Assembly: GCA_004292855.1 (NCBI GenBank)
Contig: RDXN01000075.1
Span: 1-54,285, forward strand
Length of the DNA: 54,285 nt
Direction of reading: 5' to 3'
From: Cytophagales bacterium
Lineage (GTDB): Bacteria; Bacteroidota; Bacteroidia; Cytophagales; Spirosomataceae
Numbering within the stretch: the stretch's first letter is position 1; every line of letters begins with the position of its first letter. The notes beneath the pieces are model-generated. The model was not told the DNA's origin, did not search any database, and saw only the letters and a list, made by a program, of their open reading frames with translations. The position numbers were made by a program, and so were the translations under genes. Positions 1 through 54,285 of the stretch are shown here, one piece after another.

Positions 1-540
1 CGCCAACGGCGATAAGGTCTGGGACAAAACCTTTGGTGGAAGTGGTGATGATAGGCTGTATTCGATAATTGCGACCTCCGATGGCGGTTTTCTGCTGGCA
101 GGAGCCTCAGAGTCATCCATCTCTGGCAATAAGACAGCTACTAACTATGGCAGTTTTGATTACTGGGTAGTGAAGATTAACACCAACGGCGATAAGGTCT
201 GGGACAAAACCTTTGGTGGAAGTGGTTTTGATGGGCTGTATTCGATAATTGCGACCTCCGATGACGGTTTTCTACTGGCAGGACACTCAAACGCATCCCT
301 CTCTGGTAACAGGGCAGCTCCTAGCTATGGCAGTTCTGATTACTGGATGGTAAAAATCAATGCCAACGGCGATAAGGTCTGGGACAAAGCCTTTGGTGGA
401 AGTGGTGAGGATGGGCTTACTTCGATAATCGCGACCTCTGATGGCGGTTTTCTGCTGGGTGGACGATCAAGCTCACCCGTTTCTAGGAGCAAAACGGCTC
501 CTAATTATGGGGTTCATGACTTTTGGGTGGTGAAGGTTAA
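1..540 (+). repeat. Three tandem 180-bp coding repeats
   Basis: Copies run 1-180, 181-360 and 361-540. Each begins with a near-identical block (nCCAACGGCGATAAGGTCTGG) and the period is exactly 180 bp, keeping the reading frame. The array probably continues to the left of the window. Confidence 0.9.
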
Positions 541-544
541 GTAA
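2..544 (+). CDS. Secreted tandem-repeat protein, C-terminal part (5' end outside window)
   Basis: The frame is open from the first bases of the window to a TAA at 542-544, so this is the 3' end of a longer gene. The visible 180 residues are three 60-residue repeats, each with NGDKVWDK, TFGGSG, a SIIATSDGGFLLAG core and a final YGSSDYWVVKI. Such repeats occur in large secreted Cytophagales proteins and probably form beta-propeller or beta-sandwich blades; I assign no catalytic role. The protein stops right after the last repeat, with no recognisable C-terminal sorting domain. Export is inferred from similar proteins, because the N-terminus is not visible. Confidence 0.75.
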   Translation, partial: ANGDKVWDKTFGGSGDDRLYSIIATSDGGFLLAGASESSISGNKTATNYGSFDYWVVKINTNGDKVWDKTFGGSGFDGLYSIIATSDDGFLLAGHSNASLSGNRAAPSYGSSDYWMVKINANGDKVWDKAFGGSGEDGLTSIIATSDGGFLLGGRSSSPVSRSKTAPNYGVHDFWVVKVK

Positions 545-560
545 TCTAACCGTTGGTTAT

Positions 561-588
561 GGCGGGTGTGCCGGATGGTACGCCCGCC
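561..588 (+). terminator. Hairpin after the repeat-protein gene
   Basis: GGCGGGTGT (561-569) pairs with ACGCCCGCC (580-588), including one G-U pair, 17 nt after the stop codon. No T run follows, so it may be a weak terminator or an mRNA 3' end stabiliser. Nothing convincing is seen in the rest of the gap to 781. Confidence 0.4.
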
Positions 589-781
589 AGCCAAAATACC
601 GGGTATTGGCATATTCGCTTCGCCTGTGATAAGCTCTGTCCTGGTCCACCATCAGCAACATTCCAATGGCTTAACCGTGATTTCTATTTCCTGCCCGGCG
701 AAGGTATTTACCAACCATGATACTCTACTTTTCCGTATCTCCGAGCAGTGAAGCTACTGACCCACTAACACAGAAAACACC

Positions 782-1150
782 ATGAATCCTCTTATAACCC
801 TATCTAGCATTGGCCTGCCGATTGTTCCGTCCGAAGCCGTGTTGCTACCCTTTCCATCGGGCCGCAGGTGGGTAAGTTTACACCAAATTGTCCGGCTTGA
901 AGGTCAGACGAATTACACCATTGTGTTCTTCACCAATGGTACCCATCTACTGGTTGCGCTCACGCTGAAACGGCTCCTTGAACGGATACCTGCCGACCAA
1001 TTTGTTCGGATTCATCGCAAGCACCTCGTCAATCGGGCGTTTATTGCCCCTACACAGTCCACTTCCTTTATGCTCGACTTATCGAACGGCGACAGTGTAG
1101 CTATTGCCCGACGACGAATTGGCTCGTTCCGACAGCAAATGAAACAATGA
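782..1150 (+). CDS. Stand-alone LytTR DNA-binding protein
   Basis: This 122-residue protein consists almost only of a LytTR DNA-binding domain (about residues 20-118). Hallmarks are a beta-strand segment ending RLEGQTNYT, the LTLKRLLERIP helix, FVRIHRKHLVNRAFI, and the last strand SNGDSVAIARRR. It has no receiver domain and no membrane segment, so it probably acts as a transcription factor without a phosphorylation input of its own. A close paralogue lies at 6803-7165, and both sit beside genes for large secreted repeat proteins, which suggests local control of surface-protein genes. The target is inferred, not shown. It is convergent with the membrane protein at 1178-3559. Confidence 0.85.
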   Translation: MNPLITLSSIGLPIVPSEAVLLPFPSGRRWVSLHQIVRLEGQTNYTIVFFTNGTHLLVALTLKRLLERIPADQFVRIHRKHLVNRAFIAPTQSTSFMLDLSNGDSVAIARRRIGSFRQQMKQ

Positions 1151-1177
1151 TGGTCACCGTCACGTCTTATCCTGTTT

Positions 1178-3559
1178 CTATTCCCATTCTGGTATCCCGT
1201 CGTTAACAGGCAATCGGGCGGCAATCGTCAGTATCCCATCCGGACGGATGCCCCGGCGCGAGTCAGCAATGAGCTGGTCAATATCGGCAGTTGAAAACAG
1301 TGAGTGATACTCCTGAAAATGGAGATCGAAATCGCGCAGGGCCGCTTCCGTATTGGCGAGGTCGCCGAGGTCGAATGCTGTTAAAATCCATTCTTGGTAA
1401 ATGGGTCGCGTAAAGAGCATCCGTTCGTACCGTGGTACGGCAAGAATCCGAGTAATGAACCCCGGCAGGTTGTTGGCAGTTTGGTACGCCTGTTTGATGG
1501 CAGGCAGGTTTTCGAGAAATACTTGGGTGCCAATCTGACTCATAAACTGGTTCATCCGGGTCGTATCGTGCTGAAAAGCAGCGGTCTGAGCCATACTCAC
1601 TAACGGCAGTTGCCAGCGCGGCTGTAGCTGGTACGCCTGGGCAAAGGCTACCATAGCCGCCGGGTAATTCTGCTGCATCAGGTAGGTTTCGCCCAGGAGC
1701 ATGAAGGTAGCCGGGCGGCTGGGGCCGTCAAGGGCGATTGCTTGTTTGATGAGGTCGATTGCTTTGTCATATTGACCGGCTGCCGCTTGGAGCGATGATA
1801 TTCGGAGCAACAACCGTCCGTAGCGGGGGCGTTCGCGCTGTTGATCTGCCATTACGGCTAACGCTTGGTCGTAGCAAAACTGTCGGGCCGAGGGAGGTAA
1901 GTCGGGCTGTTGTAACGCGCTGATGGCAAAACTTTCTACGGCATCGGCCACTTCATACCGCCCGATTTGAGCTTGGCTGTATATGGTTCGTAAAAACGTC
2001 ATTCGTTCAAGGCCGTTGGTCATGGCGGCCTGTTTATCAAGTCGGTGCAGGGTTTGGTAGCCGTTCAAAGTGAAATAAGCCAAGCCAAGCGTGGTAACGA
2101 GCCAAAAAGTTATGATTGCTGTTCGGGCGAGCGGTGTTTTGGCAAAAAACGCCGTTATTTGGCCCGATTGATTAGTCTCTACAAAGCCAATCAGTAGAAA
2201 GAAAAATTGGGCGGCCAGCAGATTATCAGGGTTGAGCAGGTTGAACGTGAAGTAAGCTGCCAGCAAACCGAGCAAAACCGCCGTAGCGCGGGAGCAACCC
2301 CACGTCACTACTACCCTTCGAATTAACCAAAACCACAGAAAGCAGTAGGCCAGAAACCCCAGAATCCCTGCCGAACACGCCCATTCCAGTGGCACGCAGT
2401 GAACCCGGTCATACCATTCAGTGGCTCTACCTGCCACCAGTGCGGGGTCATAAAATTTAGGGAAAGCATAGCTGTAATTTTCCTGCCCCCAGCCCAGTAA
2501 CGGTCGCTCCTGAATACTACGCAGGGCGATTTGGGTGGTAATCTGTCTGGCTGGTAGTGTATTGTTCCCGCGAGTAAGGTCGGCCATACGGCCCAGCCCT
2601 GGCACATTCCGAAAAACAGTGGTGTAGCGAGCCATTGTGTAACTACCAACCGCCAGTATCGTAATCCCGACAATAATAGCTGCCATGGCTGGCAAGGTTC
2701 GGGCTGTATTCCCCAGTATTCGCTGACGGGTCCAAAGCCACGCTAACCCAGTTGCTATGCTGCCCACAAACAGCCCCAGTACTGCCGATCTTGCACCGGT
2801 AAGGATGATGCCCCAGAGCAGAATTATGGCTACTATACCAAAACTCATCAGTCGCAAGCGTACTGGTAACTTGTTTAGGGCCAAGGCCATATAGGCGGCT
2901 AAGAACAGGTGAATAAGCCAGTAAATGGCCAGAAACGTAGGCTGTCCAACGGTTGCCACAAACCGGTATCTATCGCCCAGCCAACCTGTTGGGCTGAAAT
3001 ACCCAACTACAAATACCAGTATTGATATGCCTATAGAGGTCAGAAACGCTGTGTTCCACTGCTGCGACGAAAAGCCCGCTCGGGCCAGCACCAGGGCATA
3101 TAGCCCAAGATGGAGGTAGCCCACAAATCCTTCCATCCGCAAAAAACCCGACAGCAAACTGAGCCGCGCATCCACGCCAACAACATCGGCCAGGCCAATC
3201 ACAACCAGAAACAGCACAACCGATAGTTGCAACCAAGACCAGCCAAGCCGCCAAAAACCGGGTTTGAACACGGCAATAACGGCCATCAGCTCAACAACGG
3301 CCCGAAAGAAAAGTCCGCGCTCAGAGACGAACCCAAAAAATGAAGTTGTGCTGAATACCAACGGTGTGAACAGCGATAGCAGTAACAGCACGAACAGCAC
3401 CGTTTGCTGCCATTGTGCGGGGCTAGTAGGGTGTTTTGGTGCCGAACCAACGGGCGATTTCGGCAAAGCAGATGGTAGTGTTGTGGTGGCTATTGGGGGG
3501 ACAGGAGATGATGGCTTACTGGTTTCCCTGGCTCTACGATTTGTCGTTGATTTTGCCAT
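1178..3559 (-). CDS. O-antigen ligase-like membrane protein with C-terminal TPRs
   Basis: The 793-residue product begins with a Pro/Ser/Thr-rich cytoplasmic stretch (1-45), then about ten or more membrane segments (roughly 50-500), then a soluble TPR-like tail (about 530-720) with motifs such as AAGQYDKAIDLIKQAIAL. The O-antigen ligase/Wzy core is recognisable by LTGARSAVLGLFVG and by RPLLGWGQENYSYAFPKFYDP in the large periplasmic loop, followed by HCVPLEWACSAGILG. Family members transfer or polymerise surface polysaccharide at the periplasmic face of the inner membrane. No glycosyltransferases lie nearby, so the glycan, or protein O-glycosylation instead, cannot be specified. ATG at 3559 is the natural start. 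Confidence 0.8.
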   Translation of the reverse strand: MAKSTTNRRARETSKPSSPVPPIATTTLPSALPKSPVGSAPKHPTSPAQWQQTVLFVLLLLSLFTPLVFSTTSFFGFVSERGLFFRAVVELMAVIAVFKPGFWRLGWSWLQLSVVLFLVVIGLADVVGVDARLSLLSGFLRMEGFVGYLHLGLYALVLARAGFSSQQWNTAFLTSIGISILVFVVGYFSPTGWLGDRYRFVATVGQPTFLAIYWLIHLFLAAYMALALNKLPVRLRLMSFGIVAIILLWGIILTGARSAVLGLFVGSIATGLAWLWTRQRILGNTARTLPAMAAIIVGITILAVGSYTMARYTTVFRNVPGLGRMADLTRGNNTLPARQITTQIALRSIQERPLLGWGQENYSYAFPKFYDPALVAGRATEWYDRVHCVPLEWACSAGILGFLAYCFLWFWLIRRVVVTWGCSRATAVLLGLLAAYFTFNLLNPDNLLAAQFFFLLIGFVETNQSGQITAFFAKTPLARTAIITFWLVTTLGLAYFTLNGYQTLHRLDKQAAMTNGLERMTFLRTIYSQAQIGRYEVADAVESFAISALQQPDLPPSARQFCYDQALAVMADQQRERPRYGRLLLRISSLQAAAGQYDKAIDLIKQAIALDGPSRPATFMLLGETYLMQQNYPAAMVAFAQAYQLQPRWQLPLVSMAQTAAFQHDTTRMNQFMSQIGTQVFLENLPAIKQAYQTANNLPGFITRILAVPRYERMLFTRPIYQEWILTAFDLGDLANTEAALRDFDLHFQEYHSLFSTADIDQLIADSRRGIRPDGILTIAARLPVNDGIPEWE

Positions 3560-3725
3560 AATGTAGGAGAGTTAATTAGGCAACGAAGATAGAGGGACAT
3601 ACAATTTACCCACACGCAGAACCATGTATCTGCCTATGGCCGAGGTGAATGTTTATTATTCGGTAAGTAATGCTTTTTATATGGTAGGGACGCAGGGTAC
3701 CCACGACCCTAATTTTGAGATGTCT

Positions 3726-3740
3726 AACGGGCAACCCGTT
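3726..3740 (+). promoter_or_regulatory. Small dyad upstream of the GEVED/FN3 gene
   Basis: AACGGG-CAA-CCCGTT is a perfect 6-bp inverted repeat with a 3-nt loop, 48 bp before the ATG at 3788. It could be an operator or a 5'-UTR hairpin. Nothing else clear is seen in the 228-bp gap between the divergent genes. Confidence 0.25.
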
Positions 3741-3787
3741 TATGCGTTTTGCTGCTTTTGCAATTCACCAATTCACCTGATTATACC

Positions 3788-6769
3788 ATGCTCCATTTCC
3801 ATTTTACTTTACACCAACTACCAATTCGGGTGGCTCTGCTGTTCTTGCTGATTTTCAGCTCCTTTAAATGGGTCATGGCCGATGCACCACCCCGTGCCGC
3901 CACCACCGCGCCCAAAGCCCTGACCTCCTGTCGCCCCACGTTTTCGAGCGGCTGTTTCACAGGTGGTCTTAATTCGTTTACCGTGAATGGCACAACGCTC
4001 AGTAATGCAACAAGTTGCTCAACAGGCTACGCAGCCTACACGGCGGTCACAACCAATGTAGCCCCCGGTCAGCCTCACCCGTTTGCGGGTACATTTACCA
4101 ATTCAGGCTATCCCAATGGGGTCACAATCTGGGCTGACGTGAATAGGGATGGGACATTTGGCACTACTGAGGTAGTTTTCCAGGCCTCAACCGTTACTAC
4201 CAGTACTTTTTCGGGAAGCCTGACTATACCGCTCAATACAGCCACCGGCCCGGTCGATGTTCGGGTTGTGGTGGCATACTTCACCATTCCTCCCAGTTCG
4301 AGTGCCTGCGGATCGTTTAGTTATGGCGAGGCCGAAGATTACGTGCTGAATGTGATTGCACCAACAGCCTACTATCCGACCACCACCAACATAGCCAATA
4401 CGAGTGCATTGTTAAACTGGAATAATCTCGGTACGGCCAGTAGCTATGAGGTACAGTGGCGGCCTCAAACGACGCCAGCCTCTGCCTACACGACCATCAG
4501 TGGTATTACGTCCACGACATTTGCGCTGACCGGATTAGGCATAGGTGCGTATGAATGGCAGATGCGACCGACGAGTGGAACCTATGTGGGGCCTGTCAGT
4601 TTCACAGTAGGTTGTACTACACCAAGCAATTTAAACGCTTTTAATGTCGGCTCGGCATCGGTGCAGTTTTTGTCCTGGTCGGCTGTATCTGAGCCGGCTT
4701 ATCCCAACAAGACATACGAGGTGCAGCTTCAGGTCAAGGGGGCAGGTTCGTGGTCAACGGTTTATACGGGTACCAATACCTTAACCCCCAGAATCAGTGG
4801 GTTAAGCCTGCAAACACCGTATACCTGGCGCGTTCGGGCCGATTGCTCGTTATTCTCTGCTCCTCAAACCTTCACCACGACGTGTAATACACCGTCTTTA
4901 AATGGCGCATACAACATTGCTCATAATTCGGCACAACTCTTGTGGTCAGACCCAGAAGGGGGTGTCTATGTGCTTCAGTATCGGCCTGCGGGTGGCACCT
5001 GGACAACCGTATCGAGCCTGACAACGACATCCTACGATTTAACAGGACTAACCAACAACACAACTTACGAGTGCGCGGTGAGTAAAGTATGTGCTACCAC
5101 CTTATCGTCGCCCTATTCGGCTACGCGAACGTTTACAACAGCCTGTAAACTCTTGTCTTCTCCGGGTACTACCGAGCTTCTACCCACCTCAGCGGTTTTG
5201 TACTGGTATAACTATGCGGCTGGTGTACCGCCTGGCGAGGTACAGCTACAATGGAGACCCACCAGCCAAAGCGTAGTTTCGTGGACGACTATTGACAATA
5301 TCCCTGGTGGCATCTATACCAGCTATAGCCTGACCGGATTAACCAATAATACAGCGTATCAGTGGCAGGCACGGGCTTCGTGCGGAGCCGGCGTCTATTC
5401 GTCGTTTACGTCGCCGATCTCGTTCACCACGCAATCATGCCAGCCACCATCTGCACTCAACACATCCAGTATTGGTATAAACCGGGCTACCTTGTCGTGG
5501 AATAGCGGCAGTTATCTTGAACAGCGTTTCACGGTGCAGTATCGGCCCGCCAGCCTCAGTACCACCACATCGGGCTGGACATCGGTAACCGGCATTGTAT
5601 CAGACCGTTATTCATTAACGGGCCTTGATCCGAACACGGCTTATCAATGGCAGGTAAGTATGGCCTGTACGCCAACAGAATTGTCAGGTTTTTCGGCTCC
5701 ATTGATATTCTCTACGCTACCCTGTAATAACCGATTATCATCTACTCCCTTTGCCACTAACCAGACATACGCATCAGCCCAGTTGAATTGGTCGGATAGA
5801 GATATAAATACCTACACTGTGCAATGGCGGCCCCAATCCCTTCCTGCCTCCAACTGGAATACTATTGCCAATGCCGTTACCGGTAATGGCGGTAGCTATA
5901 CCCTAACGGGCCTAAACACCAGCACGACCTACGAATGGCAGGTAGCCGTTGTTTGTACACCTTCATTGTTAAGCAATTACTTTGGGGGAAATTCATTCAC
6001 CACCACGGCCTGCTCAAACTTAGCTACGGGCCTTGCCGCAACGGGTACGACCTTCAGCGCGGCCAACCTGACCTGGACCGGGCCAACTTTTGTGCCATAC
6101 GTACTCCGTTACCGGCCTATTGGGACAACCACCTGGACGGATGTATCGGGCATTATGACAAAGCCCTATACCCTGACGGGCTTGATGGCAGGCACGGTTT
6201 ATGAAGCCCAAATTGCCTCGGTATGTTCGGGGTCAGCAACGGCATACGGTCTGATATACTCGTTTACAACGGCGGCTGCCTGCACGAACGCGGCCAGCAG
6301 TTTAACCGCGCTCAGTGTCGGTTCTACAACGGCAACCCTGGGCTGGGCCAGTCCGCCCGGAATAGGGTCGTCACTCCGATACCGCGTTGCTGGTGCCGTA
6401 GGCTGGCAAACAGTGGTCGGGGTTGTGAATGCCCCTTACGCGCTGACGAACCTGATTGCGGGTACGGCCTACGAGTTTCAGGTTGCCAGCGTGTGCGGGC
6501 CTGGGCAATTGTCGGGCTATACCGCGCCAGCAAGTTTCACCACAACCAGCACGAATACCTGCCCTTTAATGGTCACCGTGCAAAACGGCGACTGGACAAA
6601 CCCCGCCATTTGGTCTTGTAACCGGGTGCCGTTGGCTACCGACCCGGTGCAGGTATTGCATATAGTCACGATTCCCAACAACGGTACGGGCCGCGCCCAA
6701 CGGCTGAGCTATGGGGCCGGGGGTAAAGTATCGTTCGGTATGGCGGCCCGATTATTACTGAATCAGTAG
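3788..6769 (+). CDS. Secreted GEVED / fibronectin type III repeat protein
   Basis: ATG at 3788 is preferred over the upstream TTG at 3749 because it gives a signal peptide directly (VALLFLLIFSS core, cleavage near ADA). The 993-residue product has a GEVED-type domain (about 40-155, ending FSYGEAEDYVLNV), then eight FN3 domains of about 90-100 residues, each with a conserved YxVQWRP strand, an LTGL-x-x-x-T-x-YxWQV core and an FTT-x-x-C end. The last ~65 residues are a separate module (NGDWTNPAIWSCNRVP...) shared with two other secreted proteins here. The regular Cys at domain borders suggests disulfides in an extracellular protein. Likely an adhesin or surface matrix protein; no enzyme domain is seen. 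The LytTR gene follows after 33 nt. Confidence 0.85.
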   Translation: MLHFHFTLHQLPIRVALLFLLIFSSFKWVMADAPPRAATTAPKALTSCRPTFSSGCFTGGLNSFTVNGTTLSNATSCSTGYAAYTAVTTNVAPGQPHPFAGTFTNSGYPNGVTIWADVNRDGTFGTTEVVFQASTVTTSTFSGSLTIPLNTATGPVDVRVVVAYFTIPPSSSACGSFSYGEAEDYVLNVIAPTAYYPTTTNIANTSALLNWNNLGTASSYEVQWRPQTTPASAYTTISGITSTTFALTGLGIGAYEWQMRPTSGTYVGPVSFTVGCTTPSNLNAFNVGSASVQFLSWSAVSEPAYPNKTYEVQLQVKGAGSWSTVYTGTNTLTPRISGLSLQTPYTWRVRADCSLFSAPQTFTTTCNTPSLNGAYNIAHNSAQLLWSDPEGGVYVLQYRPAGGTWTTVSSLTTTSYDLTGLTNNTTYECAVSKVCATTLSSPYSATRTFTTACKLLSSPGTTELLPTSAVLYWYNYAAGVPPGEVQLQWRPTSQSVVSWTTIDNIPGGIYTSYSLTGLTNNTAYQWQARASCGAGVYSSFTSPISFTTQSCQPPSALNTSSIGINRATLSWNSGSYLEQRFTVQYRPASLSTTTSGWTSVTGIVSDRYSLTGLDPNTAYQWQVSMACTPTELSGFSAPLIFSTLPCNNRLSSTPFATNQTYASAQLNWSDRDINTYTVQWRPQSLPASNWNTIANAVTGNGGSYTLTGLNTSTTYEWQVAVVCTPSLLSNYFGGNSFTTTACSNLATGLAATGTTFSAANLTWTGPTFVPYVLRYRPIGTTTWTDVSGIMTKPYTLTGLMAGTVYEAQIASVCSGSATAYGLIYSFTTAAACTNAASSLTALSVGSTTATLGWASPPGIGSSLRYRVAGAVGWQTVVGVVNAPYALTNLIAGTAYEFQVASVCGPGQLSGYTAPASFTTTSTNTCPLMVTVQNGDWTNPAIWSCNRVPLATDPVQVLHIVTIPNNGTGRAQRLSYGAGGKVSFGMAARLLLNQ

Positions 6770-6802
6770 CCTTTTATCCACCCTCTAAATTTTTCACATC
6801 CC

Positions 6803-7165
6803 ATGAACGCGCTCTCTTTTCCCAAACCAGGCCTGCTACTCCCCTTCGACAAAGAACGGCGTTGGATCGCCCTGACGCAGATTGTCCGGCTCGAAGGCGA
6901 AGGCAACTACACCACCTGCATTTTTGCCGATGGCTCGCAGTTGGTGGTGGCCCTGACGCTGAAACGGCTAGCCAACCGCCTGCCCGATGGTCAGTTTTTG
7001 CGGTCCCACCGCAAGCACCTCATCAACCGGGCCTTTATCGAAGCCGTGCAACGGCACACTGCCACCATCCAACTCGCCAACGGCGACCGCGTGACCATTG
7101 CCCGCCGACGCGCCAATGGGCTGTTCCATGCGTTTCGCCAAACCGCTCCCTCGATCAATTCCTAA
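6803..7165 (+). CDS. Stand-alone LytTR DNA-binding protein (paralogue)
   Basis: The 120-residue protein is a single LytTR domain closely resembling the one at 782-1150: both share LLPF...RRW, QIVRLEG-x-x-NYT, VALTLKRL and HRKHL-(V/I)-NRAFI. It has no receiver, sensor or membrane part. It lies 33 nt after one FN3 gene and 35 nt before the next, on the same strand, so all three may be on one transcript, and it could control them. The C-terminal strand motif NGDRVTIARRR is intact, so the domain should be functional. Confidence 0.85.
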   Translation: MNALSFPKPGLLLPFDKERRWIALTQIVRLEGEGNYTTCIFADGSQLVVALTLKRLANRLPDGQFLRSHRKHLINRAFIEAVQRHTATIQLANGDRVTIARRRANGLFHAFRQTAPSINS

Positions 7166-7200
7166 TCAATCGCTCCGGCTTTCTCCTAACGACAACTTTT

Positions 7201-9370
7201 ATGAAACCCCATTTTACACATCTTTCCCTAACATTGCTCTTCTTTTGGGTTACCACTGGTTTAGCCAACGGACAGACTTGTTCCGGTGCTTACCTTTTAG
7301 GGGCGGGTAATATTCTATCCACCTCGGCTGAATTTTGGTGGAATTGTAACGAGCAGTACGCCCAATTCTCTCTCGAATACAAACCCACTACCACCGCTAC
7401 GTGGTCGTCGCTCAATGATATTCAAAGTGATAATGATGGCTACGGACGGGATTATGGGCAGCGCATAACTCTGACCAATCTCATTCCGAATACGACCTAC
7501 CAATGGCGCGTCAGAACCATCTGTACGAATGGGAATTCATCAACCTTTGTAGCGGGTACAAACTTTACTACAGTCTGCCCTGGTGTTGTCAATCCGTTTT
7601 CCTTTAATATTCTGTCCACCTCGGTTGAGCTTGGGTGGGGCTGCGCTGAACAATACGCCCAGTTTACGCTGGAGTACAAACCCACTACTGCTACTACATG
7701 GTCGTCACTCTCTGCCATTCAGAGCGATTACGAGGGCTACGGACGCGACAATGAGAGGGTAACCTTGACTAATCTTATTCCGAATACGACCTACCAATGG
7801 CGGATTAGAACCATATGCGCCAGTGGAAATCCTTCCGACCCGATTCCCGGCCGGAATTTCACGACGGCCTGCCCCGGTGTTGTCAATCCGTTTTCCTTTA
7901 ATATTCTGTCCACCTCGGTTGAGCTTGGGTGGGGCTGTGCTGAACAATACGCTCAGTTTACGCTGGAGATTTCGATGGATATGGGCGTGACAATCCGCGA
8001 GTGGTCTTAACCAACCTAATCCCGAACACAACCTACCAATGGCGAGTTAGAACCATCTGCGCCAGTGGCAATCCATCCGATTTTATTCCCGGCACCAACT
8101 TCACCACAGTCTGCCCCGGTGTTGTCAATCCGTTTTCCTTTAATATTCTGTCCACCTCGGTTGAGCTTGGGTGGGGCTGTGCTGAACAATACGCTCAGTT
8201 TACGCTGGACGTGACAATCCGCGTGTCTTGCTGACAGGGCTAAATCCCGGTATGACGTATCAATGGAGGGTCAGAACGGTTTGTGCAAGTGGTAATCCTT
8301 CTGATTTAGTTCCCGGTACCAACTTCACCACGCTCTGTGCCGCGCCGGGTAGTTTGAATAGCAACAACGTGACCCATACGTCGGCCCAACTGACGTGGCT
8401 CACCGTGAATGCAGGGGTTAGCTATGAGATACGGTATCGGCCACAGGGAACGGTGGCTTGGAGTTCACAAACGGTTGCCTCCCCCTCCAGCAACCCCGAT
8501 GTCACAACCAATTTGTTTCTCACGGGCTTAGTACCGCAAACAACCTATGAATGGCAGGTACGCACCATTTGTTCGGGTTTTACACCTACCTACAGTACCA
8601 GTGCATTTTTTACAACAGCCTGTCCAGTCCCAACCGGCTTGAGTAGCACCAGTGTCTTGGCCTATTCGGCTCAACTAAGTTGGAGTCCAGGAACAACCGG
8701 CATCGCTACCGATTTGCAGTTTCAACTACAAGGTAGCACCACCTGGACAACCATTCCCGGTATAACGGCAAACACCTTTTCGCTAACAGGACTAAATGTT
8801 GGGGCGGCTTATCGCTGGCAAGTACGCGGAGCCTGCACACCAACGGTTAGTTCGAGCTATGCCAATCCGGTTAGCTTTACAACAAGCTGTTTGCAACCCG
8901 GCAACTTAGCCAGCACCAGTATTGCCACCAATGCGGCCCAGCTAAATTGGTCGAATGTCAATACGGGAGCCACCTTCACCCTTCAGTGGCGGCCTCAAAG
9001 TACACCCAATTGGACTACGGTCAGCGGCTTACTGGGAACCGCTTTTTCACTCACCGGGCTAACTGCCGGAACGGGTTATGTATGGCAGGTTAGTGCGGCC
9101 TGCACACCGACCATCAGTTCGAGCTATGCCGGGCCGGTTAGCTTCAACACAGCCACGGTTTGCACCAATATGTACAGTCTGAGAAACGGCTCGTGGGATG
9201 ACCCCATGGTTTGGTCGTGTGGGCGGGTGCCAAATAGTACAGACATTGTCCGGGTTCGGCACCTGATCTCGGTGCCCCCTAATTACAATGCAACGGCTTT
9301 ACAGGTGTTTTTCGACACGGTTCCGAAGGTAGCATTGGGCCAGAACGCTCAACTAAATTTAGGACAATGA
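7201..9370 (+). pseudogene. FN3-repeat secreted protein gene broken by two internal deletions
   Basis: ATG at 7201 starts a good signal peptide (LSLTLLFFWVTTGLANGQ), followed by FN3 domains like those of the gene at 3788. Frame 1 runs to TAA at 8008-8010, the homologous reading continues in another frame to a TGA at 8232-8234, and then in the third frame from about 8228 to TGA at 9368-9370. The cause is visible: FN3 units of 294 bp start at 7576, 7870 and 8112, but the second and third of these are 52 and 70 bp short. Restoring that sequence would give one protein of seven FN3 domains ending in the GSWDDPMVWSCGRVP module. As it stands only a 269-residue product is made from the 7201 start. 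True mutation and mis-assembly of near-identical repeats are both possible. Confidence 0.8.
7576..8335 (+). repeat. Tandem FN3-unit DNA repeats, two of them shortened
   Basis: Units begin at 7576 (294 bp), 7870 (242 bp) and 8112 (224 bp). The ~100 bp from the unit start to TTTACGCTGGA are essentially identical in the last two. Both shortened units lose sequence right after that same CTGGA. Confidence 0.85.
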
Positions 9371-9415
9371 GCCTGTTGTTGCTGTAGTATCGCCAATAAC
9401 CCCAAACCAATTGCC

Positions 9416-9472
9416 CCAGTCATGATTTGCAGGTTCAGCTAATGAAAACGCAAACTTGCAAATCATGACTGG
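9416..9472. repeat. 20-bp inverted repeat with 17-nt loop
   Basis: Arms at 9416-9435 and 9453-9472 pair over 20 bp with one G-U-type mismatch (core CATGATTTGCA). It lies 45 nt after the broken FN3 gene and may act as its terminator, although no T run follows. Confidence 0.6.
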
Positions 9473-9565
9473 CTCATCAAGTAGCTAAAAAGACTACCAT
9501 TTTTGAGATTTCATAAACTACAATTCAAACGTACTCTGAAAACGCTCGGTACTAATTCGATCATC

Positions 9566-10486
9566 ATGCGTAAACCATCACGAATCGTTTTGTTGGCCAT
9601 TTCGGTGTTTGTCTCCCTAATCACATCTTACGCTCAGACTCGCCCACGCCAAACAACTACAAAGCCAGTCACAACGATACCTTCTATATCTAAGCCTGAC
9701 TTATTAGTTCGGCGAGACGGCACGCAACTAGAAGCACTTATCATAGAAATTACGGATAAAGAGATCGTTTACAAACGAGCCAACAATCCCAACGGACCCA
9801 ATTTTCGAGTACAGAAAGCAGATTTTAGCTACCTCAAGTACGGCGGTAACGGTGAAATAGAACAGTTCTCAAACGTAGTTGAGACAGCACCCGCACAGGC
9901 ACAGCTTCCCCTCACACAAATGGCACAGGGGCGGCTTCCTAGCTCCCAAAGTCAAGGAGAATATTTAGCAAGAGTTAAAAAAGTGAATGGTTTGGAGGTT
10001 TACATTATGAGTGAACCTCTGAGTGATTATGAAGCAGTTGTTGATGTAAATACGGGGCTGAAGGCAGAATCCCTATTAACGGCTGGATTAATTAATAAGT
10101 CGATTTCTGGAAGGGTTGAGCAATTCGTCAATCGAGTAAAGAAAGAAAATGCCAATGTAGATGCAGTGGTGTATTCTTCTGGCAGACGAATAGTTGGGAT
10201 AAAATTCGCATCAAACGCCCTGGCTAAAGATAAAGGAATTGGCAGAGTGTCAAAAATGAAAGGGATGCCTGTTTTTGTCATGTGTGAACCCGTAGACGGG
10301 TATGAAGTACTTCAATCAAAAGGAGGTGGTATAAAATGGAAATCTTACATTTCGGCTGGAGTCATCAATAATACCATCGAAGAAGATGTGGAAATAATTG
10401 TCAAAAAATTAATGAGTGTTCGCGGGGTTGAAGGGTCTTACTTTGATGGTACAAAAGAAGGCGAAGCTATCCGTTTCAAAAACTAG
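9566..10486 (+). CDS. Secreted protein with a duplicated C-terminal domain, function unknown
   Basis: ATG at 9566 is chosen because it puts the signal peptide (RIVLLAISVFVSLITSYAQ) at the N-terminus; an upstream start at 9503 would bury it. Of 306 residues, about 45-105 match a common Bacteroidota secreted motif (LLVRRDGTQLEALIIEI, YKRANNPNGPNFRVQKADF). Residues about 130-215 and 225-306 are two copies of one ~80-residue domain: RVKKVNGLEVYIMSEP and RVSKMKGMPVFVMCEP, then GLINKSI and GVINNTI, then VVGIKF and EAIRF. I do not recognise the duplicated domain. A single Cys in the second copy and the lack of a lipobox suggest a soluble periplasmic or secreted protein. Confidence 0.75.
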   Translation: MRKPSRIVLLAISVFVSLITSYAQTRPRQTTTKPVTTIPSISKPDLLVRRDGTQLEALIIEITDKEIVYKRANNPNGPNFRVQKADFSYLKYGGNGEIEQFSNVVETAPAQAQLPLTQMAQGRLPSSQSQGEYLARVKKVNGLEVYIMSEPLSDYEAVVDVNTGLKAESLLTAGLINKSISGRVEQFVNRVKKENANVDAVVYSSGRRIVGIKFASNALAKDKGIGRVSKMKGMPVFVMCEPVDGYEVLQSKGGGIKWKSYISAGVINNTIEEDVEIIVKKLMSVRGVEGSYFDGTKEGEAIRFKN

Positions 10487-10550
10487 TAGTCAGAGACATC
10501 ATCCACACAAACCAGGCCAATCAGCGAATAAAATCCATTCACAGGCAACC

Positions 10551-10748
10551 TCAAAAACTGGCTTTTCGACCTGGTATCATCTGGCTTTCAGGCGGTTTGG
10601 ACGATGTTGTTACTAATTTCAGATTCAGGAGTGATGCCGTTGCGGCAATGTATAAATCATTCTTACCCATGTTCCTGGGGGTTTCAAATGGATAGTGCTC
10701 ATAATCAGGGTGTCGTCGTTGGCTGTTGGTGTCGAACAACAGATTCAT
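10551..10748 (-). pseudogene. Remnant of a VapC-type PIN-domain toxin
   Basis: The 65 residues start with MNLLFDTN, the PIN N-terminal strand with its first acidic residue, then jump to GKNDLYIAATASLLNLKLVTT, the C-terminal PIN core (GxNDLxIAATA). The ~60 middle residues of a normal ~130-residue VapC, including the second acidic residue, are missing. After LVTT the frame runs out; another frame (roughly 10490-10560) can be read as a hydrophobic PIN-like end, suggesting a second lesion. The ATG overlaps the upstream partner's stop as ATGA, the usual coupling in toxin-antitoxin operons. Probably an inactive relic of an RNase toxin. Confidence 0.65.
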
Positions 10749-10948
10749 TTACTAATCAGTGCCAAGGCTTGTTTATATTCCTCTTCGGTCAATGAGTTGC
10801 CTTTGATCGTCAGCAGCTTCTCAGAATCATAGTGGGTTATTTTCCCAAACGAAGTGGTTCCACCAGCCGCTATAATTTCTTCGGCTGAGTACATTTTTAT
10901 CTTCTTAAACAGGTATGGTTTACCTTTTATCGTTGACTTAGCAGGCAT
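10745..10948 (-). CDS. Probable antitoxin of a decayed VapC-type module
   Basis: A 67-residue basic-then-acidic protein (MPAKSTIKGKPYLFKKIKM ... LTEEEYKQALALISK), read from ATG at 10948; an in-frame ATG at 10999 lies inside the direct repeats and is less likely. Its stop overlaps the start of the PIN remnant by four bases (ATGA), the main reason for the antitoxin call. The short SAEEIIAAGGTTSFGK stretch resembles antidote proteins found before PIN toxins in Bacteroidota, but this is memory of context, not a domain match. It could also be an orphan regulator now that the toxin is broken. Confidence 0.55.
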   Translation of the reverse strand: MPAKSTIKGKPYLFKKIKMYSAEEIIAAGGTTSFGKITHYDSEKLLTIKGNSLTEEEYKQALALISK

Positions 10949-10975
10949 AATTTTCTTTTTTATCGAAGCTAGACA

Positions 10976-11003
10976 TTTGATGCAAATAATTTGATGCAAA
11001 TAA
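10976..11003. promoter_or_regulatory. Two tandem 14-bp direct repeats before the antitoxin
   Basis: TTTGATGCAAATAA occurs twice without a gap (10976-10989 and 10990-11003), 28 bp upstream of the antitoxin ATG. Toxin-antitoxin operons are usually autoregulated at repeats in this position, so this is a candidate operator. The repeat also touches the upstream terminator stem. Confidence 0.45.
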
Positions 11004-11051
11004 GACGAATCTGGCCCGACACTTTTGGAAGCATCGGGCCAGATTCGTCTT
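11002..11051 (-). terminator. 18-bp perfect hairpin after the aconitase gene
   Basis: Arms 11002-11019 and 11034-11051 are perfectly complementary (core GAATCTGGCCCGA) around a 14-nt loop, 22 nt beyond the aconitase stop on the minus strand. The transcript then reads into TTATTTG, a short T-rich tail, consistent with an intrinsic terminator. Confidence 0.7.
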
Positions 11052-11073
11052 CGCTAACACGCAGAAGCAAGCG

Positions 11074-13341
11074 TTACGCCCCCTGCTTCATCCTGATGAT
11101 ATTCAACGCGGCACCCGCCTTGAACCACTCGATTTGGCCCTGGTTGTAGGTATGATTCACGGCGAACTCATCCACCGAGCCATCAGCGTGGGTCAGACGA
11201 ACGGTGAGCGGCACACCCGGCGCAAACGAGGTCAGGCCGATGATGTCGATGCTATCGTCTTCCCCAACCTTGTCGTAGTCGGCGGGGTTGGCGAAGGTTA
11301 GGCCCAGCATCCCCTGCTTTTTCAGGTTTGTTTCGTGGATACGTGCAAACGAGCGCACCAGAATAGCCCGTACGCCCAGGAAACGGGGTTCCATAGCCGC
11401 ATGCTCGCGTGAGGAGCCTTCACCGTAGTTCTCGTCGCCCACAACCACCGAGCCAACACCAGCCGCCTTGTAAGCCCGCTGAACAGCAGGTACTTCGCCA
11501 TATTCGCCCGTCAGTTGGTTCTTCACCGAGTTGGTTTTCTCGGTATAGAAATTCACCGCCCCAATGAGCATGTTGTTCGAGATATTATCTAAGTGACCCC
11601 GGAATTTGAGCCAAGGACCGGCCATCGAAATGTGGTCCGTCGTACACTTACCTTTTGCTTTAATTAGCAGTTTCAGGCCAGTCAGGTCGGTGCCTTCCCA
11701 GGCGGCAAACGGAGCCAACAACTGCAAGCGGTCCGACGTGGGCGACACAGCTACCTCCACATCCGAACCATCTTCGGCAGGGGCCTGATAACCCGCATCG
11801 TCAACGGCGTAGCCTTTCACCGGCTGCTCGATGCCCTGTGGCTCATCGAACTTCACCTGCTCGCCAGCCTCGTTGGTCAGCGTGTCGGTCATGGGGTTGA
11901 ACGTCAGGTCGCCCGCAATAGCGAGGGCCGTCACGATTTCGGGCGAGGCCACAAAGGCGTGGGTGCTGGCGTTCCCGTCGTTACGCTTGGCGAAGTTCCG
12001 GTTGAACGAGGTGATGATCGAGTTCTTCCGGCTTGGGTCGTCCATGTGCCGCGCCCACTGACCAATACACGGCCCGCAGGCGTTGGCCAACACCACCCCA
12101 CCCATCGACTCAAACGTGCTCAAAATCCCGTCGCGCTCTGCCGTAAACCGAACGAGTTCGGAACCGGGCGTAATCGTAAACTCAGCCTTCGTTTTGAGGT
12201 TCTTCGCAGCCGCCTGAGCCGCTATCGACGCCGAACGGGTCATGTCTTCGTAGCTTGAGTTCGTGCAGGAACCAATCAGACCAACCTCCAATTTCTCAGG
12301 CCAGCCGTTCTCTTTTACCGCCTTCGCAAAGTTCGACAGCGGCCACGCCAAATCGGGCGTGAACGGGCCGTTTACGTGCGGCTCCAGCGTGTTCAGGTCA
12401 ATCTCAATCAGTTGGTCGTAATACGTAGCGGGGTCGGCATACACCTCGTCGTCGGAGCGCAGGTGAGCGGCAACGGCACTCGCAGCGTCGGCGATTTCGG
12501 CGCGGCTTGTGGCCCGGAGGTAGTCGCCCATCTTCTCGTCGTAGGCGAAAATCGAGGTGGTTGCCCCAATTTCGGCACCCATATTACAAATGGTGCCTTT
12601 GCCCGTTGCCGAGAGGCTTTCGGCTCCTTCACCAAAATACTCCACAATGCAGCCCGTTCCGCCCTTTACGGTCAGGATACCGGCCACGCGCAAGATCACG
12701 TCTTTGGCCGATGCCCAGCCCGACAATTTGCCGGTCAGTTTCACACCAATTAGTTTGGGCATTTTCAGTTCCCAGGGCAGACCCGCCATTACGTCGCAGG
12801 CATCAGCTCCACCCACGCCAATGGCAATCATGCCAAGGCCACCCGCGTTGGGCGTATGTGAGTCTGTTCCGATCATCATGCCACCCGGAAACGCGTAGTT
12901 TTCGATCACTACCTGGTGAATGATCCCCGCGCCGGGTTTCCAGAAACCGATGCCGTATTTATTCGAGATCGACGCCAGAAAGTCGTACACCTCTTTGTTT
13001 TTGCTCTTGGCGTTTGTCAAGTCCGCATCAGCACCCACTTCGGCCTGAATCAGGTGGTCGCAGTGTACCGTCGACGGAACCGCCACCTGTGGGCGACCGG
13101 CCTGCATAAACTGCAACAGGGCCATTTGCGCCGTTGCATCCTGCATGGCCACGCGGTCGGGCGCGAAGTCCACGTAGGCTTTACCGCGCTCCTGCGCTTG
13201 CGTTGCTTTGCCCGCCGACAGGTGGGAATATAGAATTTTCTCGGACAGGGTCAGCGGGCGACCCACGACCTGACGGGCCGCTTCAATGCGCTCGCCCATA
13301 CCGGCGTACACGCGTTGAATCATGTCAACATCAAAAGCCAT
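11074..13341 (-). CDS. Aconitate hydratase, mitochondrial type
   Basis: The enzyme isomerises citrate to isocitrate in the cytoplasmic TCA cycle. The 755-residue length and motifs fit the mitochondrial-type aconitase A family: [36 protein letters not shown] in the N-terminal half, and the swivel domain with [14 protein letters not shown] near residue 640. The [4Fe-4S] ligands are present: Cys in IGSCTNSS (about 359) and the CGPC pair (about 422 and 425). It is complete and starts at ATG 13341, divergent from the GbsR-type regulator, with its own strong hairpin downstream. A monocistronic housekeeping gene. Confidence 0.97.
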
Positions 13342-13497
13342 AACAAAAAGGGGGTAATGTGTTATTTAAACCAAACTATCTATTCAGGGAACGGGGAAAT
13401 CGAGCCAATTAATTCCCAATTGAAGTTTCCAATTGGCGGGCCAAAATTAGATGTTTTTACGGCAAGTTGTTGGTGGGGGAAAATATCTTTCACTTTA

Positions 13498-13530
13498 TTT
13501 TGAAAGTTCAATATCAATCCATTACCTTTG
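13498..13530 (+). promoter_or_regulatory. Bacteroidota-type promoter of the GbsR-like gene
   Basis: TTTG (13498-13501), a 21-bp spacer and TACCTTTG (13523-13530) match the TTTG / TAnnTTTG promoter of this phylum. The ATG follows only three bases later, so the transcript would be leaderless or nearly so. Confidence 0.55.
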
Positions 13531-13533
13531 GGC

Positions 13534-14034
13534 ATGACGTACGACGAAGCCAAAGCGAAATTTATCCAGACGTGGGGCACACTCGCCACCCAATGGGGCA
13601 TTAACCGGACAATGGCCCAACTCCATGCCTTGCTGCTGATTGCCCCGGAACCCCTCAGCACCGAGGACGCCATGGAGCAGCTACAGATTTCGCGCGGCAA
13701 CGCCAATATGAACCTGCGAGAGCTGATCGACTGGGGTCTGATTTTCCGGCATCTGAAACCCGGCGAACGTCGTGAATATTTTGTGGCCGAGAAAGACATC
13801 TGGAAGGTAGCCCGGCAGGTAGCCAAAGAACGACGTCGGCGCGAGATCAAACCCGTGCTGGAGGTGCTTCATGAACTGCAACAGGTAGATGACAACACCC
13901 CTGAATCGGCAGAGTTTAAGCGCGTCATCGACGGCATCAGTAGTGTGGCGGGCTTCGCCGATAGTACGTTGAACGCCGTTGTGCGGGCCGAGGAAAATTG
14001 GCTGATGGGGCAGTTTATGAAAGTTTTTAAATAA
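13534..14034 (+). CDS. GbsR/MarR-family transcriptional regulator
   Basis: The 166-residue protein matches the GbsR-type MarR regulators: N-terminal KFIQTWGTLATQWGINRTMAQLHALLLI, then a winged helix with LSTEDAMEQLQISRGNANMNLRELIDWGLI and the wing GERREYFVAEKDIWKV (to about residue 90), then a helical dimerisation or ligand region. ATG at 13534 gives the usual family start; the TTG two codons earlier lies inside the promoter -7 box. It precedes the DCC-type membrane protein by 82 nt on the same strand and probably controls it or itself. The effector is unknown. Confidence 0.85.
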   Translation: MTYDEAKAKFIQTWGTLATQWGINRTMAQLHALLLIAPEPLSTEDAMEQLQISRGNANMNLRELIDWGLIFRHLKPGERREYFVAEKDIWKVARQVAKERRRREIKPVLEVLHELQQVDDNTPESAEFKRVIDGISSVAGFADSTLNAVVRAEENWLMGQFMKVFK

Positions 14035-14045
14035 GACTGAACAAG

Positions 14046-14065
14046 GCCGCCCCGTTGCGGCTTTT
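14046..14065 (+). terminator. Short GC hairpin with T run after the GbsR-like gene
   Basis: GCCGC (14046-14050) and GCGGC (14057-14061) flank a 6-nt loop and are followed by TTTT. The stem is short, so termination may be partial and allow some read-through into the next gene. Confidence 0.45.
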
Positions 14066-14116
14066 AACAAAGTACACACTTTCAATTTTTTCTGAAATTT
14101 TAAAACACTCAAAACC

Positions 14117-14872
14117 ATGAAACCGCTTATGATTTACGACGCCGATTGCCCCGCCTGCAAGGTTTACACGAAGGGGTTTGTCCAACTGGGTTGGCTCGAC
14201 CCGGAGGCTCGTCAATCGAACCGTACCTGTCAGGACAAGGGTATCATGCACCGGCTTGATCACGAACGGGCGCGGCACGAACTACCCCTGGTTGATCTGG
14301 AAGGCCCCGAAGTGCGCTACGGCGTCGATGCGATGTTGACCGTGATTGGGTTTCGGTTTCCGGGGTTTGCCCGATTTGTGGAGCGTACATTTTTGTACGG
14401 TTGGACCAAGCGATTGTATGCGTTTTTCTCGTACAACCGGCGGGTAGTGTTCCCTGCCGAACCCGAACGCTGGCAACTCCTCGACTTTGCCCCCCGTTTT
14501 CACATGCGCTACCGGCTGATGCTCATCGGGTTACTATTCGGCATTGCGGGCATGGTGCATTGGCTGGCTGTGGGCACGCTCGCACTCGAAACCGTTTTGC
14601 CCCTGATGCTGACGCTCGCTTGCGGCTACGTGGCCGTGTACCAAACCTCAACCACCGACCGATTTCCCAATTGGCTCGACTGGGTCGGGCACCTGGGCAT
14701 GAGCATCCTGCTGGGGGCCATCGTGAAGGTGGTTGGCATTCTTACTGGGTTTGAATTCCTGGAATTAGTTGGCAACGCCGTGATGGTCTGGCAATTTGTA
14801 GTGCGGCTACGGGTTATGCTGCTCCCGCTTTGGCTGGTGGTGCCGTTTATGCTGCTGGTTTTATTGAACTGA
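14117..14872 (+). CDS. DCC-type (DUF393) thiol protein fused to a membrane domain
   Basis: The 251-residue protein starts with a thioredoxin-like DCC domain: YDADCPACKVY carries the CxxC pair (Cys11 and Cys14), and the domain continues to about residue 110 with a sequence around YGVDAMLTVIG typical of the family. The remainder (about 130-251) has four or five hydrophobic segments, for example LMLIGLLFGIAGMVHWLAVG and the C-terminal MLLPLWLVVPFMLLVLL. Members are predicted thiol-disulfide oxidoreductases; the substrate is unknown. Its 3' end overlaps the convergent hydrolase gene by 12 bp. Confidence 0.75.
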   Translation: MKPLMIYDADCPACKVYTKGFVQLGWLDPEARQSNRTCQDKGIMHRLDHERARHELPLVDLEGPEVRYGVDAMLTVIGFRFPGFARFVERTFLYGWTKRLYAFFSYNRRVVFPAEPERWQLLDFAPRFHMRYRLMLIGLLFGIAGMVHWLAVGTLALETVLPLMLTLACGYVAVYQTSTTDRFPNWLDWVGHLGMSILLGAIVKVVGILTGFEFLELVGNAVMVWQFVVRLRVMLLPLWLVVPFMLLVLLN

Positions 14873-15664
14873 CAAAAACTTCACAATCGCTTCACCAAAG
14901 GCCGGTTTGCTCATCGTGTCGTTGTGCGTTGCCCCCGGCACAGTAACCAACGTGCTGTTAGGCAACAGTTCAGCCAGATCGTCGGCCCGCCCGTTGTCGG
15001 TGTCGGCATCGCCCGAAATCACCAGTACGGGCTGGCGAACGCGCCCCAAAACCTGCCGCGACGTAGCGGGTTGGGCCTGCTGAATCAGCCCTAATGCAAG
15101 CGTATCGGCCCCGCTTTTACGGGCATACTCCACAGCCCCGGCATACTGCGGATACCGGTGGGCCTGCCCCTGAAACACAGCCGTAAATTGGAGATGGCGC
15201 GGCCAGTTTGGGTCCGTAAAATCGGCTCCCATGCCACCCATTACGGCCCGGCGAACCTGTTTGTCCAGTTCCAGCAGGCGGGCCGTAATGATGGCTCCCC
15301 GCGAATAGCCCACCACATCGTAGTTGGTCAGGGCTAGCTGCTTCATCAAACCCATCACGTCGCGGGCTTCGGCGTCGTTTTCGTAAGCAGCCAGCGTGTG
15401 CGGTTTATCGGAACGGCCATTGCCGCGTAGGTCGAGCGTGACCACCTTAAAGCCTGCATCCACAAGCATCTGCCGGGCAGGCGAGCGTTTCCAACTTTCG
15501 CCATTCACGATAAACCCGTGTAGCAAAACGACTGGCTTCCCCTCCCCCACTACCTCGTAATGAATTTGGGTGCCATCGAACGACGTGAACAGCGGGTCAA
15601 GGTTCGTTTGGGCAACGGTCAGACCAGAAAACAAGAGCAGAAAAAAGGGAGAAAGCAGACGCAT
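14861..15664 (-). CDS. Secreted alpha/beta hydrolase
   Basis: A signal peptide (LLSPFFLLLFSGLTVAQ) leads a 267-residue alpha/beta-hydrolase fold. Visible elements are the oxyanion turn LLHGF (about 47-51), the strand-loop VVTLDLRGNGRSDKP, the nucleophile elbow GYSRG with Ser at about 121, the acid in SGDADTDNG, and the catalytic His in PGATHND (about 247). The general role is ester or C-C bond hydrolysis in the periplasm or outside; the substrate cannot be read. It is divergent from dinB with only 49 bp between the starts, so the promoters must overlap. Confidence 0.85.
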   Translation of the reverse strand: MRLLSPFFLLLFSGLTVAQTNLDPLFTSFDGTQIHYEVVGEGKPVVLLHGFIVNGESWKRSPARQMLVDAGFKVVTLDLRGNGRSDKPHTLAAYENDAEARDVMGLMKQLALTNYDVVGYSRGAIITARLLELDKQVRRAVMGGMGADFTDPNWPRHLQFTAVFQGQAHRYPQYAGAVEYARKSGADTLALGLIQQAQPATSRQVLGRVRQPVLVISGDADTDNGRADDLAELLPNSTLVTVPGATHNDTMSKPAFGEAIVKFLSVQ

Positions 15665-15702
15665 ACCGGGTGGTTAATAGGTAAAGAACAGCCCAAGTTA
15701 CG

Positions 15703-15710
15703 TATTTTTG
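15703..15710 (+). promoter_or_regulatory. -7 box of dinB
   Basis: TATTTTTG fits TAnnTTTG and lies three bases before the ATG at 15714, the same arrangement as at 13523. No clear TTTG at -33 is seen, so this is a weaker case. Confidence 0.35.
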
Positions 15711-15713
15711 TCT

Positions 15714-16802
15714 ATGGCACACCCCACCGACACCCTGCCCCTTCGCAAGATAATCCATATCGACATGGACGCCTTTTACGCGTCGGTGGAGCAGCGCGAC
15801 AATCCCGACCTGCTCGGCAAACCCGTGGCTGTGGGTGGTTCACGAGCGCGGGGGGTGGTGGCAGCCGCGAGTTACGAGGCCCGCGTATACGGCGTACGTT
15901 CGGCAATGGCGTCGGTGACGGCCCTGCGCAAATGCCCCGATTTGATCTTCGTAAAACCCCGTTTCGACGTGTACAAGGCTGTTTCTGCCCAGATTCGCAC
16001 GGTATTCGCCGAATACACCGACCAGATTGAACCCCTCTCGCTCGACGAGGCCTATCTCGACGTTACCCAGAATCAGTTAGGCCTGCCCTCGGCCACCGAA
16101 ATTGCGGGGCAGATCAAGGCCAAAGTCCGCGAACTGACCGGACTGACAGCCTCGGCGGGGGTGTCGTACAACAAGTTTCTGGCCAAATTAGCCTCCGACC
16201 ACCGCAAGCCCGACGGTCTGTTTGTGATTAAACCCGCCGATGGTCCCGTGTTTGTCGAAACGCTGTCGGTGGGGCAGTTTCATGGCATTGGACGGGTTAC
16301 CGCCGAAAAAATGAACGCGTTGGGTATTTTCACGGGTCTCGATTTGCGGCAGCAGTCGGAAGAGTTTTTAGGACGACATTTTGGTAAAGCCGGTCGTTAC
16401 TACTTCCAAATAGCCCGTGGCATCGACGACCGCCCTGTTAACCCCGACCGGGTGCGCAAGTCGGTCGGCTCCGAAAACACCTTTGAGCATGACCTTATTG
16501 ACCTCCCCGATTTGGAAATCGGTCTGCAACCCCTCATCGCCGATGTGTGGCAGTATTGCCAGACCCGGACCATTTCGGCCCGCACTGTAACGCTAAAAGT
16601 GAAATACGCTGATTTTCGGCAGGTTACGCGTAGCCGAACCATGCTGTCAGCGTTCGACAGTCAGGCGTCAATCACTAGTGTCGTGGGCGAACTCGTACAA
16701 ACATTGTTGCCTCTTTCGCAGGGCGTTCGACTGCTGGGCGTATCGCTGTCGACACTCAACGTTGGCGTTTCGGAGACGGGCAGGCAACTCTCACTTTTCT
16801 AA
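15714..16802 (+). CDS. dinB: DNA polymerase IV (Y-family)
   Basis: The translesion DNA polymerase copies damaged templates with low fidelity. The 362-residue protein has HIDMDAFYASVEQRDNP (first catalytic Asp), the PLSLDEAYLDVT motif with the catalytic Asp-Glu, SAGVSYNKFLAKLASDHRKPDG in the palm, and the little-finger domain from about 235 (KSVGSENTFEHDL). ATG at 15714 is used; the TTG two codons upstream falls in the putative -7 box. The C-terminus, ETGRQLSLF, looks like a QLxLF beta-clamp binding motif, as expected for this polymerase. It stands alone, and no LexA-like dyad is evident in the short upstream gap. Confidence 0.95.
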   Translation: MAHPTDTLPLRKIIHIDMDAFYASVEQRDNPDLLGKPVAVGGSRARGVVAAASYEARVYGVRSAMASVTALRKCPDLIFVKPRFDVYKAVSAQIRTVFAEYTDQIEPLSLDEAYLDVTQNQLGLPSATEIAGQIKAKVRELTGLTASAGVSYNKFLAKLASDHRKPDGLFVIKPADGPVFVETLSVGQFHGIGRVTAEKMNALGIFTGLDLRQQSEEFLGRHFGKAGRYYFQIARGIDDRPVNPDRVRKSVGSENTFEHDLIDLPDLEIGLQPLIADVWQYCQTRTISARTVTLKVKYADFRQVTRSRTMLSAFDSQASITSVVGELVQTLLPLSQGVRLLGVSLSTLNVGVSETGRQLSLF

Positions 16803-16970
16803 ATGACTCAACAATAGAATTCAAAAATTACCTGAAAAATAGTTTCATAGTGAGCAAGCTTCACGTTTATTAACTTAATTTGCCTTTTCGTACTATCTTC
16901 CTTGATTTATAACTACTCTCATACATAAATTTAGTCGTTCTATTAAATCTACCGACTTGTTATTATTTTT

Positions 16971-17522
16971 ATGCGTAACCTTACCGATGAGGAGTTAGTG
17001 CGGTTTATTCTTAACACCTCTGAAACAAAGTACATCAATCTTCTCCACGCCCGTTACAAAGAACGCATTAATACGACCTGCCTTTTTTGGTTAAAAGACC
17101 CCGAGCTAGCTGCCGATTGCACACAGGATGTGTTTGTGAAACTCTTCCAAAAACTCGGCACTTTTAACAACCAAAGTGCCTTCTCAACCTGGGTTACGGC
17201 CATCGCCCGCAATTACTGCACGGATAAACTCCGTCAGCAAAAACGGCAACCCCTGCACCTAAGCCTCGACGAAAATCGCACCGCTGCCGATCTGCTCGGC
17301 CTGAGCGAAGTACCTCACGAGGTTATTGACGTAACCCCTTATTTTCAGCGACTTAAACTAGAAGATCAGCAAATACTACACCTAAAGTACGAGCAGGAAG
17401 TAAAACTCGAAGACTTGGCCGTTCATCTTGGCATTACACTCAGTGCGGTTAAAATGCGGCTCAAACGCGCCCGAACCCGCTTGAAGGACATCTACGACCA
17501 AAGCGACGCCAGCCGTTTATAA
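16971..17522 (+). CDS. ECF-type RNA polymerase sigma factor (first of a tandem pair)
   Basis: 183 residues with region 2 at about 20-95 (LAADCTQDVFVKLFQKL, FSTWVTAIARNYCTDKLRQ) and region 4 at about 125-175 (LKLEDQQILHLKYEQEVKLEDLAVHLGITLSAVKMRLKRARTRL). It would direct core RNA polymerase to a special promoter class. A closely related sigma gene follows after 82 nt, and no anti-sigma or receptor gene is next to either, unlike typical FecI/FecR modules. The 168-bp upstream gap is AT-rich and holds no dyad that I can support. Confidence 0.9.
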   Translation: MRNLTDEELVRFILNTSETKYINLLHARYKERINTTCLFWLKDPELAADCTQDVFVKLFQKLGTFNNQSAFSTWVTAIARNYCTDKLRQQKRQPLHLSLDENRTAADLLGLSEVPHEVIDVTPYFQRLKLEDQQILHLKYEQEVKLEDLAVHLGITLSAVKMRLKRARTRLKDIYDQSDASRL

Positions 17523-17604
17523 CCGTTTTTTAAGTCGCCTTGCGCAACTGTTTCAGTCGCTCTGATGTCAACGAATAAAACTAACCCATCGTTTTTATTC
17601 GTTT

Positions 17605-18180
17605 ATGACGTCTTCACGTTTACTCCAATCCCAAACAGACGAAGAGTTGATTCGCTTGCTGCTTGCCACCCGAAACACTCGATACCTCAACCTGCTCTGT
17701 ACCCGCTATTACGATAAAGTGTTTACAACTTGCCTGTCGTGGATGAAACAGCCCGATTTGGCCGCCGATTGTACGCAGGAGATTTTTGTGAAAGTACACC
17801 TCAAGATTGAGGCTTTCCAGTTTCAAAGTTCGTTCAGTACCTGGCTTTTCGCCATCTCACGCAACCACTGCTCCGATAGGCTTCGTTACAACAAACGGCA
17901 TCCAAATCCCTGCTCGCTATACGATTTTTACAGCGATATGGAACCCTGCGACTCAAGTCACGAGGATGTTGAGGAGCGTGGTCAATTGGTTGAGGCCTGT
18001 ATGGACATGCTCAAGCCCGAAGACAAGCAACTTCTGAGCCTCAAATACCTCGCTAATTATAAAGTTGAAGATATGGCCCGGCAATATTCAGTGACCGAAA
18101 GTGCCATGAAAATGAGGCTCAAACGTGCCCGTACGCGGCTAGAAGCCATTTACCAACACCAGGAGTGTCGGTTGGCTTAA
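17605..18180 (+). CDS. ECF-type RNA polymerase sigma factor (second of a tandem pair)
   Basis: 191 residues, clearly a duplicate of the preceding gene: TDEELIRLLLATRNTRYLNLL, LAADCTQEIFVKVHLKI and FSTWLFAISRNHCSDRLR in region 2, then LKPEDKQLLSLKYLANYKVEDMARQYSVTESAMKMRLKRARTRL in region 4. The linker between the regions differs most (YDFYSDMEPCDSSHEDVEE, acidic). The divergent linkers and a conserved -10-binding region suggest the two may read overlapping promoters. The hairpin at 18212-18244 lies just downstream. Confidence 0.9.
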   Translation: MTSSRLLQSQTDEELIRLLLATRNTRYLNLLCTRYYDKVFTTCLSWMKQPDLAADCTQEIFVKVHLKIEAFQFQSSFSTWLFAISRNHCSDRLRYNKRHPNPCSLYDFYSDMEPCDSSHEDVEERGQLVEACMDMLKPEDKQLLSLKYLANYKVEDMARQYSVTESAMKMRLKRARTRLEAIYQHQECRLA

Positions 18181-18211
18181 TGGTAGAAACCCCTGTAGAC
18201 TCTCTTTACTG

Positions 18212-18244
18212 ACGGAGGGTGCGACCATACTGCCCGCCCTCCGT
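18212..18244 (+). promoter_or_regulatory. Hairpin between sigma gene and dehydratase ATG
   Basis: ACGGAGGGTG (18212-18221) pairs with CGCCCTCCGT (18235-18244) around a 13-nt loop, ending six bases before the dehydratase ATG at 18251. It may terminate the sigma transcript or cover the ribosome site of the dehydratase. No T run follows, which favours the second option. Confidence 0.4.
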
Positions 18245-18250
18245 TCACCT

Positions 18251-19957
18251 ATGCCCTTCCGTTCACAGGAGTGGTTTGGCCGCACCGGCAAAGACGGCTT
18301 TATTTACCGAGCCTGGATGAAAAACCAGGGATTTCCGCACCATTTGTTCGAGAAAAAGCCGGTTATCGGCATCTGCAACACCTTCTCGGAGCTTACTCCC
18401 TGCAATGCCCACTTCCGCGAACTGGCCGAGGCCGTAAAGCGTGGTGTTTGGGAAGCAGGCGGTTTCCCGCTCGAATTTCCGGTGATGTCGCTGGGCGAAT
18501 GTCAGCTAAAGCCCACGGCCATGCTGTTTCGGAATCTGGCCAGTATGGACGTCGAAGAAAGCATCCGGGGCAACTCTATCGACGCCGTCGTGCTGTTGTG
18601 TGGGTGCGACAAAACCACACCCTCGCTCGTGATGGGTGCCTGTAGCGTCAACGTGCCGACCATTGTGCTCTCGGGCGGGCCGATGCTGGCGGGTCGGTAT
18701 CAGGGCCGTAAAATTGGCACCTCAGACCTCTGGCGATTCGCCGAAGACTACAAAACCGGCAAAATGAGCCAAAAAGAGTTTGTGGAGGCAGAGGCCTGCA
18801 TGGCTCGTTCGCAGGGACACTGCGCCGTGATGGGCACCGCAAGCACAATGGCCGCGATGGTGGAGTCGCTTGGCCTCGCCCTGCCCGATAATGCTACGAT
18901 TCCCGCTGCCGACTCGCGCCGGAAGGTACTGGCGCATATGACTGGTATGCAGGCGGTTGCGCTGGCGCACGAGGACCGTAAACCTTCGGATATTCTCACC
19001 CGCGAAGCGTTCGAGAACGCCATCATGGTCAACGCAGCCCTGGGCGGTTCCACGAATTTCATTATTCACTTGATGGCTATTGCGGGCCGGATGGGTGTGG
19101 GTCTTTCGCTCGATGATTTCGACCGGCTCTCGGCCAAAATTCCCCTGTTGGCAAACCTGCAACCGTCGGGCGAACATTTTGTGGAAGACCTGTTCTATGC
19201 CGGTGGTCTACCCGCCGTGATTCGGGAGTTGCGCGGTGCTTTAAACAACGACGCGATTACGGTAAATGGCTACTCCATTGGTGAAAACTGTGCCGAAGCC
19301 CAGTGCTACGACCGCTCGGTAATTGCCTCGGTCGAGGAACCCTTCAAACCCGAATCGGGCATTGCTGTGTTGCGGGGCAACCTCTGCCCAAACGGGGCCG
19401 TGCTGAAACCCTCGGCGGCAAGCCCCGCCCTGATGCAGCACACGGGTCGGGCGGTGGTTTTCGAGAATATCGACGACTACAAAGCCCGCATCGACGACCC
19501 CGATCTCGACGTTGACCCGTCGTGTGTGTTGGTACTCAAGAACGTGGGGCCGCGCGGGTATCCGGGTATGCCCGAAGTAGGCAACATGCAACTCCCGGCC
19601 AAAATTCTTGCTCAGGGTGTTCACGACATGGTCCGCATTTCGGATGGGCGCATGAGCGGCACTGGCTTCGGTACGGTGGTGCTGCACGTTTCGCCCGAAT
19701 CGGCGATTGGCGGCAACCTGGCGTTCGTACAAAACGGCGACCTGATTACGCTCGACGTGGAGAACCGCAGTCTGCATCTGCATGTATCGGATGAGGAGTT
19801 GGCCAACCGGCTTTCTCACTTCAAACCGATCGATTTGGGTTACCACCGGGGATACGCCAATCTGTACGTGCGGCACGTGATGCAGGCCCACGAGGGTGCC
19901 GACTTCGACTTTCTACAGGGCAGTTCGGGCAGCGTGGTGAAGCGCGACAGCCACTAA
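18251..19957 (+). CDS. IlvD/Edd-family dehydratase, probably a sugar-acid (L-arabinonate-type) dehydratase
   Basis: The 568-residue enzyme removes water from a dihydroxy acid. The opening RSQEWFGRTGKDGFIYRAWMKNQG and SELTPCNAHFRELAE match the pentonate/L-arabinonate dehydratase branch better than the amino-acid enzyme IlvD. The [2Fe-2S] ligands expected for that branch are all present: Cys51 (TPCNAH), Cys119 (CGCDKTTP) and Cys191 (GHCAVMGTAS). The C-terminal DGRMSGTGFGTVVLHVSPE holds the family's active-site Ser region. No sugar dehydrogenase, lactonase or aldolase gene is adjacent, so the exact substrate stays open. It could be translationally controlled by the hairpin just upstream. Confidence 0.88.
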   Translation: MPFRSQEWFGRTGKDGFIYRAWMKNQGFPHHLFEKKPVIGICNTFSELTPCNAHFRELAEAVKRGVWEAGGFPLEFPVMSLGECQLKPTAMLFRNLASMDVEESIRGNSIDAVVLLCGCDKTTPSLVMGACSVNVPTIVLSGGPMLAGRYQGRKIGTSDLWRFAEDYKTGKMSQKEFVEAEACMARSQGHCAVMGTASTMAAMVESLGLALPDNATIPAADSRRKVLAHMTGMQAVALAHEDRKPSDILTREAFENAIMVNAALGGSTNFIIHLMAIAGRMGVGLSLDDFDRLSAKIPLLANLQPSGEHFVEDLFYAGGLPAVIRELRGALNNDAITVNGYSIGENCAEAQCYDRSVIASVEEPFKPESGIAVLRGNLCPNGAVLKPSAASPALMQHTGRAVVFENIDDYKARIDDPDLDVDPSCVLVLKNVGPRGYPGMPEVGNMQLPAKILAQGVHDMVRISDGRMSGTGFGTVVLHVSPESAIGGNLAFVQNGDLITLDVENRSLHLHVSDEELANRLSHFKPIDLGYHRGYANLYVRHVMQAHEGADFDFLQGSSGSVVKRDSH

Positions 19958-19984
19958 AACAATGAACTGACGAGCGAACGTAAA

Positions 19985-20437
19985 TCAGCGCGTAAAATAG
20001 ACCTTCTGGATTTTGCCGTTCTCGATTTTGTAAATGGCGACTGCCTCAAACGGGGGGCGGTCGCTCCGGTTTGTGATGCGCTCATGGTCGATCACGGTGT
20101 TACCAACTACAATTCGATTCACTAGCTCGCAGTGCAGCATCGGGCTTTTTGTGAGGAACTCGTAGCGTTTACGCATGGCTTCTTTGCCTTTGGTTTTCAA
20201 CTCATTCGGGAAATCATAAATCTCCACGTCGTCGGCGTAGGGTTCGAGAAACGCATCCAGGTCGTGGGCGTTGTAGGCGTTCAGTTGCCGCTGGGCGAGG
20301 TCGGTTGGGGAGTTTACAGCAGCCGATTGCGGTTGACTGGGCGTTGCTTGCCCATAAACAAATTGGCCGACGCCGAACGTCGAGAGTATCAATAATGTCC
20401 AGACGAAAAAGGCTTTCGTGGTTACGTATTGTGTCAT
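19985..20437 (-). CDS. Exported NTF2/SnoaL-like protein
   Basis: 150 residues: a signal peptide (TKAFFVWTLLILSTFGVGQFVYGQ) followed by a SnoaL-like cone fold (about 45-150), recognised by LAQRQLNAYNAHDLDAFLEPYADDVEIYDFP, KGKEAMRKRYEFL and the last strand KIENGKIQKVYF. Such domains bind small molecules or act as isomerases or lyases; no active-site pattern singles out a reaction. Divergent from the lipoprotein at 20517. Confidence 0.75.
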   Translation of the reverse strand: MTQYVTTKAFFVWTLLILSTFGVGQFVYGQATPSQPQSAAVNSPTDLAQRQLNAYNAHDLDAFLEPYADDVEIYDFPNELKTKGKEAMRKRYEFLTKSPMLHCELVNRIVVGNTVIDHERITNRSDRPPFEAVAIYKIENGKIQKVYFTR

Positions 20438-20516
20438 GAAAAATCTAATCTTGTTCTAACAGACCGCATTATACTAAATTGTTACTTTGGTCCATCACGT
20501 CCCAACATCAACAACC

Positions 20517-21074
20517 ATGACACGCACGTTCAACCTTCTGACCATCAGCGGAATTATTCTTCTTACAAGCTGCATGACCATGCGCTCCAATATACAGAGC
20601 GAGTCGATTCCCAAGGTCAAACGTATCCTGATCGTAACGAAAACTCGTAAGCCTCAACCGAGTTACGAGGCTGACTTTCGGCGAAATTTACCGGAGGGTT
20701 ATGAAGTCTGCACGATAAACCTGGATCGGCTTTCGTTGACCAGTGACGATACCATTCGGGAGGAGGTACTTGGGTGTAAAAGCGACGCGATTCTGACAAT
20801 AGCGACAACGTATCGGGGCAACCTGCTTGTCGGCGATTCTAATGACACGAACAGCAGGCCCAGCACGGGGGCTGCACAGTTCAATTTGGAAATGCGCTCG
20901 GCAACCGAAAAGAAGCCTTTCTGGAGAGCCATTATTTCAACTACCCCTATCTTGGGTGAGAAACTATCAGCCCGGACCATCGTCCGGCGTTTGCTGCGCG
21001 ATGGTGTTTTGGAAGGTAAATTGCCCAACGTTCAACAATCGGGGCCCCAAGGCAAAATTGTCTCGGCAAATTAG
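20517..21074 (+). CDS. Lipoprotein of unknown function
   Basis: ATG at 20517 gives a lipoprotein signal ending in the lipobox LLTSC (Cys about 19). The mature ~167 residues begin with a Ser-rich linker, then alternate beta and alpha segments (VKRILIVTKTRKPQPSYEADFRRNL, DAILTIATTYRGNLL), resembling periplasmic proteins with a Rossmann-like fold. I do not recognise the family. It is convergent with the S74 protein gene, 12 bp away. Confidence 0.65.
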   Translation: MTRTFNLLTISGIILLTSCMTMRSNIQSESIPKVKRILIVTKTRKPQPSYEADFRRNLPEGYEVCTINLDRLSLTSDDTIREEVLGCKSDAILTIATTYRGNLLVGDSNDTNSRPSTGAAQFNLEMRSATEKKPFWRAIISTTPILGEKLSARTIVRRLLRDGVLEGKLPNVQQSGPQGKIVSAN

Positions 21075-21086
21075 GCCTAAATTAGT

Positions 21087-22415
21087 TCAGTGGGCGTGTA
21101 AGGCCACGCGCCTTTGGGTAGCCCGTATAGATCGCGGAGCCGGTTCCACTAATATGCGCCGTTCGAGGGCGTCGAGCCGGGCGTTGGCGTATCGGCGTTC
21201 GGTTTCCAGTTGCGTGATGCGGGCTTTCAACTGTTCATTTTCGAGAGCCAGTGCCTGTACCCCGCTCAGGGTCACGGCGGTGAAGTCGTGGCTATTGATG
21301 AGCGTATCGCAACCGATTACACCCAAATCGTCGTGGCCGAAACGGGCAAAGAATTCCTGCGCCATCGGGCCGTAATGCCGCTCGGTGCGTTGGCCTTTGT
21401 AGTTCCAGGTGCCTAGTTTCAGGCTGCGGATATTGGTCAGCAAATCGGTTTGATTCAACAGTAGGAATCGTTCTTTCTTGGCAGAATCAGAGATGGTGAC
21501 CCAGGCATTGCTACCAGCCGGGAGTTCAGCACCGATGGTCGCGGTTGAGTTGGAGAAGAAGCGATACCCTCCGGCGAAGCGGGCGGTAAACTGGTTTGCG
21601 GCTGTGCTGTTGGTGCTGGTCACCGCACTATTATCGCCCAAACCAACTGCGCCCGAATAGCCATTCGTGGACATTAGTGTACCCATAGCGAGCGATTTGA
21701 ATCCACTTGCCGTATTCGATGACCCAAACGCCATACTGGAATAACCACTGGCGTTATTTGAACTGTTCTCACCCAGCTCAACCCCACCCACCGGCGTAAT
21801 GGTCAGTCGCTCATCAATAGTTACCGGACTGAAGGAGTTAGAAGCTGAAGCTGAAGTAAAAATGCTGATGTTGCCGTTGCTCATATTAAGACTCAACAGC
21901 CCGCCGTAACCGGCCGCAATGGATCTACGCCCGCTGTCGTAGTAGGTATTTAATCCAATACCCGGCCAGTCACTTTCAATGGCTACGCCACTCGTGTGGG
22001 AACCAAACATTGCGTTAACTGCTCCTTCTTTTTTGTTAACCACTAAACCAGCCAGGCTCAGTGGAAAAAGGGTGCCAATGCCCACATTCCCGTCGGTTTG
22101 GAGAACCATCTGGGTGTCGCTGTTATAGGTGGAAAAATGGAGCGGGTGGTTACTGTGCGTTCGCAGGGTAGCTCCTAAATTAGTAACGACTGTCCCCATC
22201 CGCACGGTATTGTTTGGGCTCATATGGTCAAGCCCAATGGGATACACCGTTGACCCCGGGTCAGCTATTGATCTCAGGGCCAGCAGGCCCGTTGTTGCGG
22301 TTGCGCTGACTCCGATGCCCACCCGCACACCGGGCTTACCAAAGTTGATAAATTGCCCAACGGCATTCGTGCTAATCAATAGCAGTAAGACGAGGAGTTT
22401 GAAGGTAGTTTTCAT
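21087..22415 (-). CDS. Secreted protein with C-terminal peptidase S74 chaperone domain
   Basis: 442 residues with a signal peptide (KLLVLLLLISTNAVGQ), a beta-rich middle containing YadA-head-like repeats (SGYSSMAFGSSNTASGFKSLAMG, about 220-250), and a C-terminal S74 intramolecular chaperone domain (about 308-415): SDSAKKERFLLLNQTDLLTNIRSLKLGTWNYKG, HYGPMAQEFFARFG, then VTLSGVQALALENEQLKARITQLETE, a trimeric coiled coil. S74 domains help trimeric fibres fold and then cut themselves off. The likely product is a trimeric surface fibre. The hairpin at 22506 lies upstream. Confidence 0.85.
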   Translation of the reverse strand: MKTTFKLLVLLLLISTNAVGQFINFGKPGVRVGIGVSATATTGLLALRSIADPGSTVYPIGLDHMSPNNTVRMGTVVTNLGATLRTHSNHPLHFSTYNSDTQMVLQTDGNVGIGTLFPLSLAGLVVNKKEGAVNAMFGSHTSGVAIESDWPGIGLNTYYDSGRRSIAAGYGGLLSLNMSNGNISIFTSASASNSFSPVTIDERLTITPVGGVELGENSSNNASGYSSMAFGSSNTASGFKSLAMGTLMSTNGYSGAVGLGDNSAVTSTNSTAANQFTARFAGGYRFFSNSTATIGAELPAGSNAWVTISDSAKKERFLLLNQTDLLTNIRSLKLGTWNYKGQRTERHYGPMAQEFFARFGHDDLGVIGCDTLINSHDFTAVTLSGVQALALENEQLKARITQLETERRYANARLDALERRILVEPAPRSIRATQRRVALHAH

Positions 22416-22505
22416 ATAAAAAAAGGCGTTTGACGTAAAAATCAGTTAATACCTGCTGCTTGTTCTGGTGTTGAGTTAGGGGGGTGCATTTCAAACTTGT
22501 GTGTT

Positions 22506-22600
22506 ATTGGCCTTACGGCCCTGCCGGAAAGCATCCGGCATTACATGGAAGGGCGACTGTTGTAATGCCGGATACTTTCCGGCAGGGCCGTAAGGCCAAT
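22506..22600. repeat. Long inverted repeat, 40-bp arms
   Basis: Arms 22506-22545 and 22561-22600 are complementary over 40 bp with one mismatch, around a 15-nt loop. Each arm also holds its own small dyad (GCCGGA-n5-TCCGGC), so a cruciform is possible. It sits between two minus-strand genes and could terminate the beta-helix gene, but it is far longer than needed for a terminator; a REP- or MITE-like element is an alternative. Confidence 0.8.
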
Positions 22601-22672
22601 ATAGGTTGCTTTAATTAGCGACGGTTGAGAAAAACACAAGATTGAAACGCACCCAGTTAGTAGGGATGGGCT

Positions 22673-24460
22673 TTATAGCGATCCGCTGGCCAACAGCCAC
22701 AAGCCACTCGCCGGGGGCGACGCAAACCGGAGTTTGCCGCCAATAGAGTACTGGATTCTGCGGGCTAGTGCCAGCGAATTAGCCGGTATCCGAACATCAT
22801 GCTGTAGCACCACCGTCAGACCAATTCGGGGCAGGCAATAGCAATTCCAGGTGGCGGGGTTGTTCCAGTCGCCCGCCGAAAACGAACGAATGGTTGTTTG
22901 CGCCACGTCGGTCTCGATGGCCCCCATATCGAGTTGCCCGCCCTGAATGCGCGGGGCACCATCGAAATCGGCAGCCCCCACCTCGGCGGTGGTGCTCAAC
23001 GGATTGGCCAGATTAAGCACCGGACTGGTGGCCGTTGGGGTTAGGTTATCGGCCCCCAGTAGTGGATTAACATCCTGATTACGAAGGCCGTTGTTGCACC
23101 AGGTTTCGCCCACACAGCCCTGCACGTCGGAGAAGTTGATGCGCGGCAACACATATCCGTTGGCCGAAATGCCCGGTTTGTTGGCGGTGGCCGTGTTGCC
23201 CCACAGAATCGTGTTTTCGATAAAAAGCGTGGGTAAGTCGTCCACCACACTCGTGGTATTGTTGTGGTACACAGCCCCGCCCGACCGCGCCTGATTGGCA
23301 TTGAGGGTACAATTGGTGAGTACCACGCCCACGTTGTTGGTGGTTGAGGTGGTGGTGCTGTAGATGGCCCCGCCAAAATCGGCATCGTTGCTGAAGAACC
23401 GACTGTTGCGGGCCGTTACGGTGAGCGGCCCACCCGCCGAGCGGCTATACACCGCCCCACCCTGCCCAATACCCACCACATCGGCATAGTTGTCGGTGAA
23501 ACTGCATCGCTCCAGTTGCAGTTCAACACGCGCCCGCTGGTCAAGAACCGTACTGACACCCGCCCCGCCTATCGTGGCCGAGTTGCTCTCAAAACTACAG
23601 GCGGTCAGAGCCGGATTCATGGTATAATTGACCGGCGTGCTCGAACTCAGCGTAGCAAAACCACCCCCATATTGTGCGGCCGTGTTCCGGCGGAACACAC
23701 AGCTTGTCAGTTGGGGCGAGGCATTGCCCGTGTTAAAGATGGCTCCCCCACTGTTGGTGGCCCGGTTGTTCTCGAACAGGCTATTCTGAATACGTGGGTT
23801 GCTTGCCCTAACGAGGGTGTTTCCATCTAACGAACCGCCAAAATTAGCCAATCCCGCCCCGTAAACCCCCTGATTATTAACCACAAACACCTGGTACAGC
23901 AACGGAGTGGAAAGGCTTTGCGCCAAATTTAACAACAGAATGCCGCCCCCGTAGAGGTCGCGGGTGCCGTAGCCCGAAACGGTCGTGTTGGCGTTGCCGC
24001 CCGTCACCACCACCCCATCCAGGATAGTCGAAAAGGCGTTGGGCATCGTTACGACGTGGTAACAGTTGTCGCTCGTGTTGCCCACCGTGCCAATATCGCC
24101 CGACAGCGTGGTGGTCGAAGGGGTCGTTAGTCGTTGGTTGGGGTTGGCACCCGTTCCGGCGTAGCCGCCCCGCACCCGAATACCGGTTTGAATCGTGAAT
24201 GTCCGCCGACGGGGGTTGCCGTTGTTCACGTTGCCATCCTGATCGAGCGTGGGCAGATAAAGACCCTGTGCCAGCCTGACCTCGTCGTTGATAACAGAAC
24301 TGTTTATCATCGACTGGAGGTTGCCGGAGGCATTGGCCCACGACGAGCCATCGCCCGTGCCGGTGGCTGTAGGTTTTACGTAGCGAATACTCTGACCGAA
24401 CGCGAACGTAGCAGGCAGGAGGAGTAAAAACAGGAGCGGAAATCTACAGAAGCGATTCAT
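22673..24460 (-). CDS. Secreted right-handed beta-helix protein
   Basis: 595 residues: signal peptide (PLLFLLLLPATFAFGQ), then the opening IRYVKPTATGTGDGSSWANA typical of choice-of-anchor Q/pectate-lyase-like surface proteins, then parallel beta-helix coils with GGAIFN-, GGAGVS- and GGAVYS-type turns (about 160-440) resembling polymorphic outer-membrane protein repeats. It ends with the shared module GDWNNPATWNCYCLP...IPANS (about 525-595). Likely a cell-surface or secreted fibre or carbohydrate-binding protein; no lyase catalytic residues are evident. Confidence 0.82.
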   Translation of the reverse strand: MNRFCRFPLLFLLLLPATFAFGQSIRYVKPTATGTGDGSSWANASGNLQSMINSSVINDEVRLAQGLYLPTLDQDGNVNNGNPRRRTFTIQTGIRVRGGYAGTGANPNQRLTTPSTTTLSGDIGTVGNTSDNCYHVVTMPNAFSTILDGVVVTGGNANTTVSGYGTRDLYGGGILLLNLAQSLSTPLLYQVFVVNNQGVYGAGLANFGGSLDGNTLVRASNPRIQNSLFENNRATNSGGAIFNTGNASPQLTSCVFRRNTAAQYGGGFATLSSSTPVNYTMNPALTACSFESNSATIGGAGVSTVLDQRARVELQLERCSFTDNYADVVGIGQGGAVYSRSAGGPLTVTARNSRFFSNDADFGGAIYSTTTSTTNNVGVVLTNCTLNANQARSGGAVYHNNTTSVVDDLPTLFIENTILWGNTATANKPGISANGYVLPRINFSDVQGCVGETWCNNGLRNQDVNPLLGADNLTPTATSPVLNLANPLSTTAEVGAADFDGAPRIQGGQLDMGAIETDVAQTTIRSFSAGDWNNPATWNCYCLPRIGLTVVLQHDVRIPANSLALARRIQYSIGGKLRFASPPASGLWLLASGSL

Positions 24461-24573
24461 GAGTATTGAGGTTGTTTGTAAAGCTATCCTCTCGCCAACC
24501 GGAGCGGTATCGGATAAATATATGGGATGATTTAACGATACGGCAGCAAGAGGCCAGCCCTAGCCAAATGGGT

Positions 24574-25629
24574 TTACCAGCGGATAATGACATACCCGAA
24601 GCCCCCCTGTCCACTGTGCCCCGAAGCAATAAATCCAAAAGGGAGTGTAGAAGTGGTTCTGTATCCGCAACCGCCCCCACCACCCGGAAAGCTACCGGTT
24701 GCGAATGTCTCATTCATGGTTAAGTCAGGCGAATCACTACCGACTTCATAACGTAATAACATTCCCTGACCAGCCGGACCAAGCAGGGTTCCATAAGCCA
24801 GGCCGCCGTCACTGGCCTTTATTACATCATCAAATCGAGTGCTTGACCGCTGCTGAGTTTCCAGCGAAATTGGTCCGGGGCCATGACCGGGAATCATGAT
24901 TGCAGGAATACCCGGCAAATTATCTGTACCTGAACGGGGTCCGAAGTCCGCCGAACCGCCAAAAGCTGTCAGCGTACTCCGAGCATACGAAATGAAGCTG
25001 TTTTGGCCGTCGAAGGGCCCACTCGTCGACGAAATGAGCCCACTATAAAGTGTCCGTATTCCCGAACCCGCTGATCCAACGACAATGGAAACGATAGTTT
25101 CCCCAGCCACAACGTCCACGTATTTCCGAACATAACCACCCGCTTGTCCTCCATTGGTACAATAGGTGGGGGGAGCATCGGGTTGGTATTTGCCTCCCCC
25201 TTCACCGCCCCCCCACAGTTCCACTAAAAACCGGGTTACGCCCGCCGGAACGATGAAGTTATAGGTAGCTACCGGGTCACACGGCCCCGTGGCCGTCGTA
25301 CCACACGCGCGCGTCACCGCCGTTGTTGAAAACGCAATGGCGTTTTTGAACTCACGGTTGTCTATCGTTCCCGCACTGAGGTATTGCCATTGTCCATTCC
25401 CAAATCGGTCGGCTCCGGTACTGACGGCCACTTTCTGCTCGGTCGTATTATAAACCACGTTACCTGCCTGCTGCGGCACCGTAGCCGGGTTCACTTGCTG
25501 CGTGGTCGTTACGCGGGGCAGTGTAATAGCATAGGGCTTAAGCGCGTAGGATTGCTGGGCCTGAACAGTCGTTTGGAAAGCAACCGTCAGGGCGAAACCG
25601 AGAAAAATAGATTGAAGAACTGGTTTCAT
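24574..25629 (-). CDS. Secreted glycine-rich protein
   Basis: ATG at 25629 places a signal peptide at the start (LQSIFLGFALTVAFQTTVQAQ); an upstream in-frame start at 25686 would bury it. Of 351 residues, 1-110 are a linker with a PQQAGNVVYNTTEQKV motif common in Bacteroidota surface proteins. From about 125 comes a Gly-rich beta domain: NFIVPAGVTRFLVELWGGGEGGG, GGYVRKYVDVVAGETIVSIVVGSAG, ending GGGGGCGYRTT and GQGGFGYVIIRW. Such domains occur in phage-tail-like and adhesive secreted proteins. Function unknown. Confidence 0.75.
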   Translation of the reverse strand: MKPVLQSIFLGFALTVAFQTTVQAQQSYALKPYAITLPRVTTTQQVNPATVPQQAGNVVYNTTEQKVAVSTGADRFGNGQWQYLSAGTIDNREFKNAIAFSTTAVTRACGTTATGPCDPVATYNFIVPAGVTRFLVELWGGGEGGGKYQPDAPPTYCTNGGQAGGYVRKYVDVVAGETIVSIVVGSAGSGIRTLYSGLISSTSGPFDGQNSFISYARSTLTAFGGSADFGPRSGTDNLPGIPAIMIPGHGPGPISLETQQRSSTRFDDVIKASDGGLAYGTLLGPAGQGMLLRYEVGSDSPDLTMNETFATGSFPGGGGGCGYRTTSTLPFGFIASGHSGQGGFGYVIIRW

Positions 25630-25745
25630 ACAAAGGAGATTTAGGGGCCGTACTATCAGTGGATAAGTACCTGATAGTCGGAACAAACCTAGCCTTTGGA
25701 AACAAGTTTGTATTGGAAAAATCGGCCAGTTACACCGCGATTGTG

Positions 25746-26576
25746 TTAACGGGCGAGCGTCCGCATAAAATCGAAGGTGAGTTGGTTATCAGCGAGATAG
25801 ATAAGCGGAGCCTTGCCCGAAAAAAAGCGAAAGTCGTTGATGAGGTGGGCCTGATCGTAATAGCCCGCCTGAATAATTAAATCGTTCCAGTTCCCAGTCG
25901 GGTGTTCCACAAGCCAGTCGCGGGTGAGCAGAAACCGGTGAATGCGCGTGTACAGGTTGGGCGAAACCCCAACAGCTTCCGTAAACCGGCGCGACAGGGT
26001 CCGCTCCGGGCAGTTGAGCCATTTAGACAGTTTCCAGACCTGCGCCTGCCCCGGTTGCTCCTGAATGAGCCGAACGGCAGCTTCCATCCGGTTGTCGGTG
26101 CTCGGGTTACTGCGTTGCAACTGACAGAGCAGCCTGGCATTCATAAGTGCCACACGGCCCCCAAAGGTGCGGGCTTCGCGGAGTCGGTCGGCAAACTGAT
26201 TGGGGCCGTTACCCAGCACCAGATCCACAGGGGTCATTTGCCCGGATAGCTCACTCGCCGGAACCCGCCACAACTGCTGAAAGCCCGTTGGCGTAAAATC
26301 GACGATAAATACGTGGGTCGATGCCACGAGCTGATGGATCATGGGCAGGGTCATCTGTCCCATCAGCATGGAGGAATAATTAGCCATAGCCGCCCCCTGC
26401 CGCCGGGTCGTGCAGGCCCACTCCGAATCGTTCAGATAGGTAACCCAGTGCGTACGGCCCGTGCATCCATGCAAAATGTGCAAAGGCAAGTCGGGTGATA
26501 CCGAGCTTTCGATTTCCCAATAACCGCGCACATAGGGCCTTAACACAGGATGAGGCAGGTAAAATACAGACTTCAT
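25746..26576 (-). CDS. AraC-family transcriptional regulator
   Basis: About 276 residues. The N-terminal ~150 form a sensor domain like those in Bacteroidota AraC proteins (HPVLRPYVRGYWEIE at the start). The C-terminal ~100 hold two helix-turn-helix motifs: VWKLSKWLNCPERTLSRRFTEAVGVSPNLYTRIHRF and the second around IIQAGYYDQAHLINDFRFFSGKAPLIY, the classic A-x-x-x-G-Y-x-D-x-x-H pattern. ATG at 26576 follows a GTG one codon earlier. The membrane protein gene ends 20 bp upstream on the same strand, so the two may be cotranscribed. Confidence 0.88.
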   Translation of the reverse strand: MKSVFYLPHPVLRPYVRGYWEIESSVSPDLPLHILHGCTGRTHWVTYLNDSEWACTTRRQGAAMANYSSMLMGQMTLPMIHQLVASTHVFIVDFTPTGFQQLWRVPASELSGQMTPVDLVLGNGPNQFADRLREARTFGGRVALMNARLLCQLQRSNPSTDNRMEAAVRLIQEQPGQAQVWKLSKWLNCPERTLSRRFTEAVGVSPNLYTRIHRFLLTRDWLVEHPTGNWNDLIIQAGYYDQAHLINDFRFFSGKAPLIYLADNQLTFDFMRTLAR

Positions 26577-26596
26577 CACTCCGATTCATTTTTAAC

Positions 26597-27160
26597 TTAT
26601 CGACTATTGGCCAACGCCAGAAGAAAAAGTACACCCCAGAGGCCGAGCCAGATCCGAAGAAATCGGCGGTTTATGCGTCGGCGGTCGGTGTGGTCCATCT
26701 CCCGCCAGGGTTTTATGACCCGCTCGAAAGCTCGGCTCACGAAGAAAATGCCCCCGATCTGCGCACCTAACCCCACGATGAAGACCAGCGCAGCCGCAAT
26801 GCCGTAGTTGGCGAGAGCCAGTGTCCAGGCTATCCAGGTGGCTACGACACCCAACACCACACCGATCAGAAACAACAGAGCAAACCCAGCCCGGCGGCTT
26901 TCGGGGCGGTCCATTCGGGCGGCCTGTTCGGCGTAGTAGTCGTTGGGGGTGACGGTGGTGGTTGCCCGGCGGTCGGGTTGCTCCAGCGTGTCGGCCTGCA
27001 CCGTCACGCGCCGACTGGCAAACGCGCTGTTATTGATCGAGTAACAGCCTACGGATTCATTCATCAACCCGGCCAAGGCAGCATATAACTCGCAGACAAT
27101 CAACAAAAATACAGTCAAACAAATTCGGCGACTAGGCGGGTACGAAAGGGGGTTTATCAT
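26597..27160 (-). CDS. Membrane protein of unknown function
   Basis: 187 residues: an N-terminal hydrophobic segment (about 13-32), a polar loop, two adjacent membrane helices (about 92-142: FALLFLIGVVLGVVATWIAW, ALVFIVGLGAQIGGIFFV), a basic loop (WREMDHTDRRRINRRFLR) and a last helix. I recognise no family. It is followed closely by the AraC gene. Confidence 0.6.
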   Translation of the reverse strand: MINPLSYPPSRRICLTVFLLIVCELYAALAGLMNESVGCYSINNSAFASRRVTVQADTLEQPDRRATTTVTPNDYYAEQAARMDRPESRRAGFALLFLIGVVLGVVATWIAWTLALANYGIAAALVFIVGLGAQIGGIFFVSRAFERVIKPWREMDHTDRRRINRRFLRIWLGLWGVLFLLALANSR

Positions 27161-27219
27161 GCAGGTTCAGGAAAATAACTCTGCATAGTTAGCAATTTAT
27201 TTGAACCCCTAAAAACAAT

Positions 27220-27246
27220 CAGGGCAGGCCCAATGAGCCTGCCCTG
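27220..27246 (-). terminator. Intrinsic terminator of the 27274-27699 gene
   Basis: CAGGGCAGGC (27220-27229) and GCCTGCCCTG (27237-27246) form a perfect 10-bp stem with a 7-nt loop. Read on the minus strand it is followed by ATTGTTTTTAG, a T run, 27 nt after the stop codon. Confidence 0.85.
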
Positions 27247-27273
27247 AAACACCTAACTGTCTCATGTACTTAT

Positions 27274-27699
27274 CTATTCTCCAATTGGTCGTTCGCCACC
27301 TGTGGGGGGTCGCACACCCGGTTTTGGGGGTGCTGGTGTAGATTTTGGTTCAGCAGGCAAACGATCCTGGTATTTTTGCAGGGTAGGATGTGGTGTTTTG
27401 TAATTGGTTACGTATCGCACTCCCGGCGACGGTACAGCAGCCGTAATGCTCAGCGTATCGCGGTTGGCTACCCGTTTGTAGTCGCCAGCCGCCAGGCGCA
27501 TGGCGTTTGTTCCCGATACCACCAACGTGGCTGGCGGATTAGTCTGGGCGGCTACGGCGGCTTTGTTGGCGTGTTTGTAATTATGCACCGAGTACGTTGG
27601 GTCGGTACGAGTGGCGGGGGTTGTTTGAGCCATCAAATTCGTTGTCGATGTCAGGGCTAGTGCAACCAGTGTATATCCAAAAACTTGTATCGCTTTCAT
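27274..27699 (-). CDS. Small secreted proline-rich protein, function unknown
   Basis: 141 residues with a signal peptide (GYTLVALALTSTTNLMAQ) and a mature part of low complexity, rich in Thr, Ala and, at the end, Pro and Gly (PAPPKPGVRPPTGGERPIGE). No domain is recognised. It has its own terminator, so it is probably a single-gene transcript. Confidence 0.6.
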   Translation of the reverse strand: MKAIQVFGYTLVALALTSTTNLMAQTTPATRTDPTYSVHNYKHANKAAVAAQTNPPATLVVSGTNAMRLAAGDYKRVANRDTLSITAAVPSPGVRYVTNYKTPHPTLQKYQDRLPAEPKSTPAPPKPGVRPPTGGERPIGE

Positions 27700-27823
27700 G
27701 ATCGTTGGTCGTTCTGTCGAGTTGTGGCAACTCCTCTATTGGGCTTGCCGACGGAGAACATAACAAAGGTCGGGCGGTGGAATTGGGAACCCGTTAGGCT
27801 CCAATTAGAAACTCATTAGAGCC

Positions 27824-28189
27824 TTAGTACCGCCGAATATCGCGCCGAAACCGTTGGATAAACTCCCGCTCTTTGCGTGACGTATCGTCGTGCGAATCGG
27901 CAACTTTCTGCAAAATACCGACAAAGCGTTTCTTCGTGTCTTCGTCTAGTTTTTGGGGCTGATTGGCAAACCGACGCATGGCGAAGGCGTAAGCTTCTTC
28001 AACGGATTCGTCGGTGTTTTCGCGCAGAAAAAAAGCGTACAGGGCCAGGTCGCCGTGGGGTTCACTTGCCAGTAATTCCTTTACTGTCTGCATTTCGGCC
28101 AGTTGGAGCCGTCCGTCCAGTTTGGTGAGGGCATATACGGCACTACCGAGGCCCATATATAAATCGGGATTTGTTGTTGTGGTTTTCAT
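27824..28189 (-). CDS. TerB-like protein
   Basis: 121 residues from ATG 28189. The all-helical pattern GLGSAVYALTKLDGRLQLAEMQTVKELLASEP, with the acidic turn KLDGRLQ at the end of the first helix, and a later repeat-like half resemble the TerB/DUF533 fold, which binds divalent metal near membranes in some proteins. Function unknown; the call rests on pattern only. An upstream in-frame start at 28213 is possible but less natural. Confidence 0.5.
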   Translation of the reverse strand: MKTTTTNPDLYMGLGSAVYALTKLDGRLQLAEMQTVKELLASEPHGDLALYAFFLRENTDESVEEAYAFAMRRFANQPQKLDEDTKKRFVGILQKVADSHDDTSRKEREFIQRFRRDIRRY

Positions 28190-28299
28190 GGAAATGTTCT
28201 GTTTAGTACACAAAGGTGTTCTGCCGACATAAGAATGCCGTTAGGCGCGAATTAGCGTATGATTAGAAAATCCCACCCCTCCCACCCTATCTTCGCGGC

Positions 28300-28872
28300 A
28301 TGACCTACTTTTCTACGTATCTCGCTCAACAGAAAGCCGCCTACGATTCGATTCCGCTCGATCAGGTGGCGCAGGTGGCCAACCTCATGGCACAATGCTG
28401 GCGCGACGACCGCCAACTGTTTGTGTTCGGCAACGGCGGTAGTGCCACCAATGCCTCGCACTTTATCACCGACCTCGGCAAGGGAGCCTCCGACCGTGTA
28501 CAACGCGATGGTCTGGGCAACCGATTCCGTTGCCTGTCGCTCAACGACAACGTGGGTTGGCTCACGGCTCTGGGCAACGACTACAGCTACGACGACGTGT
28601 ATGTGGGGCAGCTTCAGAACTACGCCCGCCCCGGCGATTTGGTGCTGACGATGAGCGTTAGCGGCAATTCGCCCAACCTAGTGAAGGCCATTGGCTGGGC
28701 CAACAACAACGGGCTGACGACTGTTGCGCTGGTGGGTGGCAAAGGCGGACAACTGGCCACGTTAGCGCATCATGCCCTCGTGATCGGTTCCGACCACTAC
28801 GGGCGGGTGGAGGATGCCCACATGACTATTTGCCACATGCTCTGTTATTATTTTATGGAGGAGATCGTATAA
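28300..28872 (+). CDS. SIS-domain sugar-phosphate isomerase, GmhA-like
   Basis: 190 residues with one SIS domain: VFGNGGSATNASHFITDLGKG (about 45-65), then SVSGNSPNLVKAIGWANNNGLTTVALVGGKGG (about 118-150) and the C-terminal helix DAHMTICHMLCYYFMEEI. The length and the Gly-Asn-Gly-Gly-Ser-Ala motif match sedoheptulose-7-phosphate isomerase (GmhA), the first step toward ADP-heptose for lipopolysaccharide core. No other heptose genes are near, so a different phosphosugar is possible. TATCTTCG at 28288, four bases before the ATG, is a near -7 box. Confidence 0.8.
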   Translation: MTYFSTYLAQQKAAYDSIPLDQVAQVANLMAQCWRDDRQLFVFGNGGSATNASHFITDLGKGASDRVQRDGLGNRFRCLSLNDNVGWLTALGNDYSYDDVYVGQLQNYARPGDLVLTMSVSGNSPNLVKAIGWANNNGLTTVALVGGKGGQLATLAHHALVIGSDHYGRVEDAHMTICHMLCYYFMEEIV

Positions 28873-28936
28873 AGATTTTTCTTTAACTTTCAGGCAGTCA
28901 AGCTAGTTATGCTCTCAAACACAAACTCAGCCCGTG

Positions 28937-29791
28937 ATGAAGCTAAACTTTACGTTCTTGTTTTTACTTATGGCAACCCTACAGGGCGTTGCACAAGATT
29001 TAGTGGACTATTATCAGCCTGGGGGCGTGGTGAGTCGCAAAGAGCAAAATCAATTGCAGATGCGCTTCGGTCCTCATCTGGCTCCGCAATGGTACCTGAT
29101 GAGCGAGGGGTTCGTGCGCAAAGACGTGGGCAAGCTTGACCAATCGCTGGGCGGTTTGCTAACCACTAGTTCAGTTACGCGGCTGGGATGGAGTGTGGGC
29201 GCGGGGGTCACGTACCGAAACAAATGGGCGGTCGAGGCAGGCATAGCACAATCGCCCGTCCACAACGACGCCCGACTGAACAGCCGCCCCCCCATGTCGA
29301 TTATGACGCGCGGGGACCGGGGCAGTGTTTTTGTGCGGGGTAAATGGGCCTTGCTGAACACCAGTCGCAATTGGCATCGGTCGGGTTTTTGGGTTACCGG
29401 AGGTCTTTGGGCAATGCCTAACAATGGCGAGCAGAAAGAATTACAAACAATGTCGGGCTACACGCGCCGGGGTGCCGATGCCATCGACGAGACCACCCTC
29501 ATCAGTCGCACAAAAGCTAGCCGGGGCACCACGGGCCTGCTCGAACTGGGCCTTGAATACCAGGTACGTGTGTCGAACCGAATTGACCTGGGAGCCTACG
29601 CCCGCCACAACTGGGGCCTCAGCGATGCCCTCACCACCGACATTTCGTATTACATCAATAACCGCTACATCGGCCAAACTACCCTACGTGCCAAAGGCAA
29701 CGGAGCCAGCTACGGTCTTACTGTGCGCTATATTCTCCGCCGACCTACGGCCCCCAGCCGCTCGCTCTACGAGTTGCAGGGGAACCGGTAG
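28937..29791 (+). CDS. Probable outer-membrane beta-barrel protein
   Basis: 284 residues: signal peptide (KLNFTFLFLLMATLQGVAQ), then alternating amphipathic strands ending in aromatic or Gly residues (GWSVGAGVTYRNKWAVEAGIAQ, SYGLTVRYILRR), the pattern of small outer-membrane barrels (OmpA/PorT-like). No specific family recognised. The preceding codon is GTG; the ATG at 28937 is used. It ends just before the REP-like cluster. Confidence 0.6.
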   Translation: MKLNFTFLFLLMATLQGVAQDLVDYYQPGGVVSRKEQNQLQMRFGPHLAPQWYLMSEGFVRKDVGKLDQSLGGLLTTSSVTRLGWSVGAGVTYRNKWAVEAGIAQSPVHNDARLNSRPPMSIMTRGDRGSVFVRGKWALLNTSRNWHRSGFWVTGGLWAMPNNGEQKELQTMSGYTRRGADAIDETTLISRTKASRGTTGLLELGLEYQVRVSNRIDLGAYARHNWGLSDALTTDISYYINNRYIGQTTLRAKGNGASYGLTVRYILRRPTAPSRSLYELQGNR

Positions 29792-29795
29792 TAGC

Positions 29796-29960
29796 AAAGC
29801 CCCATCGGGGCGGCATGTCAATAGCAAGGTATGGAATTTACAGAGTAAAGCCCCGGAGGGGCGGCATGTTTGGAGGCAGCCCTCTTACATGTCGCCCCTC
29901 CGGGGCTTTGCCATCATACCCATGCCCAACTTGCTATTAACATGTCGCCCCGACGGGGCT
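29796..29960. repeat. Cluster of four REP-like palindromic units
   Basis: Units of about 21-23 nt share AAAGCCCC-n2/3-GGGGCGGCATGT: forward at 29796-29818 and 29847-29869, reverse at 29887-29909 and 29940-29960. The outer pair is extended by CAATAGCAAG / CTTGCTATT, so the inner hairpin nests inside an outer one. The 196-bp gap between the OMP-like gene and the oxidoreductase holds nothing else. Confidence 0.85.
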
Positions 29961-29987
29961 GGACGTTGTGGTTGTTAACCAAAAAAA

Positions 29988-30695
29988 TCACGAATACCGA
30001 TCATTCCGCCAGGGATAGGCCGTATCGGAGTAGCCGCGTTCTTCCCAGAACCCCAATTGGTTCTTATCTAAAAACTCAATCCGCTTAATCCATTTCGACC
30101 CCTTCCAGGCATAAAGCTGGGGTGTAATCATCCGCAGGGGGCCACCGTGTTCTTTCGTTAGCGGTTGCCCGTCGGCGGTGTGGACAAGCAACACGTCGGG
30201 TTTCAGAGCTTCTTCGAGCGAGACGTTGGTTGAATAGCCATCGTAGCCATAACACATGATGTGTGTGGCCGACCCTTTGGGATCAACGAGGGCGGCAAGA
30301 TCCATGAGCCGAACCCCCACCCACGGCACATCGAGCCGCGACCAGGTCGTGACGCAGTGGAAATCGCTGGTATCTTCCACCTGCGGCAGGGCCATAAAAT
30401 CGTCCCACTTGAGTCGCACCGGATTGTTTACTTCACCATCGACATTCAGTTGCCACTTATCGAGTGGTATAACCGGCTGATAGCCCAGATCGAGCACCGG
30501 CCATTTCCCCGTAACGGTCTGTCCTATAGGCACCTGCGGCATTCCGTGCCGGTTGGCAGGGCCAGTGCCCCGCGCCCGGTTTGGCCCCGTGAGGCCATCC
30601 GACATGGAGGGTGTGGTGGCTATTTTGTCCTCAAACCGACGTTTGAGCTTCATGCGGGCCTCAACAATACGGTCGAGTTTGTCATTCGCTTCCAT
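29988..30695 (-). CDS. Molybdopterin-dependent oxidoreductase (sulfite-oxidase family)
   Basis: 235 residues with the sulfite-oxidase molybdopterin fold: NVDGEVNNPVRLKWDDFMALPQV, then DFHCVTTWSRLDVPWVGVRL, in which Cys114 is the expected Mo ligand, and EHGGPLRMITPQLYAWKGSKWIKRIEF. There is no Tat or Sec signal and no cytochrome domain, so it appears cytoplasmic. The substrate may be sulfite or another oxo-anion or sulfoxide; nothing in the sequence settles this. MogA for cofactor assembly is encoded 7 kb away. Confidence 0.85.
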   Translation of the reverse strand: MEANDKLDRIVEARMKLKRRFEDKIATTPSMSDGLTGPNRARGTGPANRHGMPQVPIGQTVTGKWPVLDLGYQPVIPLDKWQLNVDGEVNNPVRLKWDDFMALPQVEDTSDFHCVTTWSRLDVPWVGVRLMDLAALVDPKGSATHIMCYGYDGYSTNVSLEEALKPDVLLVHTADGQPLTKEHGGPLRMITPQLYAWKGSKWIKRIEFLDKNQLGFWEERGYSDTAYPWRNDRYS

Positions 30696-30737
30696 AAGGT
30701 AATAACCCCACGAAGCAGCCGAAAGTTTACAGAAAAA

Positions 30738-32003
30738 CTACCACCAAATTGGTCCCAACAAGCGTTCGGGGCGGTGGCCGAATCGGGTAAGTCGGTAGGT
30801 TTTTCGGCGGGCTGAGTAGCGGTAGTACCGCCCGCCTACACGCAACACGGGCGTTTGGTCGGGGCGGTTAGGGTCCAAATCGTCGTCGATAGTGTGCAGG
30901 CTCCCCCCCGTTTGCCGGGCAATGCGTTCGTAATCGGGTCGAAAGGCCTGCGTTGAATCGGTTGTCTCGCCCGCCAGAATGACCCGAACGGGTTTGGTCA
31001 ATAGCCCCAACTTATCCATGTCTTTAACAGGACTGCCATTATCAGCCAACAAGATCAGGTTTTTAGCATTTGGAAACTGCTGTTGGGCAAACAGGAGAGC
31101 TTCCAGGTCGTTTTCGGGCGGAAACCGATTCAGAAGCGTGTGCCGGGAGGCCTGCACAACAACCGCCAACAGCGAAGCTCGGTCTAATTGGGTGTTCACA
31201 AAAAACTGCCCCGCCGGGCCACCAGGTCGGGTTTCTTGCCCCGCACTGTCGCAATCCGTAAAAAATACAATACCCTGCACAATAGCCCGGCCCCGCCGTT
31301 GTTTTTGCTGGGTCTGTTTCTCCAACCACACCCCAACCTGCGTGCTGTAGGGATACATGCTGCTCGTCAGGTCGCAAACCACGACCGACTCCGGCCACTG
31401 AGCCGCATTTCGGAGCAACGCCCGATAGGCTGTTGAGTCGGCCCCAAACTCCCTTGTTTGCCACTGCTGCCGGATGGCTAGTTCGTCGGGGCCAAAGACT
31501 GGAACCGATAGCGGACGATTCGCAAATTGGCTAGCGGTTTTTAACTCGCTAACCGCCCGTGGTAATGGCCCGATAACCAACCGAATCACAAACGCTTGCT
31601 CAGACGCTACGTGATTCTGAGTTGGTTCGGTAACACGTCTTTTGTTGGGCTGCCCGCGTAGTTGACGGGGAGTTTTCTGGACTGAAGGATTGAGTGACAG
31701 GGGGATTTTCGAGATGGTTTCTCGCCCTGTAGAACTTCGCTCGTTTCCCGACGAAGTAGATTCCCCAACGAGCGTTAACGGTTGAGGAGCCTCGCCCTCA
31801 ACTGATGACAGCCACCACCAACCAAACAGACAGGCCAAAAGCAATGCGCCCGCCATGCCCCCCCTCGCCCAACGCCGTCGGCGGGCACGCCGGAGTTCGC
31901 GACGAACACGCAGCCAGTCGGTTGCGGGACTGTCGGGGGCCTCGTAGGCGTGCATGGTCTGGCGCAGCCACTCGTGCATACGGTCGTCAGCGGGTTCGTT
32001 CAT
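30738..32003 (-). CDS. Anti-sigma-like membrane protein with a periplasmic vWA-like domain
   Basis: Start ATG at 32003, overlapping the sigma gene's end by 17 bp. About residues 1-50 are a short acidic-then-Arg-rich cytosolic part like Bacteroidota anti-sigma factors (DWLRVRRELRRARRRRW), then one membrane helix (about 53-72, MAGALLLACLFGWWWL). A Thr/Ser-rich stalk leads to a vWA-like domain (about 200-380) with a metal-site-like DLTSSM at the end of its first strand, VFFTDCDSAG and LILLADNGSP. The overlap with an ECF sigma factor suggests it holds that sigma at the membrane and senses an external signal through the vWA part. That pairing is inferred. Confidence 0.65.
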   Translation of the reverse strand: MNEPADDRMHEWLRQTMHAYEAPDSPATDWLRVRRELRRARRRRWARGGMAGALLLACLFGWWWLSSVEGEAPQPLTLVGESTSSGNERSSTGRETISKIPLSLNPSVQKTPRQLRGQPNKRRVTEPTQNHVASEQAFVIRLVIGPLPRAVSELKTASQFANRPLSVPVFGPDELAIRQQWQTREFGADSTAYRALLRNAAQWPESVVVCDLTSSMYPYSTQVGVWLEKQTQQKQRRGRAIVQGIVFFTDCDSAGQETRPGGPAGQFFVNTQLDRASLLAVVVQASRHTLLNRFPPENDLEALLFAQQQFPNAKNLILLADNGSPVKDMDKLGLLTKPVRVILAGETTDSTQAFRPDYERIARQTGGSLHTIDDDLDPNRPDQTPVLRVGGRYYRYSARRKTYRLTRFGHRPERLLGPIWW

Positions 32004-32559
32004 AGTCAGATTTGGCAAGGTGGGTGAGTGCCCGACGCATTAGTCGGTTCGCTTCGGACAGGTGGGCGCGTGAGGTGCTTTCGGCCAACTGAAGTTGAGC
32101 CGCAATTTCGGCGTGGTTGTAGCCTTCGAGCACGTACAAGCTGAACACCAGCCGGTACGGGAGGGGCAGTGTTTGCAGCGTAGCCAGAATATGTTCGGCA
32201 GAGAGGTGAGCCATAACCGTGTCTTCGGCCCAGCCAGCTTCGGGCAGCGCATCGGTATCCGTCGGCAGCGACTCTGTCGACACGCGCCGGAGCGATTTTC
32301 GATGGTAGTCGATGGCCGTGTTCACTAAAATTCGCCGGAGCCAGGGCCGCACAGCTTCCTCACTATTCAGGTCGGGCATGGCCCGAAACGCCTTCAAAAA
32401 TCCATCGTTGAGTAGCTCACGCGCATCTTCCCGATTGTCGGCATAAGCCAGGCACACCGCCAAACCATACCCATAAAAGCGTTCGTAAAACGCTTGTTGG
32501 GCCGTTTCGTGGTTTCGGCGGCACCCGGCTATGATGTCAGACAGGGGCTTACTGCCCAT
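31987..32559 (-). CDS. ECF-type RNA polymerase sigma factor
   Basis: 190 residues: region 2 with AFYERFYGYGLAVCLAYADNREDARELLNDGFLKAFRAM and RPWLRRILVNTAIDYHRK, and region 4 with LPLPYRLVFSLYVLEGYNHAEIAAQLQLAESTSRAHLSEANRLMRR. It overlaps the lipoprotein gene by 11 bp at its start and the anti-sigma-like gene at its end, so the three are translated from one operon. Different subgroup from the pair at 17 kb. Confidence 0.9.
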   Translation of the reverse strand: MGSKPLSDIIAGCRRNHETAQQAFYERFYGYGLAVCLAYADNREDARELLNDGFLKAFRAMPDLNSEEAVRPWLRRILVNTAIDYHRKSLRRVSTESLPTDTDALPEAGWAEDTVMAHLSAEHILATLQTLPLPYRLVFSLYVLEGYNHAEIAAQLQLAESTSRAHLSEANRLMRRALTHLAKSDYERTR

Positions 32560-33580
32560 ACGTGTAGGTTTCCGTGGTCGTGGTACTTTGAGGCAATGTT
32601 TGCGGGTTCTGGGCGCGGCTCACAATCGTTCGGCGGCTTACAAACCCCTGGGCATTGGCTTGGTTGGTTGCCTGCGTATCGTGGAAGAACTGCGTTTGTG
32701 CGTTCTGCTCGTTTATAAAATAGAGCTTCTCGGACGTTTGCACACCCAACCGGCCAAACGGCGGTTGAAGCACGGGAAAACCTTTTGGCACGGGCTGAGC
32801 CTCGGTGCCGGGTTTCATGGCGTCGTTGGTCCAGACTGTGTAGCGGGTTTGTTTTCCGTTCACGAATTCGTCCAGGCGAGTTGGGCGCAGTTGGTCGTCA
32901 TAACTATACCTGACAACCAGCCCACCCGGAATTGTCATGGTCGTAATAACTCCGTTGGCGAGTGTCCACGGGCGCGTTTCGGCTGTCCCGTTCCGCTCCA
33001 GATAGTCCGTCAGAACGCCCTTTTTGTACGTATAAATCCGGCTAAATCCACCACCCGACTGTTCGGTTTGTTGTACTTGCTCAAGGGCATCGCTGTACGC
33101 ATACGCGCTTGTTCGGGTTGTTACCAGACCATTAAAACCAGTTTCTACAACACTGTAGCTTGTCAAGCGGCCATCGGTATAAGCATAAGTAGTGGTTGTC
33201 GTGCGCTCTACAGGAGGTTTCACACCGACTCCGGTGCCGGATGGTTGATCGACAGAGCGAGTAGTCGTCGACAATACATACTCACCCGGTCCGTACACGT
33301 AATCGGTCGTAACAGAAAACGACGTTTGCAACGGGTTATTCCGGTACTTTTTCAGGATTGCATGATCCATACGGGTCAATTTTTTGCTTCCATCGTACGT
33401 ATAAACGGTGCGGGCCGTTTGGGTGTATTCCGATGACGTTGTTTCAGCATCAATTTGCTTAATAATTGGGGCTACTGCATTGGCAGTTTGGTTTTGGTCA
33501 AGTTGCTCGCAACTGCTGACCGTAATACCAATGAGCAAAACACAGAAAACATATTGGGATAGATGAAACGTAGGGCGCAT
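32549..33580 (-). CDS. Lipoprotein with YD-repeat-like strands
   Basis: 343 residues with a lipoprotein signal (VFCVLLIGITVSSC, lipid Cys about 24). The mature part repeats strand-turn elements such as YTYDGSKKLTRMDH, YAYTDGRLTSYSVVE and YSYDDQLRPTRLDEF, like RHS/YD-type or MORN-like beta strands in Bacteroidota lipoproteins. First gene of the sigma/anti-sigma operon; perhaps the surface part of the same signalling unit, or a cargo. Not recognised further. Confidence 0.65.
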   Translation of the reverse strand: MRPTFHLSQYVFCVLLIGITVSSCEQLDQNQTANAVAPIIKQIDAETTSSEYTQTARTVYTYDGSKKLTRMDHAILKKYRNNPLQTSFSVTTDYVYGPGEYVLSTTTRSVDQPSGTGVGVKPPVERTTTTTYAYTDGRLTSYSVVETGFNGLVTTRTSAYAYSDALEQVQQTEQSGGGFSRIYTYKKGVLTDYLERNGTAETRPWTLANGVITTMTIPGGLVVRYSYDDQLRPTRLDEFVNGKQTRYTVWTNDAMKPGTEAQPVPKGFPVLQPPFGRLGVQTSEKLYFINEQNAQTQFFHDTQATNQANAQGFVSRRTIVSRAQNPQTLPQSTTTTETYTYGQ

Positions 33581-33777
33581 GGTTTGAACAGGTTTGGCTT
33601 GTTTCTGACAATGACGATGAAACCCGACAATACGCTGGCTAAACCAAAAAATAAAAGTTTTTCTAGAAAGACTTAAACCCGTTCAAGTTCGCAAAAACTT
33701 AATATTACCTATAGAATGTATTACCGTATTTTTACGGATGAGTATTCACTGTTAACAATTTGTTCAAAAACTGTTTC

Positions 33778-36700
33778 ATGCACTTCAAACATTTACTTGT
33801 ACTTCTGTTGCTTAGTGTGCTGGGCGTAGCCAATGCCCAGGTAACAACCTCGTCGCTTTACGGCTCCGTGACCGACGAAAAAGGTGCCCCGCTACCGGGT
33901 GCTACCGTTATTGCTACCCACGTACCCACTGGTACGCAGTATGCCGTTACGACCCGTTCCGAGGGTCAGTACACCCTGCCAAACATGCGCGTGGGTGGTC
34001 CGTACACCGTTGAGGTGACGTATGTCGGCTTCAAAGCCGAAAAAGCCGAAAACCTGTTCCTGACGCTCGGCCAGAAACTACCGGCTCCGTTTGTGTTGAA
34101 AATTGCTTCGGCTCAACTAAACGAGGTTACCGTGAAGGCGAGTGATGCCCTGAACGATGGCCGGACGGGTTTAGCCACCACCATCGGCAGCGACCAACTC
34201 CGCACCTTGCCGACCATTAAGCGGTCCATTTTCGATTACACCCGTCTGAATCCGGCGGCTGGCGACAATGGCACCTTTGGCGGTCGGCTGAACCGATTCA
34301 ATAACTTCTCGTTGAACGGAGCCATCTTTACCAACCCCTTCGGTTTGGATGCCGCCCAGCCGGGTGGACAAACCGACGCGCAACCCGTTTCGCTCGACGC
34401 TATTGAGCAGATCCAGGTGTCGCTGTCGCCGTTCGACATTACGCAGGCCGGTTTTGTGGGCGCGTCGATCAACGCCGTGACCAAGTCGGGCACGAACACG
34501 TTGAGCGGAACGGCCTTCGGATTTTTCCGTAACCAGAGCCTTACTGGCAAGCGTGTGAAGGGCACCGATATTATCGTGCCGGAGTCGGGCCAAACGCAGG
34601 CTGGTTTTAGCCTCGGCGGTCCGATCATCAAAAACAAACTGTTCTTCTTTATCAACGCTGAGGCCGACGTTCGCTCCGATCTCGGCACGGATGGCTGGGT
34701 TGCCGCACGGTCGGGCCTGAGTGGTGCCAACGTGTCGCGCGTAACGTCGGGCGACCTCGAAACGGTGGGTACGGCCTTGCGTGCGTTGGGCTACGAACCC
34801 GGTGCGTACGAGAACTATACCCACCGCACGCGCAACGTGAAAGCGGTAGTGAAACTCGACTGGAACATCAACAGCGTACACAAGCTGTCGTTTATGTACA
34901 ATATGCTCGATGCGTTCCGCGACAAACCTGCGCACCCCTCGGCGATTGGTCGGCGGGGGCCGGACCTGCTGACGCTCCAATTCGCGAACTCAGGCTACCG
35001 GATCAACAACAAGTTGCACGGGGGTATTCTGGAACTGAACTCGAACTTCAACGGTCGCTTTGCCAACAAACTCCAGGTGGGTTACACGGCCTTCCGCGAT
35101 GCCCGCGACCCGATGTCAAGCCCGTTCCCGGTGGTGAACATCAACAAAGACGGGGTTCGCTACATTGTGGCCGGACACGAGCCGTTTTCGATCAACAACC
35201 GCCTGACGCAGGACGTGTTTCAGGTAACGAACAACTTCAACATCTACGCGGGCAAGCATACGATCACGCTTGGCGCGGCTTTTGAGCGGTTTTCCTTCGA
35301 TAACTCGTTCAACCTGAACGCCTACGATGGCACGTTCGGCCCCGGCTTTTCGTCGGTGCAGGACTTCGTAACGGCCTCGCGCACTGCCGACTACAGAAAG
35401 ACTGTCGATGCAGCTAAAGCAACATTCGGCAAAGGGCAGTGGGCGTTGGCCGAGACCAACGTAGGCCAATTTGGTCTGTATGCGCAGGATGAAGTGGCGG
35501 TTAGCCCCCGCCTGAACCTGTCGTACGGTCTGCGCGTCGATATGCCGATGTATTTCGATACGGAGCAGAAAATCGAAGAGAACCTGGCCCGCGCCTGCTG
35601 CTACGACCCTAAGATACAATACTACAATGCCGACGGCAAACCCGTTTTGCTGGACAGTAAGAAGTTACCCGGCACGGCTCCGCTGATTTCGCCCCGTGTT
35701 GGTTTTAACTACAAGATCGACGCCAGTTCAACGCTGCGTGGTGGTACAGGTGTGTTTACGGGCCGGTTCCCGTTTGTTTGGATTGGCAATCAGGTGGCCA
35801 ACCCGAACTTCTTCTTCTACACGACGACCGACCCAAGCTTCAAGTTTCCACAAGTTTGGAAAACGAGCCTCGGCTACGACCGCACGTTTAAAAACGGCTG
35901 GCGAACCTCGTTCGACGCGTTGTATAGCTACGATCTCCAGAACATGATGGTGCGTAACTACGGCCTGAAGACGCCTTCGGCCCGCTTGCAACAACCCGCA
36001 AGTGGCACACTCACGGCCCCCAACACGGTCGACACGCGCCCCGTGTACGCCCTCGCCGACCGCTCGCAGATTTTTGGCGGTCCTACAAACGCCTACGTAT
36101 TTACGAACGTAAGCGGTGGTTATTCGCTCAACCTGAGCGCGCAGGTACAGCGCACCTGGGCCACAAACCTGTTCATGTCGTTGGCTTATAACTACCTGTA
36201 TGCCATCGACAAATCATCGACCGATTCTGAAATCTCGTCCGACTCGTTCGACCGGCAACCCACAACGGCCAATGCCAACACGCCTGTTTCGGGCTTCTCG
36301 CAGTTTGGCAACCAGCACCGCGTGGTGGGCACCATCGGTAAGAAATTCGTATATGGCGGTGGCGACTGGGCTACGACCATCTCGGCAGTAGCCGAATACG
36401 CCAAAGGAGGCCGGTTTAGCTACACCTATTTCGGCGACCTGAACAACGACGGTTCGGGCCTGAACGACCTGCTGTTCATTCCGACCAACAGTCAGGTAGA
36501 CCAGATGAAGTTTGAGGGCAACGATGCCCAACAGAACGCTCAACGTGCTGGCTTCAAGTCGTTTATTGCCCAGGACGAGTATTTGAGCAGCCGTCAGGGT
36601 CAGTACGCCGAGCGGTACGCGTCGCTCTCGCCCTGGTACTCAAACTGGGACGTTCGGATTTTGCAGGACTACAACCTGCCCAACAAGAAGCTGTTGCAGT

Positions 36701-36921
36701 TGAGCATCGACGTGCTGAACGCGGGCAACCTGATTTCGTCTAACTGGGGCGTTCGGCAGATCGCGTCGTACACGGGTCTGGCGCAGCCATTGGGTGTTCG
36801 CACCGATGCGTCGGGGGTACCGATCTACAGTTTTGATACAAGCGTTCGGTCGACGTTCTTCAACGACACGCAGCTTACGTCGCGCTGGCGGATGCAGGTG
36901 GGTCTGCGCCTGACGTTCTAA
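33778..36921 (+). CDS. Oar-like TonB-dependent outer-membrane receptor
   Basis: ATG at 33778 gives a clean signal peptide (LLVLLLLSVLGVANAQ); the upstream TTG at 33760 is unlikely. About 1047 residues: a carboxypeptidase-regulatory-like domain (about 25-110, SLYGSVTDEKGAPLPGATVIA), a plug (about 125-235, RFNNFSLNGAIFTNPFG), and a large beta-barrel ending RWRMQVGLRLTF with a C-terminal Phe. Oar-type receptors import or secrete larger substrates across the outer membrane using TonB energy. No SusD partner is adjacent, consistent with the Oar subgroup rather than a polysaccharide locus. Confidence 0.92.
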   Translation: MHFKHLLVLLLLSVLGVANAQVTTSSLYGSVTDEKGAPLPGATVIATHVPTGTQYAVTTRSEGQYTLPNMRVGGPYTVEVTYVGFKAEKAENLFLTLGQKLPAPFVLKIASAQLNEVTVKASDALNDGRTGLATTIGSDQLRTLPTIKRSIFDYTRLNPAAGDNGTFGGRLNRFNNFSLNGAIFTNPFGLDAAQPGGQTDAQPVSLDAIEQIQVSLSPFDITQAGFVGASINAVTKSGTNTLSGTAFGFFRNQSLTGKRVKGTDIIVPESGQTQAGFSLGGPIIKNKLFFFINAEADVRSDLGTDGWVAARSGLSGANVSRVTSGDLETVGTALRALGYEPGAYENYTHRTRNVKAVVKLDWNINSVHKLSFMYNMLDAFRDKPAHPSAIGRRGPDLLTLQFANSGYRINNKLHGGILELNSNFNGRFANKLQVGYTAFRDARDPMSSPFPVVNINKDGVRYIVAGHEPFSINNRLTQDVFQVTNNFNIYAGKHTITLGAAFERFSFDNSFNLNAYDGTFGPGFSSVQDFVTASRTADYRKTVDAAKATFGKGQWALAETNVGQFGLYAQDEVAVSPRLNLSYGLRVDMPMYFDTEQKIEENLARACCYDPKIQYYNADGKPVLLDSKKLPGTAPLISPRVGFNYKIDASSTLRGGTGVFTGRFPFVWIGNQVANPNFFFYTTTDPSFKFPQVWKTSLGYDRTFKNGWRTSFDALYSYDLQNMMVRNYGLKTPSARLQQPASGTLTAPNTVDTRPVYALADRSQIFGGPTNAYVFTNVSGGYSLNLSAQVQRTWATNLFMSLAYNYLYAIDKSSTDSEISSDSFDRQPTTANANTPVSGFSQFGNQHRVVGTIGKKFVYGGGDWATTISAVAEYAKGGRFSYTYFGDLNNDGSGLNDLLFIPTNSQVDQMKFEGNDAQQNAQRAGFKSFIAQDEYLSSRQGQYAERYASLSPWYSNWDVRILQDYNLPNKKLLQLSIDVLNAGNLISSNWGVRQIASYTGLAQPLGVRTDASGVPIYSFDTSVRSTFFNDTQLTSRWRMQVGLRLTF

Positions 36922-36938
36922 ACCGTCCTTCTGGCTCG

Positions 36939-36972
36939 AAAAAGGCGTTCCTCACGGGGGACGCCTTTTTTT
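36939..36972 (+). terminator. Terminator after the TonB-dependent receptor
   Basis: AAAAAGGCGT (36939-36948) pairs with ACGCCTTTTT (36961-36970) and is followed by more T, 17 nt after the stop codon. A typical intrinsic terminator. Confidence 0.9.
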
Positions 36973-37014
36973 GTGGGCAAACTTTGCGCTACTTTAGGTC
37001 AAATTTCTGTCAAC

Positions 37015-37782
37015 ATGAAAAACATCCTTGTTTGGGTTTCGCTTCTGTTGGTTTCGGTAACGACTCAGGCCCAACGGTCGGGTGGACTCAAAATTCACGC
37101 CCACAACGATTACGAGAAACCCACGCCCCTCTACACCGCCCTTGAACACCGCGCCGACTACATCGAAGCCGACGTGTGGCTCGTGGATGGCAAGCTGCTC
37201 GTGGCCCACGAACGCACCAAAGTCGACCCGACCCGTACGCTCGACTCGCTGTATCTGAACCCAATTGCGCGGCTGTTTGCCCAACACAAAGGCCGCATTA
37301 GCCCCGACCGAAATTATGCCCCTGCGCTCGTAATCGACATAAAAGATAAGTTTGAGGACGTGTGGCCCGTGCTACAAACCGCTTTGGGCCGCAACATCGA
37401 CCTGTTTAATCCACTGGCCAACCCGCTGGGCGTTCAGGTCATTATCAGCGGCAACCGCCCCCGCGTGGAGAAAATGCTCGACTACCCCATGTTCGTGCAG
37501 TTCGACGGGCGGTCGACGGAAATTTACGATGATGAAACGAACAAGCGGGTGGCCCTCATCAGCGACAGTTTCTGGAACTACTCCCGCTGGAACGGCACCG
37601 GCGACCTCCCCGACGCCGACCGCGAGAAACTCAAGCGCATTATCCGACGCGCCCACGATCAGAAAAAAATGATCCGGTTCTGGGCCGCCCCCGACTCGCC
37701 CGACGGCTGGAAACAACTCCGCAAACTCGGTGTGGATGTGCTTAATACGGACAAAGTAGCGGAGTGCCGGGCTTTTTTGTAA
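37015..37782 (+). CDS. Exported PI-PLC/GDPD-superfamily phosphodiesterase
   Basis: ATG at 37015 gives a signal peptide (ILVWVSLLLVSVTTQAQ). The 255-residue TIM-barrel-like protein has KIHAHNDYEKPTPLYTAL (catalytic-type His at about 28 and 30), EADVWLVDGKLLVAHE (metal-binding Glu51, Asp53, His65 region), and FWAAPDSPDGWKQLRKLGVDVLNTD near the end. This is the AIM6-like branch of the glycerophosphodiester phosphodiesterase/PLC superfamily; the substrate is likely a phospholipid-derived phosphodiester in the periplasm, but not shown. The mogA gene follows after 11 bp. Confidence 0.82.
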   Translation: MKNILVWVSLLLVSVTTQAQRSGGLKIHAHNDYEKPTPLYTALEHRADYIEADVWLVDGKLLVAHERTKVDPTRTLDSLYLNPIARLFAQHKGRISPDRNYAPALVIDIKDKFEDVWPVLQTALGRNIDLFNPLANPLGVQVIISGNRPRVEKMLDYPMFVQFDGRSTEIYDDETNKRVALISDSFWNYSRWNGTGDLPDADREKLKRIIRRAHDQKKMIRFWAAPDSPDGWKQLRKLGVDVLNTDKVAECRAFL

Positions 37783-37793
37783 AACAAAAACCA

Positions 37794-38321
37794 ATGACCA
37801 TCAAAATAGGCATTATCAACGTATCGGATCGGGCAAGCGCGGGCGTATACGAGGACATTCCCGGCAAAGCCGTTGTCGATCTTTTAAATCGCTACCTGAC
37901 CTGCCCGTGGGAACCCGTGTACCGCGTGATCCCCGACGAGCAGGACCAACTCTCGGCGGCCTTTATCGACATGGCCGATACCCAACAATGCTGCCTGATT
38001 GTAACGACTGGCGGCACCGGCCCGGCCCTTCGCGACGTAACACCCGAAGCGACCGAGGCCGTTTGCCAAAAAATGCTGCCCGGCTTTGGTGAACTGATGC
38101 GGCAGGAAAGTTTGAAATACGTACCTACGGCCATTTTATCGCGCCAAACGGCGGGCATCCGGGGCAGTACCTTGTTGTTAAATTTGCCCGGTCGGCCACG
38201 AGCCATTGAGCAGTGTTTGTCGGTGGTGTTTCCGGCTATTCCCTATTGCATCGACCTGATCGGCGGACCATTTCTAACAACCGACGAAGCCGTGATGCCG
38301 GTTTTCAGGCCGAAGGGGTAA
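37794..38321 (+). CDS. mogA: Molybdopterin adenylyltransferase
   Basis: 175 residues with the MogA/MoaB fold: IGIINVSDRASAGVYEDIPGKAV at the start, TTGGTGPALRDVTPEATEAV (the GGTG-x3-RD nucleotide site) and GIRGSTLLLNLPGRPRAIEQCL. It adenylates molybdopterin before Mo insertion. The MogA reading is favoured over MoaB by the N-terminus and length, but the two are hard to separate. ATG at 37794 follows the phosphodiesterase closely; a shared transcript is likely. Confidence 0.88.
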   Translation: MTIKIGIINVSDRASAGVYEDIPGKAVVDLLNRYLTCPWEPVYRVIPDEQDQLSAAFIDMADTQQCCLIVTTGGTGPALRDVTPEATEAVCQKMLPGFGELMRQESLKYVPTAILSRQTAGIRGSTLLLNLPGRPRAIEQCLSVVFPAIPYCIDLIGGPFLTTDEAVMPVFRPKG

Positions 38322-38364
38322 CTGCTAGTAAAAATTACTGACTCATGAGGCCTTCGATTACCCC

Positions 38365-38469
38365 TGTCCGCAACCGAACGAACCCGTCCGATTGCGGACA
38401 GTTTTCGTTATTCAACTATCGGCAATCCGCTCAATATGAGCGACTTATTTTTCCGGTATGGGATTTGAA
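38365..38469 (+). promoter_or_regulatory. Tandem dyads plus -24/-12-like element before the first permease operon
   Basis: Two 16-bp dyads of the type TGTCCG-n4-CGGACA lie at 38365-38380 (imperfect) and 38385-38400, 20 bp apart. After 54 bp comes CCGGTATGGGATTTGAA (38453-38469), which fits a sigma-54 box at GG and TTTG but has GA instead of GC at -12. The permease ATG is at 38505. Confidence 0.6.
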
Positions 38470-38504
38470 CGTTCATCCGCAAACGACTTCAGACTTGTTT
38501 GCAT

Positions 38505-40928
38505 ATGCTACGCTCCTACCTTAAAATCGCCTTCCGAACGCTGTGGAAACACAAAACTCATAGCCTTATCAATGTAGTGGGCCTATCGGTGGCGGTTGCT
38601 ACCTGCCTGTTGCTGTTTCTGACGGCTTCTTACCAGTTTTCCTTCGACCGGTTCCACCTGAAAGGCGACCGCATCTACCAGCTTTACTACACCTCGACCA
38701 ATCGCGATGGAGTCGAAGAGAAAAACGGGAGCATGCAGTACCCGCTTACGCCAGCGCTTCGGGCCGAGTTCCCCGAAATTAGGAGTATTACCCGCGTGAA
38801 AGGGGGTGGTGGTGGCATCCGCTACGGCGAACAGACGTTCGCCAAATCGGTAAAAACAGTCGATGCCGATTTTCTGACGATGTTCACGTTCCCAATGGTC
38901 AAGGGCGATGCTAAAACCGCCCTGAACGACCTGAACAATGTGGTCATCAGTCAGAACATGGCTGATGACGTGTTTGGGAAGGTCGACCCGATGGGCAAAA
39001 CCCTGCTCATTAATCAGGATGGCACCTGGCGCAACTTCGTGGTAACGGGCGTCCTTACGGATCATCCCGAAAACTCCAGCGAGCAATACGAAGCCCTAGT
39101 ACGCACCGAAATTGGCCCAAGCTACACCGAAGTGAAAGATCAGTGGGGAGCAAGCGATCACTCGGTTTATGTGGAGTTGGCCGAAAACACCGACCCTGAG
39201 GTTATCGAAAAACGATTCGAGGTTTTTGTACAGAAATACCAGGGCGGCAATCTTACCGACCGTAACAAACAGGGGTACGCCAAAAACAGTCGGGGCCAAC
39301 AGCTCAGTTTGTTGTTGTTACCCTTGTCGGAAGTTCATTTTACGACCGACCTGGTGAGCGGTAATGGCATCAGCAAAACCTATGTCTATACGCTACTACT
39401 CATTGGTCTATTTATTCTGGCTATTGCCTGCATTAACTTTATCAATCTAACCATTGCGCAGGCCGTGACGCGGGCGCGGGAGGTAGGCGTTCGCAAATCG
39501 CTGGGGGCTGGACAAGGGCAGTTGTTCGCGCAAATTTGGGGCGAAACGGGTTTGCTTTGTTTAGTCTCGTTGCTGTTAGGGCTGGGGTTAGCCTACGGCC
39601 TGTTACCGCAGTTCAACAAACTGTTTCGGGCCAACATTAGCCTACAAAACTTCCTGACGCCCCAAGCCTTGCTAGCCACTGGCCTCGGCTTTGTGGGCAT
39701 CACACTGGCAGCCGGTGGGTATCCATCGTGGTTCGTCACCCGGTTCAACGTAGTGCAGGTATTGAAAGGGAAAATCAAATTAGGTAAGCCGGGAGTACTC
39801 CGTAACTCGCTCATCGTCACACAGTTTACGATTGCCAGTTTGCTTATCGGCTGTACGTTGGTGATGGTGCAGCAATTGAAATACCTGCGCGAACGGCCCA
39901 TCGGCCTCAATCAGGAGCAGGTAATTAGCCTACCCGTCCGCATGGATACCGATGGCAACACTGTACTGCGGCAAATGCGCAACCAACTCGCCAACCAACC
40001 CAGCGTTCTGGCTGTGACCGGCTCGGGCGTAAACATAGGCAACGGGCTGGATGGCAGTTCGTCGCGGCACATGTACGGCTTCGACTACAACAAACGCCCG
40101 GTGCTGTGCGACTGGCTTCGGGTTGACTTCGATTACTTGAAAACGCTGGATATCAAGCTCTTGCAGGGCCGGGATTTCAGCCCGCAATTCGGCACCGACA
40201 CCTCGGCATCCGTGCTGGTGTCGCAGAGTTTTGCGAAGATGATGGGCGAGAAGAACCCCGTCGGCAAGTTTATTCAGCCCGACTCGGCAAAGGGCAAGTT
40301 TCAGGTGATTGGCGTGGTGAACGACTTCAACCTGTACTCGCTCCACGAAAAAGCCGAGCCGATTGTGTTGCATGTTCAACCCCAAAAAGCTCTCCGTTAC
40401 GTGTTGGTGCGGGTGCGGCCCGACAACCTGACCGGGTCGATGGAGATCGTGAAAACTGCCTGGCTGGCCGTCAACCCCAAAGCCGAGTTCAACGGCTCGT
40501 TCGTGAGCGAAAACACCGACCGCTGGTATCGGCGTGAGCAACGGCTGTCGTCGATTTTCACCACGGCGGCTGGCATTGCCATTTTGCTGTCGTGCATGGG
40601 CCTGTTTGCTATCGCGCTCATCAGCATTGAGCAACGCACCAAAGAAATTGGCGTGCGCAAGGTGCTCGGGGCGAGTGTGGGCAGTATTGTCGCCCTGATT
40701 TCGAGCGACTTCCTGAAACTGGTGCTGGTCGCTATTCTGCTCGCAACCCCACTGGCGTGGTGGTTTATGAGCCGCTGGCTCGCCGACTTCGCCTACCAAA
40801 TCGACATGCCCTGGTGGGTCTTCGGCCTGACAGGCCTGATGGCCGTGCTGATCGCCTTTGCCACCATTGCCTACCAAAGCATCCGGGCGGCCCTGATGAA
40901 TCCGGTGAAGAGTTTGCGCAGTGAATAA
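38505..40928 (+). CDS. FtsX/MacB-type ABC permease (first of operon)
   Basis: 807 residues from ATG 38505. First helix at about 22-42, periplasmic MacB-type core domain at about 50-270, FtsX helices at about 293-313, 348-368 and 385-408, then a second half: helix at about 436-458, second periplasmic domain at about 465-665 and FtsX helices to the end. Each half has the coupling motif, REVGVRKSLGA (about 325) and KEIGVRKVLGA (about 715), that contacts an ATPase. Such permeases move lipoproteins or peptides or transmit force; no ATPase gene is near, so it must borrow one. Last residues NPVKSLRSE. Confidence 0.88.
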   Translation: MLRSYLKIAFRTLWKHKTHSLINVVGLSVAVATCLLLFLTASYQFSFDRFHLKGDRIYQLYYTSTNRDGVEEKNGSMQYPLTPALRAEFPEIRSITRVKGGGGGIRYGEQTFAKSVKTVDADFLTMFTFPMVKGDAKTALNDLNNVVISQNMADDVFGKVDPMGKTLLINQDGTWRNFVVTGVLTDHPENSSEQYEALVRTEIGPSYTEVKDQWGASDHSVYVELAENTDPEVIEKRFEVFVQKYQGGNLTDRNKQGYAKNSRGQQLSLLLLPLSEVHFTTDLVSGNGISKTYVYTLLLIGLFILAIACINFINLTIAQAVTRAREVGVRKSLGAGQGQLFAQIWGETGLLCLVSLLLGLGLAYGLLPQFNKLFRANISLQNFLTPQALLATGLGFVGITLAAGGYPSWFVTRFNVVQVLKGKIKLGKPGVLRNSLIVTQFTIASLLIGCTLVMVQQLKYLRERPIGLNQEQVISLPVRMDTDGNTVLRQMRNQLANQPSVLAVTGSGVNIGNGLDGSSSRHMYGFDYNKRPVLCDWLRVDFDYLKTLDIKLLQGRDFSPQFGTDTSASVLVSQSFAKMMGEKNPVGKFIQPDSAKGKFQVIGVVNDFNLYSLHEKAEPIVLHVQPQKALRYVLVRVRPDNLTGSMEIVKTAWLAVNPKAEFNGSFVSENTDRWYRREQRLSSIFTTAAGIAILLSCMGLFAIALISIEQRTKEIGVRKVLGASVGSIVALISSDFLKLVLVAILLATPLAWWFMSRWLADFAYQIDMPWWVFGLTGLMAVLIAFATIAYQSIRAALMNPVKSLRSE

Positions 40929-40940
40929 ACAACAAACATC

Positions 40941-43358
40941 ATGTTCAGAAACTATCTCAAAATCGCCTGGCGGAATATCGTCACCAACAAGGCTTATTCG
41001 GCCATCAACATTGGCGGGCTGGCCGTGGGTATGGCGGCAACGCTGCTCATTTTTCAATACGTGGCTTTTGAACGGAGCTACGACCGTTTTCATGAGCATG
41101 CCGACCGGATTTTCCGGGTAACAGCCCAGCGTTTCGACAAAGGTGTTCTGTCGACAGAATGGGCAGGGGGTCCGTTTGCCGCTGGCAATCATCTGAAAGC
41201 TGCGTTTCAGGAAGTAGAGGAGTACACCCGGTTCTATGTTCGGAATAACCTGTTGCTGGAAGCCAACGACCGAAAATATAAAGTAGAGCAGGGAGCCTTT
41301 GCCATGCCCTCGTTTTTCACGGTATTTTCGTTTCCGTTGCTGTCTGGCGACCAGAAAACGGCCCTGACCGAACCCAACACGGGCGTCATTTCGACGGCTC
41401 TAGCGAAACGTTTATTTGGCGCGACAAATCCGCTGGGCAAGGTAATCACGATAGAACGCGAATTTCCGATCAGGATAACGGGCGTTTATGCCGATTTCCC
41501 CAAAAACTCGCACCTCAAAGCCGATTACCTGCTGTCGTTCAGCACGTTTCAACGATTGGTGAACCCCCGAAACGAAGCGGATAAAGTGTTCGATAATGCC
41601 TGGAACTGGGACGGTTGTCTCACGTATTTGCTGCTGAATAAGTCGGCGAACCCCGCAAAGTTAGAAGCTAAATTCCCGAATCTGCTGCTGGCAAAAGAGC
41701 AAACAGACGCCAAAACGGGCGATGGACTCCACCTATTCCTGCAACCCCTGGCCGACATTCATTTGCATTCCCATTTGATGTTTGAAGCCAGCCCCAACGG
41801 CGATGGGAATTCGGTGTATGTGTTGCTGTGCGTTGCCTTTTTCATCATTGCCATTGCCTGGATCAACTACATCAATCTGGCAACCGCACGGGCCGTTGGG
41901 CGGGCAAAGGAAGTGGGCGTGCGGAAGGCCGTTGGGTCGCACCGCAGTCAGTTGATTAAGCAGTTCATGATCGAATCGGCTCTGCTCAATTTTCTGGCGG
42001 TCGTTACTGCTTTTTTCGGGATCATGGCGGCTCTTCCCCTGTTCAATCAGTTCACCGATCAACAGTTGACCTATTCGTTTGTGTGGTCGGGGCAGTTTTG
42101 GCTCGCTTTGGGTGTGATGTATGCTATTGGAACCGTGCTGTCGGGGGCATACCCGGCCTTTGTTTTGTCTCGGTTCAACCCAATCTCGGTGCTAAAAAAC
42201 GGCATTTCGTCGTTTAAAGAAGGTGTTTTCCTGCGCAAGTCGCTGGTTGTTATCCAGTTTTCGGCTTCGGTTTTTCTGCTGGTAGGCACCATCACGGTAT
42301 TTCGCCAATTGCAGTTTATGCGGAGCCAAAATCTCGGCATCGACATTGGCCAAACCCTGGTGTTAGACAAACCCATCAACGACTCGACCCGGGTTAACCA
42401 AACGAAGGCATTTAAAACGTACTTGCTTGGGCAATCGTCTATCCGAAGTGTAGCCGTGTCGGGCAACATACCCGGCGAAAAAGTGGAGTTTAATGCCGGT
42501 GGCATTCGCCTGGCCGGAACCCCGGAAGCAACCGGCAAGCAGTACCGCGTCATTGGGGTTGACCACGATTTTGTGAATGCCTTTGGGATGAAGGTGATTG
42601 CCGGGCGCAACTTCGATGCGAAGCTGGGCGAGAAAGATGCTGTGGTGTTCAACCGGACGGGAATCAGGCAGTTAGGCTTTGCCAGCCCGGAGAAAGCGTT
42701 GGGTCAGAAAATTGATTTTTGGGGCGACATGCTCACGATTGTTGGTGTGGTAGACGATTTCCATCAGCAGTCGCTTCGCGAAGCCTTTGAACCCCTTATC
42801 CTGCGTTTAGACCCCGGTGTGAATGGGCAATTTTCCATTAAGCTGGCCGACGGTAATCCCACGCAGGCCATTGCTACGGTGAAGCAGGCCTGGTCGCAAT
42901 TCTTCCCAACCGACCCCTTTGTGTATTCATTTTTGAACGAGCGTTACGACAAACAATATCGCGCCGATGAGCGATTCGGGCAGGTGTTCGGCTTTTTTAC
43001 GCTGTTGGCCGTGCTGGTTGCCTGTTTGGGGTTGCTGGGCCTCGCCACGTTCACCGCCCAACAACGAACCAAAGAAATCGGCGTACGTAAAGTGCTGGGA
43101 GCCAGTGTTGGAAGCATTGTAACGCTGCTCTCCAAAGATTTTTTGAAGCTGGTTCTGATTGCCATTGTCATTGCATCGCCCCTGGCCTGGTACGCCATGC
43201 ACCAATGGCTACAGGACTTCGCCTACAAGATCGATATTGAGTGGTGGGTCTTTGCACTGGCGGGGTTGCTGGCCGTAGGCATTGCCCTGCTGACAGTGAG
43301 CTTCCAAAGCATCAAAGCGGCCCTGATGAATCCGGTGAAATCCCTTCGATCTGAATAA
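40941..43358 (+). CDS. FtsX/MacB-type ABC permease (second of operon)
   Basis: 805 residues, starting 12 bp after the first permease. It differs from its neighbour mainly in the periplasmic domains (for example RFDKGVLSTEWAGGPFAAGNHLKAAFQEVEEYTRFYV), suggesting a different ligand. Both coupling motifs are intact: KEVGVRKAVGSHRSQLIKQ (about 325) and KEIGVRKVLGASVGSIVTLLSKDFLKLV. Ends in NPVKSLRSE. Confidence 0.87.
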   Translation: MFRNYLKIAWRNIVTNKAYSAINIGGLAVGMAATLLIFQYVAFERSYDRFHEHADRIFRVTAQRFDKGVLSTEWAGGPFAAGNHLKAAFQEVEEYTRFYVRNNLLLEANDRKYKVEQGAFAMPSFFTVFSFPLLSGDQKTALTEPNTGVISTALAKRLFGATNPLGKVITIEREFPIRITGVYADFPKNSHLKADYLLSFSTFQRLVNPRNEADKVFDNAWNWDGCLTYLLLNKSANPAKLEAKFPNLLLAKEQTDAKTGDGLHLFLQPLADIHLHSHLMFEASPNGDGNSVYVLLCVAFFIIAIAWINYINLATARAVGRAKEVGVRKAVGSHRSQLIKQFMIESALLNFLAVVTAFFGIMAALPLFNQFTDQQLTYSFVWSGQFWLALGVMYAIGTVLSGAYPAFVLSRFNPISVLKNGISSFKEGVFLRKSLVVIQFSASVFLLVGTITVFRQLQFMRSQNLGIDIGQTLVLDKPINDSTRVNQTKAFKTYLLGQSSIRSVAVSGNIPGEKVEFNAGGIRLAGTPEATGKQYRVIGVDHDFVNAFGMKVIAGRNFDAKLGEKDAVVFNRTGIRQLGFASPEKALGQKIDFWGDMLTIVGVVDDFHQQSLREAFEPLILRLDPGVNGQFSIKLADGNPTQAIATVKQAWSQFFPTDPFVYSFLNERYDKQYRADERFGQVFGFFTLLAVLVACLGLLGLATFTAQQRTKEIGVRKVLGASVGSIVTLLSKDFLKLVLIAIVIASPLAWYAMHQWLQDFAYKIDIEWWVFALAGLLAVGIALLTVSFQSIKAALMNPVKSLRSE

Positions 43359-43361
43359 GCC

Positions 43362-45779
43362 ATGCTCCGAAACTACCTAAAAATCGCGTTTCGCAGCCTA
43401 CTCAAGCACCGGCTGTATGCGGGCATCAACATTGTCGGGCTGGCGTTGGGCATGGCTTGTGCGCTGCTCATTGGCTTGTGGGTGGGCGACGAACTCCGCT
43501 ACAATCGGTTCCTGCCCCACGTCGACGATACGTTTCTGGCGCGGGTAAATTTTAACTTCCAAGGGGGCGAAACCACCACAATGGCCTACTCGCCCGGCCC
43601 CTTGCCCGATGCCATCATGCGCGACATCCCGGGCGTGGCAGCCGCCACCAAAACCAGTTCGGGGCGGGAGTTGCTGTTTAAAGCGGTAGGCAGCACAAGC
43701 GGCACCAACGAGCAGGGGCATTTTGTATCGGATCGGTTTTTTGAGGTGTTCGATCTGCCTATCCTCGCCGGGGACCCCAAAACCGCCCTCGCGCAACCCG
43801 ACAACCTGGTGATCTCCCGCCGATTGGCCGAAAAGCTTTTCGGCGGAAAACGGGCAATAGGAAAGGCCGTCCAGGTCGATAACGGTAGGATCTATACGGT
43901 AGGCGCGGTACTGGAAAATATACCCCATACCTCCACGCTTCACTTCGACTGGCTGGCCCGGTTCGAGAACGAAAACGAGCCGTGGATGCAGGAGTGGGGT
44001 ATGAATTCGTTTTTGACCTACGTCCGGCTTAAACCAGCCACGCTCGACCAATCGGCGCGGGTGGCGCAGGCCGAAGGGCATCTAAAAAACATCTACCGCC
44101 GATACGTCAAGTTCAACAACAACGAGCAGGTGATTTTGCAACCCCTGGCCGATCTGCATCTGTATGGCGAGTACAAAGATGGCCGGGTGGCGGGTGGCCG
44201 CATCGAGTACGTCCGGCTGTTTGGTATTGTAGCCCTGTTTATTCTGCTCATTGCCTGCATCAACTTCATGAACCTGAGCACGGCCCGCTCGGCCATTCGC
44301 GCCAAAGAGGTGGGCGTAAGGAAGGTAGTGGGTGCGGGCCGGGCCTCGCTCATGGGGCAGTTTCTGGCCGAGTCGACACTCACGAGTCTGATGGCCGTTG
44401 GCTTGGCCCTGCTCCTGACGAAGGCTGTTTTACCCCTGTTCAACACCCAGTTTGATCAGGCGTTGACGCTCAGCCTGGAGAATCCCCTGTTGTGGGGCCT
44501 GGTGGGTGGTCTGGTGCTGGTTACAGGCGTGTTGTCGGGGAGTTATCCGGCCCTGTTTCTGTCGGGTTTGCAGCCGGTCAGCGTTCTGAAAGGGGCCAAT
44601 GCTGCGTTGGGGCTGCGGTTGGGCGCGGGCCGACGGGCTGCGTCGGGGGCTACGTTCCGGCGGGTGTTGGTGGTGTTTCAGTTTGCCCTGTCGGTGTTTC
44701 TGATGGTGGGCATGGTGGTGGTGGGGCGGCAAATGCACTTCCTGCGCACCAAAAACCTCGGTCTCGACCGTGAGAACGTGTTGTACATTCCACTCGAAGG
44801 CAATCTTTCCGAACGCATCGACGCGTTTCGGCAGGAGGTACTCCGGTTGCCTGCCGTAGCCTCGGCCACTCCCACCAATCACCTGCCCATGAATGTCCAG
44901 AGCAACACCACCGACCTGCGTTGGCCCGGTCAGGTCGAGGGGCAACTGGCGAGCGTGTACACGATGAATGTGGGTCGCGATTTTGTAAAAACGATGAACA
45001 TCAAGCTCCTCGACGGGCGCGACTTTGGTCCCAACACTCGCGCCGACTCCGCCAACTACCTCATCAACGAAGCTGCGGCAAAGCTAATCGGCGAATCCGC
45101 GCCGGGTGTGAATTCGCCCGTGGGGCGGGAGATCACGTTCACGAATGGCAAAGGGCGGGTTATTGGTCTGATGAAAGACTTCCATCTGGCCTCCATGCAC
45201 GAGACCATCGGGCCGTTGGTGCTGGTGCTGAACCCCACCAACACGCAGTACCTGCTGGTGAAAACCCGCGCCGGACAAACCGAGTCGGCCCTGGCTGGTC
45301 TGGCCAAACTAACCCGGCAGTTCAACCCGACGTATCCGTTCAGTTACCATTTTCTCGACGAAGCCTACGAACGGCTTTACCGCGCCGAAGGGCAAGTGGG
45401 CACGCTCGTGAACTTGTTTGGTGGGCTGGCCATCCTGATCTCGTGCCTGGGTCTGTTTGCCCTGGCTGCGTTTATGGCCGAGCAACGCACCAAAGAAATT
45501 GGCGTCCGCAAGGTGCTGGGTGCGAGCGTCATGGGTATTGTGAGTTTGCTCTCCAAAGACTTCCTGAAACTGGTGTTGATTGCCCTCGCGGTGGCCACTC
45601 CGCCCGCGTGGTGGGCCGCCGACCGCTGGCTTGGGGGCTTCGCCTACCACACCGAACTTACCGGCTGGCTCTTCGTCCTGACGGGTCTGCTGGCCGTGAG
45701 CATTGCCCTGCTCACGGTCGCCTACCAAAGCATCCGGGCCGCGCTGATGAATCCGGTTCAATCACTGCGGTCGGAGTGA
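43362..45779 (+). CDS. FtsX/MacB-type ABC permease (third of operon)
   Basis: 805 residues, beginning three bases after the preceding stop, so translation is probably coupled. Compared with the other four it has a longer basic cytosolic stretch between the halves (NAALGLRLGAGRRAASGATFRR, about 408-430) and lacks the usual aromatic in the last helix region (WWAADRWLGGFAYHTEL). Coupling motifs KEVGVRKVVGAGRASLMGQ and KEIGVRKVLGASVMGIVSLLSKDFLKLV are intact. Ends NPVQSLRSE. Confidence 0.87.
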   Translation: MLRNYLKIAFRSLLKHRLYAGINIVGLALGMACALLIGLWVGDELRYNRFLPHVDDTFLARVNFNFQGGETTTMAYSPGPLPDAIMRDIPGVAAATKTSSGRELLFKAVGSTSGTNEQGHFVSDRFFEVFDLPILAGDPKTALAQPDNLVISRRLAEKLFGGKRAIGKAVQVDNGRIYTVGAVLENIPHTSTLHFDWLARFENENEPWMQEWGMNSFLTYVRLKPATLDQSARVAQAEGHLKNIYRRYVKFNNNEQVILQPLADLHLYGEYKDGRVAGGRIEYVRLFGIVALFILLIACINFMNLSTARSAIRAKEVGVRKVVGAGRASLMGQFLAESTLTSLMAVGLALLLTKAVLPLFNTQFDQALTLSLENPLLWGLVGGLVLVTGVLSGSYPALFLSGLQPVSVLKGANAALGLRLGAGRRAASGATFRRVLVVFQFALSVFLMVGMVVVGRQMHFLRTKNLGLDRENVLYIPLEGNLSERIDAFRQEVLRLPAVASATPTNHLPMNVQSNTTDLRWPGQVEGQLASVYTMNVGRDFVKTMNIKLLDGRDFGPNTRADSANYLINEAAAKLIGESAPGVNSPVGREITFTNGKGRVIGLMKDFHLASMHETIGPLVLVLNPTNTQYLLVKTRAGQTESALAGLAKLTRQFNPTYPFSYHFLDEAYERLYRAEGQVGTLVNLFGGLAILISCLGLFALAAFMAEQRTKEIGVRKVLGASVMGIVSLLSKDFLKLVLIALAVATPPAWWAADRWLGGFAYHTELTGWLFVLTGLLAVSIALLTVAYQSIRAALMNPVQSLRSE

Positions 45780-45791
45780 GCAAGTGTTGTA

Positions 45792-47825
45792 CTACATGCC
45801 ACGTTTCTCTTTCATTTTCTGGATTAGCCCCTGAACGTCTTGCAGGTCGCAACTGGCCCGGATATCGGCAGCAAGCACGCCAAGATTCAACGCTTCCTGC
45901 TTTGCTTTAAAGAGTTCCCAGTTGAACTGCAACAGAAAGTTGGCAGCGGCTATAGCTCCACGTCTAAACAAATCAATTTGTTCGTCAGGGGGAAGGTTAA
46001 AATTCAGCCAGTTAATGTCCCGAACGTCGATGCAGGCCAGGCAATCCTCAAATTGCGGATGCGTGATGAGAAAATCTTTGTCATAATTGGCTCGCATAGT
46101 GTTGATAATAGAGCCGCCAAGTCCACCCAACGACGCAACCGACCGCGAATCTTCGGCGTCTTCATCGTCGAGTCTTGCCCCAAAGGTTGGTAATCGGGGC
46201 GTTGCCGCCCGAGTCGGGCTAAAAACGTTTATGGGGAAATTAGAGATAGACCCTCCGTCGATAAAAACGGCTTCTTTGATTTCGTTTCCATCGTAACTCA
46301 AGTACTGCATCCATTCGTTGGCGCGTTCGGCCCGCTTGGGAATATTATTCAGGCGAAAAGCCTCAAAGAAAAACGGAATCGACATAGACGCCCGTACAAA
46401 ATCGGCGGGGGAGGTATGGTCTTTGTCGGCATAAAAAAGACGCCACATTTTAGGGAAGATGATCTTGTTTTCGGTCACGATCTCCGTTGTAATCAACGCG
46501 AGTGGCGGCTCATCTTCATCGGGTTCGTATTTATCAAGCCCTGCCAACACCTGTGAATCCTGAAGTTTGTAGTTCGAAATGTGCGTACCATCTTCATCGT
46601 CGGGCCGATACACCAGTGGGGGAATACTCTTGAGTTTGGCTTCCAGATCACGCAGCGTGCGGATACCGTTTCTTGGGTTTTTGATATGGACCTTTTCGCC
46701 GGACTTCAGCAGGTAAGTTGCATCGACGTTCCCATTCTCCATGAGGTCGGCGATCCAGTTTTTGAAGGCATCGCCGGGATTAATTCCGAATCGACTCTTG
46801 CTGAATCGGGCATATAGAAAAATGGATATGCTCCCCATAAGCAAGGCGAAAAAGATGAACAACGACATCCCCGACACCGACAAGTACTGGTAAGAACTAG
46901 TCTCTGAGGTTGCCTCACGAATAAAGGGCGAACAATACCAGACTTGTATGTTGAAAAATTTATTGAGGATACCATCGGCCAACACAATGCTCAGTAATGC
47001 CGCCACGATCCATTGAATAAACGGCGAGTGTTCTCGCTTCGGTTTGATGCCAAGCCAGATTGTGTACAGCAGTAACCCTAAAAGAAGCAGTAAAGCGATA
47101 ATTTCCTGGTACCACCCGCAGGTTTTGTTGGGTATGGTAGCTAATCCCATCACGGTTAGTAGCAGAAGAATAATGGACCCAAATGCCCCCAGAAAGAAGC
47201 GGCTCAGCAGGTATTTGGTAATAATGCCGTTGCTGATAAGCCCTCTCTTAAATAACAACAGCGAGGCCAGATAGGCAACAATCAACCCCCAAAAAACGAC
47301 TGAAATGGTATTGTCCTTCCAGAGAAGCATACTACTGAATAAAACGAGCGACAGGGCCGTGAGGAGCGTAAAAACCGCCGACTTAAACAGACCACTCAGA
47401 AAATCTTTATAGTTGATGTTGCTTTTCAGAAGCCATCGGGCAATCGGATGGCCATCCACAAAGTCGAACAGGTTTTTTTGGGTGAGGTAGTACAGAATGA
47501 TGGGTGACCGTTTGGTAGCAGGATCATCCGGTCGAACAACCGCCATCAGAGCTGCATTGATGGCTCCGGCACTAGTGCCAGCCAGTTTTAGAAAACGAAT
47601 TCCCATACACTCCATCACATACGTATAACCCAGCAGGGCAATCCCCAACACACCGCCACCCTCCTGTACTAGATTGACGTATTGATGTCCCTGGGTATCG
47701 AAAACATCCGAAACGCGTATTTTTTGGGTTCCTAAATCATTTTTAAGTCCTGCCACAACGCCATCGCCTGTTTCGAGCAGGGATTTTAGCAGGCTATTCC
47801 GAATTTCTTGTTCTTCTGGTTGCAT
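45792..47825 (-). CDS. Patatin-like phospholipase with an inserted membrane domain
   Basis: 677 residues. The patatin parts are split: NLVQEGGGVLGIALLGY (oxyanion turn) and LAGTSAGAIN with nucleophile Ser85 at the front, and AVFIDGGSISNFPINVF with catalytic Asp523 far behind. In between, about 140-360, are seven or so hydrophobic stretches (for example FGSIILLLLTVMGLATIP, IIALLLLLGLLLYTIWLG) not found in ordinary patatins. The enzyme probably cleaves membrane lipids from a membrane-anchored position. It lies on the opposite strand, tail to tail with the three-permease operon, and its start faces the next permease leader. Confidence 0.8.
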   Translation of the reverse strand: MQPEEQEIRNSLLKSLLETGDGVVAGLKNDLGTQKIRVSDVFDTQGHQYVNLVQEGGGVLGIALLGYTYVMECMGIRFLKLAGTSAGAINAALMAVVRPDDPATKRSPIILYYLTQKNLFDFVDGHPIARWLLKSNINYKDFLSGLFKSAVFTLLTALSLVLFSSMLLWKDNTISVVFWGLIVAYLASLLLFKRGLISNGIITKYLLSRFFLGAFGSIILLLLTVMGLATIPNKTCGWYQEIIALLLLLGLLLYTIWLGIKPKREHSPFIQWIVAALLSIVLADGILNKFFNIQVWYCSPFIREATSETSSYQYLSVSGMSLFIFFALLMGSISIFLYARFSKSRFGINPGDAFKNWIADLMENGNVDATYLLKSGEKVHIKNPRNGIRTLRDLEAKLKSIPPLVYRPDDEDGTHISNYKLQDSQVLAGLDKYEPDEDEPPLALITTEIVTENKIIFPKMWRLFYADKDHTSPADFVRASMSIPFFFEAFRLNNIPKRAERANEWMQYLSYDGNEIKEAVFIDGGSISNFPINVFSPTRAATPRLPTFGARLDDEDAEDSRSVASLGGLGGSIINTMRANYDKDFLITHPQFEDCLACIDVRDINWLNFNLPPDEQIDLFRRGAIAAANFLLQFNWELFKAKQEALNLGVLAADIRASCDLQDVQGLIQKMKEKRGM

Positions 47826-47981
47826 GGTGTTTCGTATTGTTCGAGTGAAAGAGGAATTATTACCGGAAATGAGAATCAGAAAAGGCCGTAACAGATACAG
47901 AGCTAAAAGGTCGAATGAAGTTTAGTCGTACCTGGCAAAGCTATCGAAAACATTGGCTAATCCGGAACTCTTGCTCACCCT

Positions 47982-48086
47982 TGTCCGCAAGCGAACAAAA
48001 CCGTCCGATTGCGGACAGTTTATGCACTATATTGATTCGCAAATAACTCACTGTAAACAACTTGCCTTTTCGGTATGGGATTTGAA
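47982..48086 (+). promoter_or_regulatory. Second copy of the tandem-dyad and -24/-12-like leader
   Basis: Dyads at 47982-47997 (imperfect) and 48002-48017 (CGTCCGATTGCGGACA, identical to the first leader), then after 54 bp TCGGTATGGGATTTGAA (48070-48086). The spacing equals that of the first leader to the base. The rest of the 298-bp gap upstream shows nothing else I can support. Confidence 0.6.
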
Positions 48087-48123
48087 CAGATCATTTGCAG
48101 AAGATTCTAAGCCCGGCTTTCGT

Positions 48124-50556
48124 ATGCTACGCTCCTACCTCAAAATTGCCTTCCGCACGCTGTGGAAACACAAGACCCACACCACCATCAACATCGTCGG
48201 CCTTTCGGTAGCGTTTGCCAGCGCGACCCTGCTCCTGCTCACGGCTTGGTTCGAGTGGAGCTTCGACCGGTTCCACGCTGACGCCGACCGCATTTACCGG
48301 GTCTACATACAGGATGCCACCGGCGAAGCATCGGGCATTATGCCCTACCCACTAGCTCCCGCCCTGAAAACCGAAATGGCCGACGCCCAAGCCGTTACGC
48401 GCCTGATGTTCCCTCAAACCGAGTTTGTGGGCGAGAAACGCCTGGCCAAGCAAATCCGCTTTGCCGACCCCGACGTGTTCCAGACGTTTACGTTCCCCCT
48501 GCTCAAAGGCGACCCTAAGACGGCCCTAAAAGACATCAACAACATGGTCATCACCGAAGACATGGCCCGCGACCTCTTCGGCAACACCAACCCCATTGGC
48601 AAATCCATCCGCACAGACGGGCTGAACACGGGCCGCGACTTTGTAATTACGGGCGTCATGGCCAAGCCCCGCGCCAACTCCAGCTTTCAGTTCGACGCCT
48701 TTGTGCGGCCCGAAACCCGCGTTGACTACCCCACCGGCAAGGCCGAGTGGGGCAACCGAAACCACGAGATTTACCTCAAACTGAAACCGGGTATCGACCC
48801 GCTCACTGCCGAGAAAAGGCTTCAGTCGCTTACCCGCAAATACTGGCAGGGCGACATTGCCGAGGCCAAACGCCGGGGCGAAAAACCCGACGCGCGGGGC
48901 GAGTACATCAGCCTGCGGCTGCAACCGTTGAGCGATATCCGGTTCGACACAAAGGGCGTGTTTGGCACGGGCATCAGCAAAACATACATCGTTGCACTGG
49001 CTCTGATTGCCCTGTTTATTTTGCTGATTGCGGGTATCAACTACGTAAATCTGTCGTTGGCCCGGTCGGTAGCGCGGGCGCGGGAGGTAGGCGTTCGGAA
49101 GTCGCTGGGGGCACTGGCGGGGCAGTTGTTCGGGCAGTTCTGGGCCGAGTCGCTCGTCATTTGTTTACTGGCGTTGGGGGCCGGGTTGGGGATGGCGTTT
49201 GCGGCTCGCCCATTGTTCAACCAAACGTTCGACACCCGGCTTTCGCTCGATTTACTCCTGCAACCTGTCACGTTGGGAGCTATTGGGGTGGTGTTTCTCC
49301 TGCTTACGCTGCTCACGGGCGGCTACCCGGCCTGGCTCATGGCGCGGTTCCGGGCCGTGACGGTTCTGAAGGGGGGCGGGGCACTCTTGCGGGCTAAAGG
49401 CTCCAAGGTTGGTGCGTTGCGGTCGGTACTGATTGTGGCCCAATTTGCCTTGGCGAGTCTGCTTATCACCTGCACCTTGCTCATTGGGCAGCAACTCCGC
49501 TACCTGCGCGAAAAGCCCCTCGGCTTCACCCGCGAGCAGGTCATTAGCCTGCCCCTGCGCAACCAGGACAACCTGAGTGGCACCCGCGCCATGCAACTCC
49601 TCCGCGACCGGCTACAGAACAACCCCGACGTGGTGGCTATTGCAAAAACAAATGCCAACATCGGTCCGGGCTTAGATGGCAACATGAGCCGGAGCATGAG
49701 CGGCTGGACGCACAAAAATCGTGAGGTAAACACCGATTGGGTCAAAGCTGATTTTGGTTACCTGAAAACCCTGGGTCTTAAACTGGTAGCCGGTCGGGAC
49801 TTTGACCCCTCGTTTGGCACCGACACCACCTCGGCGGTTATCATTACGGAAAGTATGGCAAAACAATTAGGCGAGAAGAACCTGGTGGGAACGTTCATCC
49901 AACCGGAAGCCGAAACGGGCGGGCAAAAGTACCAGATCATTGGCGTTGTGGCCGACTTCAATCTGTACTCGCTCCGCCAAAAGGCCGAACCCGTTACGCT
50001 GCATCTGAACCCCGGCGGCACAAACTATGCGCTGATCCGCACAACCCCACAGGGCACGGTCCGGGTGATGGACGAGCTACGAAAAATCTGGAAAGAAGTG
50101 GCCCCCACGGCCCAATTTCAGGCCTCGTTTATCGACGAAAACACCAACCGCTGGTACAACCGCGAAGAACGCTTCTCGACCATGTTCCGCATGGCGGCTG
50201 CCCTTACCATCCTGCTCTCGTGCATGGGTCTGTTTGCCGTCGCGCTCATGACCATCGAGCAGAGAACCAAAGAAATCGGCGTCCGTAAAGTATTGGGAGC
50301 CAGCGTTGCGAGTATCGTTACGTTGCTCTCTAAGGACTTCCTGAAGCTGGTGTCGTTTGCTATTGTGCTAGCCTCGCCCCTCGCCTGGTATGCCATGAAC
50401 CGCTGGCTAGCCGACTTCGCCTACAAAATCGACATCGAATGGTGGGTGTTCGCAGTGGCCGGTGGGCTGGCGGTGGGCATTGCCCTATTGACGGTCTCGT
50501 TTCAATCAATCAAGGCGGCCCTGATGAACCCGGTGAAGAGTTTGCGGAGCGAATAA
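48124..50556 (+). CDS. FtsX/MacB-type ABC permease (single-gene unit)
   Basis: 810 residues from ATG 48124; an in-frame start at 47953 lies upstream of the promoter element and is rejected. The first 60 residues are very close to the 38505 permease (MLRSYLKIAFRTLWKHKTH), the periplasmic parts less so. Coupling motifs REVGVRKSLGALAGQLFGQ and KEIGVRKVLGASVASIVTLLSKDFLKLV are intact. It ends NPVKSLRSE and is followed by a strong terminator at 50601-50662. Confidence 0.88.
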   Translation: MLRSYLKIAFRTLWKHKTHTTINIVGLSVAFASATLLLLTAWFEWSFDRFHADADRIYRVYIQDATGEASGIMPYPLAPALKTEMADAQAVTRLMFPQTEFVGEKRLAKQIRFADPDVFQTFTFPLLKGDPKTALKDINNMVITEDMARDLFGNTNPIGKSIRTDGLNTGRDFVITGVMAKPRANSSFQFDAFVRPETRVDYPTGKAEWGNRNHEIYLKLKPGIDPLTAEKRLQSLTRKYWQGDIAEAKRRGEKPDARGEYISLRLQPLSDIRFDTKGVFGTGISKTYIVALALIALFILLIAGINYVNLSLARSVARAREVGVRKSLGALAGQLFGQFWAESLVICLLALGAGLGMAFAARPLFNQTFDTRLSLDLLLQPVTLGAIGVVFLLLTLLTGGYPAWLMARFRAVTVLKGGGALLRAKGSKVGALRSVLIVAQFALASLLITCTLLIGQQLRYLREKPLGFTREQVISLPLRNQDNLSGTRAMQLLRDRLQNNPDVVAIAKTNANIGPGLDGNMSRSMSGWTHKNREVNTDWVKADFGYLKTLGLKLVAGRDFDPSFGTDTTSAVIITESMAKQLGEKNLVGTFIQPEAETGGQKYQIIGVVADFNLYSLRQKAEPVTLHLNPGGTNYALIRTTPQGTVRVMDELRKIWKEVAPTAQFQASFIDENTNRWYNREERFSTMFRMAAALTILLSCMGLFAVALMTIEQRTKEIGVRKVLGASVASIVTLLSKDFLKLVSFAIVLASPLAWYAMNRWLADFAYKIDIEWWVFAVAGGLAVGIALLTVSFQSIKAALMNPVKSLRSE

Positions 50557-50561
50557 CTGGC

Positions 50562-50598
50562 TGTCCCCACCCGTACATATTCTGTCCGTTAATGGACA
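50562..50598 (+). promoter_or_regulatory. Tandem dyads before the padR-permease operon
   Basis: TGTCCCCACCCGTACA (50562-50577) and TGTCCGTTAATGGACA (50583-50598), 21 bp apart, fit the same TGTCCG-n4-CGGACA pattern as the two other permease leaders. The first begins five bases after the preceding permease's stop codon. Confidence 0.55.
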
Positions 50599-50600
50599 AA

Positions 50601-50662
50601 CAAAACGGTCGTTTCTGAGCAGAAAGCCTTTTCTGAGCCAGAAATGACCGTTTTGTTTTTTT
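50601..50662 (+). terminator. Strong intrinsic terminator between permease and padR
   Basis: CAAAACGGTCGTTTCTG (50601-50617) pairs with CAGAAATGACCGTTTTG (50639-50655) over 17 bp with one G-U pair, followed by seven T (50656-50662). It ends the 48124-50556 transcript and lies between the dyads and the next promoter. Confidence 0.9.
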
Positions 50663-50677
50663 GGCAGTTGATTTGCT
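50661..50677 (+). promoter_or_regulatory. Sigma-54 (-24/-12) promoter of padR
   Basis: TTGGCAGTTGATTTGCT has GG, ten bases, then GC, and agrees with the sigma-54 consensus at TTGGCA and TTTGCT. It lies 27 bp upstream of the padR ATG at 50705. Confidence 0.65.
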
Positions 50678-50704
50678 CAGCAAAGATAGAGTTAATCAAA
50701 AACC

Positions 50705-51043
50705 ATGAAACGAACCTACTTAGGCGAGTTTGAAGAGATTGTGCTGCTACTGGTGGCGAGTCTGGACGGCGATGCCTACGGCGTCGGCATTACGCATAAG
50801 CTGAACGAGGAAACCGACCGCTCAGTACGGCTCAATCAGGTCCACGCGGCCCTGCACCGGTTGCAGGAGAAAGGCATGGTGGCCTCGCGGCTGGGCGACC
50901 CCACACCCGAACGCGGGGGCCGGCGTAAGCTGCTGTTCACCGTAACGGCCTACGGCTACCGGACTTTGCAGGAGATCAAGGCCGTGCGGGCGCAATTGTG
51001 GAGTTCCGTACCGATCACGCCAAAACTTGCTACCGGTTTATGA
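50705..51043 (+). CDS. PadR-family transcriptional regulator
   Basis: 112 residues with the PadR winged helix: FEEIVLLLVASLDGDAYGVGITHKLNEETDRSVRLNQVHAALHRLQEKGMVASRLGD (about 10-70), then the wing TPERGGRRKLLFTVTAYGYRTLQEI. PadR proteins usually repress neighbouring transport or envelope genes and respond to a ligand or protein partner. Its stop overlaps the permease ATG as ATGA, so the two are translationally coupled; PadR genes paired with prefix-domain permeases are a known arrangement. Confidence 0.92.
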   Translation: MKRTYLGEFEEIVLLLVASLDGDAYGVGITHKLNEETDRSVRLNQVHAALHRLQEKGMVASRLGDPTPERGGRRKLLFTVTAYGYRTLQEIKAVRAQLWSSVPITPKLATGL

Positions 51044-53757
51044 AACCCAACTCTCAAGCCCCTTCTCCGAATCGTCGGACCCCACCCCGCCTTGCCGACC
51101 GTCTGCTGGAATGGTTCGTGGCTCCGCACAGGCTCGAAGCCTTACAGGGCGACCTCCACGAGGAGTTCGCGTATCAGGTTGAGCGGGTGGGCTTTCAGCG
51201 GGCGCGGTGGCACTACTGGCGCGACGTGCTGGGCTTTATGCGGCCCTGGGCGATGAAAAGAGGGCAAAGTGAGTATCCAAATCCAACCAATACAGACATG
51301 ATCCAGAATTATCTGAAAATTGCTTGGCGGAGCTTGACGCGCCATCGGAGTTTTACGAGCCTGAACGTGCTGGGCCTAAGCGTGGGTGTAGCCGCAGCCC
51401 TACTCCTGTTTATGACGGTGCGCTACGAACTGAGCTTTGATACATTTCACACCGAATCCGACCGGATTTACCGCGTCGTTCGGGAGCAGATTCTCGCTAG
51501 TGGCGATAAAGAGGTAACGCCGGGGAATCCGTTGCCGATGGCAGCAGCCCTCAAAACCGATATTGCCCAGTTCGAGGCAGTTGTTCCGGTTTTCGGAACG
51601 CTCGATCCGCAGGTGACCGTGCTGGGCAGCGATCCCAACGCAACTAAAGCTACAACCAAGTTTCTGGAAGACGACGAGGGTATGCTTGTTGGGCCGGAGT
51701 TCTTTCGTCTGTTCAACTTTCCGTGGCTCATTGGCCGGCCCGATGCCCTGGCGCAACCGAACGTAATAGCTCTGTCGAAGACGTTTGCCGAGAAGTATTT
51801 TGGCGATGCACAGCAGGCAGTTGGCAAATTTCTGCGCATCAATAACCACACAACCATGCGCGTCGTAGGCGTACTGGCCGATGCGCCCCCCAATACGTCC
51901 TTCCCCATGAATCTGATGATTTCGTACGCGACGAAGAAAGCCGACAAAGGCGAACGATACGGCTTTGGTTCGTTTGAGGATTGGGGCGGCACGTCGAGCA
52001 ATGACCAGATTTTTGTCCGGCTGCCGCGTAACTTCCCGGTTGCCGCAGCCGATGCCCTCTTGAAAAAATTCTCGCTCAAACACTATGACAAACGGGTCGA
52101 CAGCGATCAGAAGACGCATTCTCTTAGCCCACTCGCCGACCTGCACCACGACAATCGGTTCGATACATTTACGAACAAAGTGGCGGTCGTGCCGCTACAG
52201 CGTATCTGGAACTTAGCTGTTGTAGGGGGGCTGTTACTGCTGATGGCCTGTGTCAACTTCGTCAACATTGCCTCGGCACTGGCGACCCGGCGGGCCAAAG
52301 AAGTAGGCGTTCGGAAAGTGTTGGGGAGTCAGAAAAGTCAGTTGGTCGCGCAGTTTCTCACCGAAACCTTCCTGATGGTGCTGGCATCGCTGGTGCTGGG
52401 CGTTGCACTCACCTACGTTGCCTTACCACTACTGAACACACTCTTTGCTGTCCCTGCTGATGCTTCGTTGTATTTCAACGCGGATCTGGGCTTGGCCCTG
52501 TTGGGGTTACTGGTTTTGCTTACGTTACTGTCGGGTCTATATCCGGCCCTAGTGCTGGCGTCATTTTCTCCGCTCGACGTATTTCGGAAGCAGATCGCCC
52601 GGGGTTGGCTGCGCGGCATTTCGGTACGCCAAAGCCTGATCGTATTCCAGTTTGCGACGGCACTGGTGCTCATTATCAGCACGATGATCAACCTTCGGCA
52701 GATGGATTACCTGAGTCGGATGGACACCGGTTTTAGCAAGGAGGGTGTGTTCAACTTCAGCCTGGACACCGAATACCGTACCCGAAACGCGACCTTACGT
52801 AACGAACTGCTCCGGGTTCCGGGCGTTGCTGCCGTTACGTTCTCGTCGGATATGCCTTCTTCTGACAGCAGATGGCAAAGTACATTTGCCTTCAAGAACC
52901 TCTCAAAAAACGAAGACTTCATTGCATCACTGAAAATGGCCGACGGGGACTACTTCAAAACGTATGGGATACGCTTTGTTGCGGGTGCCCCCTACGCGGT
53001 CGGTGATACGCTCCCCAAGTTTGTAGTCAACGAAACACTACTCAAAAAGCTGGGAGTGAAGAATCCGGCAACGGTCATTGGTCGAAACCTACGATTAGGC
53101 GATGTTACCGGCCCTATTGTGGGCGTTGTAAAAGACTTTCACACAAACTCGGCACGAGACGGAGGAGTTCCACGGGCTGGGGGTATTCAGCCAATACTTC
53201 TTACACCCTCGAATGGATTCTATTACGCAGGCAGCGTAAAAATACGCTCGCAAAACCTGCCGCAAACGGTAGAACGTATTAAGGCCGTTTATGCTCGTGT
53301 TTTTCCTGAGGTGGCGTTTATCAGTCGTTTTTACGACGAAGCTCTGAATGCCTATTATAAAGCGGAGCAGCAGATGGGGTTGCTGTACCGCGTTTTCGCC
53401 GGGTTGACGATATTCATTGCTTGTCTGGGGCTGTTCGGATTAGCTGCCTTCACGGCAGAGCAACGTACCAAAGAAATCGGTGTTCGTAAGGTGCTCGGCG
53501 CGTCGGTGGCCGGTATCATTACGCTGCTTTCCAAAGACTTTCTCAAACTGGTGCTGGTTGCCATTCTCATTGCGTCGCCAATTGCCTGGTATCTAATGAA
53601 TGCGTGGCTTCAGGATTTTACCTATCGCATCGACATCGAGTGGTGGGTATTCGCGCTGGCAGGCTTGCTGGCAGTGAGTATTGCCCTGCTCACGGTCTCG
53701 TTTCAATCAATCAAAGCCGCGTTGATGAACCCGGTGAAGAGTTTGCGGAGCGAATAA
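51040..53757 (+). CDS. FtsX/MacB-type ABC permease with N-terminal prefix domain
   Basis: 905 residues from ATG 51040. Residues about 10-75 (RLADRLLEWFVAPHRLEAL, GDLHEEFAYQVERVG, WHYWRDVLGFMRPW) form a 'permease prefix domain 2' not found in the other four; it is seen in permeases paired with PadR and may contact that regulator. From about 88 the protein follows the common plan, starting MIQNYLKIAWRSLTRH. Coupling motifs KEVGVRKVLGSQKSQLVAQ and KEIGVRKVLGASVAGIITLLSKDFLKLV are intact. Ends NPVKSLRSE. Confidence 0.9.
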   Translation: MKPNSQAPSPNRRTPPRLADRLLEWFVAPHRLEALQGDLHEEFAYQVERVGFQRARWHYWRDVLGFMRPWAMKRGQSEYPNPTNTDMIQNYLKIAWRSLTRHRSFTSLNVLGLSVGVAAALLLFMTVRYELSFDTFHTESDRIYRVVREQILASGDKEVTPGNPLPMAAALKTDIAQFEAVVPVFGTLDPQVTVLGSDPNATKATTKFLEDDEGMLVGPEFFRLFNFPWLIGRPDALAQPNVIALSKTFAEKYFGDAQQAVGKFLRINNHTTMRVVGVLADAPPNTSFPMNLMISYATKKADKGERYGFGSFEDWGGTSSNDQIFVRLPRNFPVAAADALLKKFSLKHYDKRVDSDQKTHSLSPLADLHHDNRFDTFTNKVAVVPLQRIWNLAVVGGLLLLMACVNFVNIASALATRRAKEVGVRKVLGSQKSQLVAQFLTETFLMVLASLVLGVALTYVALPLLNTLFAVPADASLYFNADLGLALLGLLVLLTLLSGLYPALVLASFSPLDVFRKQIARGWLRGISVRQSLIVFQFATALVLIISTMINLRQMDYLSRMDTGFSKEGVFNFSLDTEYRTRNATLRNELLRVPGVAAVTFSSDMPSSDSRWQSTFAFKNLSKNEDFIASLKMADGDYFKTYGIRFVAGAPYAVGDTLPKFVVNETLLKKLGVKNPATVIGRNLRLGDVTGPIVGVVKDFHTNSARDGGVPRAGGIQPILLTPSNGFYYAGSVKIRSQNLPQTVERIKAVYARVFPEVAFISRFYDEALNAYYKAEQQMGLLYRVFAGLTIFIACLGLFGLAAFTAEQRTKEIGVRKVLGASVAGIITLLSKDFLKLVLVAILIASPIAWYLMNAWLQDFTYRIDIEWWVFALAGLLAVSIALLTVSFQSIKAALMNPVKSLRSE

Positions 53758-53891
53758 CTGGCTGTTTTACAATTCCTTTACATTGTTTTACAGGTGTTTT
53801 GCTATCCATTAGGGCAGCAGCCATAGCTTTGTTTTAGGATTCACTACCACAGTGAAGGCCATCAAACACAGGATAGGCTATTTACACTAAA

Positions 53892-54185
53892 ATGAAAATC
53901 TATTCCCTGCTGCTGTTGCTTTATGTCACGCCCTGCCTCGGTCAAGTTAAGTCAACTGGGCAAAAAAGCAAGAATAGCCAATCGGAAATAAGTGCCAACG
54001 AACAACCAAAAATGATTCGGACACAGGGCGTAGTGTCTGGTAATGTTGGTTGTGAGCTACAGGATAAGGCAGGAACTATTTGGTTCAGCACATCTGGCGA
54101 AGGTGTTTATCGGTATGATGGAAAATCCTTTACTAATTACACCACAAAAGATGGATTGAGTAGTAACGATGTGCGTAAAATTATT
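53892..54185 (+). pseudogene. Two-component-type sensor with ligand-binding propeller, interrupted
   Basis: 98 readable residues: signal peptide (LLLLLYVTPCLGQ), a linker, then the first propeller blade GVVSGNVGCELQDKAGTIWFSTSGEGVYRYDGKSFTNYTTKDGLSSNDVRKII, the 'Reg_prop' motif of hybrid or one-piece sensor kinases. After NDVR the expected next blade is replaced by sequence that starts an insertion element; the frame continues only to a stop at 54273-54275. The rest of the gene may lie beyond the element outside the window. Confidence 0.7.
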
Positions 54186-54285
54186 GGGTTCTCTGACAAT
54201 TTCTGGGATTACCTTTATTTATGCAAGAAACCGACTTCTATCAGCAACTACTCGGTCTGCCCCATTTGCAGGTGACAGGTGTGGC
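54186..54285 (+). mobile_element. Left end of an ISL3-like insertion sequence (cut by the window end)
   Basis: The sensor gene's coding sense is lost from about 54186, where GGGTTCTCTGACAATTTCTG begins; this resembles the inverted-repeat end of ISL3-family elements. A transposase-like reading frame starts 35 bases inside. The right end and target duplication are outside the window. Confidence 0.6.
54221..54285 (+). CDS. ISL3-family transposase, N-terminal fragment
   Basis: ATG at 54221 opens a frame reading MQETDFYQQLLGLPHLQVTG up to the window end, like the start of ISL3-type transposases (TDFYQ-x-LLGL). Only 21 residues are visible, so the call depends on this short match and on the adjacent inverted-repeat-like end. 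Confidence 0.6.
   Translation, partial: MQETDFYQQLLGLPHLQVTGV

Follow-up and report, generated by a model that had tools for sequence, protein, structure and literature searches.

A predicted sigma-54 regulon of FtsX-type permeases with paired upstream dyads in a Cytophagales bacterium and its relatives

The promoters of FtsX-type permeases have recently been linked to sigma-54. In the part of a PLoS One survey of 2025 consulted here (PMC12316311), COG0577 permeases are enriched for sigma-54 promoters in Bacteroidia, Gammaproteobacteria and Opitutia, which its authors claim as first evidence. The consensus given there is TGGCACN5-7TTGCT; for FtsX-like permeases, the same part mentions neither an activator or enhancer site nor a spacing rule or array. 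RAST labels such proteins acidobacterial duplicated orphan permeases, with 28 and 33 copies in two Dyadobacter according to an excerpt of PMC11573002. For Flavobacterium psychrophilum, the consulted sections of PMC9723704 describe a sigma-54 regulon, SM4, that has mapped starts with -24/-12 elements, groESL included, and an envelope stress theme; no permease array appears in its table of selected promoters, and the elements are termed typical in the text. Searching the literature for TGTCCG/CGGACA strings returned top matches that were unrelated, apart from a sigma-54 structure paper. Sigma-54 enrichment on FtsX permeases is already known from the 2025 survey; added here are a candidate activator, its putative enhancer, a spacing rule and a change at the -12 element.

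The window, that is, the whole stretch of DNA analysed, comprises 54,285 nt from a Cytophagales bacterium (GCA_004292855.1, contig RDXN01000075.1). Three leaders within positions 38,365-50,677 each carry two dyads, with centres 20, 20 and 21 bp apart in units 1, 2 and 3, and a 16-base box whose GG begins 54, 54 and 64 bases past the second dyad (Table 1). A sequence-only reading had placed two dyads and a box before each unit at these spacings, and all its positions match. The unit 3 box is the sole exact TGGCANNNNNNTTGCW match in the window, where matches with at most two mismatches number 121 against 102.8 expected. All three boxes have GG at -24 and N10 to the G of the -12 element, which forms a GC doublet in unit 3 and GA in units 1 and 2. 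Between 38300 and 50800, no RNA element matched Rfam at gathering thresholds.

Table 1. Coordinates of the leader elements and genes in the window, and of the candidate activator and its paralogue on other contigs
Feature	Position	Strand	Remark
Enhancer-like dyad 1, unit 1: TGTCCGCAACCGAACG	38365..38380	+	2 mismatches to TGTCCGNNNNCGGACA
Enhancer-like dyad 2, unit 1: CGTCCGATTGCGGACA	38385..38400	+	1 mismatch to TGTCCGNNNNCGGACA
-24/-12 element, unit 1: CGGTATGGGATTTGAA	38454..38469	+	53 bases past dyad 2
Duplicated MacB_PCD/FtsX permease, first gene of unit 1	38505..40928	+	ADOP/DarB-like, below cut-off
Second permease, unit 1	40941..43358	+	domain match
Third permease, unit 1	43362..45779	+	domain match
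Dyad 1, unit 2: TGTCCGCAAGCGAACA	47982..47997	+	1 mismatch to TGTCCGNNNNCGGACA
Dyad 2, unit 2: CGTCCGATTGCGGACA	48002..48017	+	1 mismatch to TGTCCGNNNNCGGACA
-24/-12 element, unit 2: CGGTATGGGATTTGAA	48071..48086	+	identical to unit 1; 53 bases past dyad 2
Duplicated FtsX permease, unit 2	48124..50556	+	domain match
Dyad 1, unit 3: TGTCCCCACCCGTACA	50562..50577	+	2 mismatches to TGTCCGNNNNCGGACA
Dyad 2, unit 3: TGTCCGTTAATGGACA	50583..50598	+	1 mismatch to TGTCCGNNNNCGGACA
-24/-12 element, unit 3: TGGCAGTTGATTTGCT	50662..50677	+	63 bases past dyad 2; one-turn-longer class
PadR-family regulator, first gene of unit 3	50705..50998	+	PF03551
Permease with prefix domain 2, second gene of unit 3	50998..53757	+	NF038404 above cut-off
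Candidate NtrC-type activator (receiver, PF00158, Fis-type HTH)	G000:C96:36890-38269		this genome
Activator paralogue with similar HTH ITRFALYRRLEKYGL	C74:82897-84255		45% identical

Taken singly, the dyads do not stand out. Those with at most three mismatches number 29 in the window against 27.3 expected, and those with at most two number 221 genome-wide against 338 for a reversed control; the signal thus resides in close match, pairing and box together. Of the 19 places genome-wide with at most one mismatch, 13 are followed by permease, ABC-transporter or activator genes. Five others are internal to mechanical ORFs of 150 codons or more, and the last (C100:49109) falls outside such ORFs and has no composite listed in the composite scan.

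The composite consists of two TGTCCG-n4-CGGACA dyads with centres 20-22 bp apart, followed after 51-55 or 63-66 bp by GG-N10-G, and was surveyed in 858,117 bases with 188 permeases, drawn from stretches of ten genomes (this one and nine relatives). Dyad pairs occur 50 times, compared to a mean of 0.27 (maximum 7) for 30 permuted half-sites, and in a scan of spacings from 16 to 39 at a higher cut-off all 49 pairs fall at 20, 21 or 22. A box scoring at least 8 follows 47 of the 50 pairs at 20-119 bases; 46 of these boxes sit at 51-55 (37) or 63-66 (9), two clusters that bear out the earlier view of a 10-bp difference as one helical turn. Of the four pairs without a passing box at the usual offsets, three are followed by weaker GG boxes, at 63, 66 and 67, and one (in G005) by none. 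A looser cut-off lists 60 composites, some of them the same pair scored in both directions. The position weight matrix for the -24/-12 box was trained on 24 Bacteroidota boxes, so the survey counts may lean to their bases, GG and the -12 base included; pairing and spacing are upheld by the permuted controls and by relatives outside the training set. The counts are not independent events, as G001 and G002 have near-identical sites and several Pontibacter and Ferruginibacter loci are alike. The composite is real and lies far above chance.

Dyads and box precede 42 of 113 permease unit heads and none of 75 internal permeases, with a control mean of 0.05. The proposed search for the dyad pair and box before FtsX-type permeases, with an NtrC-type gene among them, was positive. 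The further claim that one sigma-54 enhancer-binding protein switches on the whole permease array is strongly supported in its core, a shared activator and enhancer, but goes too far in its extent: 71 of the 113 heads in the ten-genome stretches have no recognisable composite, and in this genome alone 9 of 16 heads carry it.

Which regulator might recognise these sites? The candidate gene lies one gene away from a dyad-led adaptor-ATPase-permease operon. Like regulators of the NtrC/AtoC/ZraR type, its product joins a receiver, an AAA+ domain (PF00158) and a Fis-type HTH, and the predicted sites are likewise paired dyads upstream of a -24/-12 promoter. It scores below all 25 NCBIfam cut-offs shown (best PEP_resp_reg, 358.9 against 502.6; AtoC, 347.2 against 714), and the dyad differs from the NtrC box quoted in the excerpt of PMC8743547. 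Of 75 loci with homologues, reaching into Proteobacteria, 63 were scanned (L094, L127, L130-L135 and L137-L140 were omitted as partial, truncated or distant matches). A composite occurs in 30 of the 63, compared to none in the downstream stretch and four on the opposite strand; the latter (L092, L099, L100 and L103) may be of an autoregulatory kind. The remaining 33 have none within the 3.5 kb scanned. All 44 homologues read among the 75, 30 of them with and 14 without a found composite, share the recognition helix [ST]R-x-[AS]LYRR of the activator. From this conserved helix and the proximity of gene and sites, we infer that the C96 activator binds the dyads. As to autoregulation, the gene itself is preceded here by a single good dyad (C96:38385-38400) that no clean box follows, but in G005 the shared pair is flanked on either side by a box at 65, the two being of equal quality. 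Activator matches with E<1e-145 are found in 13 of 15 genomes with at least ten permease matches as opposed to 4 of 14 with fewer, this genome included in the count; the two high-permease genomes without an intact close match are G003, which is 71% complete, and G004, where the match is in two adjacent pieces.

The sites could instead belong to another sigma-54 activator, for example the C74 paralogue, or be shared between paralogues. This genome has seven strong PF00158 matches, and the paralogue resembles the candidate in its HTH and likewise has MacB-type permeases nearby. However, a scan of C74:76001-94000 listed no composite near it, whereas genes of the C96 type have dyad pairs nearby in both Bacteroidota and Proteobacteria, and we consider a different or shared activator unlikely.

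A further possibility is that the dyads serve as operators for PadR or another dimeric regulator, which would act as a repressor or would activate ordinary sigma-A promoters, with GG...TTTG as a sigma-A -7 box or a chance match. A PadR gene does head one of the three units, and TTTG resembles the Bacteroidota -7 box TAnnTTTG given in the consulted part of PMC9723704. Base counts in the 46 composites, however, led us to reject the -7 box: what they retain is GG (which the matrix favours), the fifth-base A and T-T/G-G at -12, but not the TA of TAnnTTTG. In addition, the distance from the dyads to the box downstream is fixed at 51-55 or 63-66, as would be expected for enhancers and not for operators. 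PadR matches occur at only 11 places in the stretches read, and the candidate activator is of the sigma-54 type. This makes the operator explanation very improbable.

That the leaders are alike merely because units were duplicated together with their upstream DNA, the likeness having no regulatory meaning, is scarcely credible: the permeases of units 1 and 2 are indeed paralogues (53% protein identity) and their leaders have bases in common, but the dyad block is identical at 34 of 37 positions where the spacer has diverged to 51.9%, and the composite is shared by genes of unrelated kinds (adaptor, ATPase, PadR) and persists at homologous activator loci of another phylum. The earlier statement that leaders are better conserved than much of the coding sequence holds only in part: leaders 1 and 2 have 69.7% identity compared to 62.5% for the two genes, whose 140-column windows range from 51 to 76%, and within the leader the stretch from box to ATG reaches 71.7% but the spacer only the 51.9% given above. 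In two genomes of its genus, the unit 2 permease has a protein counterpart at 74-75% identity.

Recurrence, fixed geometry, a nearby NtrC-type gene and conservation across phyla together strongly support one activator acting through shared dyads. We put the probability that all three leaders contain sigma-54 promoters belonging to a single regulon, under an NtrC-type activator acting through the dyad pairs, at roughly 0.87.

A -12 element without C is weak by the textbook consensus. The earlier reading had set the GA of units 1 and 2 against a full box in unit 3; the bases are as it gave them, but GA is no defect. In the 46 Bacteroidota composites, GG is present in all, partly by construction, as it is heavily weighted in the matrix and required in the unit-head and activator-locus scans; the G of the -12 element is kept in 42 and followed by C in only six, so that 40 are without it, A being the commonest base. 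Proteobacterial composites have the C in 10 of 10, L119 being excluded as a dyad pair without box. At groES sites in Bacteroidia, C is found in 9 of 30 and absent in 21. These sites are the best-scoring within 180 bp, under a score (maximum 9) blind to the -12 base and not to GG; a score of 8 was also attained by 7 of 90 control stretches, which means that some 2 of the 30 sites may be due to chance. The Fisher p-values of 2e-7 and 1e-4 in this count come from sequences that are kin and not independent events. Since the C is mostly missing from two unrelated promoter sets of the phylum, its absence is not special to these leaders.

The sigma factor itself offers a possible reason. This genome has one PF04552 match, on C66, which aligns at near full length to solved sigma-54 chains. 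In their DNA-reading helix, Bacteroidota RpoN proteins carry Asp-Ile/Val at the positions of E. coli His377-Glu378, as read from the best 30 loci of 61 genomes searched, less L237 (the groES loci are the best 30 from 40), and H377 helps to read the -12 GC (PMC9770992).

Two further operons have the composite in front of them, one of the DarC/DarD-like adaptor-ATPase kind and one encoding ATPase, TolC and adaptor, and the regulon predicted from these sites is wider than permeases, with both operons included. Permeases, adaptor and ATPase match DarB, DarC and DarD, and the permeases match TIGR03434 (ADOP), all below curated cut-offs: three permeases reach 300-314 bits of the 622.3 set for TIGR03434, related and not filed as members, and the DarBCD equivalog scores are 122-161 of 700, 195 of 450 and 271 of 375, respectively. 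The targets look like a DarBCD/MacAB-like peptide exporter with an adaptor, one or two ATPases and many separately expressed permeases, the genes for which have expanded into arrays.

How could such a regulon operate? Dimers of the two-component activator probably occupy each dyad pair, some 85-120 bp ahead of the transcription start. The activator would assemble an AAA+ ring, loop to sigma-54 polymerase parked on GG-N10-G and remodel it, with two alternative loop lengths that differ by one helical turn. Activation would be the outcome rather than repression, and the inducing signal is probably envelope or antimicrobial-peptide stress. Concerning the kinase, the neighbour of the activator in this genome is a choice-of-anchor I protein, which rules out an adjoining one, and a pattern search near the activator found none in 39 loci, the pattern being too strict. 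ORFs do follow the activator directly in relatives, and the two that were run against Pfam, in L099 and L128, encode HATPase_c proteins, as in NtrC/AtoC/ZraR-type systems. A kinase at C67:21303-22667, 62% identical to an ORF beside the Fibrisoma activator, is the candidate here and, unlike in those systems, is unlinked to the activator.

For permeases annotated as orphan and of unknown function, these results provide a concrete candidate activator, site and spacing rule, and tying them to a defined adaptor and ATPase makes their role testable. We tentatively suggest, at less than even odds, that Bacteroidota sigma-54 reads G alone and not GC owing to Asp-Ile/Val in place of His377-Glu378, and that in the Spirosoma/Rudanella group one activator uses this type of promoter to switch on dozens of permeases that can stand in for one another, jointly with one or two exporter ATPases and adaptors, as a mix-and-match peptide exporter. 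The usual absence of the -12 C, together with the matching change in the residues with which sigma-54 reads it, suggests why searches with the usual consensus can miss sigma-54 promoters in Bacteroidota. If this reading of the -12 element holds true, promoter prediction in Bacteroidota, gut species included, could be corrected, and the phylum would represent a natural experiment on how sigma-54 reads DNA.

The three permease units of the window (the entire contig C23 of a 6.25-Mb genome, here G000) are each preceded by two dyads and one GG-N10-G element, which confirms what the sequence-only reading had described. We call this arrangement, two TGTCCG-n4-CGGACA dyads with centres 20–22 bp apart followed by a -24/-12 box, a composite. 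Single dyads at loose cut-offs showed no enrichment in scans of the window and the genome. At no more than one mismatch, dyads occur at 19 places in the genome; 13 precede permease, ABC-transporter or activator genes, and five of the remaining six lie within mechanical ORFs. Reading the stretches around these close matches gave eleven sites (table). The distance from dyads to box is 53–55 bases except in three of them (50562, 48541 and 189137), where it is 63–64. Two PadR-led units fall into this longer class, but the third, on C42, has 53, so that the 63-base distance is no rule for PadR. A patatin-like phospholipase gene (45792-47825, minus) lies between permease units of the window.

Permease units, composites and composite-led genes (C, contigs of G000; L, stretches read)
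Feature	Location	Strand	Remark
Window unit	38505		three consecutive permeases, duplicated MacB_PCD/FtsX
Window unit	48124		single permease, duplicated MacB_PCD/FtsX
Window unit	50705		PadR + permease, the latter duplicated MacB_PCD/FtsX
Sites in G000	C23 (three)		window leaders
Sites in G000	C96:41401, C96:48541, C96:57220		
Sites in G000	C82:1640; C42:27433; C7:22504		
Site in G000	C18:28806	-	
Site in G000	C74:189137	-	first dyad imperfect
Proteobacterial composites	L111, L113, L115, L116, L118, L120, L123, L125, L126, L128		
DUF4097 'toastrack' protein	L190:2682-3716		composite-led
Unnamed 192-aa secreted-looking protein	L177:17884-18459		composite-led

Permeases of the window type are multiplied in related genomes (29 searched, G000 included), and we read the clusters of nine relatives and G000, together 858,117 bases with 188 permeases. 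In a PWM scan these stretches yielded 50 dyad pairs, whereas permuted half-sites averaged 0.27; the spacing is restricted to 20–22. Within the 20–119 bases searched after the dyads, boxes lie at offsets of 51–55 (n=37), 63–66 (n=9) and 41 (n=1). Looping enhancers of sigma-54 activators are expected to show helical phasing, and the two main offset clusters conform to this. Among 46 good composites the box stands 45–133 bases 5' of a permease ATG in 23, about 411–416 bases in two and 621–689 bases, the PadR-type spacing, in seven; the remaining 14 lack a permease within 800 bases. Composites precede 42 of the 113 permease unit heads and none of 75 internal genes (controls 0.05), ranging per genome from 0/2 heads (G013) to 10/15 (G010), with 9/16 in G000. 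The proposal that one sigma-54 activator switches on the whole array was right in kind but too wide in extent.

Which protein might bind the dyads? G000 has seven strong PF00158 genes, and one of them (C96:36890-38269; receiver-AAA+-HTH_8) lies near a dyad-led core operon encoding an HlyD-type adaptor, an ABC ATPase and a 792-aa permease. One lone dyad is found 5' of this activator gene itself. A gene for a 923-aa choice-of-anchor I protein (L058:5506-8274, minus) separates the activator from the operon; a scan of the other permease-cluster stretches found no relative of it. Homologues of the activator occur at 75 loci in named genomes, from Spirosoma and Ferruginibacter to Woeseiaceae and other Proteobacteria, and an ABC ATPase signature lies upstream on the opposite strand in 26 of the 39 loci examined. 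A scan of all 75 loci found 17 dyad pairs in 17 loci, compared with 0–2 for five control palindromes; each pair has a box on the diverging strand, and a few sit 2–8 kb from the activator. A focused scan placed a composite in 30/63 activator loci, against 0/63 downstream controls and 4/63 on the opposite strand. That activator, operon and enhancer have been retained together in both phyla argues more strongly than any other single finding for pairing this activator with the dyads.

Several further features of these loci were seen. GAGTGAAA-type repeats lie on the activator side of the choice-of-anchor I gene, and similar ones 5' of the adaptor gene, pointing to a possible insertion. In G005 (contig C2; L195, about base 1015) the pair of dyads lying between the activator and adaptor genes is flanked on both sides by equally good boxes at 65 bases, possibly a two-way promoter that would drive the activator too. 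The homologue in G004 (C6:3319474-3320828) is in two adjacent pieces (53% and 54% identity), its frame apparently broken; that genome has 18 permease matches. A histidine kinase of G000 (C67:21303-22667), unlinked from its activator, is 62% identical to an ORF adjoining the Fibrisoma activator. In Ferruginibacter a gene 3' of the activator (L089:11540-12577) starts with patatin-like sequence, as judged by eye.

Two boxes of the window have GA in place of GC at -12, as the sequence-only reading noted. The position following the -12 G holds A in 20, G in 13, T in 7 and C in 6 of the 46 Bacteroidota composites; in the proteobacterial composites it is C in 10/10. As an independent check we used groES loci of Bacteroidia (L244-L273, the best 30 of 40 genomes searched), sigma-54 dependence of groES being reported for F. 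psychrophilum and B. thetaiotaomicron (PMC9723704, PMC12316311). The best site contains TGGCA in 28/30 loci and in 13/90 control stretches. A TGGCAY-N6-nnG-like site, scoring at least 8 of 9, lies 41–96 bases 5' of the start codon in 27/30 loci (controls 7/90), from which sigma-54 control of groESL looks class-wide in Bacteroidia. In these groES sites the -12 G is followed by A in 16, C in 9, T in 3 and G in 2.

In a solved closed complex the GC is recognised by H377, S379 and R383 (PMC9770992); E378 and R383, described as highly conserved, form crosslinks with DNA (PMC5505868). RpoN of G000 (L057:532-1983), aligned to E. coli-type sigma-54 with numbering counted on chain 9mse_M, keeps S379 and R383 and has Asp-Val at 377-378. 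In Bacteroidota, 29 of 30 loci were readable (L214-L243, best 30 of 61 genomes), with Asp-Ile in 28 and Asp-Val in one; outside the phylum we compared with a PDB alignment and the papers' conservation statements. The changed residues and the lost -12 base go together as a correlation.

A literature search, with most subscription journals outside its coverage, found no paper naming this activator, dyad or -12 change, which is weak evidence that none exists. For Bacteroidia and Gammaproteobacteria, PMC12316311 describes FtsX-like permeases as enriched for sigma-54 promoters. Sigma-54 acting with an enhancer-binding protein is now better supported than by reading the sequence alone.

What does the regulon encode? 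Composites precede the core-operon adaptor in G000, G001, G002, G010, G013, G017 and G018, a DUF4097 gene in G017, and an ATPase gene in G017 and on C7 of G000, where genes for a TolC-type protein and an adaptor follow. Nine clusters of 6–27 permeases hold one or two ATPases of this type; six others (4–13 permeases, the window's included) have none. The nearest curated names are DarB, DarC, DarD and ADOP, every score being below cut-off. We infer that the targets form a putative exporter for envelope or peptide stress, whose few ATPases would be shared among many permeases. Control by sigma-54 and an enhancer-binding protein is of a known kind; new here are the parts of the regulon and the -12 variant.
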